From positions 2,542,001 through 2,606,000 of the forward strand of contig NZ_CP053840.1 in assembly GCF_013201665.1 (NCBI RefSeq): a stretch of DNA of 64,000 nucleotides, read 5' to 3'. Position 1 is the first letter of the stretch; each line of letters starts with the position of its first letter. A model generated the notes under the pieces. That model saw only the letters and a program-made list of their open reading frames with translations, had not been told where the DNA came from and did no database searches. Origin of the DNA: Arcobacter venerupis (lineage in GTDB: Bacteria; Campylobacterota; Campylobacteria; Campylobacterales; Arcobacteraceae). Shown here piece after piece: positions 1 through 64,000 of the stretch. The position numbers were made by a program, and so were the translations under genes.

Positions 1-508
1 TGAACTTAGTAAACATTGCAGTCATAATTTAAAGTTAATTGGTATTGATAACTCAAGTGCCATGTTAAGTCGTGCAGCAAAAAAAGCAAAAGCTTTTGGG
101 GTTGAAATAGATCTTATAAATGCTGATTTACATGATGTAAACTATGAAAATGCAAAACTAATTCTTTCAAACTACACTTTACAATTTATCAGACCACTTC
201 AAAGAGAAAAATTAGTAAAAAAAATATATGATTCACTAGAAGACAAAGGAATTTTTATCTTTAGTGAAAAAGTTATCTCTTCAAATTCAACACTAAATAA
301 ACAATCTATTGATGAATATTATGAGTTCAAAAAAACTCAAGGTTATAGTGAATTTGAAATATCGCAAAAAAGAGAAGCTTTGGAAAATGTACTAATTCCA
401 TATACAGAAGAAGAAAATAAAAAAATGATATTAGATGCTGGATTTAGCCATTGTGAAACTATTTTCAAATGGGTTAATTTTGCAACATTTATAGCAATAA
501 AAAAATAA
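1..508 (+). CDS. cmoA: Carboxy-S-adenosyl-L-methionine synthase CmoA, C-terminal part
   Basis: The 5' end lies outside the window and the frame is open from base 2. CmoA makes carboxy-SAM from SAM and prephenate for the cmo5U modification of tRNA wobble uridines in the cytoplasm. The visible part carries the SAM-methyltransferase-fold core ([11 protein letters not shown], then NADLHD) and the CmoA-typical stretch NYTLQFIRP, followed by [17 protein letters not shown] and a C-terminal [15 protein letters not shown] block, all close to the family pattern. A start codon at 62 is internal and is not the gene start. The stop at 506-508 is followed at once by a hairpin and then by the bcp gene. Confidence 0.9.
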
Positions 509-533
509 TAGTTCCCTTTCAAATTGGGAACTA
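509..533 (+). terminator. Intercistronic hairpin after cmoA
   Basis: An 8-bp perfect stem (TAGTTCCC at 509-516, GGGAACTA at 526-533) with a 9-nt loop begins one base after the cmoA stop. It is followed by ATTTAAAA and not by a U-run, so it may be a weak terminator or an mRNA 3'-end stabiliser. The bcp ribosome binding site starts only a few bases further on. Confidence 0.4.
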
Positions 534-550
534 ATTTAAAAGGAAATATG

Positions 551-1057
551 ATGTTAAAAGTTGGAGATATAGCACCTAGTTTTTGTGCACCAAATCAAGA
601 TGATGTTGAAATTTGTTCAAGAGACTTAGCAGGAAAATGGATAGTTTTATACTTTTACCCAAAAGATTTAACACCAGGTTGTACTACTGAGGCTTGTGAT
701 TTTACAGATAATCACTCATCTTTTGATGATTTAGATGCAGTTATTTTAGGTGTTAGTGCTGATGATACACTAAAACATAGAAAATTTATTGATAAATATG
801 ATTTAACAATTACTCTTTTATCTGATGTTAGCAAAAAAATGTGCGAAGATTATGGAGTTTGGCAATTAAAACAATTTATGGGTAAAGAGTTTATGGGAGT
901 TGTTAGAAGCACATTTATCATAAATCCTGAAGGGAAAATTGCAGCTATTTGGGATAAAGTAAGTGTTAGAAAGAAAAAAAGTGTAAAAGGTGAAAAAATA
1001 GAGATTTTACACGTAGATGAAGTTAAAGCTAAACTTCATGAATTACAATCAATTTAA
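551..1057 (+). CDS. bcp: Thioredoxin-dependent peroxiredoxin Bcp
   Basis: A 168-residue cytosolic peroxiredoxin of the Bcp/PrxQ group, which reduces hydroperoxides at the expense of thioredoxin. The active-site segment is TPGCTTEAC, with the peroxidatic Cys at residue 44 and the resolving Cys at 49, the short CX4C spacing typical of atypical 2-Cys Bcp. The N-terminal KVGDIAPSF and the later VRSTFIINPEGKI segments are family signatures. Two adjacent ATG codons (548 and 551) are possible starts. The second is chosen because AAAGGA at 539-544 then stands 6 nt away. A TTG-initiated longer reading from 524 runs through the upstream hairpin and is unlikely. The pgbA-like gene starts 13 nt downstream, so the two may be co-transcribed. 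Confidence 0.92.
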   Translation: MLKVGDIAPSFCAPNQDDVEICSRDLAGKWIVLYFYPKDLTPGCTTEACDFTDNHSSFDDLDAVILGVSADDTLKHRKFIDKYDLTITLLSDVSKKMCEDYGVWQLKQFMGKEFMGVVRSTFIINPEGKIAAIWDKVSVRKKKSVKGEKIEILHVDEVKAKLHELQSI

Positions 1058-1070
1058 ATTAGGAATAACA

Positions 1071-2093
1071 ATGACAAAAATATTTAGTAAGCTTTTATTA
1101 GTTAGTGCGAGCACTTGTTTATTATCAAATCTAGCATTTGCTCAAGATACAACTTGTTATAAAAATGAGGTAGAAAAACCTTCTTTAATTGAAGATGTTG
1201 CACTTGATGGTGGTATTTGTAATGGGAAATTATCATTAAATGATATGAAAGATAATGGTTGGGATGTTTTGGATATTAAAATTAATTCTTCAAAAAATAA
1301 ATTTAATTATACTTACTACTTTACAAAAGGTAATAATACAAAACAAAATAATAGTAATGTTTTATTAAGAACATCAATTACTGAAAATCCAACTACTTCA
1401 AATAATGAATTCTCAATTAAACCAATTGGCACAAAAATTACAAATATCCAAGATAATAAAAGTACTATTGATGTTGGAAATTTAATTATTGGACAAACTG
1501 GAATCGTTGTTCATATATTTAACAATGACAAAAGATTAATAGTTTCTAATGCAAAAGTAATAAGTTCAAGTGCAAATAGTTCAGTTGTTGAATTTTTTGA
1601 ATTCAATGATTTAGAACAAAATGCAATTCCAACATCTAATAGAGTTGTAGCTAACAATGATATTTTAATTTTAAATTATATGTATAATTCATCTTTATTA
1701 ATAGCACCTGAGTTAGATGCTTTCCAAAGTGTAAGAGATAGTTTTAAATCAAATAACTTTATCCACTCAGATATATTTGCTGCAAAATTAAAAGTAGATA
1801 ATATTCCTTATCCTACAAAAGAAGATATTCAAAAATTTGCAATTGAGCAAAATCTTGGAACAATCTTTATGGTAATTGAAAATAAAGTTTTTGTTATTGA
1901 TACGAAAACATTCACTATTTTACAAAGTTATGCAATTAATTATGATAACTCGGCTGAAGTAAAAATGCCATTTTATACAAGAGTTGAAGAAATTGAAGAT
2001 ACTATTTTCCATTGGTCATTTTTTGATTTCTTCTCAGGTAAAAAGAACTTAAGTTACAACGATTATTATAAAATGATTTTAGGAATTAACTAA
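1071..2093 (+). CDS. PgbA-like exported protein (plasminogen-binding N-terminal domain)
   Basis: A 340-residue protein with an N-terminal signal peptide (charged MTKIFSK, hydrophobic core, cleavage near AFA-Q at about residue 24). The body resembles the N-terminal domain of Helicobacter plasminogen-binding proteins PgbA/PgbB: a GQTGIVVH segment, a core around ILNYMYNSSLLIAPELDAF, then HSDIFAAKL and a VIENKVFVID stretch. The recognition is from remembered family pattern and from context, because in H. pylori pgbA stands directly before glcD just as here. The H. pylori proteins carry a Lys-rich C-terminal tail used to bind plasminogen. No such tail is present, so binding of host plasminogen should not be assumed. 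ATG 1071 has AGGAAT at 1061-1066. The stop overlaps the glcD start (TAATG). Confidence 0.65.
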   Translation: MTKIFSKLLLVSASTCLLSNLAFAQDTTCYKNEVEKPSLIEDVALDGGICNGKLSLNDMKDNGWDVLDIKINSSKNKFNYTYYFTKGNNTKQNNSNVLLRTSITENPTTSNNEFSIKPIGTKITNIQDNKSTIDVGNLIIGQTGIVVHIFNNDKRLIVSNAKVISSSANSSVVEFFEFNDLEQNAIPTSNRVVANNDILILNYMYNSSLLIAPELDAFQSVRDSFKSNNFIHSDIFAAKLKVDNIPYPTKEDIQKFAIEQNLGTIFMVIENKVFVIDTKTFTILQSYAINYDNSAEVKMPFYTRVEEIEDTIFHWSFFDFFSGKKNLSYNDYYKMILGIN

Positions 2094-3481
2094 TGATTGA
2101 CAAAAAACATTTAGATTATATTACTTCAGTTGTTGGTGAAGAAAATATAAAAAGTGACAAAGCACATTTAATTGCATTTTGTTACGATGCAACAAGAACA
2201 AGATTCGAACCAGATGCTGTTGTATTTCCACGACATGAACAAGATGTATCTGATATTTTAAAATATTGTAATGAACATCAAATCATAATTGTGCCACGTG
2301 GTGCAGGTTCTGGATTTACAGGTGGAGCATTACCTGCAAGTGGAGGGATTATTCTAAGTCTTGAACGACATATGAATAAACTACTTGAAATTGATATGGA
2401 AAATATGGTTGGAGTTGTTCAACCAGGACTTATCAATATGCAATTTCAAAAAGCAGTTGAAGAAGTAGGACTTTTTTATCCTCCAGATCCAGCAAGTGAA
2501 GAGTACTCAACACTTGGAGGAAATGTAAGTGAAAATGCAGGTGGTATGAGAGCTGCAAAATATGGTATTACAAAAGATTATGTAATGGCTTTAAGAGCTG
2601 TTTTACCAAATGGAGATATTATTGTTGCAGGAAAAAGAACTATTAAAGATGTTGCTGGTTATAACACAGCTGGAATTTTAATAGCAAGTGAAGGAACTCT
2701 TGCTGTTATCACAGAAATTACTTTAAAATTAATTCCAAAACCAAAGTTCAAACAAACATACATGGGAGTTTTTCCAAGCGTTGATAGTGCAATGACAGCT
2801 GTATTTAAATCACTCGCAGCTGGAGCAAATCCAGTTGCTATGGAATTTTTAGATGCCCTTGTAATTAAAGCATTAAAACAAAAATTTCCACAAGTTTCAC
2901 TTCCTGATAATGCAGGTGGAATTTTAGTTGGTGATGTTGATGCTAGTTCAATGGCAGAAATTGATTCACAGCTTCAAACGCTAAAAGAATCATTTGCTGC
3001 AAATGGTTCAACTGAATTTATAATTGCTAAAGATGAAGAAGAAGGTAAAAAACTTTGGTTTGCTAGACGAAATGCAAGTCCAGCAACTATGATTTATGGA
3101 ACTAAAAAATTAAATGAAGATATTTCCGTTCCAAGATCTAAACTTCCAGTTGCCCTTGATGGGATTTATAAAATTGGTGAAAAATATGGCTTCCAAGTTC
3201 CTTGTTTTGGTCATGCAGGAGATGGAAATATCCATGTTAATGTAATGGTAAAAGATAAAACAAATGAAAAAGAGATGGAAGACGGACACAAAGCCATCGA
3301 AGAGATTTTTCAATATGTTGTTGATTTAGGTGGAACTTTAAGTGGTGAGCATGGAATAGGTACATCAAAAGCTCCATTTATGCATATTGCATTTACAGAA
3401 GCTGAAATGAACCTATTTAGAAATATCAAAAAAGCATTTGATCCAAATAATATTTTAAATCCATTTAAAATGGGTTTATAA
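2093..3481 (+). CDS. glcD: FAD-binding oxidase, GlcD family (glycolate/D-lactate dehydrogenase-like)
   Basis: A 462-residue flavoprotein with a PCMH-type FAD-binding domain at roughly 35-215 (VPRGAGSGFTGGALP at 67-81, then STLGGNVSENAGGMR) and a C-terminal FAD-oxidase domain holding GHAGDGNIHVNV near 372-384 and GTLSGEHGIG near 414-423. This matches GlcD and D-2-hydroxyacid dehydrogenases, which oxidise glycolate or D-lactate and pass electrons to a quinone or Fe-S partner. No glcE or glcF lies next to it, so the substrate is open. If it makes glyoxylate from glycolate it would feed the CoA-ester locus at 21.8-29.2 kb, but that is speculation. The start overlaps the upstream stop by one base (translational coupling). 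Confidence 0.88.
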   Translation: MIDKKHLDYITSVVGEENIKSDKAHLIAFCYDATRTRFEPDAVVFPRHEQDVSDILKYCNEHQIIIVPRGAGSGFTGGALPASGGIILSLERHMNKLLEIDMENMVGVVQPGLINMQFQKAVEEVGLFYPPDPASEEYSTLGGNVSENAGGMRAAKYGITKDYVMALRAVLPNGDIIVAGKRTIKDVAGYNTAGILIASEGTLAVITEITLKLIPKPKFKQTYMGVFPSVDSAMTAVFKSLAAGANPVAMEFLDALVIKALKQKFPQVSLPDNAGGILVGDVDASSMAEIDSQLQTLKESFAANGSTEFIIAKDEEEGKKLWFARRNASPATMIYGTKKLNEDISVPRSKLPVALDGIYKIGEKYGFQVPCFGHAGDGNIHVNVMVKDKTNEKEMEDGHKAIEEIFQYVVDLGGTLSGEHGIGTSKAPFMHIAFTEAEMNLFRNIKKAFDPNNILNPFKMGL

Positions 3482-3485
3482 TAAA

Positions 3486-4283
3486 ATGAATAGTTTTAAT
3501 AGTGAAGAGAGTTTTTTAAGAAAAGCTATAAATAAATTAGATTCATTTTTTAATGATGATACAACTTATTATGCTGCTTCTTTGAGTTTCTTTACTATTT
3601 TTTCTATTCTTCCAATTCTTGCTTTATTTATTGCAATTATCTCTTCTTTTTCAGAATTTGACACTTACATTGATATATTTATAACATATATTTTAAATAT
3701 AATAAATCCTACACATTCAGATGAAATTATAGTTGCACTTAAAAACTATATTTCAAATTCCAGTAACTTAGGATTTTTAGGAATTGTTTATATGCTTTTT
3801 GTATTTATTATGTTTTTTAAAGATTATGAATACATAGTAAATAAAATACATAAAGCTAAAAGAAAATCTATTCAATTCTCTTTTCTTTTTTATTCTTTGT
3901 TTTTAGCAATTTTGCCTATTGCATTTACTGCATCTAATATTCTTATTTCATTTTATAATAATACAATTTTACAAAATATATTTTCACATATATTTGCTTG
4001 GATAATATTTTTTACACTTTTTAAATTAAGTGTAAATAGAAAAATAGATAATAAAGCAGCTTTAATTTCTTCTTTTATTACCCTAACAGTTCTATCAATA
4101 ACAAAAAATCTATTTGTTTATTATGTAATCTATAACAAAACTTACACCACAATTTATGGCTCATTAGCAACTTTATTATTTACATTTTTTTGGATTTATA
4201 TCTCTTGGATTATATTTTTATATGGAATAAAAATCTGTCATAAACTAAATGTGAGAGAACAAGCAAAGCTAATTAATAAATAA
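3486..4283 (+). CDS. YihY/BrkB-family inner membrane protein
   Basis: A 265-residue polytopic protein with about six hydrophobic segments. The N-terminal YYAASLSFFTIFSILPILAL is the conserved first helix of the YihY (formerly BrkB/ribonuclease BN) family, and the late motif YGSLATLLFTFFWIYISWIIFLYG is its other hallmark. The molecular function of this family is not firmly established; it is not an RNase, despite older annotations. It starts 4 nt after glcD and is probably in the same transcript. Its stop codon overlaps the first bases of a feoB remnant, so the downstream neighbourhood has been rearranged. Confidence 0.85.
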   Translation: MNSFNSEESFLRKAINKLDSFFNDDTTYYAASLSFFTIFSILPILALFIAIISSFSEFDTYIDIFITYILNIINPTHSDEIIVALKNYISNSSNLGFLGIVYMLFVFIMFFKDYEYIVNKIHKAKRKSIQFSFLFYSLFLAILPIAFTASNILISFYNNTILQNIFSHIFAWIIFFTLFKLSVNRKIDNKAALISSFITLTVLSITKNLFVYYVIYNKTYTTIYGSLATLLFTFFWIYISWIIFLYGIKICHKLNVREQAKLINK

Positions 4284-4717
4284 TAATTTCAGCACTAAAG
4301 AATGAATTAGCACAATATAATCTAGAGCACTCGTATTTAGGATATGTAGGGAAAGCATCAGAAGCATTATTCACTCCTTTAGGATTTGATTGGAAGATGA
4401 CAATAGCACTAGAAACAGGTTTAGCTGCAAAAGAGATTGTAGTATCAACATTATCTATATTGTATGGTTTAGGAAGCGATAATGATGAATCATCAGCAAG
4501 TTTAATAGAAAAGATAAAAACGAATATTCCATTTGAGTCAGCTATATCATTTATTGTTTTTGTAATGATTTATTTGCCTTGCTTAGCTGCCTCAATGGTT
4601 TTTGTAAGAGAAGCAGGCAATTGGAAGTATTTAGCTTATTTATTTATTTTTACAACTACTAGTGCATGGATTTTATCATTCATTGCATATAATGTAACTA
4701 GACTACTAACTATATAA
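4280..4717 (+). pseudogene. feoB: C-terminal remnant of ferrous iron transporter FeoB
   Basis: About 146 codons in frame with the ATG at 4397 match the last fifth of FeoB. There is a YLGYVGKASEALFTPLGFDW segment, then ALETGLAAKEIVVSTL, then two closing membrane helices with YLPCLAASM. A full FeoB is about 700 residues with an N-terminal G domain (GxxxxGKS), none of which is here. The frame is closed by a stop at 4277-4279 just inside the end of the yihY-like gene, and no ribosome binding site precedes the recognisable part. It is best read as a 5'-deleted pseudogene left by a rearrangement. A strong hairpin terminator follows directly, probably that of the former intact gene. Confidence 0.85.
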
Positions 4718-4720
4718 ATT

Positions 4721-4752
4721 AAAAAATAGAGAATAAGTTCTCTATTTTTTAA
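4721..4752 (+). terminator. Intrinsic terminator after the feoB remnant
   Basis: A 13-bp perfect stem (4721-4733 with 4738-4750, arms AAAAAATAGAGAA and TTCTCTATTTTTT) and a 4-nt TAAG loop end in a T-run. The A-run on the other side makes it usable in both directions. The 150 bases from here to the tRNA hold nothing else I can recognise. Confidence 0.85.
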
Positions 4753-4901
4753 AGTCACTTCTCCTTATATTTTAATAACTATAATCATAAATCATTTCAG
4801 AATAAAACTAAATCAGAATTTATTTATTTTATCCAGAATTTCAAAATAATTAAAAGAAACAACATTAAATAAAGGCTAAATAAAGTAAAAGTTAGGGATG
4901 G

Positions 4902-4977
4902 TGGTGCTCACAACAGGATTTGAACCTGTAACCTCTTCCTTACCATGGAATTGCTCTACCGTTGGAGCTATGCAAGC
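4902..4977 (-). tRNA. tRNA-Thr (GGT anticodon)
   Basis: Folded by hand, 76 nt including an encoded CCA. The acceptor stem is 7 bp (two G-U pairs), the D stem GCTC/GAGC is intact, the anticodon loop ATGGTAA gives GGT, the T arm ACAGG-TTCAAAT-CCTGT is intact and the discriminator is A. The Thr identity pairs G1-C72 and C2-G71 are present. Two oddities: position 14 is C where A is almost universal, and the top pair of the anticodon stem (27-43) is A-G. The gene lies about 115 nt beyond the rRNA operon terminator, so it probably needs its own promoter. Confidence 0.85.
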
Positions 4978-5039
4978 AAAAGAGAATAATAAAGAACTAA
5001 CAGAATATGTGGATAGAGTTAGTGTAAAAATAAAGACCA

Positions 5040-5045
5040 ATTATA
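5040..5045 (-). promoter_or_regulatory. Candidate -10 element for tRNA-Thr
   Basis: On the minus strand this reads TATAAT, about 62 nt upstream of the tRNA 5' end and downstream of the rRNA terminator. No clear -35 hexamer precedes it, which is common for sigma-70 promoters in this class. The assignment rests on position and the hexamer only. Confidence 0.35.
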
Positions 5046-5091
5046 CTAGGATAATAAAAGATGAATATAAAAATAACCTAAAAAGCGGGTT

Positions 5092-5145
5092 AAAAAAAAA
5101 GCTTAGCATTGAATACTTTGGTAAGTATAAAAAGCTAAGCTTTAA
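5092..5145 (-). terminator. Intrinsic terminator of the rRNA operon
   Basis: Read on the minus strand after 5S, AAAGCTTAGC (5133-5142) pairs with GCTAAGCTTT (5098-5107). A smaller inner hairpin (ATACTT/AAGTAT) extends it, and the whole ends in an uninterrupted T-run from the A-run at 5092-5100. It lies about 15 nt past the 5S 3' end. Confidence 0.85.
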
Positions 5146-5157
5146 AAAAACTCAAGA

Positions 5158-5272
5158 GCTGGCAGCGGCCTACGTTTCCACCAGGGGACCCGGCAGTATT
5201 ATCGGCGATGAAGTGCTTGACTTCCAGGTTCGGAATGGGACTGGGTATTTCCACTTCTCTATAGCCACCAGC
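5158..5272 (-). rRNA. rrf: 5S ribosomal RNA
   Basis: The reverse complement begins GCTGGTGGCTATAG and ends CGCTGCCAGC, so the terminal helix closes. It contains the conserved CCCAGTCCCATTCCGAACCTGG and CCGATAATACTG segments. The length of about 115 nt is usual. The ends are set by helix closure and could be off by a few bases. Confidence 0.95.
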
Positions 5273-5358
5273 AAAGTTGAGTGTAAAAAGTAAATAAACA
5301 TAAGATAAATCAATATGTATTGCTCTTTACACTCAACTCGTAAAGGAGTTAAGAAAAA

Positions 5359-5374
5359 ATAATGTTAAAGTCTT
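5359..5374. repeat. 23S processing stem, 3' arm
   Basis: ATAATGTTAAAGTCTT here is the exact reverse complement of 8596-8611 on the other side of 23S. In the precursor transcript the 16-bp helix would loop out 23S, the usual RNase III arrangement. It sits in the 220-base 5S-23S spacer, which has no gene. Confidence 0.7.
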
Positions 5375-5380
5375 ATACGC

Positions 5381-5412
5381 GCTTAAAAAAATATTCATTT
5401 TTTCAAGGTAAC
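5381..5412 (-). repeat. Spacer repeat, copy in the 23S-5S spacer
   Basis: Matches 8631-8662 at 27 of 32 positions. On the minus strand both begin GTT(A/G)CCTTGAAAA and end in a T-run and AAG(C/T), and both are followed within 20 nt by an arm of the 23S processing stem. A role in antitermination or processing is possible but not shown. Confidence 0.55.
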
Positions 5413-5492
5413 GCTAGTTTTTTCTAAAAAAACACAATTTGTATTAAATATAAGAAATATATTTAATAAGATAGTAAACCAAAGAATTTGTT

Positions 5493-8402
<2,910 letters not shown>

Positions 8403-8595
8403 AATAAATAGAGTTAAACTCTATCGCATTTTTGATAATATTCTTTGGCTACTATCTTATTAAACATATTATTTAAAATATATCAATAAAATTAGTTGTG
8501 TTCTATCTATTTCTAGATAATTAAAATTTTTGTTTTTAATTATTAGTTCTATTAGAATAAATTCTTTTAGTTCTTTTAATTAAACGAAAAAATTA

Positions 8596-8611
8596 AAGAC
8601 TTTAACATTAT
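8596..8611. repeat. 23S processing stem, 5' arm
   Basis: AAGACTTTAACATTAT is the perfect complement of 5359-5374 across 23S. It is about 195 nt upstream of the 23S 5' end on the transcript. Confidence 0.7.
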
Positions 8612-8630
8612 ATTTTTAAATATCATTGTT

Positions 8631-8662
8631 ACTTAAAAAAATTTACATCTTTTCAAGGCAAC
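8631..8662 (-). repeat. Spacer repeat, copy in the tRNA-23S spacer
   Basis: The partner of 5381-5412 (27 of 32 identical). It lies 19 nt upstream, in transcript order, of the 5' arm of the 23S processing stem. Confidence 0.55.
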
Positions 8663-8764
8663 ATTTTTGATTCGAAAATCAAATATAAATTCAATCTTTT
8701 TGAACTTATATTTAACTTTTTTATCATTTCTTCTAATTATAACTTTTAGCTTATTTTTAATAGG

Positions 8765-8840
8765 TGGTGGAGAATAGCGGGATCGAACCGCTGACCTCCT
8801 GCGTGCAAAGCAGGCGCTCTCCCAGCTGAGCTAATTCCCC
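8765..8840 (-). tRNA. tRNA-Ala (TGC anticodon)
   Basis: A 76-nt cloverleaf with encoded CCA: 5' GGGGAAT pairs with ATTCTCC, the D arm is GCTC/GAGC, and the anticodon stem is CCTGC/GCAGG around TTTGCAC. It contains the G3-T70 wobble pair that marks alanine tRNAs. It has the usual place in the 16S-23S spacer. Confidence 0.97.
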
Positions 8841-8869
8841 ACACTGATTAATCTTTTAAGATTATTTAA

Positions 8870-8946
8870 TGGTGGGCCTATCAGGACTTGAACCTGAGAC
8901 CTCACGATTATCAGTCGAGCGCTCTAGCCAGCTGAGCTATAGGCCC
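8870..8946 (-). tRNA. tRNA-Ile (GAT anticodon)
   Basis: A 77-nt cloverleaf with encoded CCA: acceptor GGGCCTA/TAGGCCC, anticodon loop CTGATAA giving GAT, and a T arm around TTCAAGT. It is the first tRNA after 16S in the transcript, 29 nt ahead of tRNA-Ala. Confidence 0.97.
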
Positions 8947-8965
8947 ATTTTTCTACCTATTTAAA

Positions 8966-8986
8966 TAATCTTTATAAACCGAATAT
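8966..8986. repeat. 16S processing stem, 3' arm
   Basis: 21 bases (TAATCTTTATAAACC then GAATAT) are the perfect reverse complement of 10730-10750 on the far side of 16S. An imperfect extension pairs ACTCTT at 8991 with AAGAGT at 10721. This is the expected RNase III stem looping out pre-16S. Confidence 0.75.
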
Positions 8987-9010
8987 AAAAACTCTTTCTT
9001 TTTAGTTTTA

Positions 9011-9032
9011 AGACTAGAAACGAATCTAGTCT
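9011..9032. other. Short hairpin just past the 16S 3' end
   Basis: An 8-bp perfect stem (AGACTAGA at 9011-9018, TCTAGTCT at 9025-9032) with a 6-nt loop, about 10 nt beyond the mature 16S 3' end in the transcript. No T-run follows. It is likely an rRNA maturation element and not a terminator. Confidence 0.5.
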
Positions 9033-9041
9033 CAATTCTCT

Positions 9042-10558
<1,517 letters not shown>

Positions 10559-10729
10559 ATTGAAGTTTTTGAACTTGACTTCTTCTGTATTATTTTACTA
10601 TTACAAAATTATCACTCATAGTATAGACAAGTTATATGTTTTACCATATTGTTCTTGTTTGTTTTTATATTTTTAACATTTATTCTTATTTTACATCTGT
10701 AATAAATAACAGATTTTTATAAGAGTCTC

Positions 10730-10750
10730 ATATTCGGTTTATAAAGATTA
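10730..10750. repeat. 16S processing stem, 5' arm
   Basis: A perfect 21-base complement of 8966-8986, about 170 nt upstream of the mature 16S 5' end in the transcript. Confidence 0.75.
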
Positions 10751-10850
10751 CTTTACAAACGTTATAATTATTTTTAAAGATCATCCAGTTTCGATTACAA
10801 CGCTTTCTATCATTCTTTCGTTTGATGCGCTTCAGTCAAATTGGACGGGA

Positions 10851-10879
10851 ATTATAATAGATTCTTTTTCCTTTGTCAA
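10851..10879 (-). promoter_or_regulatory. rRNA operon promoter (consensus sigma-70)
   Basis: On the minus strand: TTGACA (10874-10879), a 17-bp spacer, then TATAAT (10851-10856). Both hexamers match the consensus exactly. The discriminator after the -10 is TCCCGTCC, unusually GC-rich for this genome, as expected for a stringently controlled rRNA promoter. Transcription should start near 10842-10844, about 285 nt ahead of 16S. Confidence 0.9.
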
Positions 10880-11093
10880 GGGGTTATCGCTTAAATTTGG
10901 CTTAAATTTATATAATCACCCTACCTCATCTCTTTTACTATGTTTTACTTGGCTTTAAACATTGCTTCTGCTTTTTTTGTATAATTAATACGTTTTTTTA
11001 TTTCTTTGTTATTATTTTGGTAGATTTTAATTGATTTTGAAGAATAAGTGTCTGTTTTATTCAAAACAGTAATGATTTGAGGAAGATTGATTT

Positions 11094-11118
11094 TAAAAAG
11101 TGGAGTTTCCACTTTTTA
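11094..11118 (-). terminator. Terminator after the lipoprotein cytochrome
   Basis: An 11-bp perfect stem (TAAAAAGTGGA at 11094-11104, TCCACTTTTTA at 11108-11118) with a 3-nt loop, starting 2 nt after the cytochrome stop. The stem itself ends in a T-run on the minus strand. Confidence 0.8.
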
Positions 11119-11120
11119 TT

Positions 11121-11762
11121 TTACATTTTTGAGATAAGGTCTGCCAATGCTTCAATTTCAGCATCTGTTTTATTACTAACTTGTCCTGTCATGATATTTT
11201 TCATAACTCCACCATAACTACCATCTTTATAACCATGCAATGAATCAATAATTCTTTGTTTATCCCAACCTGCAATCACTTGTGATTTTCCTAAAGCTGA
11301 TTTTTCTGCTTTTTGTCCATGACAAGATGCACATGTTGTAAATAAAGTTGATGCATCAATTGATGATACATCAGTTGTAGCTGTTTGTTCTGTCACTTCT
11401 TTAATCTCACCTTCAACTTTTTCTGGTGCAATTACAATATTTTCTTTTGTTTCTGTAATTGTAGTAACTGTATCTTTTGGTTCTTCCATTTTTTCAGTTG
11501 ATTCTTCAACTTTAGAAGTTACGTCTTTTACTGTTTCAACTACTTTTTCACTATTTTCTTTAACTTCATTAGAAACTTTCTCTACAGCTTGAGTTGTATC
11601 TTGAACAGCAGTTGTTGGTTGTTCTTCTTTCACTACAGGTGTAACTTCATCTTTTTTAATTTCTTGTACAGTTGAACTAGTTTGATTAGACTCTTTTTTC
11701 TCGTCTCCACAGCCTGTTAATAATGCAACTGCTACAGCTGAACCTAATAAAAGTTTTTTCAT
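11121..11762 (-). CDS. Lipoprotein-anchored c-type cytochrome with long charged linker
   Basis: A 213-residue protein. Residues 1-18 are a lipoprotein signal with lipobox LTGC (lipidated Cys18). Residues about 20-130 are a low-complexity linker rich in Glu, Lys, Val and Thr. The C-terminal 75 residues are a small class I cytochrome c with the haem motif CASCH at 144-148 and a likely axial Met in KNIMTG. It is probably a single-haem c553-like electron carrier held at a membrane surface by its lipid and moved on the flexible linker. A longer reading from 11819 is rejected because the signal peptide begins at ATG 11762, preceded by AAAGGAAC. It stands between clpA and the rRNA operon, all reading leftwards, with its own terminator. 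The physiological partner is unknown. Confidence 0.82.
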   Translation of the reverse strand: MKKLLLGSAVAVALLTGCGDEKKESNQTSSTVQEIKKDEVTPVVKEEQPTTAVQDTTQAVEKVSNEVKENSEKVVETVKDVTSKVEESTEKMEEPKDTVTTITETKENIVIAPEKVEGEIKEVTEQTATTDVSSIDASTLFTTCASCHGQKAEKSALGKSQVIAGWDKQRIIDSLHGYKDGSYGGVMKNIMTGQVSNKTDAEIEALADLISKM

Positions 11763-11857
11763 GATTTTTGTTCCTTTGTTAAATAAAATAATAACTTGTT
11801 TGTTTTGTATAAAAAACAATTTTCGAATTGTATCTAAAGATTTGTATAAAAATTGTG

Positions 11858-14077
11858 TTACAAAGCTATAAATTCAAAAATAAACTCTTTTTCGAAATCT
11901 ATTTTTACCAAACCACCCTTTTTTAACTTACCAAATAAAATTTCATCTGTTAATGGATTTTTAATTTTATCTGAGATTACTCTATTAAGTGGCCGTGCGC
12001 CCATTGCTCTATCATAACCTAAAGTAGCTAGTTCTTTTTTCGCTTTTGCACTTATTTCAATTTTGATTTTTTTATCTACTAATTGTTTTTCTAAATCTTC
12101 TATAAATTTACCTGCAACTTTAGTAACAATATCAATACTTAACGAATCAAAAGTAACAACCGCATCAAGTCTATTTCTAAACTCTGGTGCAAAAAATTTA
12201 TTTATAGCTTTGTTTTCATTTAGTTTTTCATTTTTTGCAAATCCCATTACATTTGCTTCTGTTGCTCCTAAATTTGAAGTCATTATTAAAACAACATTTT
12301 GGAAATCAGCTTTATTACCACTATTATCAGTTAATTCAGCATTATCCATAACTTGAAGTAAAATTGACATTAAATCAGGATGTGCTTTTTCAATCTCATC
12401 AAGTAAAAGTACTGTATGAGGATGTTTTCTGATGGCTTCAGTTAAAAGTCCACCTTGTTCAAATCCTACATAACCAGCTGGTGCTCCAATCAGTCTTGAG
12501 ATTGTATGAGCTTCCATATATTCACTCATATCAAATCTTTCAAAATGAATTCCAAGTTGAGCTGATAACTCTTTGGCAACTTCTGTTTTTCCAACTCCTG
12601 TTGGTCCTGTAAATAAGAAGCTTCCAATTGGTTTTTTATCAAGTCCAAGACCAGCTTTATTTCTTTTTATTGATTGAACAATAGTTGTAATTGCACTATC
12701 TTGTCCAAAAACTCTTTTTTGCATATTTTTTTCTAACGATTTTAATAGAGTTAAATCAGATTTTGTTGCACTTCGCTCTGGAATATGTGCCATTTTAGCA
12801 ATTGTAGTTTCAACATCTTTTGAAGTTATTGTTATATTTTTTTCAGATTTTGTTTTTAAATCACTTGCTAATAATATCTTTTTAGAAGCTCCAACCTCAT
12901 CAATTACATCAATCGCACAATCTGGTAAAAATCTATCTGTAATATATTTTTTACTTAATTCAACGGCACTTATTATTGCACTTTTTGAATATTTAACACC
13001 ATGATACTCTTCATATTTTGATTTTAAACCTTCTAAAATAGTAATCGAATCTTCAATTGATGGTTCATTCACATCTACTTTTGCAAATCTTCTACTTAAT
13101 GCTTTATCTTTTGAAAAATCATTTCTATATTCACTAAAAGTTGTAGCTCCTACACATCTTAATTTTCCATTAGCTAACATTGGTTTTAAGATATTTGAAG
13201 CATCCATGGCACTTCCACCAACACTTCCAGCTCCTACAATTGTGTGAATTTCATCAATAAATAAAATCGCATTTGGTATTTTTGCTACTTCTTTTAAAAG
13301 TGATTTTAATTTTTTCTCAAAATCACCTCTATATTTTGTTCCTGCAATCATTGAACCCATATCAAGTGAGAAAACTTTTGCTTTTAATAAAAATTCTGGA
13401 ACTCTTTCTTGTGCTATTTCTAAAGCTAAACCTTCTGCAATTGCAGTTTTACCAACTCCTGGTTCACCAACTAAAATAGGATTATTTTTCTTTCTTCGAC
13501 TTAAAATTTCAATTACCCTTGAAATCTCTGTTTCTCTTCCAATAACTGGATCAATTTCACCTTTTTTTGCAACAGATACTAATTCTGTTGAATTTTTATC
13601 TAAAACTTTATTATCAATATCATTGTCATCTTCATTTATATTATCTTCATCTGTTTCTTTATGAGAAATTTCTTCTAAAATATCAACTCTTTGAATTCCT
13701 AACTTTTTTAATAAATATGTAGCATAAGATTTTTCATCTTTTAAAATTGCGACAAACATATCTTCTACATTTGCATTTGATTTTCCACTTGTTTGAACAT
13801 GTGCTACCATATATTCTATTGTTGATGTTAAAGAGATGGTTTCCATTGGTTCATCTATTACATTAATTGGCAGTCTTGGTGTATTTTCATCAATATATTT
13901 TTTTACATCACTAAATAATTGATTTGTATCAACACCTAAATCTATAAATAAATTTTCTATTGTTTGGTCATGAATTAACATTAAAAAAATATGTTCTAAT
14001 GTTAGATATTCATGTTTACTACTTTTTGCATATCCTACAGCTTGTGTAAAAATGCTTCTTAATTCTTTGCTAATCAT
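11858..14077 (-). CDS. clpA: ATP-dependent Clp protease ATP-binding subunit ClpA
   Basis: A 739-residue Hsp100 unfoldase that feeds substrates to ClpP. A Clp N-domain (about 1-140) is followed by an acidic Asp/Glu/Asn linker (141-160), AAA+ module 1 with Walker A GEPGVGKT at 204-211 and DEIHT in Walker B, and AAA+ module 2 with GPTGVGKT near 490 and LLLDEIEKAHPD. The short spacer between modules and the absence of a coiled-coil middle domain separate it from ClpB and ClpC. A hydrophobic MGF triplet after TSNLGATEAN is the likely ClpP-docking loop. It begins 1 nt after clpS, its adaptor, so the two are co-translated. Confidence 0.95.
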   Translation of the reverse strand: MISKELRSIFTQAVGYAKSSKHEYLTLEHIFLMLIHDQTIENLFIDLGVDTNQLFSDVKKYIDENTPRLPINVIDEPMETISLTSTIEYMVAHVQTSGKSNANVEDMFVAILKDEKSYATYLLKKLGIQRVDILEEISHKETDEDNINEDDNDIDNKVLDKNSTELVSVAKKGEIDPVIGRETEISRVIEILSRRKKNNPILVGEPGVGKTAIAEGLALEIAQERVPEFLLKAKVFSLDMGSMIAGTKYRGDFEKKLKSLLKEVAKIPNAILFIDEIHTIVGAGSVGGSAMDASNILKPMLANGKLRCVGATTFSEYRNDFSKDKALSRRFAKVDVNEPSIEDSITILEGLKSKYEEYHGVKYSKSAIISAVELSKKYITDRFLPDCAIDVIDEVGASKKILLASDLKTKSEKNITITSKDVETTIAKMAHIPERSATKSDLTLLKSLEKNMQKRVFGQDSAITTIVQSIKRNKAGLGLDKKPIGSFLFTGPTGVGKTEVAKELSAQLGIHFERFDMSEYMEAHTISRLIGAPAGYVGFEQGGLLTEAIRKHPHTVLLLDEIEKAHPDLMSILLQVMDNAELTDNSGNKADFQNVVLIMTSNLGATEANVMGFAKNEKLNENKAINKFFAPEFRNRLDAVVTFDSLSIDIVTKVAGKFIEDLEKQLVDKKIKIEISAKAKKELATLGYDRAMGARPLNRVISDKIKNPLTDEILFGKLKKGGLVKIDFEKEFIFEFIAL

Positions 14078-14078
14078 T

Positions 14079-14378
14079 TTATTCTTCTTCCATTATAGCT
14101 TTTAAAGGAAAACCCTTTTCTCTTGCCATTGTTTTAACTTGAGCAACTTTTGTTGAAGCAATTTCATATGTATAAGTCCCACATAGTTCTTTTCCCTTGT
14201 GGTGAATATTCATCATTATAACTGAAGCTTCATCAACTGATTTTCTAAATACTTTTACTAAAACATCAATTACAAAATCCATTGTCGAGAAATCATCATT
14301 TAATAAAAAAACTTTATATTTTTTTGGCTCTTGTAAATCTAACTCATCATCTAATTCAATTTCTATTTCATTACTCAC
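14079..14378 (-). CDS. clpS: ClpS adaptor protein
   Basis: A 99-residue N-end-rule adaptor that binds the ClpA N-domain and presents proteins with bulky N-terminal residues. The core shows the family pattern: YKVFLLNDDFSTMDFVIDVL, then the MNIHHKGKELCGTYTYEIA block and VAQVKTMAREKGFPL. The N-terminal 18 residues are acidic and flexible, as usual. The start codon is GTG at 14378, with AAAGG 6 nt upstream. A TATAAT-like hexamer on the minus strand at 14416-14421 is a candidate promoter. Confidence 0.95.
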   Translation of the reverse strand: MSNEIEIELDDELDLQEPKKYKVFLLNDDFSTMDFVIDVLVKVFRKSVDEASVIMMNIHHKGKELCGTYTYEIASTKVAQVKTMAREKGFPLKAIMEEE

Positions 14379-14461
14379 TTCAAACCTTTGTTATAATAAT
14401 TATTATGTCTCTTATATTATAATAAAAAAGCAATAATTAAAATAAAAAATATTTCCATAAT

Positions 14462-14506
14462 AGCATTAATGAATTATTAATACCTGATTATCTTACTATT
14501 AATGCT
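14462..14506. repeat. Inverted repeat in the clpS-moxR divergent region
   Basis: AGCATTAAT (14462-14470) and ATTAATGCT (14498-14506) form a perfect 9-bp inverted repeat with a 27-base gap, placed between the divergent clpS and MoxR genes. It could be an operator for one of them. No regulator is known from the sequence. Confidence 0.3.
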
Positions 14507-14524
14507 CTATTTACTCATCTGAAT

Positions 14525-14530
14525 TATACT
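14525..14530 (+). promoter_or_regulatory. Candidate -10 for the Bat operon
   Basis: TATACT 40 nt ahead of the MoxR start, in an otherwise AT-rich leader. There is no convincing -35. It is placed just downstream of the inverted repeat at 14462-14506. Confidence 0.3.
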
Positions 14531-14569
14531 GCTAAATACACAAAAATAATTTAAACAAAAAGGTATTAA

Positions 14570-15517
14570 ATGAACAACCTAATACAAAATATCAAAAATG
14601 AAATGAAAAAAGTTATTGTTGGTCAAGAGGAGTTAATTGACTCTTTATTAATTGGTCTTATTGCAAATGGACACATTTTAGTTGAAGGTGTTCCAGGCCT
14701 TGCAAAAACAACTGCAATTAATGCCCTTGCCCAAGCTTTAGGAATAGAGTTTAAAAGAATACAATTTACTCCTGATTTACTTCCAAGTGATATAACTGGA
14801 ACTGAAATTTATAATCCAAAAAGTGGGGAATTTTCTATCAAAAAAGGACCTGCATTTACAAATCTACTTCTTGCAGATGAAATAAATAGAGCACCTGCAA
14901 AAGTTCAAGCAGCACTTTTAGAAGTAATGCAAGAGAGACAAATCACTATTTCAGATACAACTTTTAAATCTCCAAGTCCATTTTTAGTAATGGCAACAGA
15001 AAATCCAGTTGAACAAGAAGGAACTTATAGACTTCCTGAAGCGCAACTTGATAGATTTATGATGAAAGTTTTAGTGGGATACAACACTTTTGATGAAGAG
15101 ATGGAAATCGTAAATAGAGTTGCAATTAAAGGATTTGAACAAATTCAAGTTGTTGCAAGCGTTGATGATATTATAAATATGAAAGAGTCATTAAAGGAAA
15201 TACATGTTGATACTGCTGTAAAAAATTATATGACAAAACTAATTTTTTCAACAAGAGATCCCAAAGATTATGATTTACATGAAATTGCTGAATATATAGA
15301 GTTTGGAGCAAGTCCAAGAGCTTCTATTGATTTATATAAAGCAAGTATCGCAACTGCTTTGATAAGAGGAAAAGATTATGTAACTCCTTTAGATATCTCT
15401 TATGTTTTAAAAGGTGTATTAAGACATAGATTAATTCTTAACTTTAAAGCCAGAGCAAATGGAATTACAACTGATTATATTATTGAAAAAATTATCCAAA
15501 AAATAAAAACTCCTTAA
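14570..15517 (+). CDS. MoxR-family AAA+ ATPase (Bat operon)
   Basis: A 315-residue AAA_3/MoxR ATPase. Walker A is GVPGLAKT at 40-47, Walker B is LLADEINRAPAKVQAALLEVMQE near 103-120, followed by the sensor-1 segment ATENPVEQEGTYRLPEAQLDRF and a C-terminal lid with GASPRASIDL. MoxR ATPases act as chaperones or activators of von Willebrand factor A (vWA) proteins encoded beside them, and here two vWA proteins follow in the same operon. It starts a run of seven tightly packed genes and is preceded by AAAGG. Confidence 0.9.
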   Translation: MNNLIQNIKNEMKKVIVGQEELIDSLLIGLIANGHILVEGVPGLAKTTAINALAQALGIEFKRIQFTPDLLPSDITGTEIYNPKSGEFSIKKGPAFTNLLLADEINRAPAKVQAALLEVMQERQITISDTTFKSPSPFLVMATENPVEQEGTYRLPEAQLDRFMMKVLVGYNTFDEEMEIVNRVAIKGFEQIQVVASVDDIINMKESLKEIHVDTAVKNYMTKLIFSTRDPKDYDLHEIAEYIEFGASPRASIDLYKASIATALIRGKDYVTPLDISYVLKGVLRHRLILNFKARANGITTDYIIEKIIQKIKTP

Positions 15518-15534
15518 GTAAAAGGAACAATAAA

Positions 15535-16365
15535 ATGTATGATAAAGCAAAAGAGATAATAATAAAAGCCAAAACAAATATTTTTAATACAAATCTTGGA
15601 AATCAATTAACTTCTCTAAAAGGTGATGGTTTAGATTTTAAAGAGATTAAAGAGTACAACTATGGTGATAATATAAAAAATATCAACTGGAAAGCAACTG
15701 CTAAAAGTAATTCTCTAAAAGTAAATGTATTTGATGAAAGTAGACAGTTAAATATAATTGTTGCTTTTTTGATAAATGGAAGTTTAGAGTTTGGTTCTGT
15801 TAATATGAAACAAGATATTGCAACTGAAATTATCGCCCTACTTGGTTTTTCATCTATTTATAATCATGACTTACTTTTTCCTATTTTTTTTAGTAATAAA
15901 AGTGAAATATTTTATGAACCAACCTATGATGAGACAATTATGTATAAACTTATCCAAGATGCCTTAGAAATTAAGTGCATTAAAAAAGAAGTAGATTATA
16001 AAAAATTCTGTGATTATATAAATAATACAATGAAACAGCGTTCTGTTATTTTTGTAATTGGTGATTTTTATGGAGATGTGGATTTAAGTGAAATTGCTTA
16101 TACAAATGATGTTTATGCATTAATAGTACGAGATAGATTAGAAGAGTATCCTTTATTAAATGGTGAATACGAACTTGTAAATGCCACAAATCTTAAAAGT
16201 AGTGAATTTAATATTACAAAAAATGTTGCAAAAAAATATAAAGAACTTTTAGATTTACAAGATGAACAACTAAAAGAGCATTTTCTTAAACACAGAATCA
16301 CCCACGGAAAAATATACACAGACGATGATATTTTCCTTCGATTATCACAAATCATAAAAGGATAA
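15535..16365 (+). CDS. DUF58 domain protein (Bat operon)
   Basis: A 276-residue protein with the DUF58 signature GDGLDFKEIKEYNYGDNIKN followed by INWKATAKSNSLKVN. These proteins have a vWA-like fold with an incomplete metal site and nearly always follow a MoxR gene. No membrane segment is visible, so it is probably cytoplasmic. It starts 17 nt after the ATPase. The specific role is not known; with MoxR it is thought to work on the membrane vWA proteins. Confidence 0.85.
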   Translation: MYDKAKEIIIKAKTNIFNTNLGNQLTSLKGDGLDFKEIKEYNYGDNIKNINWKATAKSNSLKVNVFDESRQLNIIVAFLINGSLEFGSVNMKQDIATEIIALLGFSSIYNHDLLFPIFFSNKSEIFYEPTYDETIMYKLIQDALEIKCIKKEVDYKKFCDYINNTMKQRSVIFVIGDFYGDVDLSEIAYTNDVYALIVRDRLEEYPLLNGEYELVNATNLKSSEFNITKNVAKKYKELLDLQDEQLKEHFLKHRITHGKIYTDDDIFLRLSQIIKG

Positions 16366-16367
16366 AT

Positions 16368-16745
16368 GTGGAAGAGTTAAAAGATATAAAAGGAATTATT
16401 GAAGTTCCTGATTATTCCCTTTGGATTTTACTTAGCATGATTGTTGGTTTATTACTTTGTTTAATCTTTGCAATCTATTATTTTAAAAACCGAAGAAAAA
16501 AGAGAAAAAGATTAACATCAAAACAAATTGCAATGAAAAATTTAAAAGAGATAGATTTTGATGATACAAAAGGTGCGGTTTACAGTTTTTGTGAAAATTT
16601 CCAATACTTTATAGATGAAAAAAACAAAGAAGCTTTTGAAAAATTACAAAAAGAGTTGGAAATATTTAAATATAAAAAAGAGATAGAAAAACTCTCAGAA
16701 GAGCAAATAAACAAAATAAAAAGCATGATAAAGGAGATTAAATGA
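16368..16745 (+). CDS. Small membrane-anchored protein of the Bat operon (DUF4381-like)
   Basis: A 125-residue protein. One hydrophobic helix at about 17-41 is followed by a very basic patch (NRRKKRKR), so the C-terminal 80 residues, which are charged and helical, should lie in the cytoplasm. Position and architecture match the DUF4381 proteins found between DUF58 and the vWA genes in other Bat loci; sequence identity to that family was not tested. The start is GTG at 16368, 2 nt after the DUF58 stop. The ATGA overlap couples it to the next gene. Confidence 0.7.
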   Translation: MEELKDIKGIIEVPDYSLWILLSMIVGLLLCLIFAIYYFKNRRKKRKRLTSKQIAMKNLKEIDFDDTKGAVYSFCENFQYFIDEKNKEAFEKLQKELEIFKYKKEIEKLSEEQINKIKSMIKEIK

Positions 16746-17635
16746 ATTTTTTAAACTATACATTTGAATATCCTTATGCTTTTTTAATATTAATACTCTT
16801 TTTTGTATGTTTAAAATTTTGCAAAACAAAAGGTATCTCTTTTTATTTTCCTAATATTGCCTTGTTAGAAAAAGCCTCAAAAAGTTCAATGCTTTTAATA
16901 AATAGCTTAAAGTTTTTAACTGTTTTATTTTTAGTTATAGCTTTGAGTTCACCAATTAAAGAGGATGATGTAAATATTAAAAATGATGAAGGTTATGAAA
17001 TATCACTTATATTGGATGCCAGTGGTTCAATGATAGAAGCAAATAAATTTGGCATTGTAAAAGATATAGTGACAGATTTTGTTGATAAAAGAGAACATGA
17101 CCGTTTGGGTTTAAGTATTTTTGCAGATTTTGCATATGTGGCAATTCCTTTGACTTATGATAAAAATAGTATAAAAAGATTATTAAGTAAAATAGAAGTG
17201 GGAATTGCAGGACGACAAAGAACAGCTTTAAATGAAGCTCTATTTTTAAGTTCAAATCTCTTTAAAACAAGCAAATCAAAAAACAAGATTGCCATACTTT
17301 TAACTGATGGAATAGATAATACAAATACAATTCCTTTAGATGTGGCAATATCTACAGCCAAAAAATATGGAATAAAAGTTTATACAATTGGAGTTGGAAC
17401 TCCTGGAGATTTTAATCCAGCAGTACTGCAAGAAATTGCAAATCAAACAGATGCAAAATACTTTTATGCTGACACAATTCAAGGTTTAAAAGATATATAT
17501 TCAACAATTAATAAATTAGAAAAAAGTGAAATAAAAGCTGAAAAATATGTGAAAAAAACATATTTCTATCAATACTTTTTAGCTTTAGCAATGCTATTTT
17601 TCATGGCATATTTTTATATGTCAAATAAGGAGTAA
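16742..17635 (+). CDS. batA: BatA-type membrane vWA protein
   Basis: A 297-residue protein with membrane helices at about 12-26 and 53-70, a vWA domain from about residue 85 to 260, and a closing helix (FLALAMLFFMAYFYM). The metal-ion-dependent adhesion site is complete: DASGS at 92-96, the Thr in GRQRTAL and the Asp of LLTDGIDN. The domain should face the periplasm if the helices are oriented as in BatA. BatA and BatB of the Bacteroides aerotolerance locus are thought to assemble into a membrane complex with the TPR protein BatC. Confidence 0.85.
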   Translation: MNFLNYTFEYPYAFLILILFFVCLKFCKTKGISFYFPNIALLEKASKSSMLLINSLKFLTVLFLVIALSSPIKEDDVNIKNDEGYEISLILDASGSMIEANKFGIVKDIVTDFVDKREHDRLGLSIFADFAYVAIPLTYDKNSIKRLLSKIEVGIAGRQRTALNEALFLSSNLFKTSKSKNKIAILLTDGIDNTNTIPLDVAISTAKKYGIKVYTIGVGTPGDFNPAVLQEIANQTDAKYFYADTIQGLKDIYSTINKLEKSEIKAEKYVKKTYFYQYFLALAMLFFMAYFYMSNKE

Positions 17636-17637
17636 GG

Positions 17638-18582
17638 ATGTTTTATTTTAAAAATATAGAGTTTTTATATCTACTTTTTTTGATTATTCCTTTGATTTAT
17701 CTAATAAGTAAGAGAAAAGAGTTTGTTTTAGGACAATTTTCAGCTGAAGTATTTAAGAAAATAGAGTTTAAAAATAACAGATTCTCAAAAAAAACAAGAG
17801 CTATAATATTAATTTTCTCTTTTGTTTGTTTAATTTTTGCACTTGCAAGACCTGTAATGCAAAATGGTGAGATAAAAATAAAATCAAGTTTTGTGGATAT
17901 GTTAGTGGCTGTAGATATTTCAAAATCAATGATGGCAGATGATATTTATCCAAATAGATTTGAGTTTGAAAAAAATAAACTCTTCTCATTTTTAGATGAA
18001 CTAAAAAATATTAGAGTAGCCCTTGTGGGCTTTAGTTCTCAAACTTTTTTGATTTCACCTTTGACTGAGGATTTTAACTCTTTGAAGTTTTTAGTGAAAA
18101 ATCTAAGATTTGATTATCTAAATCTAAAAGGTACAAATATCAAATCAGTTTTAGAAGTTACAGATGATTTATTAAAAGATGAAAAAAATAAAATTCTATT
18201 AATCTTTACAGATGGTGGAAATGAAGATAATTTTGAAAATGAAATAGCTTATGCAAAAACCCACAATATCACAGTTTATGTTTATAATATAGGAACTTTA
18301 AATGGTGGAATTATCAAAGATGATAATGAAAATTCTGTTTTAGTAAAACTAAATGAAAATATTAAAAAATTAGCTTTAGATACAAATGGAGCATATTTGC
18401 AACAATCATTAAATCAAGATGATATAAAACAATTAAGTGAAATTATAAACAATAATTACAAAGCTGAAAAAGAAAAAGAAGATGTCATCAAGGATGAAAA
18501 AGAGTTGTTTATTTATCCATTAGTCTTGGCAATAATCCTATTTTTTATGGGGATTTTTTCACTTCCAAGGAGAGTATCATGA
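17638..18582 (+). CDS. batB: BatB-type membrane vWA protein
   Basis: A 314-residue paralogue of the preceding gene: two N-terminal helices (about 6-22 and 57-73), a vWA domain with DISKS at 93-97 and LIFTDGGNED further on, and a C-terminal helix near 290-307. The metal site is intact. It starts 2 nt after batA, and its stop overlaps the batC start by four bases (ATGA). The tandem pair of vWA genes is typical for Bat operons. Confidence 0.85.
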   Translation: MFYFKNIEFLYLLFLIIPLIYLISKRKEFVLGQFSAEVFKKIEFKNNRFSKKTRAIILIFSFVCLIFALARPVMQNGEIKIKSSFVDMLVAVDISKSMMADDIYPNRFEFEKNKLFSFLDELKNIRVALVGFSSQTFLISPLTEDFNSLKFLVKNLRFDYLNLKGTNIKSVLEVTDDLLKDEKNKILLIFTDGGNEDNFENEIAYAKTHNITVYVYNIGTLNGGIIKDDNENSVLVKLNENIKKLALDTNGAYLQQSLNQDDIKQLSEIINNNYKAEKEKEDVIKDEKELFIYPLVLAIILFFMGIFSLPRRVS

Positions 18583-19355
18583 GAATATTTATAAGTTTAC
18601 TTTTTATTACTTTTTCTTTTTCTTGGGCTTCGGTTTTTGATTTTAAATATTTAGATGATGCAAAAAAAGCTTATGAAAACAAAGATTATGAAAAAGCAGC
18701 AGATTCTTACTCAAAGGTAAATAGTGATGAAGCAAAATTTAATGAAGCAGACTCTTTATACAAAGCAAAAAAATATGAAGATGCTTTAAAAGCTTATTCA
18801 TCAATTTCAAATAAAAACTTAGAGTTTGACAAACTTTATAATATGGGAAATTCTTACGCTAATTTAAAAGATACAGATAAAGCCATAAAAAGTTATGAAG
18901 ATGCTTTAAAAATAAAAGATGATGAAGATGCAAAACATAATTTGGAAGTTTTGAAAAAGAAAAAAGAAGAACAAAAAAAGAATCAAGATAATAAAAGTGA
19001 CCAAAATAAGCAAGATGAAGAGAACAAACAACAAAATTCTCAAAATCAAAATCAGGACAAACAACAAAATAATAGTAAAGAAGATGAAAACAAAAAGGAA
19101 AATAGACAAGAGCCTGAACAACAACAAAATAGCCAAGACTCCCAAAAACCAGAGAATCAAAAAGATACAAAACAAGAAAATAAAAAAGAGCAAGAAGAGC
19201 AAAAACAAACACCAGCTTCCGAAATGCCACAAAAAGAACAAACAATTAGCAATATGGAAGAGAGAAAATGGCAAAAACTTCTAAATGATAGAGAGATAAA
19301 TACACTTTTACTTCCATTAACAAAAGGAGATAACAATGAAAAACAACCTTGGTAA
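18579..19355 (+). CDS. batC: BatC-type TPR protein with Lys/Gln/Asn-rich tail
   Basis: A 258-residue exported protein. A signal peptide (1-16, ending FSWAS) is followed by about three TPR units at 25-125 (AYENKDYEKAADSY, KKYEDALKAYSSI, YNMGNSYANLKDTDKAIKSY), then about 90 residues almost free of hydrophobics and dominated by K, Q, N, E and D. A final block, NMEERKWQKLLNDREINTLLLPL, looks like a docking helix. In BatC the TPR region is thought to bring the vWA partners together. The extreme composition of the linker explains the spurious antisense frames in this stretch. It overlaps batD by 20 bases. Confidence 0.8.
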   Translation: MRIFISLLFITFSFSWASVFDFKYLDDAKKAYENKDYEKAADSYSKVNSDEAKFNEADSLYKAKKYEDALKAYSSISNKNLEFDKLYNMGNSYANLKDTDKAIKSYEDALKIKDDEDAKHNLEVLKKKKEEQKKNQDNKSDQNKQDEENKQQNSQNQNQDKQQNNSKEDENKKENRQEPEQQQNSQDSQKPENQKDTKQENKKEQEEQKQTPASEMPQKEQTISNMEERKWQKLLNDREINTLLLPLTKGDNNEKQPW

Positions 19356-20862
19356 AATATTTATATTTTGCACATTTTTTCTAAGTGCCTTATTTGCAGA
19401 TGTTAAATTAACACTAAATACACCAGCGATTTACGCGGGAGAGATGGCTAGTTTTACAATTACTTCAAATAGTGATGGAGATGTGGAATTTCCAGAAATC
19501 AACACAATTGATAGTTATAATATAATCAATAGATCTTCATCTTCTTCAACAACTATTATAAATGGAAACTATTCTAAAAAAATATCAAAAACATATAGTT
19601 TTGCTCCAACAAAAGATGTGATTATTCCAGCTTTTGAGGTAAAAGTTGATGGAAAAACTTATACAACAAATCCTCAAAAAATTTCAGTTTTACAGCCAAG
19701 TGCCAGCAAAGATGGTGAAGATTTTGTAATTCAAATAAAAGCAGACAAACAAGAAGTAAAAGTTGGGGAATCAATTAATTTAGATGTAATGTTTAAATAT
19801 AAACTTGATTCTCAAATTGATAAGCTTCAAATTAGTGACCCAAAACTTGAAAATTTTTGGATAAAAAAAGTAGGTGATGCAGAAAAAAGTAGTGAAAATG
19901 AGTACATAGTTTACACACAAAAATATCTTTTATTTCCACAAAAATCAGGAGAATATGACTTAAAATCTTTAGAAGCTGATGTGGGAAAAGCTTTTAAACA
20001 AAAAATGGCAAATGATTTTTTTAATGATCCATTTTTTAAAGACCCATTTTTTGATTCAATAACAAGTACAATTAAATGGCAAAAAATTTATTCAAATGAT
20101 TTGCATATATCAGTTAAATCTTTACCAAATAATTTAGAACTTTTTGGTGATTACACTTTAAAAGCAACTGTTGATAAAACTTTAGTTGAAGCAAACCAAC
20201 CTGTAAATCTAACTATTGATATTAATGGGGTTGGAAATATTGATGATATTCAAAAATTCAATTTAACGATAGATAATGTTGTAAGTTACGCAGATGAGCC
20301 AAAAATTGATTCAACATTTGAAGATAAAGAATATAAAGGGGATTTCTCTCAAAAAATAGCTTTTGTTGCCCAAAATGATTATACGATTCCAAAAATTTCT
20401 TTGACTTATTTTGATAAAAATACAAATCAAGTTAAAACAATCTATTCAGAACCCATAAATATCAAAGTTATAAATAATAATTCAAATAACACAGCTGTAA
20501 AAATTGAAACTTCAAACAATACGCCAATTGTTTCAAACAATAGTGAAGAAACTCCAAAGATAAAAGAAGACAAAAATATAAACTACATAGTTTTAGCTCT
20601 TGTTGTTTTAGTTGTTATTTTGGCATTACTTCTACTTTTTAGAAATAAGAAAACAGATAAAAAAGTTGAAAAAGATATAGTACAAGCAATTAAAAAAGCT
20701 AAAAATGATAAAGAGTTATTTGAATTACTTTTAACATATAGTAAAAAAAGTGGAATAATTACAGATACTCTTAATAAATTAGAAGAGAATCTTTATAAAA
20801 AAACAAATCATAAAATTGATAAAAATGAATTAATGAATTTCTTTGAAGATGAAATAATGTAA
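19336..20862 (+). CDS. batD: BatD-family protein (oxygen-tolerance family)
   Basis: A 508-residue protein. A signal peptide (1-21, FLSALFADV) precedes a long beta-rich periplasmic region (about 22-380) with the BatD opening LTLNTPAIYAGEMASFTI and a second similar Ig-like unit (VKVGESINLDVMFKY). A membrane helix lies at about 413-437, and about 70 cytoplasmic residues, basic and helical, follow. This layout is that of BatD. It ends the operon; a hairpin terminator overlaps its stop codon. The start at 19336 lies inside batC with GGAG 6 nt upstream. Confidence 0.85.
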   Translation: MKNNLGKIFIFCTFFLSALFADVKLTLNTPAIYAGEMASFTITSNSDGDVEFPEINTIDSYNIINRSSSSSTTIINGNYSKKISKTYSFAPTKDVIIPAFEVKVDGKTYTTNPQKISVLQPSASKDGEDFVIQIKADKQEVKVGESINLDVMFKYKLDSQIDKLQISDPKLENFWIKKVGDAEKSSENEYIVYTQKYLLFPQKSGEYDLKSLEADVGKAFKQKMANDFFNDPFFKDPFFDSITSTIKWQKIYSNDLHISVKSLPNNLELFGDYTLKATVDKTLVEANQPVNLTIDINGVGNIDDIQKFNLTIDNVVSYADEPKIDSTFEDKEYKGDFSQKIAFVAQNDYTIPKISLTYFDKNTNQVKTIYSEPINIKVINNNSNNTAVKIETSNNTPIVSNNSEETPKIKEDKNINYIVLALVVLVVILALLLLFRNKKTDKKVEKDIVQAIKKAKNDKELFELLLTYSKKSGIITDTLNKLEENLYKKTNHKIDKNELMNFFEDEIM

Positions 20863-20887
20863 CTTTCAAGTTACACTATTTTTATTT
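20858..20887 (+). terminator. Terminator of the Bat operon
   Basis: TGTAACT (20858-20864) and AGTTACA (20869-20875) with a TTCA loop, then CTATTTTTATTTT. The 5' arm includes the batD stop codon. Confidence 0.7.
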
Positions 20888-20923
20888 TGTTATACTTTTG
20901 CCAATTAAACCAAAAGAGAAAAT

Positions 20924-21541
20924 ATGAAAAAAATTCTATTTGTAAGTGCAACAAACACAGATGTAGGTAAAACTTATGCCTGCGGAAAACTTCTTGAACA
21001 TTATGCAAAAAAAGGTTTCAAAGTTGGATATTTCAAACCCTTTGAAACAGGTGTTGTTGATTTTCCCCTTGATGGAACTAAAATGTTAAATTTAGTAAAA
21101 ACTCTAAATCCCTCTTTTAATGTAACAATAAATGATGTTGTTCCTTATCAATTCAAACTTCCAGCAGCTCCTTATGTAGCAAAAGAAAACACAATTATAG
21201 ATATAGAGTTTCTAAAAGAGAAAAAAAAATATTTAGAACAATTTTGTGATGTGCTTATTATTGAGGGAGCTGGTGGATTAATGGTTCCAATTGAAAAAGA
21301 TTTGTTTATTATAGATTTAATAAAAATATTTGATTGTGAAGCTATTTTAATCACCTCATCAAAACTGGGAGGTATAAATGACACCCTACTTTCTATTAAT
21401 GCTTTAAAAGCTAAAAATATTAATTTTAAATTTTATATCAATTTATATCAAGATATTGAGAGCTTTGAAAAAGTGTCAAAACCATTTTTACTTGACTACT
21501 TTGGAAAATTAAATTTCCTAGAAGATTTAGAAAAATCATAA
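20924..21541 (+). CDS. bioD: Dethiobiotin synthetase BioD
   Basis: A 205-residue ATP-dependent carboxylase that closes the ureido ring of dethiobiotin from 7,8-diaminononanoate, the penultimate step of biotin synthesis. The P-loop is ATNTDVGKT at 8-16. The substrate-loop KPFETGV follows, and IIEGAGGLMVPI near 108-119 is the second family signature. No other bio gene is in the window. A hexamer TATACT at 20891-20896 between the Bat terminator and the ATG suggests its own promoter. The 280 bases after it have no gene. Confidence 0.92.
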   Translation: MKKILFVSATNTDVGKTYACGKLLEHYAKKGFKVGYFKPFETGVVDFPLDGTKMLNLVKTLNPSFNVTINDVVPYQFKLPAAPYVAKENTIIDIEFLKEKKKYLEQFCDVLIIEGAGGLMVPIEKDLFIIDLIKIFDCEAILITSSKLGGINDTLLSINALKAKNINFKFYINLYQDIESFEKVSKPFLLDYFGKLNFLEDLEKS

Positions 21542-21824
21542 GTTTTTTTAAATTTCTTCTAATTTATTTAATTTTTAAACTTTACATTTATTCATATTAA
21601 ATAAATTTCAAGCTTTTTTTAGCACATTTCAACGCTAAAACTCCCTATTTATAGGCTCTAAATCCTTTCCTGATTTCTACCTTAAATTTATTTGCTATTT
21701 CAAAACCCATAAAAACAATTCATTTTAAATGGTGTATAACTTTCTTGTTAGTTTTCAAGTATAATAATTATGATGAAAATAAAGAAACAATAATAAAAAT
21801 CAATAAAAAGAAAGGTAGATGAGA

Positions 21825-22955
21825 ATGACTTCTGCAATAGATTTATCTAAATTAACAGCAAATGATGATTTAACACCAGTTCTTGGTGGATATTGGCCTG
21901 GTATTCAAATATATTACCCACCAATCAAATTTAATCCACTTGATGGAACATATGAAAGTATGGAACAAGCGAAATTAAGACTACAAAAACACGCTTATAA
22001 AACAAAAGCACATACTGTATTATTTGATTTAGAAGATGGTTGTAGACAAAAAGCTATGTCAAGGGAGTTATTAATTCAAGAGTTACCAAAATTTCCTGAG
22101 CGAAATTTTCAAATTGCTATCAGACTTAATCCATTTAGAACTGAAGAGTATGAAGAAGATTTAAAAATGTTAAAACAAATCCACCAATATATTGATGTTA
22201 TTGTTTTAGCAAAAGCTGGAGAAGTTTATGGAAGTGCTGAAATTAGAGATTTATCTTCTTGGTTAATTTCAATCGGAAGTAAGTTAACAATTCAACCAAT
22301 TATTGAACATCCAAAATCTTTACAAATTGCAGATAGATTAATGGAACACTCAACTGTAAAACATGTTGTTTTTGGAATCCATGACTTTTCTAAAGCTATG
22401 GCTTATAAAATCACTCCTCAAGGATGGATTAATGAGTTAGAAACTTTCTTTAATATGCTTACAATGGAAGCTAGAATTAAAGGTAAAGGAGTTATTGGTG
22501 GAGTTGAAGTTATGTTAACACCACACTCATTACCTGATTCTTGTGTTGAGAAAAAAGATATTAGAAGATGGTTAGATTTACATGGTGATGATGCATCTAG
22601 ACATGTTTATGCTCATGCAATTAGAGAAAATGCAATGGGATTAACTGGTAAACAAATCATTACACCAAATCATATTAATATCTGTAAAGTTGCATTTACT
22701 CCATCTCCAAATGAGCTTGCAAAAGATATTAGAATTTTAAAAGCTGCAATTGAAGCTGATGCGCTATTAAGTGGTGCAATTAGATATGAAGGTGAAATGT
22801 TAGATCCACCAATGTTTGGTAAATCTTTACAAAATATTTTAAGAGCTTACGCATTAAGAAGCTTAGAGAAAGAAGATGAAATATTTGCATTATCTGTATT
22901 AAATAGAATGCCAATTCACACATTTAAAGAAAACTGGCCATACGGTCAAATTTAG
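21825..22955 (+). CDS. HpcH/HpaI (CitE-type) CoA-ester lyase, first of three in the locus
   Basis: About 376 residues with the CitE/malyl-CoA-lyase TIM-barrel pattern: VLFDLEDGCRQKA near 66-78, a conserved Arg in AIRLNPF, the metal-ligand Glu in IIEHPKSL and the metal-ligand Asp in VVFGIHDFSKAMAY. All expected acidic residues are present. Members cleave or form CoA esters such as citramalyl-CoA, malyl-CoA or methylmalyl-CoA. The neighbours (CoA ligase fusion, MaoC hydratase, second lyase) favour a C5 substrate, and the exact one is inference. An in-frame ATG at 21819 is the alternative start; the second ATG is preferred because AAAGG at 21811-21815 is 9 nt away. The next gene is 14 nt downstream. 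Confidence 0.82.
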   Translation: MTSAIDLSKLTANDDLTPVLGGYWPGIQIYYPPIKFNPLDGTYESMEQAKLRLQKHAYKTKAHTVLFDLEDGCRQKAMSRELLIQELPKFPERNFQIAIRLNPFRTEEYEEDLKMLKQIHQYIDVIVLAKAGEVYGSAEIRDLSSWLISIGSKLTIQPIIEHPKSLQIADRLMEHSTVKHVVFGIHDFSKAMAYKITPQGWINELETFFNMLTMEARIKGKGVIGGVEVMLTPHSLPDSCVEKKDIRRWLDLHGDDASRHVYAHAIRENAMGLTGKQIITPNHINICKVAFTPSPNELAKDIRILKAAIEADALLSGAIRYEGEMLDPPMFGKSLQNILRAYALRSLEKEDEIFALSVLNRMPIHTFKENWPYGQI

Positions 22956-22969
22956 TAGGGAGAAATATT

Positions 22970-25489
22970 ATGAGTTCAAACGTTAAAATAGAAATACCTG
23001 AATTTTTAAACATTGGAGTTGCTTGTACTTCTTCTCATGTGGGAACACCTAAAGAGAACAGTATCGCAATGATTATTGAAGATGATAAATTAGGTACAGA
23101 TGAAATAACTTATAAAGATTTAGCTACTAAATCTGATCAAGTTTGTAATTTCTTTACAGGAATTGGTCTAGAAGCAAGAGATAGAGTTCTAGTTTGTTTA
23201 AAAAACTCATTAGCCTACCCTATTTCTTTTTTTGGAACTATGAAAGCAGGAATCATTGCAGTTCCAACTTCAACACTTTTAAGTGGTAGCGAAGTTAAAT
23301 ATCTTGCAGAAGATTCTCAAGCAAGAGCGATTGTATTATCAGCTTCTATGTATGAAAACTTAGTTCCTTACTTAGAAAACCTTGATAATTTAAAAACTAT
23401 TGTAATTGCAGGAATTGATAGTGTTGAAAATATCAAAAAACCAAAAGGTATTAATGTTTATTCATTAAATGAAATTTTTAAAAATACAGATAAAACTCCT
23501 AATCACTATAACTCTAAATCAGGTGAACCTGCATATTTAGTTTATACATCAGGAACAACAGGTTATCCAAAAGGTGTTTTACACTCTCACAGATCACTTG
23601 TTGGAAGAAAACCAGCAACTGATTTTTGGTTTAACTTTAAAGAAAATGACAGAATCATGCACTCTGGTAAATTTAACTGGACGTATGTTTTAGGTTCAGC
23701 TCTAATGGATCCATTGTTTAATGGGCATACGGTTATTGCTTATGAGGGTGCAAATGATGCATCAACTTGGATTAATTTAATTAAAAAACATAAATGTACT
23801 ATTTTTATTGGAGTTCCAACAATTTATAGACAAATTATCCAAAAAACTGATTTTACTTTAGAAGATTGCCCATCTTTAAGATATTGTATGTCAGCTGGTG
23901 AGCATTTATCTGATGAGATGTTAGGTCTTTGGAGAGAAAAATTCAAACAAGATATTTATGAAGCAATTGGAATGAGTGAATGTTCTTATTATATTTCACA
24001 CTCGATTTTTAACCCAATCAGACCAGGAAGTGCAGGATTTGTTCAGCCAGGGCATACTGTAAAACTACTTGACCCAGATACTTTAGAAGAAGTAAAAGAT
24101 GGGGAAGAAGGAATGATTTGTATTGGAGAAGATGATCCAGGATTATTCTTAGAGTATTGGCAATTAGAAGAAGAAACTGCAAAATCAAGACATGATGGAT
24201 ATTTCTTTACAGGTGATTATGCGAGACGTGATGAAGATGGATACATCTGGTTTATTGGTAGAAAAGATGATATTATCAATACATTTGGATTTAGAGTATC
24301 TCCACATGAAATCGAAAGAGTTGTAAAAACTCACGATGCAGTTGCTGATTGTGTTGCTTTTGGTTTAGATATTGGAAAAGATAAAACTATTGTTGCAATA
24401 GCTGTTATTGGACATGAAGAATTATCTGAAGAAAAACAAGGAGAGATTTTGGCATTTGCTCAAGCAAATTTAGCAAAATACAAAGCTCCAAAAGAGATTT
24501 TTGCAATGCTTGATTATCCAAGAACTAAAAATGGAAAAGTTTTAAGAAAACAACTTGTTAAACAATTACATGAAAAATACCATGCTATCGAGACAGGAAC
24601 AAAAGTTGTAGAATATAAGGCCAGACGTTCAATGTTATTTGTACCTGCTTACAATAAAAACAATGTTCAAAAAGCAAAAACCGTATTAGCTGATACAGTA
24701 ATTTTTGATCTTGAAGCAATTTTACAAGAGCAAAGAGAAACTGCAAGAGCTGTAATTAGAGAAGTATACAAAGAAGATGGATCTAAATTTGGTGAATCAG
24801 AAAGAGTTCTTAGAATCAATAATATTGGAAGTGAAGATGCAGCAAAAGATTTGACACTTGCTGGTGAAATTGAACTTGATGGTTTATTATTTTCTAAAAT
24901 TCAAACGAAAGAAGATGTTTTAGAAGCAGTTAAATTAACAGAAAAAATAAATCCAGACTTATCTTTGATGATTATGATTGAAACTCCATTAGCTGTTTTA
25001 AATATTCATGAAATTTGTGCAGCATCACCAAAAGTTGAAGTTGTAGTTGTTGGTTCTAATAAACTTGCAAATAGACTGCATATTGATGTAAAAAAAGGTT
25101 CAAAAGCAATGGTAAATTATTTATCACAAATTGCTCTTGCTTCAAAAGCTTATGGTAAAACGGTAATTGATGGACCACACTTTGATGTACACGATGAGTT
25201 TGCTTGTGAAGATTCAACAAAAGATGCCTTTAATTTAGGATTTGATGGTAAATCATTAATACATCCAATTCAAATTGAATATATCAATGATATTTTTACT
25301 CCAAAACAAGCTGAAGTTGAAGATTATGAAAAAATGATTGCAAAATATGAAGAAGCAGTAAAAGACGGTAAAGAAGTAATTTTACATAATGATAAATTAG
25401 TAGATTCTTCAAGAATTAAATGGGCTAAAAAGATGATAACTTTATATGAAACATATAAAGCTTTAGGTCAAAACCTATTTAATAAATAA
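22970..25489 (+). CDS. Acyl-CoA synthetase fused to a CitE-like domain
   Basis: An 839-residue fusion. Residues about 1-540 are an AMP-forming acyl-CoA synthetase: YTSGTTGYPKGVLHSHRS near 193-210, the SAGEHLSDEM and EAIGMSECSYY segments, the hinge GRKDDIINTFGFRVSPHEIE near 430-449, and the catalytic Lys in TKNGKVLRK near 520. From about 551 (RRSMLFVPAYNKNN) to the end it is a CitE/HpcH barrel, with MIMIETPLAVLN retained. In this barrel two acidic positions differ from family consensus: DLED is DLEA near 579, and the GTNDL-type metal loop is GSNKL. The ligase half looks active and, judging from benzoate- and acetate-type relatives, would activate a carboxylate such as citramalate or mesaconate. 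The lyase half may be altered or non-catalytic. It starts 14 nt after the first lyase gene. Confidence 0.85.
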   Translation: MSSNVKIEIPEFLNIGVACTSSHVGTPKENSIAMIIEDDKLGTDEITYKDLATKSDQVCNFFTGIGLEARDRVLVCLKNSLAYPISFFGTMKAGIIAVPTSTLLSGSEVKYLAEDSQARAIVLSASMYENLVPYLENLDNLKTIVIAGIDSVENIKKPKGINVYSLNEIFKNTDKTPNHYNSKSGEPAYLVYTSGTTGYPKGVLHSHRSLVGRKPATDFWFNFKENDRIMHSGKFNWTYVLGSALMDPLFNGHTVIAYEGANDASTWINLIKKHKCTIFIGVPTIYRQIIQKTDFTLEDCPSLRYCMSAGEHLSDEMLGLWREKFKQDIYEAIGMSECSYYISHSIFNPIRPGSAGFVQPGHTVKLLDPDTLEEVKDGEEGMICIGEDDPGLFLEYWQLEEETAKSRHDGYFFTGDYARRDEDGYIWFIGRKDDIINTFGFRVSPHEIERVVKTHDAVADCVAFGLDIGKDKTIVAIAVIGHEELSEEKQGEILAFAQANLAKYKAPKEIFAMLDYPRTKNGKVLRKQLVKQLHEKYHAIETGTKVVEYKARRSMLFVPAYNKNNVQKAKTVLADTVIFDLEAILQEQRETARAVIREVYKEDGSKFGESERVLRINNIGSEDAAKDLTLAGEIELDGLLFSKIQTKEDVLEAVKLTEKINPDLSLMIMIETPLAVLNIHEICAASPKVEVVVVGSNKLANRLHIDVKKGSKAMVNYLSQIALASKAYGKTVIDGPHFDVHDEFACEDSTKDAFNLGFDGKSLIHPIQIEYINDIFTPKQAEVEDYEKMIAKYEEAVKDGKEVILHNDKLVDSSRIKWAKKMITLYETYKALGQNLFNK

Positions 25490-25499
25490 GGAGTAAAAT

Positions 25500-26561
25500 T
25501 TGTCTAAGATAAACATGGGTAATTTTTTTGAAGATTTTTCAATCGGTCAAAAAATCGTTCATCCACTTCCAAGAACAATAAGTGATGGTGATGTATCTTT
25601 ATACATCGCTTTCACGGGTTCTAGATTTGCCCTACACTCTTCTGATGTAGTTGCAAAGGAAATGGGTTATGATAAAAAACCAATTGATGATGTTTTAATG
25701 TTCCATCTTACATTTGGAAAATCTGTTCAAGATGTTTCTTTAAATGCAATTGCAAACTTAGGTTATGCAGAGATGTCTTTTCCAAATCCAGTTTACGTGG
25801 GTGACACAGTTTCTATGACATCAACTGTAATTGGATTAAAAGAGAATTCAAATGGTAAAAGTGGAGTTGTTTATGTTCACTCTATTGGTGTTAACCAAAA
25901 TGGCGCTGTTGTATTAAACTTCAAAAGATGGGTAATGGTTCATAAAAAAGACCACTCTACTTTAAGTGGAGTAAATGAAGTTCCAACTTTTGCAAAAACA
26001 ACACCAATTGCAGATGTTATTAATATTCCAACAATTAAAACTGTAGATACAGATTCAACTGGTGGAAAATATTTCTTTGAAGATTATGTGCAAGGGGAAA
26101 GATTAAATCACCCAGAAGGTATTACTATTGATAATAGTGACCATACATTAGCAACAAAGTTATATCAAAACAATGCAAAAGTACATTTCAACGACCACAT
26201 GATGAAAAGCACACCAATGGGTCAAAGACTTATGTATGGTGGAATCATCATTTCAATGGCAAGAGCTATTTCATTTAATGGTTTACAAAATGCTCAATGG
26301 ATGTATGCAATAAATAGTGGAGCTCATGCAAACCCAACATACGCTGGTGATACAATCTATGCTTATACTGAAGTTGTTGAAACAATTGAAGTAAATAGAG
26401 AAGATATTGGATTATTAAGATTAAGAACTATTGCTCTTAAAAATCAAACTCCAAAAGAGATTGAAAATCCAAAAAGTGAAGATGGTAAATATTTACCAAA
26501 TGTTGTTCTTGATTTGGATTACACGGTTGTAATTCCAAAGAAAAAAACTGAAAAAAAATAA
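25500..26561 (+). CDS. MaoC-family double hot-dog hydratase (mesaconyl-CoA hydratase-like)
   Basis: A 353-residue protein with two MaoC hot-dog units, each opening with FFEDFSIGQ/FFEDYVQGE-type segments. The second unit has LYQNNAKVHFNDHMM. The first contains YIAFTGSRFALHSSD, the pattern seen in mesaconyl-CoA (2-methylfumaryl-CoA) hydratases. Those enzymes interconvert beta-methylmalyl-CoA and mesaconyl-CoA. The start is TTG at 25500 with AAGGAG 6 nt upstream. The next ATG (25515) would leave the ribosome binding site too far away. It is ten bases from the fusion gene and 33 from the next lyase, so it is clearly part of the operon. The substrate is inferred from family and neighbours. Confidence 0.8.
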   Translation: MSKINMGNFFEDFSIGQKIVHPLPRTISDGDVSLYIAFTGSRFALHSSDVVAKEMGYDKKPIDDVLMFHLTFGKSVQDVSLNAIANLGYAEMSFPNPVYVGDTVSMTSTVIGLKENSNGKSGVVYVHSIGVNQNGAVVLNFKRWVMVHKKDHSTLSGVNEVPTFAKTTPIADVINIPTIKTVDTDSTGGKYFFEDYVQGERLNHPEGITIDNSDHTLATKLYQNNAKVHFNDHMMKSTPMGQRLMYGGIIISMARAISFNGLQNAQWMYAINSGAHANPTYAGDTIYAYTEVVETIEVNREDIGLLRLRTIALKNQTPKEIENPKSEDGKYLPNVVLDLDYTVVIPKKKTEKK

Positions 26562-26594
26562 TACAAAATTTAAATTTAATAAAAAGGAAATAAT

Positions 26595-27578
26595 ATGACA
26601 CACCCTAATGAAGCACTATTTGGTTCTGGAGACAACTTACCAATCATCCCATCTTGTGAACATTTTGCAGGTAGCGAAAAGCTAATCTTAAAAGGTTTTG
26701 AGATGCAAAAAAAATTAGGACCTGTTTTTGATATTACTTGTGACTGCGAAGATGGAGCTGAAACTGGTAAAGAAGTTGCACATGCTGAAATGATCGTAAG
26801 AGTTGTTAATTCTGATGCAAATCCTTATGGAATGGCTGGAACTAGAATCCACGATTTTGACCATCCAGATTGGAGACAAGATATTGATATTTTAGTACCA
26901 GGTGCTGGAGAAAAATTAGCATATATTACAATTCCAAAATCAACTTCTTATGAAGATGCAAAAACTCAAGTTGAATATATCCAAGAAACTGCAAAAAAAG
27001 CTGGAATTAAAAGAGAAATCCCTATTCACGTTTTAATTGAAACTCATGGTGCTTTAAGAGATGTTGAAAAAACTGCAACACTACCATGGGTACAAGTTTT
27101 AGACTTTGGATTAATGGACTTCGTTTCTGGTTACCAAGGTGCAATTCCTGCTTCTAATATGAGAAGTCCAGGTCAATTTGAACATAGATTAATTGCTGCT
27201 GCAAAAGCTAAAGTTGTTCAAGCTGCACTTTCTAATCACATTATTCCTTGTCATAATGTTACACTTGATTTAAAAAACCCATACCAAACTTACAAAGATG
27301 CGGAAAAAGCAAGAAATGAGTTCGGGTTTATGAGAATGTGGTCAATTTACCCAACTCAAGTACAAGCTATTGTTGATGCTATGAAACCAGACTTTACAGA
27401 ACTTGAAGCTGCACAAAATATTTTAATTGCTGCTCAAGATGCTGAGTGGGGACCAATTCAATATGATGGTGAATTACACGATAGAGCAACTTACAGATAT
27501 TTCTGGGAATTAGTTCAAAGAGCAAATTTCTCTGGAACAAAATTACAAGATGAAGTAACTAAAAGATTCTTTTCTTAA
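26595..27578 (+). CDS. Malyl-CoA / beta-methylmalyl-CoA lyase-like protein
   Basis: A 327-residue HpcH/HpaI-family lyase. The acidic signature reads ITCDCEDGAETGK near 48-60, followed by the conserved Arg in GTRIHDFDHPDW, the metal-ligand Glu in LIETHGALRDVEK and the metal-ligand Asp in VLDFGLMDFVSGY. WSIYPTQVQAI near the end is the usual (H/Y)P-x-Q segment that closes the site. It is most like the malyl-CoA-lyase subgroup, which joins glyoxylate to acetyl-CoA or propionyl-CoA. With the preceding hydratase this gives glyoxylate plus propionyl-CoA to mesaconyl-CoA, which is inference. It is the last gene before a hairpin terminator. Confidence 0.82.
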   Translation: MTHPNEALFGSGDNLPIIPSCEHFAGSEKLILKGFEMQKKLGPVFDITCDCEDGAETGKEVAHAEMIVRVVNSDANPYGMAGTRIHDFDHPDWRQDIDILVPGAGEKLAYITIPKSTSYEDAKTQVEYIQETAKKAGIKREIPIHVLIETHGALRDVEKTATLPWVQVLDFGLMDFVSGYQGAIPASNMRSPGQFEHRLIAAAKAKVVQAALSNHIIPCHNVTLDLKNPYQTYKDAEKARNEFGFMRMWSIYPTQVQAIVDAMKPDFTELEAAQNILIAAQDAEWGPIQYDGELHDRATYRYFWELVQRANFSGTKLQDEVTKRFFS

Positions 27579-27586
27579 TCCTTTTC

Positions 27587-27618
27587 ACTTAAGGCCATTT
27601 GGTCTTAAGTTGTCTTAC
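27587..27618 (+). terminator. Terminator after the CoA-ester operon
   Basis: A 10-bp stem with one G-U pair: 27587-27596 (ACTTAAGGCC) with 27601-27610 (GGTCTTAAGT), loop ATTT. Only a short T-rich tract follows, so it may be leaky and let some transcripts continue into the fumarase gene. Confidence 0.6.
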
Positions 27619-27715
27619 AATATTTGAACTTTTTTCAAATGAGAAAAGCTCATACTAATATTAAAATAATTTTCAATTCTTCAATTTAAAAAGATGTATT
27701 TCATCTGTACATTGG

Positions 27716-27721
27716 TATAAT
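27716..27721 (+). promoter_or_regulatory. Candidate -10 for the fumarase gene
   Basis: TATAAT 29 nt upstream of the fumarase ATG, preceded by TTGG. No good -35 is seen. Together with the upstream hairpin this implies that the fumarase has its own promoter. Confidence 0.4.
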
Positions 27722-27750
27722 AATGCAATTTCTAAAGTAAAGGAAAAAAG

Positions 27751-29244
27751 ATGAAAGTAATTAAAGAACAAGATATAGTAGATAGTATTGCAGACGCCTG
27801 TCAATACATTTCATATTTTCACCCAGAAGATTTTGTAACAGCTATGGTTGAAGCTTATGAAAATGAAAAAGGTGAAGCTGCTAAAAATGCAATTGGACAA
27901 ATTTTAATTAATTCTAAAATGTGTGCATTGGGACATAGACCTTTATGTCAAGATACTGGATCAGTAAATATTTTTGTTAGAGTTGGATTAAAAGCTAACT
28001 TGGAATTAACGAAAGAATTAGTTGATGTATTAAACGAAGGTGTTGCAAAAGGATATACTGATCCTGATAATACTTTAAGATATTCTGTTGTTTCTGATCC
28101 TGCTGGAAAAAGAACTAATACTAAAAACAATACTCCTGCTGTTATTCATGTTACTGTTGATAATTCTGATGAATTAGATATTACTGTTGCTGCAAAAGGT
28201 GGAGGAAGTGAAAACAAATCTAAATTTGCTGTATTAAATCCATCAGATTCTATTTATGACTGGGTTATGGCAAATGTTAGAGAAATGGGAGCTGGATGGT
28301 GTCCTCCTGGAATTTTAGGTATTGGTATTGGTGGAAATCCAGAAAAAGCTATGCTTTTAGCAAAAGAATCTTTAATGGGTCATGTTGATATTCATGAACT
28401 ACAAAAAAGAGGTCCTCAAAATGCTTTAGAAGAATTAAGATTAAAATTATATGAAGATATTAATAAAATAGGAATTGGTGCACAAGGATTAGGAGGATTA
28501 ACAACAGTTGTTGATGTTAAAATTTTAGATTATCCATGTCATGCTGCTTCTTTACCAGTTGCAATGATTCCTAACTGTGCTGCAACTAGACATATTCACT
28601 TTAAACTAAAAGCTGGAGAAGGTGTAGCTAAATTTAAAAAACCAAATTTAGATTTATGGCCAGATATTGAACTTCCAATGGATACAATTAAAAAAGTAAA
28701 TATTGCAGACTTAACTAAAGAGAACTTATCTCAATTTAAATCAGGTGATACATTATTATTAACTGGAAAAATTTTAACTGCACGTGATGCTGCTCATAAA
28801 AAAATTGTTGAGTACAAAAATGCTGGTAAACCTCTTCCAAATGGTGTTGATTTAAAAGACAGATTCATTTATTATGTTGGACCTGTTGATCCAGTAAGAG
28901 ATGAAAAAGTAGGACCTGCGGGACCAACTACATCTACAAGAATGGATAAATTTACAAAAGACATGATGGAAATTGGAATCATGGGAATGATTGGTAAAGC
29001 TGAAAGAAAACAGCCAACAATTGATTTAATTAAAGAATATAAATCTATGTATTTAATTGCAACGGGAGGTGCAGCATACTTAATTTCTCAATCAATTAAA
29101 GATGCTAAAGTTCTTGCTTTTGAAGAAATGGGAATGGAAGCTATTTACGAATTTGATGTAGAAGACATGCCTGTTACTGTGGCAGTTGATACAGAAGGTG
29201 TTTCAATTCACACTACTGGTCCTGCTAAATGGAGAACTATTTAA
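27751..29244 (+). CDS. Class I (Fe-S) fumarate hydratase, possible mesaconase
   Basis: A 497-residue single-chain class I fumarase with alpha and beta parts joined. The N-terminal part has ALGHRPLCQDTGSVNIFV, GGGSENKSK and GAGWCPPGILGIGIGGNPEKAM. The middle has IPNCAATRHIHF. The C-terminal part has GPVDPVRDEKVGPAGPTTSTRMD and AERKQPTIDLIKEY. The Cys residues in RPLCQD and PNCAAT are among the expected [4Fe-4S] ligands. Its main reaction would be fumarate to L-malate in the TCA cycle. Class I fumarases are also known to hydrate mesaconate to (S)-citramalate (for example E. coli FumA/FumB/FumD and a Burkholderia xenovorans enzyme). That would fit the locus it follows. Confidence 0.9.
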   Translation: MKVIKEQDIVDSIADACQYISYFHPEDFVTAMVEAYENEKGEAAKNAIGQILINSKMCALGHRPLCQDTGSVNIFVRVGLKANLELTKELVDVLNEGVAKGYTDPDNTLRYSVVSDPAGKRTNTKNNTPAVIHVTVDNSDELDITVAAKGGGSENKSKFAVLNPSDSIYDWVMANVREMGAGWCPPGILGIGIGGNPEKAMLLAKESLMGHVDIHELQKRGPQNALEELRLKLYEDINKIGIGAQGLGGLTTVVDVKILDYPCHAASLPVAMIPNCAATRHIHFKLKAGEGVAKFKKPNLDLWPDIELPMDTIKKVNIADLTKENLSQFKSGDTLLLTGKILTARDAAHKKIVEYKNAGKPLPNGVDLKDRFIYYVGPVDPVRDEKVGPAGPTTSTRMDKFTKDMMEIGIMGMIGKAERKQPTIDLIKEYKSMYLIATGGAAYLISQSIKDAKVLAFEEMGMEAIYEFDVEDMPVTVAVDTEGVSIHTTGPAKWRTI

Positions 29245-29247
29245 TTT

Positions 29248-29277
29248 ACAAAAGGCTTTTGCCTTTTGTAGTTTTAA
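29248..29277 (+). terminator. Terminator after the fumarase gene
   Basis: A 9-bp perfect stem (ACAAAAGGC at 29248-29256, GCCTTTTGT at 29261-29269) with a TTTT loop, followed by AGTTTT. Confidence 0.8.
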
Positions 29278-29408
29278 CTTATAACTTTATACACTTCTAT
29301 TACCTAAAATAATCCTTATACCAACAAACTAGATTCAATTTTTGACTTTAAGAAGATAAAATAAATGTTATTCTTTCCCACTTAAAAGATAATAATATAG
29401 GAAAATAA

Positions 29409-30242
29409 ATGTTATTAGATGATTTAAAAGATTATTTAGGTTTTGCTGTTGCTGGAAATTTTGCTAATCACTTAGGTGAAGCGGGAGAAGCTAGTGAATT
29501 TGCAGTAATAAAAACCGAAGAAAAAGATGCACCAAAAGGAATGTTTCCTTTTTATATAAAAAACCATAACAGTTTTTTGGGAACTTATCCAATATGTGAT
29601 GAAATTATTTTAACACATGGAAGAGAAAATGAGAATTTACAAGTTGAAGCAGAAGTTGCATTAATTTGTGACTTTGAATACAAAGATGGAAAAGTAATTG
29701 ATATTATTCCAAAATATTTTTCAGCCTTTAATGACTGCTCTATTAGGGTAAATAATGGAGAGAAATTAAGTACTAAAAAGAACTGGGGAATTAATACAAA
29801 AGGAATTTCACAAGATATTATAGAGATTGATAACTTTACTGAAAAAGGAATTTTAAGTAAATATCATATCTCTTCATTTATCAAAAGAGATGGAATTGTA
29901 TATGATTATGGAACAACAAGTGCTGTAAAATCATATAGTTACTTTTTTCATCAATTAAAAGATTGGATGATAAATAAATTAAATACCCAAGAAGATTGTG
30001 GACCACTTGAAGAGTTAACTCAATTTATGACTGAGGCAAAAAATTCAAAAGGTATTTTAATAGCAGCAGGTGCAACTGCTTATACAGAATTTGGAAAACA
30101 CAATTTTCTAAAAAAAGGTGATGAAATTTTTGTTTATGTTTATAATGCCCATGCACATAGTTTCTTAGATATTATGAATGATATGTGCGGGATGGATACT
30201 TATTTAGGACAATGTTCAAAACTTCATCAAATAGTACAATAA
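29409..30242 (+). CDS. DUF5718-like protein with fumarylacetoacetase-like features
   Basis: A 277-residue soluble protein without signal peptide or membrane helix. The stretch HGRENENLQVEAEVALICDF resembles the metal-binding and core strand of FAH-fold hydrolases (EVEVAVVI pattern), and GATAYTEFGKHNFLKKGDEIFVYVYN looks like the closing part of that fold. I recall a DUF5718 family of this size in Campylobacterota, but the assignment is from memory and uncertain. No catalytic function is claimed. It stands alone between two terminators, so it is a single-gene unit; the nearby fumarase and lyases may be coincidence. Confidence 0.55.
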   Translation: MLLDDLKDYLGFAVAGNFANHLGEAGEASEFAVIKTEEKDAPKGMFPFYIKNHNSFLGTYPICDEIILTHGRENENLQVEAEVALICDFEYKDGKVIDIIPKYFSAFNDCSIRVNNGEKLSTKKNWGINTKGISQDIIEIDNFTEKGILSKYHISSFIKRDGIVYDYGTTSAVKSYSYFFHQLKDWMINKLNTQEDCGPLEELTQFMTEAKNSKGILIAAGATAYTEFGKHNFLKKGDEIFVYVYNAHAHSFLDIMNDMCGMDTYLGQCSKLHQIVQ

Positions 30243-30267
30243 ACAAAGCTTTTAAAAGCTTTGTTTT
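30242..30267 (+). terminator. Terminator after the DUF5718-like gene
   Basis: A 12-bp perfect palindrome centred between 30253 and 30254 (AACAAAGCTTTT/AAAAGCTTTGTT), starting at the last base of the stop codon and followed by further T residues. Confidence 0.75.
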
Positions 30268-30277
30268 ATTAAAATCA

Positions 30278-30307
30278 AGTATATATTTTCATATATAAAT
30301 ATATACT
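30278..30307 (-). terminator. AT-only hairpin downstream of the chemoreceptor
   Basis: An 11-bp perfect stem (AGTATATATTT at 30278-30288, AAATATATACT at 30297-30307) with an 8-nt loop, about 25 nt past the chemoreceptor stop on the minus strand. It is made almost only of A-T pairs inside an ATATATA-rich tract, so it would be a weak terminator. Confidence 0.4.
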
Positions 30308-30331
30308 CTTATATAAAGATATATAAAAACT

Positions 30332-33274
30332 TTATAGATTAATTACTTTTTTTAAATTTTTTGAATCAATATATAAAACATCATTTAAGCTGTCAAAAAC
30401 ATTTGCTGTTGCATCTTCAATTTGAGCTGATATTTCTCTTAAAAGTTTATTTTCAACCCTTTTTGCATTATTCTGAATATAAAATCCAATTTTTTCGTGA
30501 ACTTCTTCATGATTTGTTTTTAATATATTCCACTCTTTTGACTTTGTAAATGGTACATTTTTTTCTTCACAAGAGATAATCCATTTTCCCATGTTACAAG
30601 ATTTACAATCTACTACTTCACAATTTTCAAAAGAATCAAGTGTTGAGAAATATTTCTTTTTTAGATTTATATGATCATTTTTATATTTTGAAATATCTTT
30701 CATTAAATCTATATTTTCAACCATTTCATAATAATTCTTATCTATTTTTGCTTGTGCAGTTATTTGTAATAATCTGCTTGAAAGTTTAGATACTTCTTTT
30801 GATAAAACATCAATATTTGAAGAGGTAAAGGCATTTTCTTGAGTTGCAATATCTAATCTTGAAATTGTTTCATTTATTTGAATAATACCAACTTCTTGCT
30901 CTTTACTAAACTGTGTAACATTTTGAATAATATCTTTTGTTTGAGTAATTTTTGAAGTTAAACTCTCATATCCTTTTATCATATTTTGAGCTATATCTTT
31001 TCCCTCATTTGATTTTAAACTAGCACTCTCAACTAAATTTTTTATTTCACGTGCAGCTTCTGCACTTCTAGAAGCTAAGTTTCTTACTTCTGCTGCAACA
31101 ACAGCAAATCCTTTTCCTGCTTCTCCAGCTGTTGCAGCTTCAACCGCAGCATTTAAAGATAAAATATTTGTTTGAAATGCAATTTGATCAATTATTGAAA
31201 TAGCTTGATTAATTGCTTTAACTTTTTCATTTATTTCATCCATAGAATTTGAAGTTTGGAAAGCAAATTTACTTCCAATAGTTGCAGCTTCGTTTACATC
31301 ATTTGCAATATTCATCATTTGATTCATATTTTGATTGTTATTTCTTATATTTGAAGTTATTTGTTCAAGGGCAGCTGAACTTTGTTCCAATGAACTTGCT
31401 TGTTGCGTTGAAGAAAGAGCTAATTCATTTGAAGAACTCGCTAAAATTTTAGTATTGTTTTCAAGTTCAATTCCAGCATTTGTAATCATTGCAATTAATT
31501 GAGAAGAAGAATTCCCTAAAAGTTGTGTTGATGTACATAATGTTCCGAAATCACCATACATACCCCTCTTTTGAACTTCACTAAGTTTAAATACATAATC
31601 AGATTGCATATAACTATTTAACAAAAGATTTATATTATCAATTTTAGATTTTGTTCTATTTAACATCTTATTTATAATAAGTCTTAAATCTTCAATATCT
31701 TTTGTTACAGCTTTTTGTTTTATTGTATACTCAAAAAATCCATTATTTACTTTTTCTATTACATCTGATATTTCTAAAACAACTTTTTTATCTTGTTCTT
31801 GAATCTCTTCAATTTTTTTAATTTGAGAGTTCATCTCTTTTGTCATTATTGCAAATTCATCATTTCCTTGAATATCGTGTAAAGTTACTGTTTCTTTTTC
31901 TTTCATTGAATAGGCTAAAAATTCATTTAAATTAGCTTGAAAATTTCTCATTGATATAACAATTTTTCTTGTCATAAAATAAATAATAATAAATATTAAT
32001 ATAGTTAAAAATGTTATAAAAGCTAACTCAAAAATTATTTGATTTCTAAAAGTTGTAATATTTGTATTTACATAAGAGATTAAATCATCATATAGTTCTT
32101 TTTGAGCATTTATTAATAAATTAATTTTATTAGTTGATTTCTCTTTCCAGTTTATATTAGCACCATAAATATTATTTGATAATTGATTTAAAGCATTAAT
32201 GGCATTTTTATTATCAATCTTTTCTTTATTTGAAGAGTCATTATCAGATTGAGAAATATCATATGCATTTGCTATCATTAAATCAAATGTATCTTGTAAT
32301 GTTTTTAACAAGACAATTTCTTCAGGAGTTGTTCCATCAAATTTTTCATAATATTTTATAACTTTTAAAAGAGAAGAGTGTTTTGATTGCATTTTATTTA
32401 ATAATTTATCATCTTTGTTTTCTAAATAATCTTTGTATAAATTAATTAATCCTCCATAACCACTAAGTTCTTTTATTTTTAACATAAACTCATTTTTCTG
32501 ACTTTTTAAAAATATAACTTTTCTAATATTATCAATTTGTTCAAAATCATTAGATGAAAATATTTTTTTTAGATTCTCTAAGTCCTCATTAAATATATTA
32601 TTTTTTATAATTTCTAAATAAAGATTTTGTTTTGAAACTGATGTTAAAAAATTATTGTAATTATCCCCAGAAATATTTCCAATATTTAAAATATTTCTAA
32701 TATATTCTTGCTCATCAAATGATTCATCTATTAAATGGGAAAATGCAATATAAGATTGAGAATATTTTAATAAATCTGCAATATTTGAATATTTAAGTAA
32801 GTTCTCTACAAAATTTGTTAAATTATCAATTTGTGTTGTATAAATTCTTTCTAATTCTTCTTTACTAATTTCTAGTTTTAAACTTTTTTGTCTTATCTCA
32901 TCAATATTCTTAATATTTGTCTCATAATTTAAAATCTCTTTATTTGAATCTTCATCTTTAAAAAAAGAGTATTTTTTCAAAGATTCATTTAATTTATTAG
33001 TTGACTCATCACTTTTGATCTTTTGATTTTTTAATTCCTCAACATATTCTTTTCCATAAGTCTCTAAAAAAAGTATTGAGAATTCTCTTTCTTTTTGTAG
33101 ATTATGAATTAACGATGAAACATTTTCTAAAAAATAAAGATAGTTTAAACTCTCATTCATTTTTATATTTTTTTCATATTTATCTTTAATTGAGATAAAA
33201 GATAAAATTAATATTGCAATAATAGGAAGTAACAATATTAAAAATATCTTATGCTGTAATTTTAAATTATTCAT
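30332..33274 (-). CDS. Methyl-accepting chemotaxis protein with NIT sensor and C-terminal zinc-binding (CZB) domain
   Basis: A 980-residue chemoreceptor. The order is TM1 (about 7-27), a long periplasmic helical NIT (nitrate/nitrite-sensing) domain (about 50-300, with [12 protein letters not shown] as its typical opening), TM2 (about 415-440) and a HAMP-like stretch. The signalling hairpin follows, with [23 protein letters not shown] near 712-734. A C-terminal CZB domain carries Cys residues in [15 protein letters not shown] and His in TNHEEVHEK. The NIT domain suggests sensing of nitrate or nitrite, and the CZB domain binds zinc in other receptors and can respond to oxidants. It is a single gene, divergent from mscL, and no chemotaxis kinase gene is nearby. 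Confidence 0.85.
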
Positions 33275-33431
33275 TTTTACCCTTAAAAAATTTTTTTTGT
33301 GTAATATATCTTATATTTTTTAAAAGTGGAATTATTGATTATTTTTTGTAATCAAGATGTAATCTAAGGATTATTAATAAGTTATTTAATTTTGATTTTT
33401 ATAATTTTAGTACCAATGAAGATATTTTGAT

Positions 33432-33437
33432 TATAAT
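33432..33437 (+). promoter_or_regulatory. Candidate -10 for mscL
   Basis: TATAAT about 23 nt ahead of the mscL ATG, followed by an AGGAG ribosome binding site. A convincing -35 is lacking. Confidence 0.4.
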
Positions 33438-33460
33438 TTCAAAAATATTAGGAGTAAGAT

Positions 33461-33898
33461 ATGTTAAAAGAATTTAGAGATTTTCTAATAAAAGGCAATG
33501 TAGTTGATATGGCAGTTGGATTTATTTTTGGAGCTGCTTTTGCAACTTTAATCAAATCACTTGTAACAAATGTGATTATGCCTCCAATTGGATTATTACT
33601 GGGAAGAGTTGATTTTTCACAATTGTTTATCTCTTTAGATGGAAATTCTTATGCTACTTTAGCAGAATTAGAAAAAGCTGGAGCTCCTGCAATTAAATTA
33701 GGTTTATTTGTAAATGATACAATTTCATTTGTAATTTTAGGTTTTGTAATGTTTATGTTTATAAAATCATATAACAAATTAAAAAAAGAAGAAGTTGTTG
33801 AAGAAAAAGCTCCAACTACAAAAGTTTGTAGTGAGTGTGCAATGGAAATTCCAATTGCTGCAAAAAAATGTGGACACTGTGGAAATACAGCAGTATAA
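33461..33898 (+). CDS. mscL: Large-conductance mechanosensitive channel MscL with C-terminal zinc ribbon
   Basis: A 145-residue protein. The N-terminal FRDFLIKGNVVDMAVGFIFGAAF is the standard MscL amphipathic helix and TM1. TM2 is at about 83-103 (FVNDTISFVILGFVMFMF). The channel opens at high membrane tension to release solutes after osmotic downshock. The usual cytoplasmic helical bundle is replaced by a short linker and a zinc-ribbon: CSEC at 123-126 and CGHC at 137-140. ATG 33461 follows AGGAG. It forms a single-gene unit ended by a shared bidirectional hairpin. Confidence 0.93.
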   Translation: MLKEFRDFLIKGNVVDMAVGFIFGAAFATLIKSLVTNVIMPPIGLLLGRVDFSQLFISLDGNSYATLAELEKAGAPAIKLGLFVNDTISFVILGFVMFMFIKSYNKLKKEEVVEEKAPTTKVCSECAMEIPIAAKKCGHCGNTAV

Positions 33899-33907
33899 AA
33901 CAAAATA

Positions 33908-33929
33908 TTAAAAGGCAAATGCCTTTTAA
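33908..33929. terminator. Bidirectional terminator between mscL and the flavin reductase gene
   Basis: TTAAAAGGCA (33908-33917) and TGCCTTTTAA (33920-33929). Ten perfect pairs with a 2-nt gap, or nine with a 4-nt loop. Each arm ends in A or T runs, so it can stop mscL (+) and the long leftward gene run (-), whose last stop codon is directly adjacent. Confidence 0.7.
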
Positions 33930-34493
33930 TTATAAATCAACTAAAGCTTTAAAAGAGACTCCACATCTTCCAAGATTTTCTACATTTACATGATTTCTTT
34001 CATTTATTCTATCATCTTCAATATATTGATACTTTAACTCTAAAACTACAGGTGTAATATCTCCTGAAATTTTATATGTATCATAATATTCACAAAACAT
34101 TGCACTTTGTGAAGATGCTATCATTGGAGGAAAGCCTTCCATTACATTTTTTACATCTATTTCAAACTTTTCAATTTCACTCTCATCTTTTCCAAGAGGC
34201 ATTGCACATTTTTGAACTTTATCAACATTATCTTTATTTACAAAACAAATAGTTGCTTTTTTAGTTTTTAAGATATTTGCTAATGAATCTTTTGGACTTC
34301 CATCATCTTTTTTCCCAATTGAAACAATTAATAATGCAGGATTTGAAGAAATAGGAATAAAATATGAAAAAGGTGCAGCATTTAAAACACCCTCATCTTC
34401 AGTTACTATCCAAGCTATTGGTCGTGGAATTACAGTTCCTGACATAATTTTATATCTATTTAAATCGTCAATATTTTTATAATCTAAAATCAT
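33930..34493 (-). CDS. Flavin reductase-like FMN-binding protein
   Basis: A 187-residue protein of the flavin-reductase-like split-barrel family. RYKIMSGTVIPRPIAWIVT at about 12-30 and AAPFSYFIPISSNPALLIVSIG at 39-60 are the FMN-binding signature. The segment NVENLGRCGVSFKALVDL closes the domain. Family members bind FMN or FAD and reduce flavins or act as small flavoproteins; the specific role is unknown. It is the last gene of the leftward run, 11 nt after the 74-residue gene. Confidence 0.85.
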   Translation of the reverse strand: MILDYKNIDDLNRYKIMSGTVIPRPIAWIVTEDEGVLNAAPFSYFIPISSNPALLIVSIGKKDDGSPKDSLANILKTKKATICFVNKDNVDKVQKCAMPLGKDESEIEKFEIDVKNVMEGFPPMIASSQSAMFCEYYDTYKISGDITPVVLELKYQYIEDDRINERNHVNVENLGRCGVSFKALVDL

Positions 34494-34504
34494 CTATTTC
34501 CCTT

Positions 34505-34729
34505 TTATATTTTAAATTCTTGTTCTACATTTTTAGCAATAACTTCACCTTTTAAAGTCAAATAAGAATCAGTAATAAACTCTTCACTTCTAAGTTTTTT
34601 TAAAAGTTTTTTTCCCTCTTTTAAAGAAAATAAATTTGTATTTTCTAGTTTTAAAACAACATCATTTAAAGACTCATCAACTTCTTTTTTTAATATTGCT
34701 AACAATAAAATCTTTTCGTTTATATCCAT
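34505..34729 (-). CDS. Small conserved-looking protein of unknown function
   Basis: A 74-residue charged, helical protein starting MDINEKILLLAILKK. There is no signal peptide or Cys motif. A longer reading from 34849 runs antisense-like through the end of the MFS gene and is not used. ATG 34729 has AAGGA 6-7 nt upstream and overlaps the end of the MFS gene by ten bases, as expected for a coupled gene. A winged-helix-like layout (VVLKLEN... LLKKLRSEEFITDSYLTLKG) is possible but not established. Confidence 0.65.
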   Translation of the reverse strand: MDINEKILLLAILKKEVDESLNDVVLKLENTNLFSLKEGKKLLKKLRSEEFITDSYLTLKGEVIAKNVEQEFKI

Positions 34730-35901
34730 TTCAAAATCCTTGTGTAATAAAAAGCAAAAGCTAAAAATCCTACTCCTAAAAGAATAGTTATTATATCTAC
34801 AGAAGTTAAACTTGCCATTAATCCAATAAATAAAGTTGTTAGTACACATGAAAGCATAAAAAACATATCGTTGTAAGAAATAACTCTTCCTATAAATCTT
34901 TCATCACAAGTATCTTGGATTAAAGCATAGGTAAATGACCATAAAATCGTGGTACTTAGTCCCACAAAAAATAAAGCTATCAAAGATATATAAAAGTTTT
35001 CTTGCATAAATCCCCATAAAATTATGCTTAATCCTTGAAATATCATTAAATAGTGTAAGTTCTGTTTTGTAACATATTTTGATATTAACATAGGTCCAAT
35101 CATCAATGCAACTGCTCTTACAGCATTTGATAATCCAATTGCTAAAGGAACAGAGATAACATATTTATACTCATTTTTTGCCAAAATAGTAATCAAAGCA
35201 TCAAAAGAAGTTAATCCAACACAAGAGTGTAAAAAGATTAAATGTAACATTATCTTATGGTTTTTGATATAAATAAATCCATCTTTTATAAGTTGAAAGA
35301 TTTTGTCTGTTGTAACACTTGCTTTTACAACAAAATCAATATTTATAAAAATTATTAAAGCAGTAAAAAATATAAAAGCATCAATAATAAAAGCTACTTT
35401 TACACCATAAAGATTTACAACAAAACCACTTATTGCCATACCAGCAGCATAAGTAAATGACCAAATAATTGAATGTATTTCATTTGCAAGTTGTAATGGT
35501 TTTTCTCTTAATAGTTTAGCTAATAGTGACATTTCTGTTGAAAAAAACATAGAAGCAGCACTCATTCTAATAAAAATGAAAATCATCAAAAGCCAAAGTT
35601 GACTTTTGTCATCTATTGTTAAAAAGCATAAAGTCATTACTAACTCAACTATAATAAGACTTATCATTAAAGGTTTGATTTTAACTCTATCAATTATTGC
35701 ACCTGAAAAAGGAGCAATTAAAATTGCTGGTAAAAAGTGCATAGCAGTTACTAAAGAAATAGCAAATTCTGTTGAGCCAAAATTTACAAGCATAGTATAA
35801 ATAGCTACATTTGAAAACCAAGCTCCAAAATAAGAGATAAATTGAACAAGGGATAAATCCCTTATAATTTTATGCTCTCTAAAAAGTTTACGATAGTTCA
35901 A
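34720..35901 (-). CDS. Major facilitator superfamily transporter
   Basis: A protein of about 393 residues with 10-12 hydrophobic segments. The loop between helices 2 and 3 reads SGAIIDRVKIKPLM, the MFS G-x-x-x-D-R-x-x-R/K motif, and the start of helix 1 (FISYFGAWFSNVAIYTMLV) is typical of the MFS_3 / enterobactin-exporter-like group. The substrate cannot be told. The start is uncertain. TTG 35901 is preferred because it gives a short N-terminus and only a 14-base overlap with the preceding gene. The ATG at 35946 would overlap by 59 bases without a better ribosome binding site. Confidence 0.8.
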   Translation of the reverse strand: MNYRKLFREHKIIRDLSLVQFISYFGAWFSNVAIYTMLVNFGSTEFAISLVTAMHFLPAILIAPFSGAIIDRVKIKPLMISLIIVELVMTLCFLTIDDKSQLWLLMIFIFIRMSAASMFFSTEMSLLAKLLREKPLQLANEIHSIIWSFTYAAGMAISGFVVNLYGVKVAFIIDAFIFFTALIIFINIDFVVKASVTTDKIFQLIKDGFIYIKNHKIMLHLIFLHSCVGLTSFDALITILAKNEYKYVISVPLAIGLSNAVRAVALMIGPMLISKYVTKQNLHYLMIFQGLSIILWGFMQENFYISLIALFFVGLSTTILWSFTYALIQDTCDERFIGRVISYNDMFFMLSCVLTTLFIGLMASLTSVDIITILLGVGFLAFAFYYTRILKWI

Positions 35902-37594
35902 TTTCCACCAATACTTCTTGGAATATTGCAGAAAATGAACTTTCATCTTCTTTTGCAGGAGTTAGATAATTAGCATTTTTATTTCCTGCAAAAAAGAAAG
36001 CACAATTACTTTTTACATCATCATTTATTTTTACAATAAATTTTGCACTTCCATATTTTGAAGATATATTAACAATATCTTCATCTTTAAAATTTGTTGT
36101 TGCATTTAAATATACAAAATTATCATTTGTAAATTGAGAATTTAGTGATTTTTTACTTTTTCCTGTAATAAAATAAAAATTATCATTTGTTTTTTCTTTA
36201 TATAAAGGTTCAATGTCTAACTCTTCTACAAAATCGAATGTTTCAAAATCTTCTAATTTTGGTTTATGATTTTCATAATATGAGATAATTTCATCTTCTT
36301 TTTTTAACTCTTTTAAATTAAATTGTTCAATTAAATAAGAAGTTAATTCATATTCACTCATTGTATTTTCATCTTTTGCAATTACAACATCCGAAATAGA
36401 TTTTAATTCATGACCATAAGATAATCTAACATCTCTTTTTGATAAAAAAGAACAAGATGGAATAATCAAATCTGCATATTCACAAGTCTCATTTAATGTA
36501 GTTCCAAAATAAACAACAAATGTTTTATCTAAGCCATCAATTACTTTTTGAGTATTAGGATGAGAAATAACAGGGTTTCCACCTTGAATGAAAACTAAAT
36601 CATACGAAGAAAATTCAACTTCAGGAATTGAAACTTTTTTATTTGTTCCTTTTATTTCAAATGGTTTTTCATAACCAAATCCTGAATCACTTAAATACCA
36701 AATTCCACCAGCATCTTGTTTGTGGAATCCCATGTATGCAGCAAAAGAATCAATACATCTAGTAATTTGAGCACCTTCAAAATATTTTTGAACTCCTAGT
36801 CCTAAAACAATAGCTACTTTTTTATCTTTAATTAAATCAAAAAATTCATACACTTGTGAGAGTGAAATACCAGTTGTTGCCTCATATGAAACAAGTGGTC
36901 TATTTCTTGCTATATCAAAAAACCAATCTGCACCATTTCCAAACTCTTCAATAAATTGCGAATTTTCTAAATCTTGCATATGAGCAAATCTTGTAAATAA
37001 TAAAGCTAATTCATAATCAGTTTTTGGATTAATTTGCATATGTATTTGTGATTTTTTCGCAATATCAGTACAAAGAGGATCAATAGTTATAAATGTTTTG
37101 TCTTTTACTAAATTATACATATGAGAAGAAGTTACAGTAAAGTTTCTTCCCCAAACAATAATAATATCCGCATCTATTAATTTCTGAATTGGTGGATTAA
37201 TTACATTCTGTCGCCCTGCTTCAATTCCAGCACCACCACCACCATCACACAAACTACCTTTAGTTAAAGTTGCTCCATATTGTGTAAAAAAGTTTTTTGT
37301 TACACTTTGCATTACCCCAATATTTCCACTTCCTTTATAAAAAAGTGTTTTAGAAGGAGTCGTTGTTTTTAATTTATCAACTAAAATATTTAATGATTCT
37401 TTTAATGAAATTTCATTGCCTTCAAAAAAAGATTTTTTTAGATTATCTTCTTTTAATAAGTTTGCAAAATTTACACAAAGCTTTCCATTAGTAGTTTTAT
37501 GCTCTTTTGAGCCTTTTATGTTGCCATCTATCATTTGCCCTTGACAAGCATCATAACAGTCTAAAGGACATGCTACTTTATTATTTGAATTCAA
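35888..37594 (-). CDS. Molybdopterin-dependent oxidoreductase with N-terminal [4Fe-4S] site
   Basis: A 568-residue protein. The N-terminal Cys set C9-x3-C13-x3-C17-x22-C40 fits the [4Fe-4S] domain of the Mo/W-bisPGD superfamily. GSLCDGGGGAGIEAGRQ near 113-129 is in the place where the Mo ligand is expected, with the Cys a candidate. IIIVWGRNFTVTSSHM, LVFIQGGNPVISHP and EYADLIIPS are further family segments, and the C-terminal 100 residues resemble the dinucleotide-binding domain. There is no Tat signal, so it should be cytoplasmic. No electron-transfer or membrane subunit lies beside it and the substrate is unknown. The start is TTG, overlapping the adaptor-like gene by 14 bases. Confidence 0.85.
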   Translation of the reverse strand: MNSNNKVACPLDCYDACQGQMIDGNIKGSKEHKTTNGKLCVNFANLLKEDNLKKSFFEGNEISLKESLNILVDKLKTTTPSKTLFYKGSGNIGVMQSVTKNFFTQYGATLTKGSLCDGGGGAGIEAGRQNVINPPIQKLIDADIIIVWGRNFTVTSSHMYNLVKDKTFITIDPLCTDIAKKSQIHMQINPKTDYELALLFTRFAHMQDLENSQFIEEFGNGADWFFDIARNRPLVSYEATTGISLSQVYEFFDLIKDKKVAIVLGLGVQKYFEGAQITRCIDSFAAYMGFHKQDAGGIWYLSDSGFGYEKPFEIKGTNKKVSIPEVEFSSYDLVFIQGGNPVISHPNTQKVIDGLDKTFVVYFGTTLNETCEYADLIIPSCSFLSKRDVRLSYGHELKSISDVVIAKDENTMSEYELTSYLIEQFNLKELKKEDEIISYYENHKPKLEDFETFDFVEELDIEPLYKEKTNDNFYFITGKSKKSLNSQFTNDNFVYLNATTNFKDEDIVNISSKYGSAKFIVKINDDVKSNCAFFFAGNKNANYLTPAKEDESSFSAIFQEVLVEIELS

Positions 37595-38288
37595 TTTTCA
37601 CCAACCTTGAAAATATTTTTACATCATCTATTATTAGTTCCACTTTATATGCTGAAATATTTGTAGCATCTGCAACATCATAAATTTTTGATATTTTTAT
37701 ATCACTTTTTTTACCATCTAAATAAATATCTTTATTTTTAATTTCATCAATTTGAGCAATTGGAACAAAAAATTCCAGTTTGCCTTTAGATAAATCTTTT
37801 GCCTCATAAAGTAGAGTTCCAGGATTTACATAATCTCCATCTTTTACTGCAATATTAAAAATATAATTTGACTTTTCTACTAATTTTTTATTATTTATTG
37901 TATCTTTTAATGTTTCAATATTTATTATCATATCAGCTTTTGAAGATTCTAAATTAATTACTTTTAATTTTTGAGTATCTTTTTCAAAGGCTGATTTAGA
38001 ACTTACTTGATTTAATCTATCATAATTGTTTTTTTCAATTTGTAACATTTCGTCAATATATTTTAATTTATTTTTTGATTGTTCAAGCTCAACTTTATTA
38101 ACTTGTGAATCTATTTCTATAATTGTTGAATTATTTGCTTTTAATCCTTCAATTTTAGAATTAGAATATATTATTTTTCCAGCAACTGCCGCTTTTACTT
38201 CATAACTTTCTATTGGTTCTAATTTTGCATAATATTCATTTGCAAATATTGATGAAATCAATATTAAATAAATCCATATAATTTTCAT
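37581..38288 (-). CDS. Exported HlyD-like adaptor protein
   Basis: A 235-residue protein with a signal peptide (1-16, LISSIFA) and no further membrane helix. EPIESYEVKAAVAGKI and NIAVKDGDYVNPGTLLYEA are the two halves of a lipoyl/barrel-sandwich motif, separated by an antiparallel coiled coil (about 65-140). This is the plan of periplasmic adaptor (membrane fusion) proteins, although short. No transporter or outer membrane channel is adjacent. The gene follows flhA by 18 bases and may be co-transcribed with the flagellar genes. Whether it serves the flagellum is unknown. Confidence 0.6.
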   Translation of the reverse strand: MKIIWIYLILISSIFANEYYAKLEPIESYEVKAAVAGKIIYSNSKIEGLKANNSTIIEIDSQVNKVELEQSKNKLKYIDEMLQIEKNNYDRLNQVSSKSAFEKDTQKLKVINLESSKADMIINIETLKDTINNKKLVEKSNYIFNIAVKDGDYVNPGTLLYEAKDLSKGKLEFFVPIAQIDEIKNKDIYLDGKKSDIKISKIYDVADATNISAYKVELIIDDVKIFSRLVKIEFK

Positions 38289-38306
38289 ATATTTTCCTTA
38301 TATTTT

Positions 38307-40418
38307 TTAAAACTCTAACGTTCCCTCAATTGCAAAGTTTGCTTTTGAATCAAGTTCAGCATGAGATAAAACTGAAATTTGTAAACCAAATTTCTCATAA
38401 ATTTCTGATATTCTTTTTCTTAGAACAGGGTCTACAACCATTGTTACTTTTGAAAAACCTTTTGCTTCAACATCATCTAAAAGTTTTTTTGTTTTTGTTA
38501 CAAGATTATTAATCTCTGCTATTGAAATCATAAGCTGTGAAACTCCATGGTGTTCTTGAAGTTTTCCTATAAACTGTTGCTCAAGGTCAGGTTTAATTGT
38601 AACAATATGTAAAACACCATCATTATCTTTAAACTTTTGCGTAATAAGTCTATATAGTTTTGCTCTTACGTGTTCTAATAAAATTTCTGGAGCTTTAGTA
38701 AATTCTGCAATATCTGCTATTGCTTCAATAATAGTTAGCATATCAACAATTGGAATTTTTTCATGTAATAAATCTCTACAAACTTTTAATAAAGAACCAT
38801 AAGAAGTTACTTTCATAGCTTCCTCAATTACAATTGGGAAATCTTTTTTCAATCTTTCAACAATATCAACAATATCTTGTCTTGTAATAATATCTTCTGC
38901 ATGTTTTTTGATAATTTCAGAAATATGTGTTGAAATAATTGTTGGAGCATCTACAACTGTAAATCCTTTCATTAAAGCTTCTTCTTTTATATCATTAGTA
39001 ATCCATGTGGCATCGAGATTAAATACAGGTTCTTTAACTTTTAATCCAACTAATTTTTCATTTGCTAATCCACCCATTGCAAGAAGTTTATCAACTTCAA
39101 CTCTTCCTTTTACAAGTGGAATTCTTTTTAAATATAATTGATACTCATTTGGTGATAAATTTGCATCATCAGAGATTCTAATTTGAGGAATAACAAAACC
39201 TAATTCACTTGCAATTGTTTTTCTAATAGCTCTAATTTTATCAAGTAATTCAGAATTTCCTTGTACAAGTTGTAATAATCTGATTCCAAGTTTTAACTCT
39301 AAAACTTCAAGTTTCATTATATTTTCAATTGTTTGAGTTTCATCAGCAATAGCCATGCTTTTCTTTTTCTCTTTTAGTACATTGATGTCATCATCAACTT
39401 TTGCTTTAACAATTTCTGTTTTAAAGAATCGAGTAATTGAGTTATCTTGTTTATCATTTATCATATTTATCACATACCCTATAAATATCATTAAGAAACC
39501 CATACCCATTAAAATACCAGTTGGGAAACCTGGGATAAAACCAAAAAGAACCATTCCAATACCCAATAAAATCAATGCTTTACTGTCATTAATTAATTGA
39601 GAAATAGATTGGCTTGCAAAGTTTTCTTCATCCATGTTAGAACGAGTAATAATAATTGCAGTTGCAGTTGATAAAATTAAAGCTGGTATTTGAGCTACTA
39701 AACCATCTCCAATAGTTAGAATAGTATAAATTTCTCCTGATTCACTAATAGTCATATCATGTTGAAAAAGTCCTATTAATATTCCTCCAACTAAGTTCAC
39801 TATTGTAATAATAATACCAGCAACCGCATCACCTTTTACAAACTTTGAAGATCCATCCATCGCTCCATAAAAATTTGCTTCTGAAATTAGACTTTTTCTT
39901 CTAGCTTGTGCTTGTTTATCATCAATAAATCCAGCATTTAAATCAGCATCAATGGCCATTTGTTTACCTGGCATTGAATCAAGTGTAAATCTAGCAGTTA
40001 CCTCAGCAACTCTTGTTGCACCTTTTGTTACAACCATAAAATTAATAAGTACTAATATAATAAATATAATAATACCAATAACCATATTTCCACCAACAAC
40101 GAATTCACCAAATGCCGAAATTATCGAACTTACAGCATCTGGACCATTATGTCCTTCACTTAAAATTGACCTTGTTGTTGCAATATTTAAAGATAGCCTA
40201 AAAAGTGCAAATATTAAGATAAGCGTAGGGAAAGTTGTTAAATCTGATGGTTTTTGTATGTATAAAGATATTAATAAAATAAGTAAAGATATAGATAATG
40301 AAATTACCAAGAAGAAATCTAAGATTCCTCTTGGTAAAGGTACAATTATAATTAATAATATAGAAACAAATAGTGCAACAACTATTAAATCTTTAGTAAA
40401 AAACTTTTTTATATTCAT
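38307..40418 (-). CDS. flhA: Flagellar export apparatus protein FlhA
   Basis: A 703-residue integral membrane component of the flagellar type III export gate. Eight hydrophobic segments lie in the first 320 residues, with the FHIPEP signature RFTLDSMPGKQMAIDADLNAG at about 143-163. The cytoplasmic half (about 345-703) forms the ring that receives chaperone-substrate complexes and ends in a normal C-terminus. It follows flgL by 21 bases. Length and motifs are those of a typical FlhA. Confidence 0.97.
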   Translation of the reverse strand: MNIKKFFTKDLIVVALFVSILLIIIVPLPRGILDFFLVISLSISLLILLISLYIQKPSDLTTFPTLILIFALFRLSLNIATTRSILSEGHNGPDAVSSIISAFGEFVVGGNMVIGIIIFIILVLINFMVVTKGATRVAEVTARFTLDSMPGKQMAIDADLNAGFIDDKQAQARRKSLISEANFYGAMDGSSKFVKGDAVAGIIITIVNLVGGILIGLFQHDMTISESGEIYTILTIGDGLVAQIPALILSTATAIIITRSNMDEENFASQSISQLINDSKALILLGIGMVLFGFIPGFPTGILMGMGFLMIFIGYVINMINDKQDNSITRFFKTEIVKAKVDDDINVLKEKKKSMAIADETQTIENIMKLEVLELKLGIRLLQLVQGNSELLDKIRAIRKTIASELGFVIPQIRISDDANLSPNEYQLYLKRIPLVKGRVEVDKLLAMGGLANEKLVGLKVKEPVFNLDATWITNDIKEEALMKGFTVVDAPTIISTHISEIIKKHAEDIITRQDIVDIVERLKKDFPIVIEEAMKVTSYGSLLKVCRDLLHEKIPIVDMLTIIEAIADIAEFTKAPEILLEHVRAKLYRLITQKFKDNDGVLHIVTIKPDLEQQFIGKLQEHHGVSQLMISIAEINNLVTKTKKLLDDVEAKGFSKVTMVVDPVLRKRISEIYEKFGLQISVLSHAELDSKANFAIEGTLEF

Positions 40419-40439
40419 ATATTAATTATAATTAACTAG

Positions 40440-41582
40440 TTAATTCATAAAATTAACTAATGACAATTGACTTGTTTTATTAATTGTTGAATAAAGTGCA
40501 GTATATGTTAGTTCCAAAGCTTTAGCCTCTACTGCAACTTTTGTCATATCCGCACCACCAATATTTTGAGATAATATATCATATTGAGTTAATTTAGAAG
40601 AAATATTATCAAGAGCATTTTCAAATAATTTATTTCTTCCTCCCAGTTGTGCATGAGCAATGTTAATTCCGTCATAAGCCTTATTTAACTCTGTACCACT
40701 TTTACTAATCAATGCTTTTGATTCTTCATCACTAATAGGATTACCAACACTATCAACTTTGTTTAAAGCATTTATTGTATTATCAATTAAATCAAAAATA
40801 CTTGTTTTTGCTTCAAATTTTGTACCATCAGTCGATGGGAGAGTTGCAGTATATGTTGCAGGTGTTAATCCATCATTTGTTATAGGAGTAATAGTTTCAG
40901 TTGTTGCAACTCCATTTGAATCAAATTTTGTTAAAGTATCATTTGTTGGAGAATTTAATTTCCATTCATTGCCATCTTGATCAAGAATTCTATCTGAACC
41001 ATTAAAATTTAGATTTTCACCTTTATAAGCAGTAGCACTGGGATACATCATCATATCAAATCCAGTAACTCCTTTTTCTCTATATGATCCCTCCTCAACA
41101 GCAACTTTTCTAAGTTGGTTGTTTCCAACGTAAGTTACTTTTCCATTTGAATCTTTTTCAAATGGTTTAATTGTTGAGTTTGAGCCTGCAAATACATATT
41201 GACCTTCAACTTGAGTATTAGCAAACTGATAAAGATTCTCTTTTATTCCTGAAAGATTTGCACTAATTGCTGCAATTCCCTCCGCTGTAGTCGTTGCAGT
41301 ATTTGCTTTACTTAATTCCTGTATAGCATTTTCAAATATTTTCTTTATAGAAGCCATACTGGAATCAGCTACATTATTTTGAGCAGTGGTTCTTTCAATT
41401 TGAGTTTGTAATCCTTCATAAGTTCTAACTTTTTCATCAACTGCTATTAATCTTGAATATAAAGTAGAATCATCACTTCCCTCTTGGAGTTTTTCTTTTG
41501 TGCTCATTTGATAAGTATTTAATTGTTGTTGAATATTTAAATTACTCAATCTATAAAGCATTTGATCTGTTTGATTAATCAT
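40440..41582 (-). CDS. flgL: Hook-filament junction protein FlgL
   Basis: A 380-residue flagellin-like protein joining hook and filament. The N-terminal helix region (YRLSNLNIQQQLNTYQMSTKEKLQEGSDDSTLYSRL pattern, positions about 10-45) and the C-terminal helix (AVEAKALELTYTALYSTINKTSQLSLVNFM, near 350-379) are the paired D0/D1 segments, with a variable beta-rich centre. No flgK is beside it in this window. It overlaps fliI by four bases, an unusual pairing of a late structural gene with the export ATPase gene. Confidence 0.85.
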   Translation of the reverse strand: MINQTDQMLYRLSNLNIQQQLNTYQMSTKEKLQEGSDDSTLYSRLIAVDEKVRTYEGLQTQIERTTAQNNVADSSMASIKKIFENAIQELSKANTATTTAEGIAAISANLSGIKENLYQFANTQVEGQYVFAGSNSTIKPFEKDSNGKVTYVGNNQLRKVAVEEGSYREKGVTGFDMMMYPSATAYKGENLNFNGSDRILDQDGNEWKLNSPTNDTLTKFDSNGVATTETITPITNDGLTPATYTATLPSTDGTKFEAKTSIFDLIDNTINALNKVDSVGNPISDEESKALISKSGTELNKAYDGINIAHAQLGGRNKLFENALDNISSKLTQYDILSQNIGGADMTKVAVEAKALELTYTALYSTINKTSQLSLVNFMN

Positions 41583-42883
41583 TGTAAAACCTTTCTAAAC
41601 ATTGTTACTATCTCATCAAATCCAAAGACTTTCTGAGTATCTTGAGTTAGAAATTCTCTTATTTGTTCTTTCTTTGACATTGCGTTGTCAAGTTCTGGAT
41701 CCATTCCAGTTTTATAAGCCCCAACTCTAACCAACACTTCATTCTCTTTTATTAATGATAATACCCTTTTTAACTTTAAAAAATCATTATAGTGCTCTTT
41801 TGTAACAACCTTATCCATAACTCTTGAAGCAGATTTCAGCAGATTTATTGGAGGATAAAATCCTTGTTCAGTTAATTCTCTTGTTAATACAATATGTCCA
41901 TCTAAAATAGATCTACTTTGATCAGCAATTGGATCATTCATATCATCACCATCAACTAAAACAGTAAAAAATGCAGTAATTGATCCTTTTTTATTATTTC
42001 CAGCTCTTTCCATTAATTGAGGTAACAATGCAAATACAGAAGGTGGATATCCTCGACTAACAGGTGGTTCTCCTGTACTTAGACCTATTTCTCTTTGTGC
42101 CATAGCAAATCTAGTAACTGAATCCATCATTAGTAGAACATCATGTCCTTTATCTCTAAAAAACTCTGCAATTGCCATCGCAGTAAAAGCTCCATATTTT
42201 CTCATTAAAGCTGATTCATCTGAAGTTGCTGCAATGATTACTGTATTTTCTAAATTATTATCCAAATTATAATGGATGAATTCAGGAATCTCACGTCCTC
42301 TTTCACCAATTAGAGCAACAACTTTTATCTGTGCTTCACAACCTTTTACAATCATTCCCATAAGAGTAGATTTTCCTACTCCTGAACCTGCAAAAATACC
42401 AACTTTTTGTCCTTTACCACTTGTCAACATTGAATCAATTGCTTTAACACCTGTTGCAAATTTTTGTTCAATTATTCCTCTTTCAAGAGGAGGCATTGAA
42501 AGTTTATTTATTGGCGCATTTTCTTCTAGATTAGTAATTTTTCCCAAATTATCAATTGGTTCACCTAAAGCATTTATTACTCTACCCAATAAACCATAAC
42601 CACATTTAACAGTTAATCCATCTTTTTGAATGTAGACTTTATCATGAATTCTAAATCCATCAATAAAAGAAAATGGAACAATTGTAAATGATATATTATC
42701 AATTGAAGCTACCATTCCTAAAACAGTATATAAATGTTGAACTGATTCTATTTTCACTATATCTCCAACAGCAACTTCTAAACCTGTTGCTGTTAAAGTT
42801 GTTGATGAAATATTTTTAATTCTTCCAAAAGGAATTGATAGATTTGTTGAGTCAATTCTGTTTAATATATCTTCAATATCCAT
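41579..42883 (-). CDS. fliI: Flagellum-specific ATPase FliI
   Basis: A 434-residue ATPase that dissociates chaperones and helps start export at the flagellar base. Walker A is GSGVGKS at 166-172. GERGREIPEFI, the segment VTRFAMAQREIGLSTGEPP and RSILDGHIVLTR are F1-beta/FliI signatures. Its regulator fliH lies far upstream in the same run. It starts on the last base of the upstream TPR gene. Confidence 0.95.
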   Translation of the reverse strand: MDIEDILNRIDSTNLSIPFGRIKNISSTTLTATGLEVAVGDIVKIESVQHLYTVLGMVASIDNISFTIVPFSFIDGFRIHDKVYIQKDGLTVKCGYGLLGRVINALGEPIDNLGKITNLEENAPINKLSMPPLERGIIEQKFATGVKAIDSMLTSGKGQKVGIFAGSGVGKSTLMGMIVKGCEAQIKVVALIGERGREIPEFIHYNLDNNLENTVIIAATSDESALMRKYGAFTAMAIAEFFRDKGHDVLLMMDSVTRFAMAQREIGLSTGEPPVSRGYPPSVFALLPQLMERAGNNKKGSITAFFTVLVDGDDMNDPIADQSRSILDGHIVLTRELTEQGFYPPINLLKSASRVMDKVVTKEHYNDFLKLKRVLSLIKENEVLVRVGAYKTGMDPELDNAMSKKEQIREFLTQDTQKVFGFDEIVTMFRKVLQ

Positions 42884-44877
42884 TACATCTCATCACACAT
42901 TTTTTTATATAAACTATCAACACTATCTTTTACTTCTTTACATTTTAAAATATATTCATCTCTTTTACTCTTATTACCCATAGTATCATATAAATTTAAA
43001 ATATCATAATAAATTTTCACTTCATCATTAGGTTTGATTTTTCGTGTATCTTTTAAAGCTTCAAGTAATAAATCAGCTGATTTTTGGTTTTCATTTGATT
43101 CTTTAGCTATTTTTGCAAGTTCAGTTTCAACAAAAGGAGAATAAACAAAAACTTTTAATTCTTTTTGTTTATCATATAATTTATTCAAAATCTCATTTGC
43201 AAATTTCTTATCATTATTTTTTAATAAATTAAAATAATAATCATAATAAAAATCTATAATTACAGGATTATTCTCATTTACTTTAAAAAAATCATGATGA
43301 ATATTAGCATAAGCAAAGAATTTTTCAAGAGAAATGCTATCATCTCTCTGTTTTAGTATTTGATACCTATATAAAAACTCATTTGCCAATACATTTGAAT
43401 CATCAACCATCTCAACTTTTGCAGAGAATTCTAAAGCTTCATCACTTAATCCTAAACTAAATGCCATTCGTTCTAAATATAAATATATATTAGCATCTCT
43501 TGTTTTATCAAAAGTATCTTTTATTTGTAAATAAGCTTTTTCATATGGTGATTCTACTAAACACTCAAAAAAAGAGTATTTAACTGTTTCATCTTCTATT
43601 AATTTAACTAAAGTTTCATTTCTAGAGGTTTTTAAAATATCATTTAATTCAGTACATTTTCCTTGTGCTAAATAATCTTTCATAATTTGAATATTTATTT
43701 CATCGTAAATATCACTTATACTTTGATAACCAAATCTTTTTACAATATCATTAGAAATTTTGTTATAAACTTTTTCAGCTTTTAATATAAGCTCATATTT
43801 TTTATCATTCATATTATTTAAAAGCTCTTGCAAAAGAGCTTTTTGTTGCATTGCTTCTACTTCGAGATATTTAGCAGATATAACAGTTGGACTAATAAAT
43901 CCTTGTCTCATTAAAATTTCATCAATATACATTTTTGCATCTTTTGCATGTATACCTTGAGAAAAATCATTAATAATATCTTTATACAAATCTTTTGCTT
44001 TTTCTAAATAATAATTTGTTTTATCATACATAAGCATATACGTATTAGCTAATTTAAATTTAAAATCTTCAATTGAATCTTCTTTTGTAGTTCTTTTTAA
44101 TAACTCATTTAATATCTCAGCTGCATGTTCTGGCATACCTGCTTTTATTAAACGATTGATTTTTTTATTTGCCAAATATGAGTCATTAGCATAAAAGTCA
44201 ATATTTGTTTTTAAAACTTGTGTTATTAATTCATTTGCTTTATCGTATTTTTCATCTAAAATATAAACATCAAATAGTTCATCAGCGACAACTGTAGCAA
44301 TATTTTTATCTTTTGTTACTGTTAATATCTCATATAAATATTTTATTGCTTTTGGATAATCTTTTTGATATTTATAAACTTTTGCCATAGAAATTTTTCC
44401 ATAAGTTTTTGTTAATTCATCATCAAAATTATCAATTATAATTTGCGCAAAATATTTTGCATCTTCAATTTTATTTATTTCCAATTTTAATTCAACTAAA
44501 AGCATATAAGCTTTTGCTAAATCATATTGGTTAATTTTAGAAGAATTAATTGAGGCTTCTAGTTCAGTTGATGCCTCAAGAATTAATCTTTTTGATTGTT
44601 TTTTTAAAGCAAGTTCAGCATATAAAAGTATTGTATCAGAAACTAAAATATTAACTTTATTTTTATCTTTAAAGCTTTTTACTTGATCATAAGCATCATC
44701 AATTTTTCCATCACGTGCTAAAGTTCTTGCATTTTGTAAAATATCAAAACCATCATTTATTGATTGTTTTCTTTGCTCTGAAATTTGTACGCCTGAAGAA
44801 TCAATAAAACCATAATAAAAATCTTTTTTTGCATATGACACATTTAATATTAAAAATATAATTATTAATAATCTCAA
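42883..44877 (-). CDS. Exported TPR protein, PflA-like candidate
   Basis: A 664-residue protein with a signal peptide (1-16, LNVSYAKK) followed entirely by helical repeats of TPR type (for example ISMAKVYKYQKDYPKAIKYL, LFDVYILDEKYDKANELI). The closing segment ILNLYDTMGNKSKRDEYILKC and a Cys near the end resemble PflA, a periplasmic TPR scaffold of the Campylobacter/Helicobacter flagellar motor. It is shorter than those PflA proteins as I recall them (near 790-800). It sits between flhB and fliI and touches both (3 nt and 1-base overlap), so a motor role is likely even if the name is not certain. Confidence 0.6.
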   Translation of the reverse strand: MRLLIIIFLILNVSYAKKDFYYGFIDSSGVQISEQRKQSINDGFDILQNARTLARDGKIDDAYDQVKSFKDKNKVNILVSDTILLYAELALKKQSKRLILEASTELEASINSSKINQYDLAKAYMLLVELKLEINKIEDAKYFAQIIIDNFDDELTKTYGKISMAKVYKYQKDYPKAIKYLYEILTVTKDKNIATVVADELFDVYILDEKYDKANELITQVLKTNIDFYANDSYLANKKINRLIKAGMPEHAAEILNELLKRTTKEDSIEDFKFKLANTYMLMYDKTNYYLEKAKDLYKDIINDFSQGIHAKDAKMYIDEILMRQGFISPTVISAKYLEVEAMQQKALLQELLNNMNDKKYELILKAEKVYNKISNDIVKRFGYQSISDIYDEINIQIMKDYLAQGKCTELNDILKTSRNETLVKLIEDETVKYSFFECLVESPYEKAYLQIKDTFDKTRDANIYLYLERMAFSLGLSDEALEFSAKVEMVDDSNVLANEFLYRYQILKQRDDSISLEKFFAYANIHHDFFKVNENNPVIIDFYYDYYFNLLKNNDKKFANEILNKLYDKQKELKVFVYSPFVETELAKIAKESNENQKSADLLLEALKDTRKIKPNDEVKIYYDILNLYDTMGNKSKRDEYILKCKEVKDSVDSLYKKMCDEM

Positions 44878-44880
44878 TTT

Positions 44881-45927
44881 TTACCTTTTATTTTTTAATT
44901 CATATACATATGAAAATATTTCAGCCATTGCTTTATAAAATTCACTTGGTATCTCTCTATCTATATCTATTTGATCATACAAAGACCTAGCAAGTGCCGG
45001 ATTCTCTATAATGGGTATTCTATTGTCTTTTGCAATGTCTCTTATTTTAATTGCTAAAAAATCAATACCTTTAGCTACAATTTTTGGTGCAGAATCAACT
45101 TTATTGTCATACTTTAAAGCAACAGCATAATGTGTTGGATTTGTAATAACAACATCAGCTTCAGGAACGGAATTCATCATACGTTTTTGAGCCATTTGCA
45201 TTTGAATTCTTCTAATTCGACCTTTTACTTGAGGATCTCCCTCCATATTTTTAAATTCATCTTTAATCTCTTGTTTACTCATTCTTAAAGACTTTATATA
45301 ATAATGTTTAGTAAAATAAAAATCTATTATAGCAAAAATAATAATAATAAAAAGAATTGCGCTAAGGAAATAAACAGATAATTCAAACATAGTTGCTATT
45401 GTATCTTGAGTATCTTGATTCATCATTGTCAAAATTTTTTGATAAGTTAAAGAGAAAATAATAAGCATTACTACAGTAATTAGTGTTAACTTTGCTAACA
45501 GTTTGAATGCCTCAATAAGTTTTTTAAATCCAAATATATTCTTTATACCTTTGATAGGATCTAATTTCTGTAAATTAAAACTTATAGGTACAGTAAGAAA
45601 ACCAAATTGAGCAAGATTACTTGCTAATACTAATACTAATACTAAAATAAATAAAGGGGCTAATGCTTTTAAAAGAGTCAATGTTATTTGAAAAGTTATA
45701 GTATAAAATAATGGACCATCTAATTCTTGACCAATAAAACTATAAGAAAATAACATCAATTTTTTAATTTCAAGTAAAGAGTATGAAGAAAAAAAAAGAA
45801 GGTACATTGTCCCTAATGTCAATACTGTGGCACCTGAAATTTCTGCAGATTTTGCAACATTTCCTTCTGCCCTTGCATCACTTATTTTTTTATCGGTGGG
45901 TTCTTCTGTTTTATCATCATCAGCCAT
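44881..45927 (-). CDS. flhB: Flagellar export switch protein FlhB
   Basis: A 348-residue membrane protein that switches export from hook to filament substrates. Four hydrophobic segments fill about 28-215. The C-terminal cytoplasmic domain has the self-cleavage motif NPTHYAVAL near 263. The N-terminus DDDKTEEPTDKKISDARAEGNVAKS is typical. It follows fliR by 14 bases, the common fliR-flhB order. Confidence 0.96.
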   Translation of the reverse strand: MADDDKTEEPTDKKISDARAEGNVAKSAEISGATVLTLGTMYLLFFSSYSLLEIKKLMLFSYSFIGQELDGPLFYTITFQITLTLLKALAPLFILVLVLVLASNLAQFGFLTVPISFNLQKLDPIKGIKNIFGFKKLIEAFKLLAKLTLITVVMLIIFSLTYQKILTMMNQDTQDTIATMFELSVYFLSAILFIIIIFAIIDFYFTKHYYIKSLRMSKQEIKDEFKNMEGDPQVKGRIRRIQMQMAQKRMMNSVPEADVVITNPTHYAVALKYDNKVDSAPKIVAKGIDFLAIKIRDIAKDNRIPIIENPALARSLYDQIDIDREIPSEFYKAMAEIFSYVYELKNKR

Positions 45928-45941
45928 ATGAAAACCTTACT

Positions 45942-46691
45942 TTATTGGAATTTAGAAATAAAATAATCTACAAATGCATTTGTAAATATTTCCATACCTA
46001 ATATTAAAAAAATAAAAATCAATGCAAATTTCAACTGAAATGTAACAATAAAAGGCGAGAATGAAGGCATAGATTTTGTTCCATAACCATAATAAATATC
46101 TAAAATAAAACCAATAAAGAATAAAGGTAAAGCGAAGGCAAAGGCAAAGGCAAACATTCTTTTTATTTCATCAGTAGCTAGTTGAACTCCATCATAAGAG
46201 AAAATATTAAAACTTCCTAAATGAATCATAGAAAAGCTTTTTACTAAAATAACTAATGTCATTTCATACATCCCTGTTTGAAAAAACAACATTAAGGCAA
46301 TCCAATAAAGTAGATTAGCAATTATCCCTTGTTGTCCACCAGTAGATGGATCAAACATTGAAGCCATTGATAATCCAGTTGAGTATTCAACAAACTCTCC
46401 AATTATTCTAACTGCTGAAAATATAATATTAATTAACATTGCAGCAGTAAGACCTAATGTTATTTCAGAGATTAAACTCATAATAAAGTTATCTGCATTA
46501 ACATCTGATGTAATATCTACTAAAGGGAAAATAAAAATTGTTAAATAAAATGCAAAAGCTATTCTTACTGTTGATCCAATAGATGTATGTCCAAAAACTG
46601 GCATAAAGGCAACAAAAGATAATATTCTGGCAAGAAGAAGAAGAAATTGATATAAAATATCTTCATTAAGTAAAGATAAAAAGGCTTCCAT
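45942..46691 (-). CDS. fliR: Flagellar export gate protein FliR
   Basis: A 249-residue protein with six or seven hydrophobic segments and the family segments FVAFMPVFGHTSIGSTVRIAFAFYL near 27-51 and GEFVEYSTGLSMASMFDPS near 115-133. FliR forms the core of the export gate with FliP and FliQ, neither of which is in this window. The start overlaps the fliK stop by one base. Confidence 0.93.
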   Translation of the reverse strand: MEAFLSLLNEDILYQFLLLLARILSFVAFMPVFGHTSIGSTVRIAFAFYLTIFIFPLVDITSDVNADNFIMSLISEITLGLTAAMLINIIFSAVRIIGEFVEYSTGLSMASMFDPSTGGQQGIIANLLYWIALMLFFQTGMYEMTLVILVKSFSMIHLGSFNIFSYDGVQLATDEIKRMFAFAFAFALPLFFIGFILDIYYGYGTKSMPSFSPFIVTFQLKFALIFIFLILGMEIFTNAFVDYFISKFQ

Positions 46692-48763
46692 TACATATAA
46701 TCTATACTTTTTTCTTCTCTATCTTTATTCTCTTCTTTTAGTTGTAAAATTGATTGAGTATCCATTTGTTGTTCAATTTTTCTTGGATTTTGTCCTTGAC
46801 CACTTTGATTATTAAACGATGATTGATTATTACTATTTTGATTTGAAGAACTAAAATCTAAATTGAATTCCGTACTTTCATTAAATGTTTTATTTAATGA
46901 ATTTTTTAATACGTTTTGATTTTCAACTAATGCATCTAAAGTTGAATTACTTGAAGCACTCAAACTAATAGATAATCCATTACTTTTGTCACTTTTCATC
47001 AAAATAGCAATTGAACCTAATGTTGTAGGATTTAAATTTATTCTAAAAGCAGTTACAGGTGGTTTATAATTTTCATACATTTGCTTTGCAATATCAGACA
47101 TCATCGTAGCCATTTGTTGTCTTGCACCTATTATTTTTGATTGAATATTAAATGATAATGGTGAATTTACATTAATTATTGCATCATCTGCTAAGTTAAT
47201 TGTATTTTCTAATAAAGCAGCACTTGCTTCAACTGACTTAGTAATTAATCCTTTGATATCATCACTTTTAATATTTTTATCTAAAAGAATATTATCAATA
47301 AAATCTTTTTTATTTTCAGTTTTTAAATTAATTGTTTTAACTTCAACTTTTTCAATTTCAATATCTTTATCTACATCAATACCTTCTAATCCTAAATCTA
47401 ACATTTCAGCACTGGTTTTAACAGCATCAATTGAAGTTCCATCTTTTAAAAGAGTCACTGCTTCATTTTTATTAAACAATGATTGATTATTTATCTTATT
47501 TTTTTGAGAACCTAAATATAAGCTTGATATAAAATCTTTACCAGCAATTTCTTGTTCTGTTGGGTTAATATCATTAGTAGTCATATTTAAAGTGATTTTT
47601 GCACTATTTTTTAAAATTAGTTGATCCATCAAAGACATTTTTTGATCTTTTGTATTACTTACTAATTCTGAAGAATTTTTATTTACATCTTCAATAACTA
47701 AAGATTCATCTGGAAGGATACTACTATTTTCTAAATCACTATCAACTAATACCGTTGAATTTAAAGATTCTTTTTCATTAGATAAATCAATATTATTTGT
47801 GATATTTTCTGTACTTATTTCTACTTCAATAGAATTATTATCTACAATATTATTTGATAATAAATCTTTTCCATTATTTACTAATTTCGACTCATTGATT
47901 ATCGATGTATCATTATTATTTATCTTATTTAAAGACGAATCTATAGTAATCTCTTTTGTTATCTTTTTTTCACTATTTTCTTTTACATCAATTTTTTGTT
48001 CGATTGATTTATTTGAATTTGACTCAAGTTTAGGAGTAATAATTTCTAATGTATTTTCTACTACTTTATTTTTTGTTTCTAAAGGTTTTTCAATTTCTGA
48101 AAGAACTAACTCTGAAGTATCTTGATTTAACTTATTTTCACTATCTAAACTATTATCCTTAGCATTGATATTAATTAAATTTGATGTATCTTGAATATCT
48201 GTATTTAATTTATTTGTTAATGTGTCATCTAGCATTTTTGTTGTTGTAGTTTTTGTATCATCTGTTAAATCTGCAGTTTTTAAATCATTACTTTCATCTT
48301 TTTTAACTTCTTTGATATTTCCATCTACTGTTGTTTCAATATTATTCAATAATGTACTATCAGTCTTTCCATTTTTAGTATCAGTCTTTTCATTTCTAAT
48401 GTCAATATTTTCATTTGTATTTGATGCTTCTTTAGCACCTTTTTTTGCTTCTATTATTAATCTATCTAATAAAGAACTTGTACTAACTTTTTGCTCTTTA
48501 TCAGTACTAGATATATCTTCTTCAGGCAATGCTACATCTTCTGTAGTTTCAATATTATTAAGTGTAGTTACTACATCTTCTTTTTTTATTTCTGATATAA
48601 CAGTCGTTTTTGTATCAACATTTGATTCATCTTTTGGCATACTATTTAATAATAAAGAATCAAATAAAGAAGGTTTATCTTTTAATGGTTGATCCGTTGT
48701 TGATGTAGTATTTGTATTTACTATTTTATCTGTAGGAAGTAAATTATCTATTATGTTTGACAT
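46691..48763 (-). CDS. fliK: Flagellar hook-length control protein FliK
   Basis: A 690-residue protein. Roughly the first 400 residues are low-complexity, rich in Asn, Asp, Ser, Thr, Lys and Glu, as expected for the exported ruler part. The C-terminal 150 residues hold the Flg_hook domain (TAFRINLNPTTLGSIAILMKSDKSNGLSISLSAS, about 568-601; the core LNPxxLGxI is the hallmark). The last segment is Gln/Asn/Ser-rich. FliK measures the hook and signals FlhB, encoded two genes on. It is larger than enterobacterial FliK (about 400). The recognition rests on the C-terminal domain and place. Confidence 0.85.
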   Translation of the reverse strand: MSNIIDNLLPTDKIVNTNTTSTTDQPLKDKPSLFDSLLLNSMPKDESNVDTKTTVISEIKKEDVVTTLNNIETTEDVALPEEDISSTDKEQKVSTSSLLDRLIIEAKKGAKEASNTNENIDIRNEKTDTKNGKTDSTLLNNIETTVDGNIKEVKKDESNDLKTADLTDDTKTTTTKMLDDTLTNKLNTDIQDTSNLININAKDNSLDSENKLNQDTSELVLSEIEKPLETKNKVVENTLEIITPKLESNSNKSIEQKIDVKENSEKKITKEITIDSSLNKINNNDTSIINESKLVNNGKDLLSNNIVDNNSIEVEISTENITNNIDLSNEKESLNSTVLVDSDLENSSILPDESLVIEDVNKNSSELVSNTKDQKMSLMDQLILKNSAKITLNMTTNDINPTEQEIAGKDFISSLYLGSQKNKINNQSLFNKNEAVTLLKDGTSIDAVKTSAEMLDLGLEGIDVDKDIEIEKVEVKTINLKTENKKDFIDNILLDKNIKSDDIKGLITKSVEASAALLENTINLADDAIINVNSPLSFNIQSKIIGARQQMATMMSDIAKQMYENYKPPVTAFRINLNPTTLGSIAILMKSDKSNGLSISLSASSNSTLDALVENQNVLKNSLNKTFNESTEFNLDFSSSNQNSNNQSSFNNQSGQGQNPRKIEQQMDTQSILQLKEENKDREEKSIDYM

Positions 48764-48768
48764 TTTAA

Positions 48769-49230
48769 TTACGCATTTAATATATCTAATGTTTTAGAAT
48801 CAATATTTTTATGAGTATTAAATGAAGCCACATTTGCTTCATATGATCTCGTTGCTTCTATCAAATCTACCATTTCAACAACCGGATTAATATCTGGATA
48901 TGCTACATACCCATCTGCATTAGCATCAGGATGAGCAGGTTCATATCTCATTACAGGTTTTGCTTCTGATTGTACAATTGATTTGACTCCAACACCTCTC
49001 AATGCTAAATCAGAATTTTTATTATTTGTAGTTTCAACATCATTAGAATTTGTTTTATTAGTATTAGCTAAAAGTACATCTTGAAAAACAACTTGTTGTT
49101 TTTTATATGGACCACCCTCTAAAGTATGAGTAGTTTTTGCATTTGCAATATTAGCACTTACAACATTTATTCTTGTTCTTTGAGCACTCATACCTGAAGT
49201 TGCTACATTATAACCATCGAAAAAACCCAT
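48769..49230 (-). CDS. flgC: Flagellar proximal rod protein FlgC
   Basis: A 153-residue rod protein. The N-terminal SGMSAQRTRINVVSANIANA pattern (about 12-31) and C-terminal VVEMVDLIEATRSYEANVASFN (about 117-138) are the paired rod/hook signatures, and GYVAYPDINPVVEM is FlgC-specific. It has a strong ribosome binding site (AAAGGAGTAG) ahead of ATG 49230. The usual partner flgB is not next to it in this window; fliE precedes it. Confidence 0.95.
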   Translation of the reverse strand: MGFFDGYNVATSGMSAQRTRINVVSANIANAKTTHTLEGGPYKKQQVVFQDVLLANTNKTNSNDVETTNNKNSDLALRGVGVKSIVQSEAKPVMRYEPAHPDANADGYVAYPDINPVVEMVDLIEATRSYEANVASFNTHKNIDSKTLDILNA

Positions 49231-49244
49231 AACTACTCCTTTTA

Positions 49245-49541
49245 CTAAATTTGCATTCTCATAATTTCTTTATATGCACTTATTGCTTTATTTTTAACTT
49301 CTAATGCTAATTTCATAGATAATTCAGCTTCTTCAATTTTTTGAACTGCTTCTTGTAAATTAGTAACTTTACCACTTGCAATTCCTTCCATAGCATTATA
49401 ACCCTCAACTTGTTGATTGTTAACATCAGAAATAGCATTATTTAACATATTTTGAAAAGATTTGTCATCACTCTTTTCAATTTTATTATTTGTGTTTAAA
49501 CTCAAAGAGCCAATTGAATCTGCTATTGAAGATATATTCAT
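49245..49541 (-). CDS. fliE: Flagellar hook-basal body complex protein FliE
   Basis: A 98-residue protein that links the MS ring to the rod. The conserved part is the C-terminal half: FQNMLNNAISDVNNQQVEGYNAMEGIASG then LQEAVQKIEEAELSMKLALEVKNKAISAYKEIMRMQI, the last ending as FliE proteins do. Length is normal. It is 14 bases before flgC and 10 after a small membrane protein gene. Confidence 0.93.
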   Translation of the reverse strand: MNISSIADSIGSLSLNTNNKIEKSDDKSFQNMLNNAISDVNNQQVEGYNAMEGIASGKVTNLQEAVQKIEEAELSMKLALEVKNKAISAYKEIMRMQI

Positions 49542-49551
49542 AATTTACCTC

Positions 49552-49887
49552 TTATTTTGTCTTTTTTTGATCTTTTGTATTTGCGTCTATAACGTCTTTT
49601 ACTGTTAATTCATTTAACATAACTTGAATTTTCTCTTCATTATATTTAAAATTAAATTCATTTCTTTTATTATCAAGACTAAAAAGACTAATAATCAAAG
49701 AGAGCATCATATTGCTAATGCCTTTTAAAGATATAGTTACTAAAATTATACCTAAAATCATCTCCATTGGAGTAAATAAATCTGCATTAATCGTAAAAAA
49801 AATTAATGTTGCAAAAAATCCAGTTGCAATATAAAATCTAAATATTCCACTATTTATTACAGTTTGAGAGAATCGTTCTACAACCAT
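49552..49887 (-). CDS. Small two-helix membrane protein in the flagellar cluster, unknown function
   Basis: A 111-residue protein with two hydrophobic helices (about 14-35 and 42-68) and a charged C-terminal tail (NKRNEFNFKYNEEKIQVMLNEL). I do not recognise a family. It starts ATG 49887, 65 bases after flhG, and is followed 10 bases later by fliE. Placement inside an otherwise purely flagellar run suggests a motility role, such as a membrane assembly factor. Nothing in the sequence proves this. Confidence 0.65.
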   Translation of the reverse strand: MVVERFSQTVINSGIFRFYIATGFFATLIFFTINADLFTPMEMILGIILVTISLKGISNMMLSLIISLFSLDNKRNEFNFKYNEEKIQVMLNELTVKDVIDANTKDQKKTK

Positions 49888-49952
49888 GATTCTCTACTTG
49901 AAACAATAAAAATAGAATTAATTAAATTTAATTTTAACACCTAGAACAGACC

Positions 49953-50771
49953 TTAATGAATGTTTTTTAATAATTGATCGATAATCACTTGTAACTGTTT
50001 TGTTGTTTCATCAGATGAAAATTCATTGGCAAATAATTTTCTAAGCCTTCCTGTTGTAGAAATATTTGCAGAAGTTGAAACGTTTCCTATATATTCTACC
50101 ATAAAATCTTTATTTAATCTATTTTTTTTTCCCAAGTTTACTAAAGAATTGGCTATGGTTTCGCCAATTTGATAATTTCTTGTATGATTAAAACTCAACA
50201 TTAATTTACTTTTATCAAGTGAAAGCATTTTCATCAATGAGTACACATCAGTTAATGCACTTGGATCTGTTGTAGTAATTGCCAAAATATTATCAGAAAT
50301 TGATAAAAATTCTTTTACATATTCATTTAATCCCGCACCAGTATCAATAAGTAAAACATCGAATCTATTTAATTCAATTATATCTTTAACTATTCTTGAG
50401 AAAACAAAACTGTTTCGTGTAGAACTATATTGATAACCACTTCTGCCTGCAATTAAATGAATATTTGAATAGGCTGTTGGGGTTATAACCTCATCTAATG
50501 TTTTAGTACCATCAATATATTCAAATAGAGTATTTTGAGGTTTTATATCAAATAAAACTTGCATATTTGCTAAACCAATATCAGCATCTAAAACTGCTAC
50601 ATTAAAACCTCTGCGTGAAAGTAAAAAAGCCATATTTGCAGTAAAAGTTGATTTTCCAACACCACCTTTTCCTGATGTTATTGTTACAAGTTTTGTTTTA
50701 GAATAATTCTTTTTTACTCTATTAGTAAGATTAATTAATTTACTGGCTTGTGAAGAAATTGTATTAAGCAA
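49953..50771 (-). CDS. flhG: Flagellar number regulator FlhG (MinD-like ATPase)
   Basis: A 272-residue ParA/MinD-family ATPase that limits flagellar number and, in Campylobacter, also affects division placement. The deviant Walker A is GKGGVGKST at about 34-42, followed by VLDADIGLANMQVLFD and LLIDTGAGLN. The N-terminal helix SSQASKLINL resembles the DQAxxL activation helix that stimulates the FlhF GTPase. Its last residues (LLKNIH) are short, and a membrane-targeting tail is not obvious. The start is TTG 50771, with GGAG 6 nt upstream, 2 bases after flhF. Confidence 0.9.
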   Translation of the reverse strand: MLNTISSQASKLINLTNRVKKNYSKTKLVTITSGKGGVGKSTFTANMAFLLSRRGFNVAVLDADIGLANMQVLFDIKPQNTLFEYIDGTKTLDEVITPTAYSNIHLIAGRSGYQYSSTRNSFVFSRIVKDIIELNRFDVLLIDTGAGLNEYVKEFLSISDNILAITTTDPSALTDVYSLMKMLSLDKSKLMLSFNHTRNYQIGETIANSLVNLGKKNRLNKDFMVEYIGNVSTSANISTTGRLRKLFANEFSSDETTKQLQVIIDQLLKNIH

Positions 50772-50773
50772 CT

Positions 50774-51922
50774 CTATCTCCTAACACATTGTTTATTCAT
50801 AAAACAATCAATTAGATATGTTGAATCAGAAACAATTAAATCATCTGGAACATTTTGTCCAATTGAGAAATATGTAATTGATTTTTTTGTTTTGTGAGCA
50901 AAAGAGATAAGGTTTCCAAAACTTCTTGTTTCATCTAATTTAGTAAAAGTTAAATAATCAATAGAAAGCCTAGAATAATTCTTATAAATCTCTAATAAAT
51001 CACTATGTTTAACATTTGCAGGAAGTACTAAAATCTTCTCAATTGGTAACTCTTCAACTCTTTTCTGATATTCATTTATAAGTTCAATTTTATCAACATC
51101 ATATTGACTTGAACCTGCTGTATCAATAAAAATATAATTACAATCTTTTAATCTTAAAAGTGCTTCAGATAATCCCTCAGGTTTTTTTACAATCTCTAAA
51201 GGGAGTCTCATAATATTTGTATAAGCTTGTAATTGCTCAATTGCACCAACTCTAAAAGAATCAAGAGTTACAATACCAACTTTATAATTTTGTCCCAATT
51301 TATAAGCATATCTTGCTGCAAGTTTCGAAATAGTTGTAGTTTTGCCGACACCAGTTGGTCCTACCATCATAATTATTTTTCTTTGATGTTTTCGCAAAGG
51401 TACTTCATGTTTTATAGGAATTACTCTTCTTAGAATCAATTTAAAAAAATCATTAACTTTTTTTGGATTTGACTTTAATGCAATAGGTAATTGTTTAATA
51501 GTTTTTTTCATAATAGTATAAGTCATTTCTTGATCAAACTCATTTTGTTCAAAAATATTATACATAGATGCAAATTCAGGAGGAATAGTTAAATCGTAAA
51601 GTTGACTTTTTGGATTCCAAATTGATTTTTGAACTTGTTCTAAAACACTTTGCATTTTTAGGATTTCTTCTTTAAAATCATAAACTTGCGTTTTTATTGG
51701 CTGAGAATTTTCACTTGCTTTAGTTATTGCAGTTTTTGTATATTGTAAATTTTTCTTTTTTTGTTCATCTTCAACAGCCACAACAACTTCATACATACTT
51801 TTACCATTTTGTTGTGTTGATATTTTTTTTGTAGATATTACAATTGCATCTTCTCCGCACTCTTCTTGTGCTTGACGTAGAGCAATTGTAGGGGTTTCTC
51901 CTAAGAAAGAGAGCATATTCAT
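50774..51922 (-). CDS. flhF: Flagellar placement GTPase FlhF
   Basis: A 382-residue SRP-type GTPase that sets the polar site of flagellar assembly. The N-terminal basic-linker part (SFLGETPTIALRQAQEECGEDAIVISTKK) is followed by an N domain and a G domain with MVGPTGVGKTTTISKLAARYA near 187-207, VGIVTLDSFRVGAIEQL, IFIDTAG and FTKLDETRSFGN. All GTPase motifs are intact. It overlaps the preceding small exported protein by four bases and is followed by its regulator flhG. Confidence 0.95.
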   Translation of the reverse strand: MNMLSFLGETPTIALRQAQEECGEDAIVISTKKISTQQNGKSMYEVVVAVEDEQKKKNLQYTKTAITKASENSQPIKTQVYDFKEEILKMQSVLEQVQKSIWNPKSQLYDLTIPPEFASMYNIFEQNEFDQEMTYTIMKKTIKQLPIALKSNPKKVNDFFKLILRRVIPIKHEVPLRKHQRKIIMMVGPTGVGKTTTISKLAARYAYKLGQNYKVGIVTLDSFRVGAIEQLQAYTNIMRLPLEIVKKPEGLSEALLRLKDCNYIFIDTAGSSQYDVDKIELINEYQKRVEELPIEKILVLPANVKHSDLLEIYKNYSRLSIDYLTFTKLDETRSFGNLISFAHKTKKSITYFSIGQNVPDDLIVSDSTYLIDCFMNKQCVRR

Positions 51923-52314
51923 TTTATTCTTCCATCTTTATATATTTGTTCTATACTTCCATCTGTATTTTTTATACGAATAAAATCATTATTTTCATAA
52001 ATAATTTTACCTTTCTTTTCGATTTTAACACCACCGAAATTAAAAACTATAGATTCATCTTCATATTTTTTTACATCTTTTAAACAAATAATTGTATTTT
52101 TATTTATGTAATGAGTTGTAATATACTCTTCTTTTTGTATATGAGATAATTGTAAAGGTACACAAGTTTTATTTAGTTCATCAATATTTTGTACTTTAAC
52201 TTTTGTGTTATCAATTTTTTCTTCAAAATTTATAGATTCTTTTGAAATTAATACACTAACAGCAAAAAGATTCATATTTAATATAAAAACTATAAAACTA
52301 AGCTTTAATATCAA
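51919..52314 (-). CDS. Small exported protein between flgN-like and flhF, unknown function
   Basis: About 131 residues with a signal peptide (hydrophobic stretch to about residue 20, NMNLFAVS) and a small, probably beta-rich body with two Cys (KTCVPLQ, TIICLKD) that could form a disulphide in the periplasm. I do not recognise the family. The ATG at 52338 would give a charged eight-residue extension. TTG 52314 is preferred because GGAGG lies 8 nt upstream and a normal signal peptide results. It overlaps the flgN-like gene by 17 bases and flhF by four. Confidence 0.65.
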   Translation of the reverse strand: MILKLSFIVFILNMNLFAVSVLISKESINFEEKIDNTKVKVQNIDELNKTCVPLQLSHIQKEEYITTHYINKNTIICLKDVKKYEDESIVFNFGGVKIEKKGKIIYENNDFIRIKNTDGSIEQIYKDGRIK

Positions 52315-52675
52315 AGATTTTTCCTCCGTTTGCCGCACTTATTTCAGCAACCAATTCCTTATACATTTGTTGAACTGGTAATACAATTGAAGCTAACTTT
52401 CTATTTAATTCATAAAGTTCTTTTAATTGTATTTCTAATAAATCAACACTTGCTCTATAAATATTAACATCTTTACCTTCTTGTATCTTTAATATAAGTT
52501 CATTATTTAACTGTGCTTTTAATAGAGTAATATTATCTATCATAACATGCTTTTCATCATTTCTTTTAAGAAGTTCTTCATGCTTGGCAGCTTTTATATC
52601 TTCAATATCCAAAGAAATAGAGTCTTTTAATTTTGTAATCAATTCTGACATATTTTTTATAGTATTTTCAATCAT
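52298..52675 (-). CDS. FlgN-like flagellar export chaperone
   Basis: A 125-residue all-helical protein with long amphipathic heptads: LITKLKDSISLDIEDIKAAK, then ALLEIQLKELYELNRKLAS-type stretches, and a C-terminal AEISAANGG region. Size, helical make-up and position directly after the rod-binding flgJ-type gene agree with FlgN, the chaperone of FlgK and FlgL. FlgN sequences are poorly conserved, so the call rests on pattern and context. Confidence 0.6.
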   Translation of the reverse strand: MIENTIKNMSELITKLKDSISLDIEDIKAAKHEELLKRNDEKHVMIDNITLLKAQLNNELILKIQEGKDVNIYRASVDLLEIQLKELYELNRKLASIVLPVQQMYKELVAEISAANGGKIFDIKA

Positions 52676-52683
52676 AAGAACCC

Positions 52684-52989
52684 TTATTTATTATTTTTAG
52701 TTAAAAATTCATATAACATATTGCTAATTCCTAAACTTCCAGAAGAGTTATCAGCAATAGCTTGTGTATACATTCCTTTTATTATATCAGAACCAGCACC
52801 TTCCCCTGCAACTTTTGTTGATCGTAAAGATACATCCATAATTTGATTTAAAAAAAATGATTCAAAATCATTACAAACTTTTTTTAATTGTTCATCATCA
52901 TTATTTTTTAAGTTTTCTTGTTTTATATTACTTAATTTACTACTTTGTAATAAATCTTGATTTATTACATTATTAGTTCCTATTTCCAT
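52684..52989 (-). CDS. flgJ: Rod-binding protein, FlgJ N-terminal type
   Basis: A 101-residue protein matching only the rod-binding half of FlgJ: KKVCNDFESFFLNQIMDVSLRST then DIIKGMYTQAIADNSSGSLGISNML. The muramidase domain found in enterobacterial FlgJ is absent, as is usual in Campylobacterota, where a separate enzyme opens the wall. It caps the growing rod. The start shares one base with the motB stop. Confidence 0.85.
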   Translation of the reverse strand: MEIGTNNVINQDLLQSSKLSNIKQENLKNNDDEQLKKVCNDFESFFLNQIMDVSLRSTKVAGEGAGSDIIKGMYTQAIADNSSGSLGISNMLYEFLTKNNK

Positions 52990-53765
52990 TATTCCAACCT
53001 ATCGAAGAAATTTTCTTGCGTTAAAATATCTTGTTGATTATCTTGAGAAAAGAATCTCATTTCAACCCTTCTATTATCAGCTGCAACATCACTCTTAGGA
53101 TGAAATGAACCATAAGCTGAAACCTTTAATATTGATGGATCAATTTTATTTTTAATTAATTCTTTAACTACTGAAATAGATCTCAAAGCAGATATATCCC
53201 AAGCATCACGTGGAATTGTACTACTTAAAACTCTATTAGTATCAGTATATCCTATTATTTCAATATTAAAAGTTTGAGGCATTGTTCTTATAACTCGTGC
53301 AATTTTAGAAATAAATGTCTTTGCATTTGCATTTGTTAATTCATATTCACCATCATCAAACATTATACTTGATGGAATATCTAAAACAAACTCATTTTTG
53401 CCTTTTTCCATTTTAATTTCTTGACTTTCAATATTTTGACTAGAATTCATTTCTTGAACAGCTTGTGCAACATTCTGTTCAGTATTATCAAAAGAACTTT
53501 CATTTGATGAATCATTTTGATCTGAAGTTGAACTATTATTTTGAGTAGAATATGAATCACTTTGAGTTTCCACATCTGTAGATGCATCAATAAATCCCAT
53601 TGCTTTTTTCATAATATTAAAATATTCTTCAACTTTAACTTTATCCATAACCGCCATAGATAATAAAAGAATAAAAAAGGTAAGTAATAATGACATTAAA
53701 TCACCAAATTGTACAAGCCAACCGGGTAAACATTTAGGACATTCTGGACATTTATTTTTTGCCAT
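52989..53765 (-). CDS. motB: Flagellar stator protein MotB
   Basis: A 258-residue stator subunit. A Cys-containing N-terminus (CPECPKCLPGWLVQ) precedes a single membrane helix at about 20-42, where the proton-binding Asp is in FGDLMSLLLTFFILL. A low-complexity Ser/Asn/Gln linker (about 64-110) follows, then an OmpA-type peptidoglycan-binding domain (IEIIGYTDTNR near 190 and RSISVVKELIKNK). It follows motA by nine bases. Confidence 0.93.
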   Translation of the reverse strand: MAKNKCPECPKCLPGWLVQFGDLMSLLLTFFILLLSMAVMDKVKVEEYFNIMKKAMGFIDASTDVETQSDSYSTQNNSSTSDQNDSSNESSFDNTEQNVAQAVQEMNSSQNIESQEIKMEKGKNEFVLDIPSSIMFDDGEYELTNANAKTFISKIARVIRTMPQTFNIEIIGYTDTNRVLSSTIPRDAWDISALRSISVVKELIKNKIDPSILKVSAYGSFHPKSDVAADNRRVEMRFFSQDNQQDILTQENFFDRLE

Positions 53766-53774
53766 TATTCAACT

Positions 53775-54530
53775 CTACTCTACAACTTCAACTAAAATAG
53801 AATTTAATTGCATTTTTATATTTCCTATTGATTCTTCAGCAGCAATCATTGTTGCACCATGAATAATTACTTCACAGGCAGTTGCTTCTTTTGAATGTTT
53901 TTGAGATAATTTACTTTCAGCAATACCAGCAAAAAGAGTTCCAAGTAACGCACCATATAAAGTTGTTAACAAAGCAACAGCCATAGCAGGTCCAACAGCT
54001 GCAGGATCAGATAGATTTGCAAGCATTGCAACAAGTCCAACAAGAGTTCCAATCATTCCCATTGCACCTGCAGTTCCACCTATATTCCCAAAAATAGATA
54101 TCATAGTCGAATGTCTTTTTTCCATATGTTCTAACTTTAATTCCATTAATGGCTGTAAAACATCAGCTTTTGTTCCATCAACTAAAAGTTGGAATGCTTC
54201 TCTAAAAAAAGGATTCGTTTCTTGTAACACTTTTTGCTCAATTTGCATAACACCATGTTTTTTAATCTCCGTTGCATAAAAAACAATTTTTTCAACTAAT
54301 TCAGGCAGAGGTTCAACTTTAACTTCGTTTAATGCAACTTTAAATGCGGGCATAATTCTTTTTAAATCGCTAGATTCAAATTGAGCAGCAGTAACTGCAA
54401 TTGTACCACCAATTACAATTACAACAGAGGGAACATCCACATAAGGGCCGAAACCAACTCCCCCTAAAATTATGGCGAGAGCAATTAATGCCCAACCTCC
54501 TCCTAATCCTCCTGCGGTACTTTTATCCAT
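53775..54530 (-). CDS. motA: Flagellar stator protein MotA
   Basis: A 251-residue protein with four hydrophobic segments. The last two, around GTAGAMGMIGTLVGLVAML and VGPAMAVALLTTLYGALLGTLF (about 145-205), are the conserved channel helices, with the Pro residues expected of MotA. The cytoplasmic loop has the charged residues that contact FliG. It begins DKSTAGGLGGGWALIALAI. It is 3 bases after fliY and 9 before motB. Confidence 0.95.
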   Translation of the reverse strand: MDKSTAGGLGGGWALIALAIILGGVGFGPYVDVPSVVIVIGGTIAVTAAQFESSDLKRIMPAFKVALNEVKVEPLPELVEKIVFYATEIKKHGVMQIEQKVLQETNPFFREAFQLLVDGTKADVLQPLMELKLEHMEKRHSTMISIFGNIGGTAGAMGMIGTLVGLVAMLANLSDPAAVGPAMAVALLTTLYGALLGTLFAGIAESKLSQKHSKEATACEVIIHGATMIAAEESIGNIKMQLNSILVEVVE

Positions 54531-54533
54531 AAA

Positions 54534-55409
54534 TTACAATCCTATATGATTTAGTCTAAAATCTTCATTTCCGATTTTCTTAATTTTAAGCCCAAATTTT
54601 CCCTCTACAATTACAGCTTCACCCACTCCAATTTTTACGCCATTAACTAAAACTTCCAATGGTTCATTTACCATTTGCTCAAGTTCTATAATTTCTCCAA
54701 CATCCCATCTTAAAATATCTTTTAATAAAACGACTTTTGTTCCTAATCGAACACTAAGTTTTAATTTTATGTTATATAAAAGTTCAAGATTTTTTGGAGT
54801 TTGTACCGTTGGTTGATTCGAGTACATATTATAATTATTATTTGACATAACAGTTGGCGTCTCACTTCTTGTTTCTATTTCATCTGAGTTTACTCCTGTA
54901 ATAGAAGAAAAGAATGGTAAAATCATATCATCAAAACATATAATAAAAGGCAATTTTTCATCATCCAAAGAAACAATCATTTCATAAATATTTGTTTTAT
55001 TTTCTAATGAAGAACCTTCAATAATTATTGAACTTTTTACTTCTGATTTTATTGTTCCAATATCACCTAATCCTTGTGCATTAGCAGAAGTACAAAAACT
55101 TCCACAGATATTTGAAATTATTTCATTTACAGCATCTGTAATTTCATCATCAATATGTTCTTTTAAATCTCCCATTCCTCCAAGCATCAAATACTCAAAT
55201 TTCGTAGCAGTTAATGTTGGTATATAAAAACTAATTTTAGGAGAGATTCCTTTAAAATCAAATTTAACAATACATTCAACAAGCTGCGTAGAATCAAAAT
55301 TATCACTAACTAAAGCTACTATATCTTCAATCTGAGCACTTTTTGATAATAATTGTTCTAATGTATTTGAGAGTTCTTCTTTAAATATATTTGATAAATC
55401 TGATGCCAA
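54534..55409 (-). CDS. fliY: Flagellar switch protein FliY (CheC-like plus SpoA domain)
   Basis: A 291-residue protein. The N-terminal 190 residues resemble the CheC/FliM middle domain (EYLMLGGMGDLKEHIDDEITDAVNEIISNICGSF pattern), and the last 85 are a FliN-type SpoA domain (LKLSVRLGTKVVLLKDILRW then GEAVIVEGKFGLKI). This is FliY, which in Campylobacterota coexists with a short FliN, here at 62536-62823. Both would lie in the C-ring below FliG. Phosphatase activity on CheY-P is known for Bacillus FliY, but the EXXN catalytic motifs were not verified here. Confidence 0.85.
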   Translation of the reverse strand: MASDLSNIFKEELSNTLEQLLSKSAQIEDIVALVSDNFDSTQLVECIVKFDFKGISPKISFYIPTLTATKFEYLMLGGMGDLKEHIDDEITDAVNEIISNICGSFCTSANAQGLGDIGTIKSEVKSSIIIEGSSLENKTNIYEMIVSLDDEKLPFIICFDDMILPFFSSITGVNSDEIETRSETPTVMSNNNYNMYSNQPTVQTPKNLELLYNIKLKLSVRLGTKVVLLKDILRWDVGEIIELEQMVNEPLEVLVNGVKIGVGEAVIVEGKFGLKIKKIGNEDFRLNHIGL

Positions 55410-55421
55410 TTAAAACTACCT

Positions 55422-55736
55422 TTATTTATTATTTGAATTTTCTAATTCTTGTAAAACAAATGCTTTAACTTTCATCATATCCTCTGTTGGATATTTATAT
55501 TCAGCTTCACCTCTTGTTATTTTTACAAAAAAATCTTTCGAACTTTTATTGTATCCGAACTTTACATTATCTAAAGTTACTTCATTTTTATCTGAAATAT
55601 TTTCAGTACCTAATGCTTTTTTATATTCATCTTCTTGGATAACTTTACTCTTTTGATCAACATTACTAACTTTTTGGATTTTTTCTAAATTATTAGCTTT
55701 AGAATTATCTATCTCTGCAGTTCTACCAATTTCCAT
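55422..55736 (-). CDS. FlaG-like small protein
   Basis: A 104-residue protein with a polar, disordered first 50 residues and a compact second half (VKFGYNKSSKDFFVKITRGEAEYKYPTEDMMKVKAFVLQELE, positions about 57-98). The pattern resembles FlaG, which has a charged N-terminus and a beta-hairpin ending in Pro-x-E-x-M. FlaG modulates filament length in other bacteria. The match is loose. ATG 55736 has a very strong ribosome binding site (AAGGAGG) and an extended -10 promoter upstream, so this gene opens a new transcription unit. Confidence 0.5.
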   Translation of the reverse strand: MEIGRTAEIDNSKANNLEKIQKVSNVDQKSKVIQEDEYKKALGTENISDKNEVTLDNVKFGYNKSSKDFFVKITRGEAEYKYPTEDMMKVKAFVLQELENSNNK

Positions 55737-55769
55737 AATATCCTCCTTAAAAAGTAACTATTTTAAGCC

Positions 55770-55775
55770 ATTATA
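55770..55775 (-). promoter_or_regulatory. Extended -10 promoter ahead of the FlaG-like/fliY/mot operon
   Basis: On the minus strand this reads TGC-TATAAT, about 33 nt upstream of ATG 55736, in the 78-base gap after the TPR gene's start region. A T-rich tract lies upstream. It marks the head of the flaG-like, fliY, motA, motB, flgJ, flgN-like, flhF, flhG run. Confidence 0.5.
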
Positions 55776-55814
55776 GCAGAAAAAAATTAAATTATTTAAG
55801 AATCTTTGTATAAA

Positions 55815-57812
55815 CTATAGAGATTCCAAATACTCATCAAATCCTATTAATTTGAAATCTATCAAAGAATCTAAGTAAGGTCGAATCAAATATTGCTTAG
55901 CACTTGAAATTTTTAACTCTTGAATTAATTGAATTGCAGTTAAAAAATCTGCATCTTGATCATTTAAAATGGCTTTAATTAATGATATTTGTATTGAGGC
56001 ATCATTATATCTTCCCGCTTCTAATAATGCAGCAACCATTAAATACATCGTATATTTATCTTCAAGTTTATATTCTAATTGTAAATACTCTAAAGTTTTT
56101 ATAGATTCATCAGGTGCATTAGAGTGTAAATCTTTTAACGCTTTAGTTCTTAAATATGAAGGTGTTTTTTTACCTGTAATATTCATATCAGCTTTTGAGA
56201 AAAGACCTAAACCTTTCAAAATATCTACATAATATCTTGTAATAATTAGTGGACCTTCTAAAAATTGATTATTTAATGTTAAAGGTAATGAATCTTGTAA
56301 TCTTGAATGATAAGAGTAATCTGTTTCACTTTTTCTTCGTTGAACTAATTTTATTAAAAATGTTAAAGGATCTTTAAAATGCTCATCTAATAAAATATGA
56401 TTTTCATCTAATTTTCCACTATCCATAGCTTTTAAGAAATCTATTGCTTGATAAAATATAGTACTTTCATATTCTAAAGGTTTATCTGCTGATGTGAATT
56501 GAGGGTTAATAAATAATTTGTATATTTCTTTAGAAAAATAATTATAAAGACCATTATTACTTTTTATATTTGATTCTATATACTCTTTATCTTTTACTTT
56601 TATATTTAATCTATTCGCAGTTATTAAATACATAATTGAGTAAAGTTTATTACCTGGATTTAATTTATATGCTCGTTCAAAATACTTAAAGGCATTATTA
56701 AAGTCATTTATTTGAGCAAAAGATAGTGCCAAATTATAAAAAATATAAGATTTTGTATCTTTAGTCAACATTTTCTGAAGTTCCACAACTCTTATAATTG
56801 GGTCTTCTTTTACAATTTTAAGAAATTTTGCATTATATTCAACCATCTCTTCAAGATTTAAAATACTTTCTTTTTGATTATAAATAAAACCTTTCAAACT
56901 ATCATAAATAATCTCCTGAGAATCTGAAAAAATAAATGGTGCAAAATAAAAAATAAAATCAACTTTTCTATCTTCATCAAATTTTATAACTGAATCTAAA
57001 TATTGTTTTGTTGTATATTTATTTTTATTAAAAAATATTTCTAAAGGTAATTCAGTATTCGCTTTAAAAGTGTTTTTTCTCTCATTTATTAAATCTAAAG
57101 TCTCTTTTAATCCTTCAATATTATTCATTTTTAAATCAGTATAACTTAAAAACCATAGAATTTTATCGATTGTATTTGGATTTACATTTTGATCTTTTGC
57201 TTTTTTTAATAATAAACTTGCTTTTTCATACTCTTTTAATTTTATATAAATTAATGCTTTTTTTAAATCCATAGCATAATCCATTGTATTTAAAACATCT
57301 AAAGCATTCTCATACTCTTTTAAAATTATATAAGTATCAGAAAGCATTCTTTTTGAGTGTTCTGATAAATTTTTAAATTTTTTTGAAACTTTTACGATAG
57401 TATCAAGATACTTATTATCTTTTGAGATTTGATATAGATAATAACATGCTGACATATAAGGGAAAGTATGAATATTTGCATTTTCTGGTTTTTCATAAAT
57501 TTTATTTAAATACACTATTGCATTATCAATTGAACCCAATTTATAATATGCAATTCCCATGTTTAAATAAGATGGAACTTCAATTATTTTAGAAGTTTTT
57601 TCAAAAAGTTTAATTGCTTCTTCGTATTCATCTTTACTTAAATGTAAAACTGCTTTATTAAAATCAATTTGTAAAGACAGATTCTCTTGAGATTTTTTTA
57701 ATTTCTCAAACTGAAATATTATTTCAGGTTGTGATTCAATTACATCTTCATTAGCACATAAAGTATAATTTATAAATATAGCTGTTAATAATAATTTATA
57801 TACTAAATTCAT
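55815..57812 (-). CDS. Exported TPR protein of the flagellar cluster
   Basis: A 665-residue protein with a signal peptide (1-19, FINYTLCANE) and helical repeats throughout, several of clear TPR type (AVLHLSKDEYEEAIKLFEK, LNMGIAYYKLGSIDNAIVYL, NLALSFAQINDFNNAFKYFERAYKLNPG). It is a periplasmic repeat scaffold by its features. Its length is almost the same as the TPR protein at 42883-44877, but the two do not look like close paralogues by eye. Position between the coiled-coil gene and the FlaG-like gene suggests a motor-disk or stator-support role. PflA is the alternative identity. Confidence 0.65.
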   Translation of the reverse strand: MNLVYKLLLTAIFINYTLCANEDVIESQPEIIFQFEKLKKSQENLSLQIDFNKAVLHLSKDEYEEAIKLFEKTSKIIEVPSYLNMGIAYYKLGSIDNAIVYLNKIYEKPENANIHTFPYMSACYYLYQISKDNKYLDTIVKVSKKFKNLSEHSKRMLSDTYIILKEYENALDVLNTMDYAMDLKKALIYIKLKEYEKASLLLKKAKDQNVNPNTIDKILWFLSYTDLKMNNIEGLKETLDLINERKNTFKANTELPLEIFFNKNKYTTKQYLDSVIKFDEDRKVDFIFYFAPFIFSDSQEIIYDSLKGFIYNQKESILNLEEMVEYNAKFLKIVKEDPIIRVVELQKMLTKDTKSYIFYNLALSFAQINDFNNAFKYFERAYKLNPGNKLYSIMYLITANRLNIKVKDKEYIESNIKSNNGLYNYFSKEIYKLFINPQFTSADKPLEYESTIFYQAIDFLKAMDSGKLDENHILLDEHFKDPLTFLIKLVQRRKSETDYSYHSRLQDSLPLTLNNQFLEGPLIITRYYVDILKGLGLFSKADMNITGKKTPSYLRTKALKDLHSNAPDESIKTLEYLQLEYKLEDKYTMYLMVAALLEAGRYNDASIQISLIKAILNDQDADFLTAIQLIQELKISSAKQYLIRPYLDSLIDFKLIGFDEYLESL

Positions 57813-57825
57813 GTAATATTAAAAC

Positions 57826-58155
57826 CTAAACCATCGCATTAACTTGGGCATAAAGCTCTTCATTTCTTTTTTGTAATTCATCTAATCTATTTTTTAAGTT
57901 TATATTTTCTATACGTAATACTTGTAAATCATCTCTTGCTACTTGTAATGTACCTTGATTAGTTTTTAAGGTATTTGCACTTATCTTTACTTGTTTTTCA
58001 TATCTCTCAATCAATGATTCAAATTTACTTACTTCTTCTTGTAAAATGTTTTTTTCTTCATTTACTTTTTTATATAAAGATTTATAAACGTTAGAACTTG
58101 AGAAAAAGTAGAGTAATAAAACCCCTAATACAACAATTAATAAAAAATTTTCCAA
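57826..58155 (-). CDS. Membrane-anchored coiled-coil protein, unknown function
   Basis: About 109 residues: one N-terminal hydrophobic helix (FLLIVVLGVLLLYFF) followed by about 75 residues of unbroken coiled coil (heptads in VNEEKNILQEEVSKFESLIERYEK and LQVLRIENINLKNRLDELQKR). TTG 58155 is chosen as start because AGGATT lies 6 nt upstream; TTG 58170 would add five residues. I do not recognise a family. It lies directly after the flgE terminator and 13 bases before the exported TPR gene, with which it may work. Confidence 0.6.
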   Translation of the reverse strand: MENFLLIVVLGVLLLYFFSSSNVYKSLYKKVNEEKNILQEEVSKFESLIERYEKQVKISANTLKTNQGTLQVARDDLQVLRIENINLKNRLDELQKRNEELYAQVNAMV

Positions 58156-58174
58156 ATTAATCCTATTCAAATAT

Positions 58175-58201
58175 AAATAGAGTAGATATTCTACTCTATT
58201 T
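58175..58201 (-). terminator. Terminator after flgE
   Basis: An 11-bp perfect stem (AAATAGAGTAG at 58175-58185, CTACTCTATTT at 58191-58201) with a 5-nt loop, 7 bases past the flgE stop and followed on the minus strand by a T-rich tract. It is the only strong terminator found inside the flagellar run. Confidence 0.8.
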
Positions 58202-58207
58202 AAGAAA

Positions 58208-60295
58208 TTATCTTTTTAAGCCAATTAAGGTAGTTAAAAGTTCGTCAGCTGTAGTAATAGATTTAGCATTTGCTTCAAAAGCTCTTTGAAAAACCATTAA
58301 ATTTACAAGGCTCTCTGATAAGTCAGCGGTACTTAGTTCTAATGTTTTAGTTTGTATTTCAGCTGTTTTAGCATTATTTAAATTATAAATAGGATCACCT
58401 GATTCATTTGTTTTTGCTAAAAGATTTCCACCTACTGGATTTAATCCTCTATTATTATTAAAAACAGCAACTGCAACTTGACCAATAGCAAATTCAACGC
58501 CATCTTGTTTCATTGTAATAAGACCTGTACTATCAACTGAGAATTCTCCAAAAGGAGAATCAGAAATACCTAAAGTGTCCAATCTTAATTGTAAACTTCC
58601 TTTTGTTGATGTTTGGTCAACTTTATTTGTTATTTCAATAAATTCTGCACCAGCACCTTTTCTTCCTGAATAATTAGCATTTACATCTATTGGAGTGAAA
58701 ACTCCAGCAGGAGCCACTGCTGTACCTGAAGCATCATCAGAAACTTTCATACTTCCTGTAAATTCAACATCATAATTTGAATCAAGTGTCTCTACTACTA
58801 AATTTCCATTTACATTTCTTGCTACAACTTGTGCTGATAAATCTGGATTAGAATTAATTTGCGAAACTACATCATCAATACTTGCTGCATTATCAATATA
58901 AAAAGGTTTAGCTTGAGGAGGAACACCACCATCATTTGGTATTGGTAAGTTAATTCTTAACTCTTTATCATATATAGTTAAGCCATAAGTATAATCTTTA
59001 GGTGTGCCATCAATTCCCAAATTAGAAGCAGTATAAACATCTTGTTGTTTTCCAGTTATTAACTTAGTAAGAGCATCTCTTGAGGCATCTAATGCACCAA
59101 TTCCTGAACCTTTTGATGCTGTTGATGTTGTTTGGAAATTTCCTTGAACTACTGATTCTTCACCAGCTGATTCTGCTACTTCTGATATTTTAAATTCTTG
59201 ACCAGGAATTAATGATTTAATTTGAATAATACCTTTTAACATATCAATATTATTTGTCGAAGATGTATATGTTTCCCCTGTATTAAAAGCATCTGCTCTT
59301 CCAGAGTCAATAGCCATTGTTGCCACAAGACCGGGTATCTCTGAAATTTGATCAGCTAATGCTTTATATGTAGCAATTTTACCTGCAGCTTTATCATAAA
59401 CTGCAATTTGTGCTGGTGTTAAAGTTCCAGTTGGATCTGCGTATGTTACAGGATCATCAGCAAAAAGTTCAGCTTTTAGAGAATCACTTGCACTAGTTAC
59501 AACAAATTTTTGTGAAATTTTATTCCCATCTATATATACATATATTTGATCTGAATCTTTTCCAATAACTGACTCACTACCTGATTTAAAATTAATTTGA
59601 GATATTTGAGGAATTGATGTGGCTGATAAAGCATCTGGTTCCTCTTTTAATTTTTGTAACCAATTAGTATAATCTTTTATTGCTGCTTCAATATCAGAGA
59701 CTTTTGAAGATTTTGTTTTTCCACCATCTCCACTAAAAACTGTGCTTGAATCTGATTTTGCAGTCAAGTTATAATCAGTTGCTTTAGCTGTAATTGTTTC
59801 TATGTAAGTACCGTGCCTTATTATTCTTGAAGCTAAAGGTTTAGTAAAATCAGAAGTAAAAACACTTGTATTTGGATTTGTACTTGTTACATCATTTTGG
59901 CTATCAATTGGACTCATCATCCAACCTTGTACCTCATTTCCTGCTGAATCTTGAAGAGTTCCATTATCACCCATTCTAAAATTCCCAGCTCTTGTATAAA
60001 AGGTTTCAGATCCTCCTGAAGTACTTGATTTCATTACTGTAAAAAATCCATCCCCATTCAATGCCATATCATAGTTTACACCAGTTAATTTGGTACCACC
60101 TTGAGTATATAATTTTTCTGCATCAAGTACTGTAGAACCTTTTCCAATTCTATCTTGGTACATTTGATCTGCAAATGAAATTCTTGAGGCTTTATATCCT
60201 ATTGTATTTACATTTGCTATATTATTTGACTCATTATCTAAAGCTTTTTGTTGTGACGCTAATCCTGAGATTCCTGTCCAAAGTGCTCCTATCAT
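58208..60295 (-). CDS. flgE: Flagellar hook protein FlgE
   Basis: A 695-residue hook protein. The N-terminal D0/D1 segment is MIGALWTGISGLASQQKALD with SNNIANVNTIGYKASRISF. DMALNGDGFFTV follows near 90, and the C-terminal segment ESLVNLMVFQRAFEANAKSITTADELLTTL ends near residue 690. The large, repeat-poor middle is the exposed part of the hook, with further domains, as in Campylobacter hooks. It has its own spacer upstream (77 bases) and a strong terminator, so it is probably expressed at a high level. Confidence 0.92.
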   Translation of the reverse strand: MIGALWTGISGLASQQKALDNESNNIANVNTIGYKASRISFADQMYQDRIGKGSTVLDAEKLYTQGGTKLTGVNYDMALNGDGFFTVMKSSTSGGSETFYTRAGNFRMGDNGTLQDSAGNEVQGWMMSPIDSQNDVTSTNPNTSVFTSDFTKPLASRIIRHGTYIETITAKATDYNLTAKSDSSTVFSGDGGKTKSSKVSDIEAAIKDYTNWLQKLKEEPDALSATSIPQISQINFKSGSESVIGKDSDQIYVYIDGNKISQKFVVTSASDSLKAELFADDPVTYADPTGTLTPAQIAVYDKAAGKIATYKALADQISEIPGLVATMAIDSGRADAFNTGETYTSSTNNIDMLKGIIQIKSLIPGQEFKISEVAESAGEESVVQGNFQTTSTASKGSGIGALDASRDALTKLITGKQQDVYTASNLGIDGTPKDYTYGLTIYDKELRINLPIPNDGGVPPQAKPFYIDNAASIDDVVSQINSNPDLSAQVVARNVNGNLVVETLDSNYDVEFTGSMKVSDDASGTAVAPAGVFTPIDVNANYSGRKGAGAEFIEITNKVDQTSTKGSLQLRLDTLGISDSPFGEFSVDSTGLITMKQDGVEFAIGQVAVAVFNNNRGLNPVGGNLLAKTNESGDPIYNLNNAKTAEIQTKTLELSTADLSESLVNLMVFQRAFEANAKSITTADELLTTLIGLKR

Positions 60296-60372
60296 GACTG
60301 ATCCTTTATTTATTAAGGTGATGAACTTTAATGTTCATATATTAATACTTAATTAGCACTAATATAAAAACA

Positions 60373-61833
60373 CTATTTTCTTAATTGAATTGCAGTTTGT
60401 AACATTTCATCAGAAGTTGTAATTGACTTAGAATTTGCTTCAAATGCTTTTTGGTATACTAGCAAATTTGTTAAACTATTCGCTGTACTTGATGTACTCA
60501 TTTCTAAAGAATTACCAACAATTTTGTTTAAAGTCCCTGCATAAAATGCTCGTCCTGACTCTAAAGTATTTTCATACATATTGTCACCCTGCGGCATTAG
60601 TCCTTGTTCATTCGTAAAATTTGCGGTCTGTAGTTTTCCAACTATAAACTTATTACCATTATCTTTTAAAAAAATTATTCCATCTGATATTTCAACTTTA
60701 CCAGAACTATTTTCTGATAAATTTAAATTCGATAGTTTCATTTGTATTTCATTAACAGATAATGATTCTTGACCAACTAAAGACATTGTGCTTGTAATAT
60801 CTAATAATTTAGCATTAGAAAATTCTAATGCAGTTTTTAATGCATCTCGAGAGCTATTAACCAGCCCTATTCCTGAACCTAAAATTGCATTTTGAGTATT
60901 TGTAATATTCAAAAAATTTTCATTTATTTGAGCATCTTTTATTTTTACTTCTTTTGCAGGAATCAAAGAATTAATAGTTAAAAGTCCAGTTGTAGTATTA
61001 ACAGATGAACTTAAACCTTTGATATTAGATATTTTATCTGAAAGTTTTTTCATCGTTGTTGCAATATCTGTATCAAAAGCCTGACGTATTTCAGCATTAT
61101 CTATTGTAACTTTTATACTATCATTCTCATTTATCAATTGATTCATAGAAGTTGATAAATCAATATTAGTTACTTGAGAAGCTGAAGGAGAAGAAACTGC
61201 TGTTGACGTTGTTGAATATAAATCAAGTTTGTTCTTATAATCAGTAATTAAAGCATCTATGTCAATAATTTGTGCAGATTTTGTTTTTAATCCATCTCCA
61301 CTTACACCTTTATCAACAGCTGAAGTTGTGTAGTTAGTTGCTCTTGCATTTATTGTTTGCAAAAAGTTTGGATTACCTATAGTTTGTGCTACAATATTTT
61401 CAGTATATGAATCATCAAATTTCGTTTTTGTTGAATCAGAAGTAACAATATTATTTGACTGAGGAGTTAATCCAAGTACCTTCATGCCATTTTGAGTTTG
61501 TAATAAGCCATCTTCAGCCATATAAAAATTACCAGCTCTTGTATAATAAGTATCATTAGTTTTTCTGTCTGAGATTATAAAATAGCCTTTCCCTTCAATT
61601 GCAACATCATAATTATTATTTGTTTGTTTCAAATTACCTTGTGTCATAATTTTACTTACAGAACTAATAGATGTACCTTTTCCATATCCATTTTCATACA
61701 TCATATTTTCAAATTTTATATCATCAGCTTTATGTCCAATAGTATTAACATTAGTAGAATTATTTGATTCAACATTTAATGCTTTTTCAAAAGCACTTAA
61801 ACCTGAAACTCCATTCCATAATGAACCAATCAT
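60373..61833 (-). CDS. FlgE-family hook protein paralogue, next to flgD
   Basis: A 486-residue FlgE-like protein. Its N-terminus (MIGSLWNGVSGLSAFEKALN, then SNNSTNVNTIGHKADDI) and C-terminus (NSLTNLLVYQKAFEANSKSI) align with flgE next door, with a shorter middle. The family-typical ANNI-NVNT reads SNNSTNVNT here. Campylobacter also has a second, shorter FlgE-like gene beside flgD. The possibilities are a hook cap-associated or minor hook/rod component, or a second hook subunit. It lies 9 bases after flgD. Confidence 0.85.
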   Translation of the reverse strand: MIGSLWNGVSGLSAFEKALNVESNNSTNVNTIGHKADDIKFENMMYENGYGKGTSISSVSKIMTQGNLKQTNNNYDVAIEGKGYFIISDRKTNDTYYTRAGNFYMAEDGLLQTQNGMKVLGLTPQSNNIVTSDSTKTKFDDSYTENIVAQTIGNPNFLQTINARATNYTTSAVDKGVSGDGLKTKSAQIIDIDALITDYKNKLDLYSTTSTAVSSPSASQVTNIDLSTSMNQLINENDSIKVTIDNAEIRQAFDTDIATTMKKLSDKISNIKGLSSSVNTTTGLLTINSLIPAKEVKIKDAQINENFLNITNTQNAILGSGIGLVNSSRDALKTALEFSNAKLLDITSTMSLVGQESLSVNEIQMKLSNLNLSENSSGKVEISDGIIFLKDNGNKFIVGKLQTANFTNEQGLMPQGDNMYENTLESGRAFYAGTLNKIVGNSLEMSTSSTANSLTNLLVYQKAFEANSKSITTSDEMLQTAIQLRK

Positions 61834-61842
61834 TTTTTCACC

Positions 61843-62526
61843 TTAGAATATTTTTGTTATAGTTGAAAAGGGTAATGTAGTCATTTGGTCAGAATACACA
61901 GCTACAGAGACACCAGCTAATGAATATTTATTATCTGGAATTTTTTCATCATTTTCATCAAGTATTGTTAATTTACCATCACTAACTAAAGGAGTCCCCG
62001 GAGCTGTTAAAACAATTTTCTTTCCTGTTTTAACACCATTATCATCTAAAATCTCACCATTAACATTGTAATTTACTATTGTACTTTTTGTGGGATCTGT
62101 AGAATCAGGAAGAACAACTCTATCTTCAAGATATAAAATTTCTTGTGCTTTTACTTGAATATTTCCATCAACGTTTTCTACTGATCTTACTGTATATGCT
62201 TTAGTAACACCTGATTGATTAATATTTCCATCTTCAACATTTTTTCCAATAATTCCTGATGCATTTGATAAAGAAGATTGTGAAAAAGCCGTTTGCATTG
62301 ATTGCATTGCTTTTATCATTTCTTGATTTGTATTCATAGATGACATTTGCATCTGAGTAGAAAGCATTGATGCTGAATCTGTTGGTTTTGTTGGATCTTG
62401 CATTTTTAATTCTTGAATCATCAATTTTAAAAAATCATCATTAGTTAAAGTATCATTACTTATTGCTGTTGTATAAGTATTACCGTCTACACCTGTGCTT
62501 GAATTTACTTCTACTGTACTAGCCAT
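61843..62526 (-). CDS. flgD: Flagellar hook assembly (cap) protein FlgD
   Basis: A 227-residue protein. The N-terminal TLTNDDFLKLMIQELKMQDPTKPTDSASMLSTQ, positions about 26-58, is the FlgD signature (FLKLL-x-QL-x-QDP). SQTQMSSMNTNQEM-like segments and a C-terminal beta domain follow, ending TTLPFSTITKIF. It caps the growing hook. It follows fliN by nine bases and precedes both flgE genes, whose products it polymerises. Confidence 0.92.
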   Translation of the reverse strand: MASTVEVNSSTGVDGNTYTTAISNDTLTNDDFLKLMIQELKMQDPTKPTDSASMLSTQMQMSSMNTNQEMIKAMQSMQTAFSQSSLSNASGIIGKNVEDGNINQSGVTKAYTVRSVENVDGNIQVKAQEILYLEDRVVLPDSTDPTKSTIVNYNVNGEILDDNGVKTGKKIVLTAPGTPLVSDGKLTILDENDEKIPDNKYSLAGVSVAVYSDQMTTLPFSTITKIF

Positions 62527-62535
62527 TTTAATCTC

Positions 62536-62823
62536 CTATATCATATGTTCTTCAAAGAAATATCGAACTACATTATCAGAGTCCATAGAATCTTGAACTC
62601 TAACAGCCAACTTATCATCCATTACAATAATATCACCTGTTCCAATGATTCTTGTATTTACATAAATTTCGCCACCTGTTCCAGCGGCTTTATGCAAAGA
62701 AATTATATCACCATCACTTAATTTAAGAAATTCCGAAACTGTTATATTTGTACTACCTAGCATTACATCGACAACTATCTCTGTATCAACTAATAAATCA
62801 TAATCTCTTTCACTAATTTCCAT
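62536..62823 (-). CDS. fliN: Flagellar switch protein FliN
   Basis: A 95-residue single SpoA-domain protein: LLVDTEIVVDVMLGSTNITVSEFLKLSDGDIISL, then GTGDIIVMDDKLAVRVQDS. This is the FliN core of the C-ring. The short length and coexistence with FliY (54534-55409) are typical of the class. It starts ATG 62823 after a 73-base gap containing an extended -10 element, so it can be transcribed apart from fliG-fliH. Confidence 0.9.
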   Translation of the reverse strand: MEISERDYDLLVDTEIVVDVMLGSTNITVSEFLKLSDGDIISLHKAAGTGGEIYVNTRIIGTGDIIVMDDKLAVRVQDSMDSDNVVRYFFEEHMI

Positions 62824-62851
62824 TTAAATACTTTGCTTATTATTTTGATAA

Positions 62852-62857
62852 ATTATA
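62852..62857 (-). promoter_or_regulatory. Extended -10 element ahead of fliN
   Basis: On the minus strand this reads TGA-TATAAT about 29 nt upstream of the fliN ATG. The -35 region is only T/A-rich. It suggests an internal promoter for fliN-flgD-flgE paralogue. Confidence 0.45.
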
Positions 62858-62874
62858 TCATAAAGTTACAATAT

Positions 62875-62906
62875 TTACTAAATGATTTTTTTATTACTAA
62901 ATGATT
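62875..62906. repeat. 13-bp direct repeat at the end of fliH
   Basis: TTACTAAATGATT occurs at 62875-62887 and 62894-62906. The second copy includes the fliH stop codon. It may be a small tandem duplication of the gene end; a regulatory role is not evident. Confidence 0.4.
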
Positions 62907-63556
62907 AAATCCAAAGAATCGAGCATTGAAGAAACTTTTGATTCAATATTTCCATCGAAATTGCCAAGATCACTTGCAATTACTACACCACCTGCTGTCA
63001 CGTTAGCATCTTTTTTTAATTCTATAAAAGGTTCTAAATCTAATTGACCTTTCAAAATTTCATAATCCTTGGGATTAAGATGTATTTGTACTTTTGAAGC
63101 TGTTTTAATCTTATTTAAAAGATGATTTATTGTTTGTTGTGCAATCTTTGACGAATTTTCACCTACTTCAATACTTATAATTTTTTGTGCAATTGAAATT
63201 GATGTTTTTAATAATTTAGTTTCCATTTGAAAAGTTGCTTGTTCAAAAAAAGCAGCATAATTCTTTAAATCTTTTATTGCTTGAACAACTTGTGCATCAA
63301 CATCCTTTCCTTTTATTCCATCACTTTCAATACTATTAACTTTTTGAGATATCTCATTTATTTTTAAATTTAAATTTCTAATTTCAATAAGAACAGGATC
63401 TGTACGTCCATTTATTTCCCTATCATCTAAAATTGATTTAGAATTTGAAAGTACATTATTATCAATTTCACTATTTATAAAAGTACCTAATTCATATTTC
63501 TGTACTTCTTCATTTTTAGTTAAAATCTTAGCACTAGAATATACATTATCAGCCAT
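62897..63556 (-). CDS. fliH: Flagellar assembly protein FliH
   Basis: A 219-residue regulator of the export ATPase FliI. The N-terminal 80 residues are polar and variable, followed by a helical stretch (VQAIKDLKNYAAFFEQATFQMETKLLKTSISIAQKIISIEVGEN, about 88-132) and the C-terminal domain with VQIHLNPKDYEIL and ITAGGVVIASDLGNFDGNIESKV-like segments. It overlaps the fliG stop by one base. Confidence 0.88.
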   Translation of the reverse strand: MADNVYSSAKILTKNEEVQKYELGTFINSEIDNNVLSNSKSILDDREINGRTDPVLIEIRNLNLKINEISQKVNSIESDGIKGKDVDAQVVQAIKDLKNYAAFFEQATFQMETKLLKTSISIAQKIISIEVGENSSKIAQQTINHLLNKIKTASKVQIHLNPKDYEILKGQLDLEPFIELKKDANVTAGGVVIASDLGNFDGNIESKVSSMLDSLDLII

Positions 63557-64000
63557 TAACCATTCTCTCTCTCAATGATGCCATCTTCTATCATTTTTTG
63601 TGCTACATCTAACATTTTTCTTTGAGCAATTTCAATATCTTTGATTTTTACTTTATTCGACATTTCAAACTCTTCTTTGAATCTATCTCTTGCTCTTTGT
63701 GACATTGAAGATGTAACTTTTTCCATATCTTCATCTGTAGCATTCTTCATTGCAATTACAACATCTGCTGTATCTACACCTTGTAAAATCTTCATAATAT
63801 ATTCAGGATCTAGATTTAATAAATCTTCAAATACAAACATATTTTCTTTTATTTTTGTTGCAAGAGAAGTATCAATTCCATTTATATTTTTTAATATATC
63901 TTGCGCTTTTGGTCCTAATTTATTAAGCATATCAGCCACAACTTTTACTCCACCAACATCAACAATTGATGATAATAAAGATTCAAGTTTTTTCTCCAAA
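63556..64000 (-). CDS. fliG: Flagellar motor switch protein FliG, C-terminal part
   Basis: Cut by the right window edge; 148 codons are visible. The sequence contains the FliG middle/C-terminal pattern: GGVKVVADMLNKLGPKAQDIL, MFVFEDLLNLDPEYIMKIL and FKEEFEMSNKVKIKDIEIAQRKMLDVAQKM. MFVFEDL is the FliG hallmark before the torque helix. The charged torque-helix residues that face MotA lie in this part. The frame is open at the edge, so no start codon is in the window. Confidence 0.93.
   Translation of the reverse strand, partial: LEKKLESLLSSIVDVGGVKVVADMLNKLGPKAQDILKNINGIDTSLATKIKENMFVFEDLLNLDPEYIMKILQGVDTADVVIAMKNATDEDMEKVTSSMSQRARDRFKEEFEMSNKVKIKDIEIAQRKMLDVAQKMIEDGIIERENG

Follow-up and report, generated by a model that had tools for sequence, protein, structure and literature searches.

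A CitE-type domain fused to an acyl-CoA ligase in Arcobacter venerupis and other Campylobacterota lacks its metal site and is a probable pseudoenzyme

The ligase-CitE fusion and its gene cluster

We have analyzed a stretch of 64,000 nucleotides from the genome of Arcobacter venerupis (NZ_CP053840.1, positions 2,542,001 to 2,606,000), referred to here as the window. It contains an open reading frame, with the frame and motifs given in a preliminary description of this DNA, in which an AMP-forming acyl-CoA ligase is joined to a CitE-type barrel (Table 1). The gene belongs to a tight cluster transcribed from one strand in the order lyase A, fusion, MaoC-type hydratase, lyase B and class I fumarase. 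The 3.2 Mb single-contig genome has only three matches to the HpcH_HpaI family, all of them within this cluster. The N-terminal half of the fusion has the features of an AMP-forming acyl-CoA ligase, i.e., the AMP-binding domain, the P-loop (TSGTTGYPKG, conserved in the alignment of fusions) and the Lys motif of the C-terminal subdomain, where GKVL was conserved in 18 of 18 aligned fusions. In the C-terminal half, the residues after 766 up to the end of the frame form the lid of the barrel, and the motifs G..GK..HP.Q and FTP are conserved. The two stand-alone lyases retain the acidic motifs already reported for them, DLEDG/GIHD in lyase A and DCEDG/GLMD in lyase B.

Table 1. Features of the fusion and of its cluster (positions in the window; residues of the fusion protein).
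Feature	Positions	Strand	Residues	Remarks
Lyase A, CitE-like	21819..22955	+		Compared active-site residues intact
Fusion ORF	22970..25489	+	839 aa	AMP-forming acyl-CoA ligase joined to CitE-type barrel
AMP-binding domain	23096..24160	+	43-397	PF00501, 239.5 bits
AMP-binding_C subdomain	24308..24538	+	447-523	PF13193; ends at the NGK Lys, K523
CitE-type TIM barrel (HpcH_HpaI)	24626..25267	+	553-766	PF03328, 111.9 bits, above cut-off
DLE-A	24707..24718	+	Asp580, Leu, Glu582, then deletion	Second Asp of DLED deleted; position of Asp45 in R. sphaeroides malyl-CoA lyase
Substrate Arg	24812..24814	+	Arg615	Arg76 equivalent, kept (alignment)
Metal ligand Glu, in MIMIETP	24980..24982	+	Glu671	Glu141 equivalent, one of two metal ligands, kept (alignment)
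Second metal-ligand position, in GSNKL (695-699)	25061..25063	+	Lys698	True substitution of Asp168 (alignment)
Shared derived residues of the operon clade	25178..25210	+	His737 to Cys746-Glu747	
Derived conserved stretch following IHPxQ	25280..25306	+	Y771-x-N-D774-x-FTP-K779	
Lid Asp	25403..25405	+	Asp812	Asp299 equivalent (alignment)
MaoC-type hydratase	25500..26561	+		Mesaconyl-CoA hydratase family; PF19315, 81 bits
Lyase B, CitE-like	26595..27578	+		Compared active-site residues intact; 467 bits to solved putative lyase 3qqw
Class I fumarase, possible mesaconase	27751..29244	+		PF05681 and PF05683

Downstream of the cluster there is a DUF5718 protein (29409-30242), with 77-96% identity in the three Arcobacteraceae loci that have a listed match, and upstream (14570-20862) a run of genes that, from their translations, would code for MoxR-type AAA, DUF58-like, vWA and TPR proteins. 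The formation of mesaconate from glutamate through methylaspartate ammonia-lyase was considered and rejected, as the genome has no match to PF07476. Isocitrate lyase was also set aside: the sole match to PF00463 is a stretch of 312 bases in a frame of 297 aa, in keeping with the methylisocitrate-lyase type.

Active-site residues and predicted fold

Four acidic residues, Glu44, Asp45, Glu141 and Asp168 (numbering of the Rhodobacter sphaeroides malyl-CoA lyase), have been described as absolutely conserved across the CitE-like superfamily and the malate synthases (Zarzycki and Kerfeld, PMC3832036). The first two hold metal-bound waters, the last two bind the metal itself, and the characterised members of the superfamily require a divalent metal (PMC3832036). 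We aligned the fused domain with solved malyl-CoA lyases, CLYBL and 23 intact relatives, so that the residue correspondence is one of sequence alignment and not of superposition. The preliminary description had reported the loss of two acidic positions, and both are indeed lost. That at the metal-binding Asp is a replacement, by Lys698, which leaves the site with one direct ligand, Glu671. The other, which had been read as DLEA in place of DLED, is not a substitution: DLE-AIL corresponds to DLEDAV minus one residue, i.e., the second Asp has been deleted and with it the Glu44-Asp45 pair. The substrate Arg and an acidic lid residue are both present (Arg615, Asp812).

The same pattern holds well beyond this strain. 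DLEA and GSNKL are near-invariant among the closest orthologues, and the alignment of ligase-CitE fusions proposed in the preliminary description showed that the second Asp is deleted and the metal Asp lost in 42 of 42 Campylobacterota fusions, which rules out sequencing error or chance. The residue that occupies the Asp168 position varies among these 42 (K in 26, N in 8, T in 7, S in 1), and this is what would be expected of relaxed constraint rather than of a new catalytic use, favoring the loss of catalysis. It was also the reason to reject Lys698 as a Schiff-base residue or metal mimic in any general explanation, lysine being one of four residues found there. The lid Asp is kept in every fusion (42/42) and the equivalents of Glu671 and Arg615 in most of them.

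The fold, also claimed from the start, is predicted to be intact. The AF2 model of the isolated C-terminal domain (pLDDT 91, pTM 0.87) matches human CLYBL (Z 33.6), 5ugr (Z 33.3 over 284 residues) and the R. sphaeroides malyl-CoA lyase (4l9y, Z 31.5 over 282 residues), and we can assign it with high confidence to the CitE-like TIM barrels with a C-terminal lid as in malyl-CoA lyase. The model of the full-length fusion reached a pTM of 0.50, a value at which the orientation of the two domains is too uncertain to read an interface.

Distribution of fused and split forms

The fusion was present in 34 of the 60 genomes first searched, covering the genus of the window and three further genera of its family, and was also found in Sulfurospirillum; full-length fusions have no internal stop codons. 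Pieces of neighboring genes were seen at two loci: lyase B in two parts of 126 and 275 aa (L139:10781-11986, genome G930), which could stem from a stop codon, a frameshift or faulty assembly, and the MaoC hydratase in two parts adjoining an intact fusion (L145:7327-8391, genome G327).

Kangiella, Pleionea and other Gammaproteobacteria were found in a genome scan to have this operon too, but with the CitE-type gene separate and located between the ligase and the hydratase. A search for lyase A in 369 gammaproteobacterial genomes gave six carriers, one of them a Kangiella genome already included, and the five new ones all had the ligase, a separate CitE-type gene, the hydratase and lyase B nearby. 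Every lyase A locus whose neighborhood was examined contained the CitE-type domain, fused or split. Plasmid carriage of the operon was looked for and none was found. In one of the gammaproteobacteria (L143) the ligase and lyase A form a pair divergent from the group of CitE-type gene, hydratase and lyase B, and the part with the hydratase and lyase B is directly followed by genes that, from their translations, would code for a methylisocitrate lyase and a methylcitrate synthase (L143:15043-17114), a neighborhood in keeping with propionyl-CoA metabolism. A truncated fusion at the end of a contig in a Neptunomonas MAG was set aside as probable contamination; its ligase is 76% identical to that of the window, and the MAG has no match to lyase A.

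In the split copies the DLED motif is replaced by DLQE, DLHE, DLHR, ELHE or DLGA, so that the Glu44-Asp45 pair is absent from all operon copies, fused and split (62/62). The metal Asp persists in 15 of 15 copies of the Kangiella/Pleionea group and in two of the five others. The Kangiella and Pleionea copies retain both direct metal ligands, so that activity might persist in part of the clade. At the lid position they have Glu, and the split gammaproteobacterial copies as a whole Glu or Gln.

Ancestry and selection

In a maximum likelihood tree the fused and split copies formed one clade (100/96), within which the fused copies were monophyletic (100/100) and sister to the Kangiella/Pleionea group. 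Six residues (H737, C746, E747, Y771, D774 and K779) are near-universal in this clade and rare among canonical relatives. Its sister comprised three sequences (L115, L129 and L130), all with DLED, the metal Asp and a lid Glu, although some branches at this join are long and it is not beyond doubt. A lid Glu marks the malyl-CoA thioesterase cluster of R. sphaeroides (PMC3832036); in the window this position is Asp812. Downstream of the Tritonibacter member of the sister group (L130) come an NnrU gene and then a mesaconyl-CoA hydratase gene, and in R. sphaeroides and Paracoccus denitrificans the locus tags of mcl-2 and mch are three apart (PMC6747724). L130 is therefore a probable orthologue of the malyl-CoA thioesterase Mcl2, and the nearest intact relatives of the domain would lie on the thioesterase side of the superfamily and not among the lyases.

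Over eight pairs, dN/dS was between 0.13 and 0.22 for the C-terminal domain versus 0.07 to 0.145 for the ligase, i.e., about 1.1 to 2.3 times the ligase value, indicating weaker constraint than on the ligase but clear purifying selection. These values, together with the shared derived residues, indicate that the domain has been kept for some function.

A non-catalytic partner of the ligase

We consider that the C-terminal half is best explained as a pseudoenzyme, a non-catalytic partner of the ligase that derives from a thioesterase-side ancestor, and would give this reading a probability of about 0.55. Judging from its residues, the barrel is very probably no longer capable of metal-dependent lyase chemistry. 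The suggestion in the preliminary description that it has become a binding or regulatory part gains support from losses that are fixed in every fusion. In the scenario that we propose, a CitE-type domain from the thioesterase side would have lost its Mg2+ site, with fold, lid and CoA-binding end all preserved. It would originally have been a separate operon protein, as it still is in Gammaproteobacteria, and would have been joined once, in Campylobacterota, to the preceding ligase gene. As a partner it may bind a CoA ester of the pathway, hold the ligase in an oligomer, or both, so that a C4/C5-dicarboxyl-CoA (possibly mesaconyl-, citramalyl- or malyl-CoA) would be formed within an assembly that includes the downstream hydratase and lyases, or in a manner tuned to these enzymes. 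Against the pseudoenzyme, the retention of Glu671, Arg615 and Asp812 exceeds what a fully dead site would need.

These same residues leave some room, perhaps one chance among several, for an enzyme with altered, metal-independent chemistry that, for example, hydrolyzes or transfers a CoA thioester beside the ligase, with Lys698 replacing the metal in the lineage of the window. The probable thioesterase in the sister clade and the invariant derived Cys-Glu and His of the operon clade point the same way, but no common replacement chemistry fits a metal position that is not fixed, and it would depart from the metal requirement of the superfamily. A more specific version, in which the whole operon clade evolved a metal-independent activity on CoA esters (hydrolysis or hand-over to the ligase) with His737, Cys746-Glu747 and Lys779 taking the place of Mg2+, is a long shot. 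It is also improbable that the domain is a catalytic helper whose lid, with Asp812, contributes to the active sites of lyase A or lyase B in mixed trimers or hexamers. The active site of a malyl-CoA lyase subunit is indeed completed by the lid of an adjacent one (PMC3832036), both lyases share the operon with the fusion and no fusion lacks the lid Asp; however, the domain and its lyase A matches are only about 20-26% identical and the lid position is Glu or Gln in the split copies.

An ordinary bifunctional ligase-lyase seems very unlikely: the fusion is conserved and was listed as a possible malyl-CoA lyase in a 2007 genome paper on Arcobacter butzleri (PMC2147049), but the metal Asp and the DLED Asp are absent from all fusions and intact lyases adjoin it. 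The channelling from ligase to lyase that the preliminary description saw in the fusion falls with the metal site, with the separate state of the domain in Gammaproteobacteria and with nearest intact relatives that appear to be on the thioesterase side. Equally hard to sustain is a decaying functionless remnant, to which the raised dN/dS of the domain would lend itself, given that the ratio is still low, full-length fusions are free of internal stops and the domain is retained across two phyla.

If the pseudoenzyme reading is right, a domain tied to an acyl-CoA ligase over two phyla, fused or as a neighbor, provides a ready case for comparing the steps by which a domain turns from enzyme into partner of another enzyme. 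For annotation, pathway reconstructions in Arcobacter should include the fused domain as a third malyl-CoA lyase only if an assay supports this.

Comparison with known systems

In the literature searched, from which subscription papers were mostly absent, the 2007 genome paper was the only one found that deals with a CitE pseudoenzyme or a ligase-CitE fusion, and we found no earlier description of the dismantled site, the split homologues or the thioesterase-side ancestry. The fusion and its operon had already been described there in A. butzleri RM4018 (AB1918, in the cluster ab1917-ab1921), with the same gene order, the same domain layout (CaiC 50-550, CitE 550-825) and the same proposed mesaconate/methylmalyl-CoA pathway (PMC2147049). 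The parts of that paper that concern AB1918 make no mention of a missing metal site, of split homologues or of the clade.

With malyl-CoA lyase, CLYBL and CitE the fused domain shares the fold, the Arg, one metal Glu, the HP.Q motif and the lid, and it differs from them in having neither the second metal ligand nor the equivalent of Asp45. The likeness to Mcl2, the (3S)-malyl-CoA thioesterase of R. sphaeroides (RSP_0970), comes through the nearest intact relatives of the domain. These have the Glu of that cluster at the lid position, and the Tritonibacter one has a mesaconyl-CoA hydratase gene nearby, as for mcl-2 and mch in R. sphaeroides and P. denitrificans. Mcl2 is a stand-alone protein that was assayed with Mg2+ and, unlike the fused domain, the relatives on its side have intact DLED and GTND.
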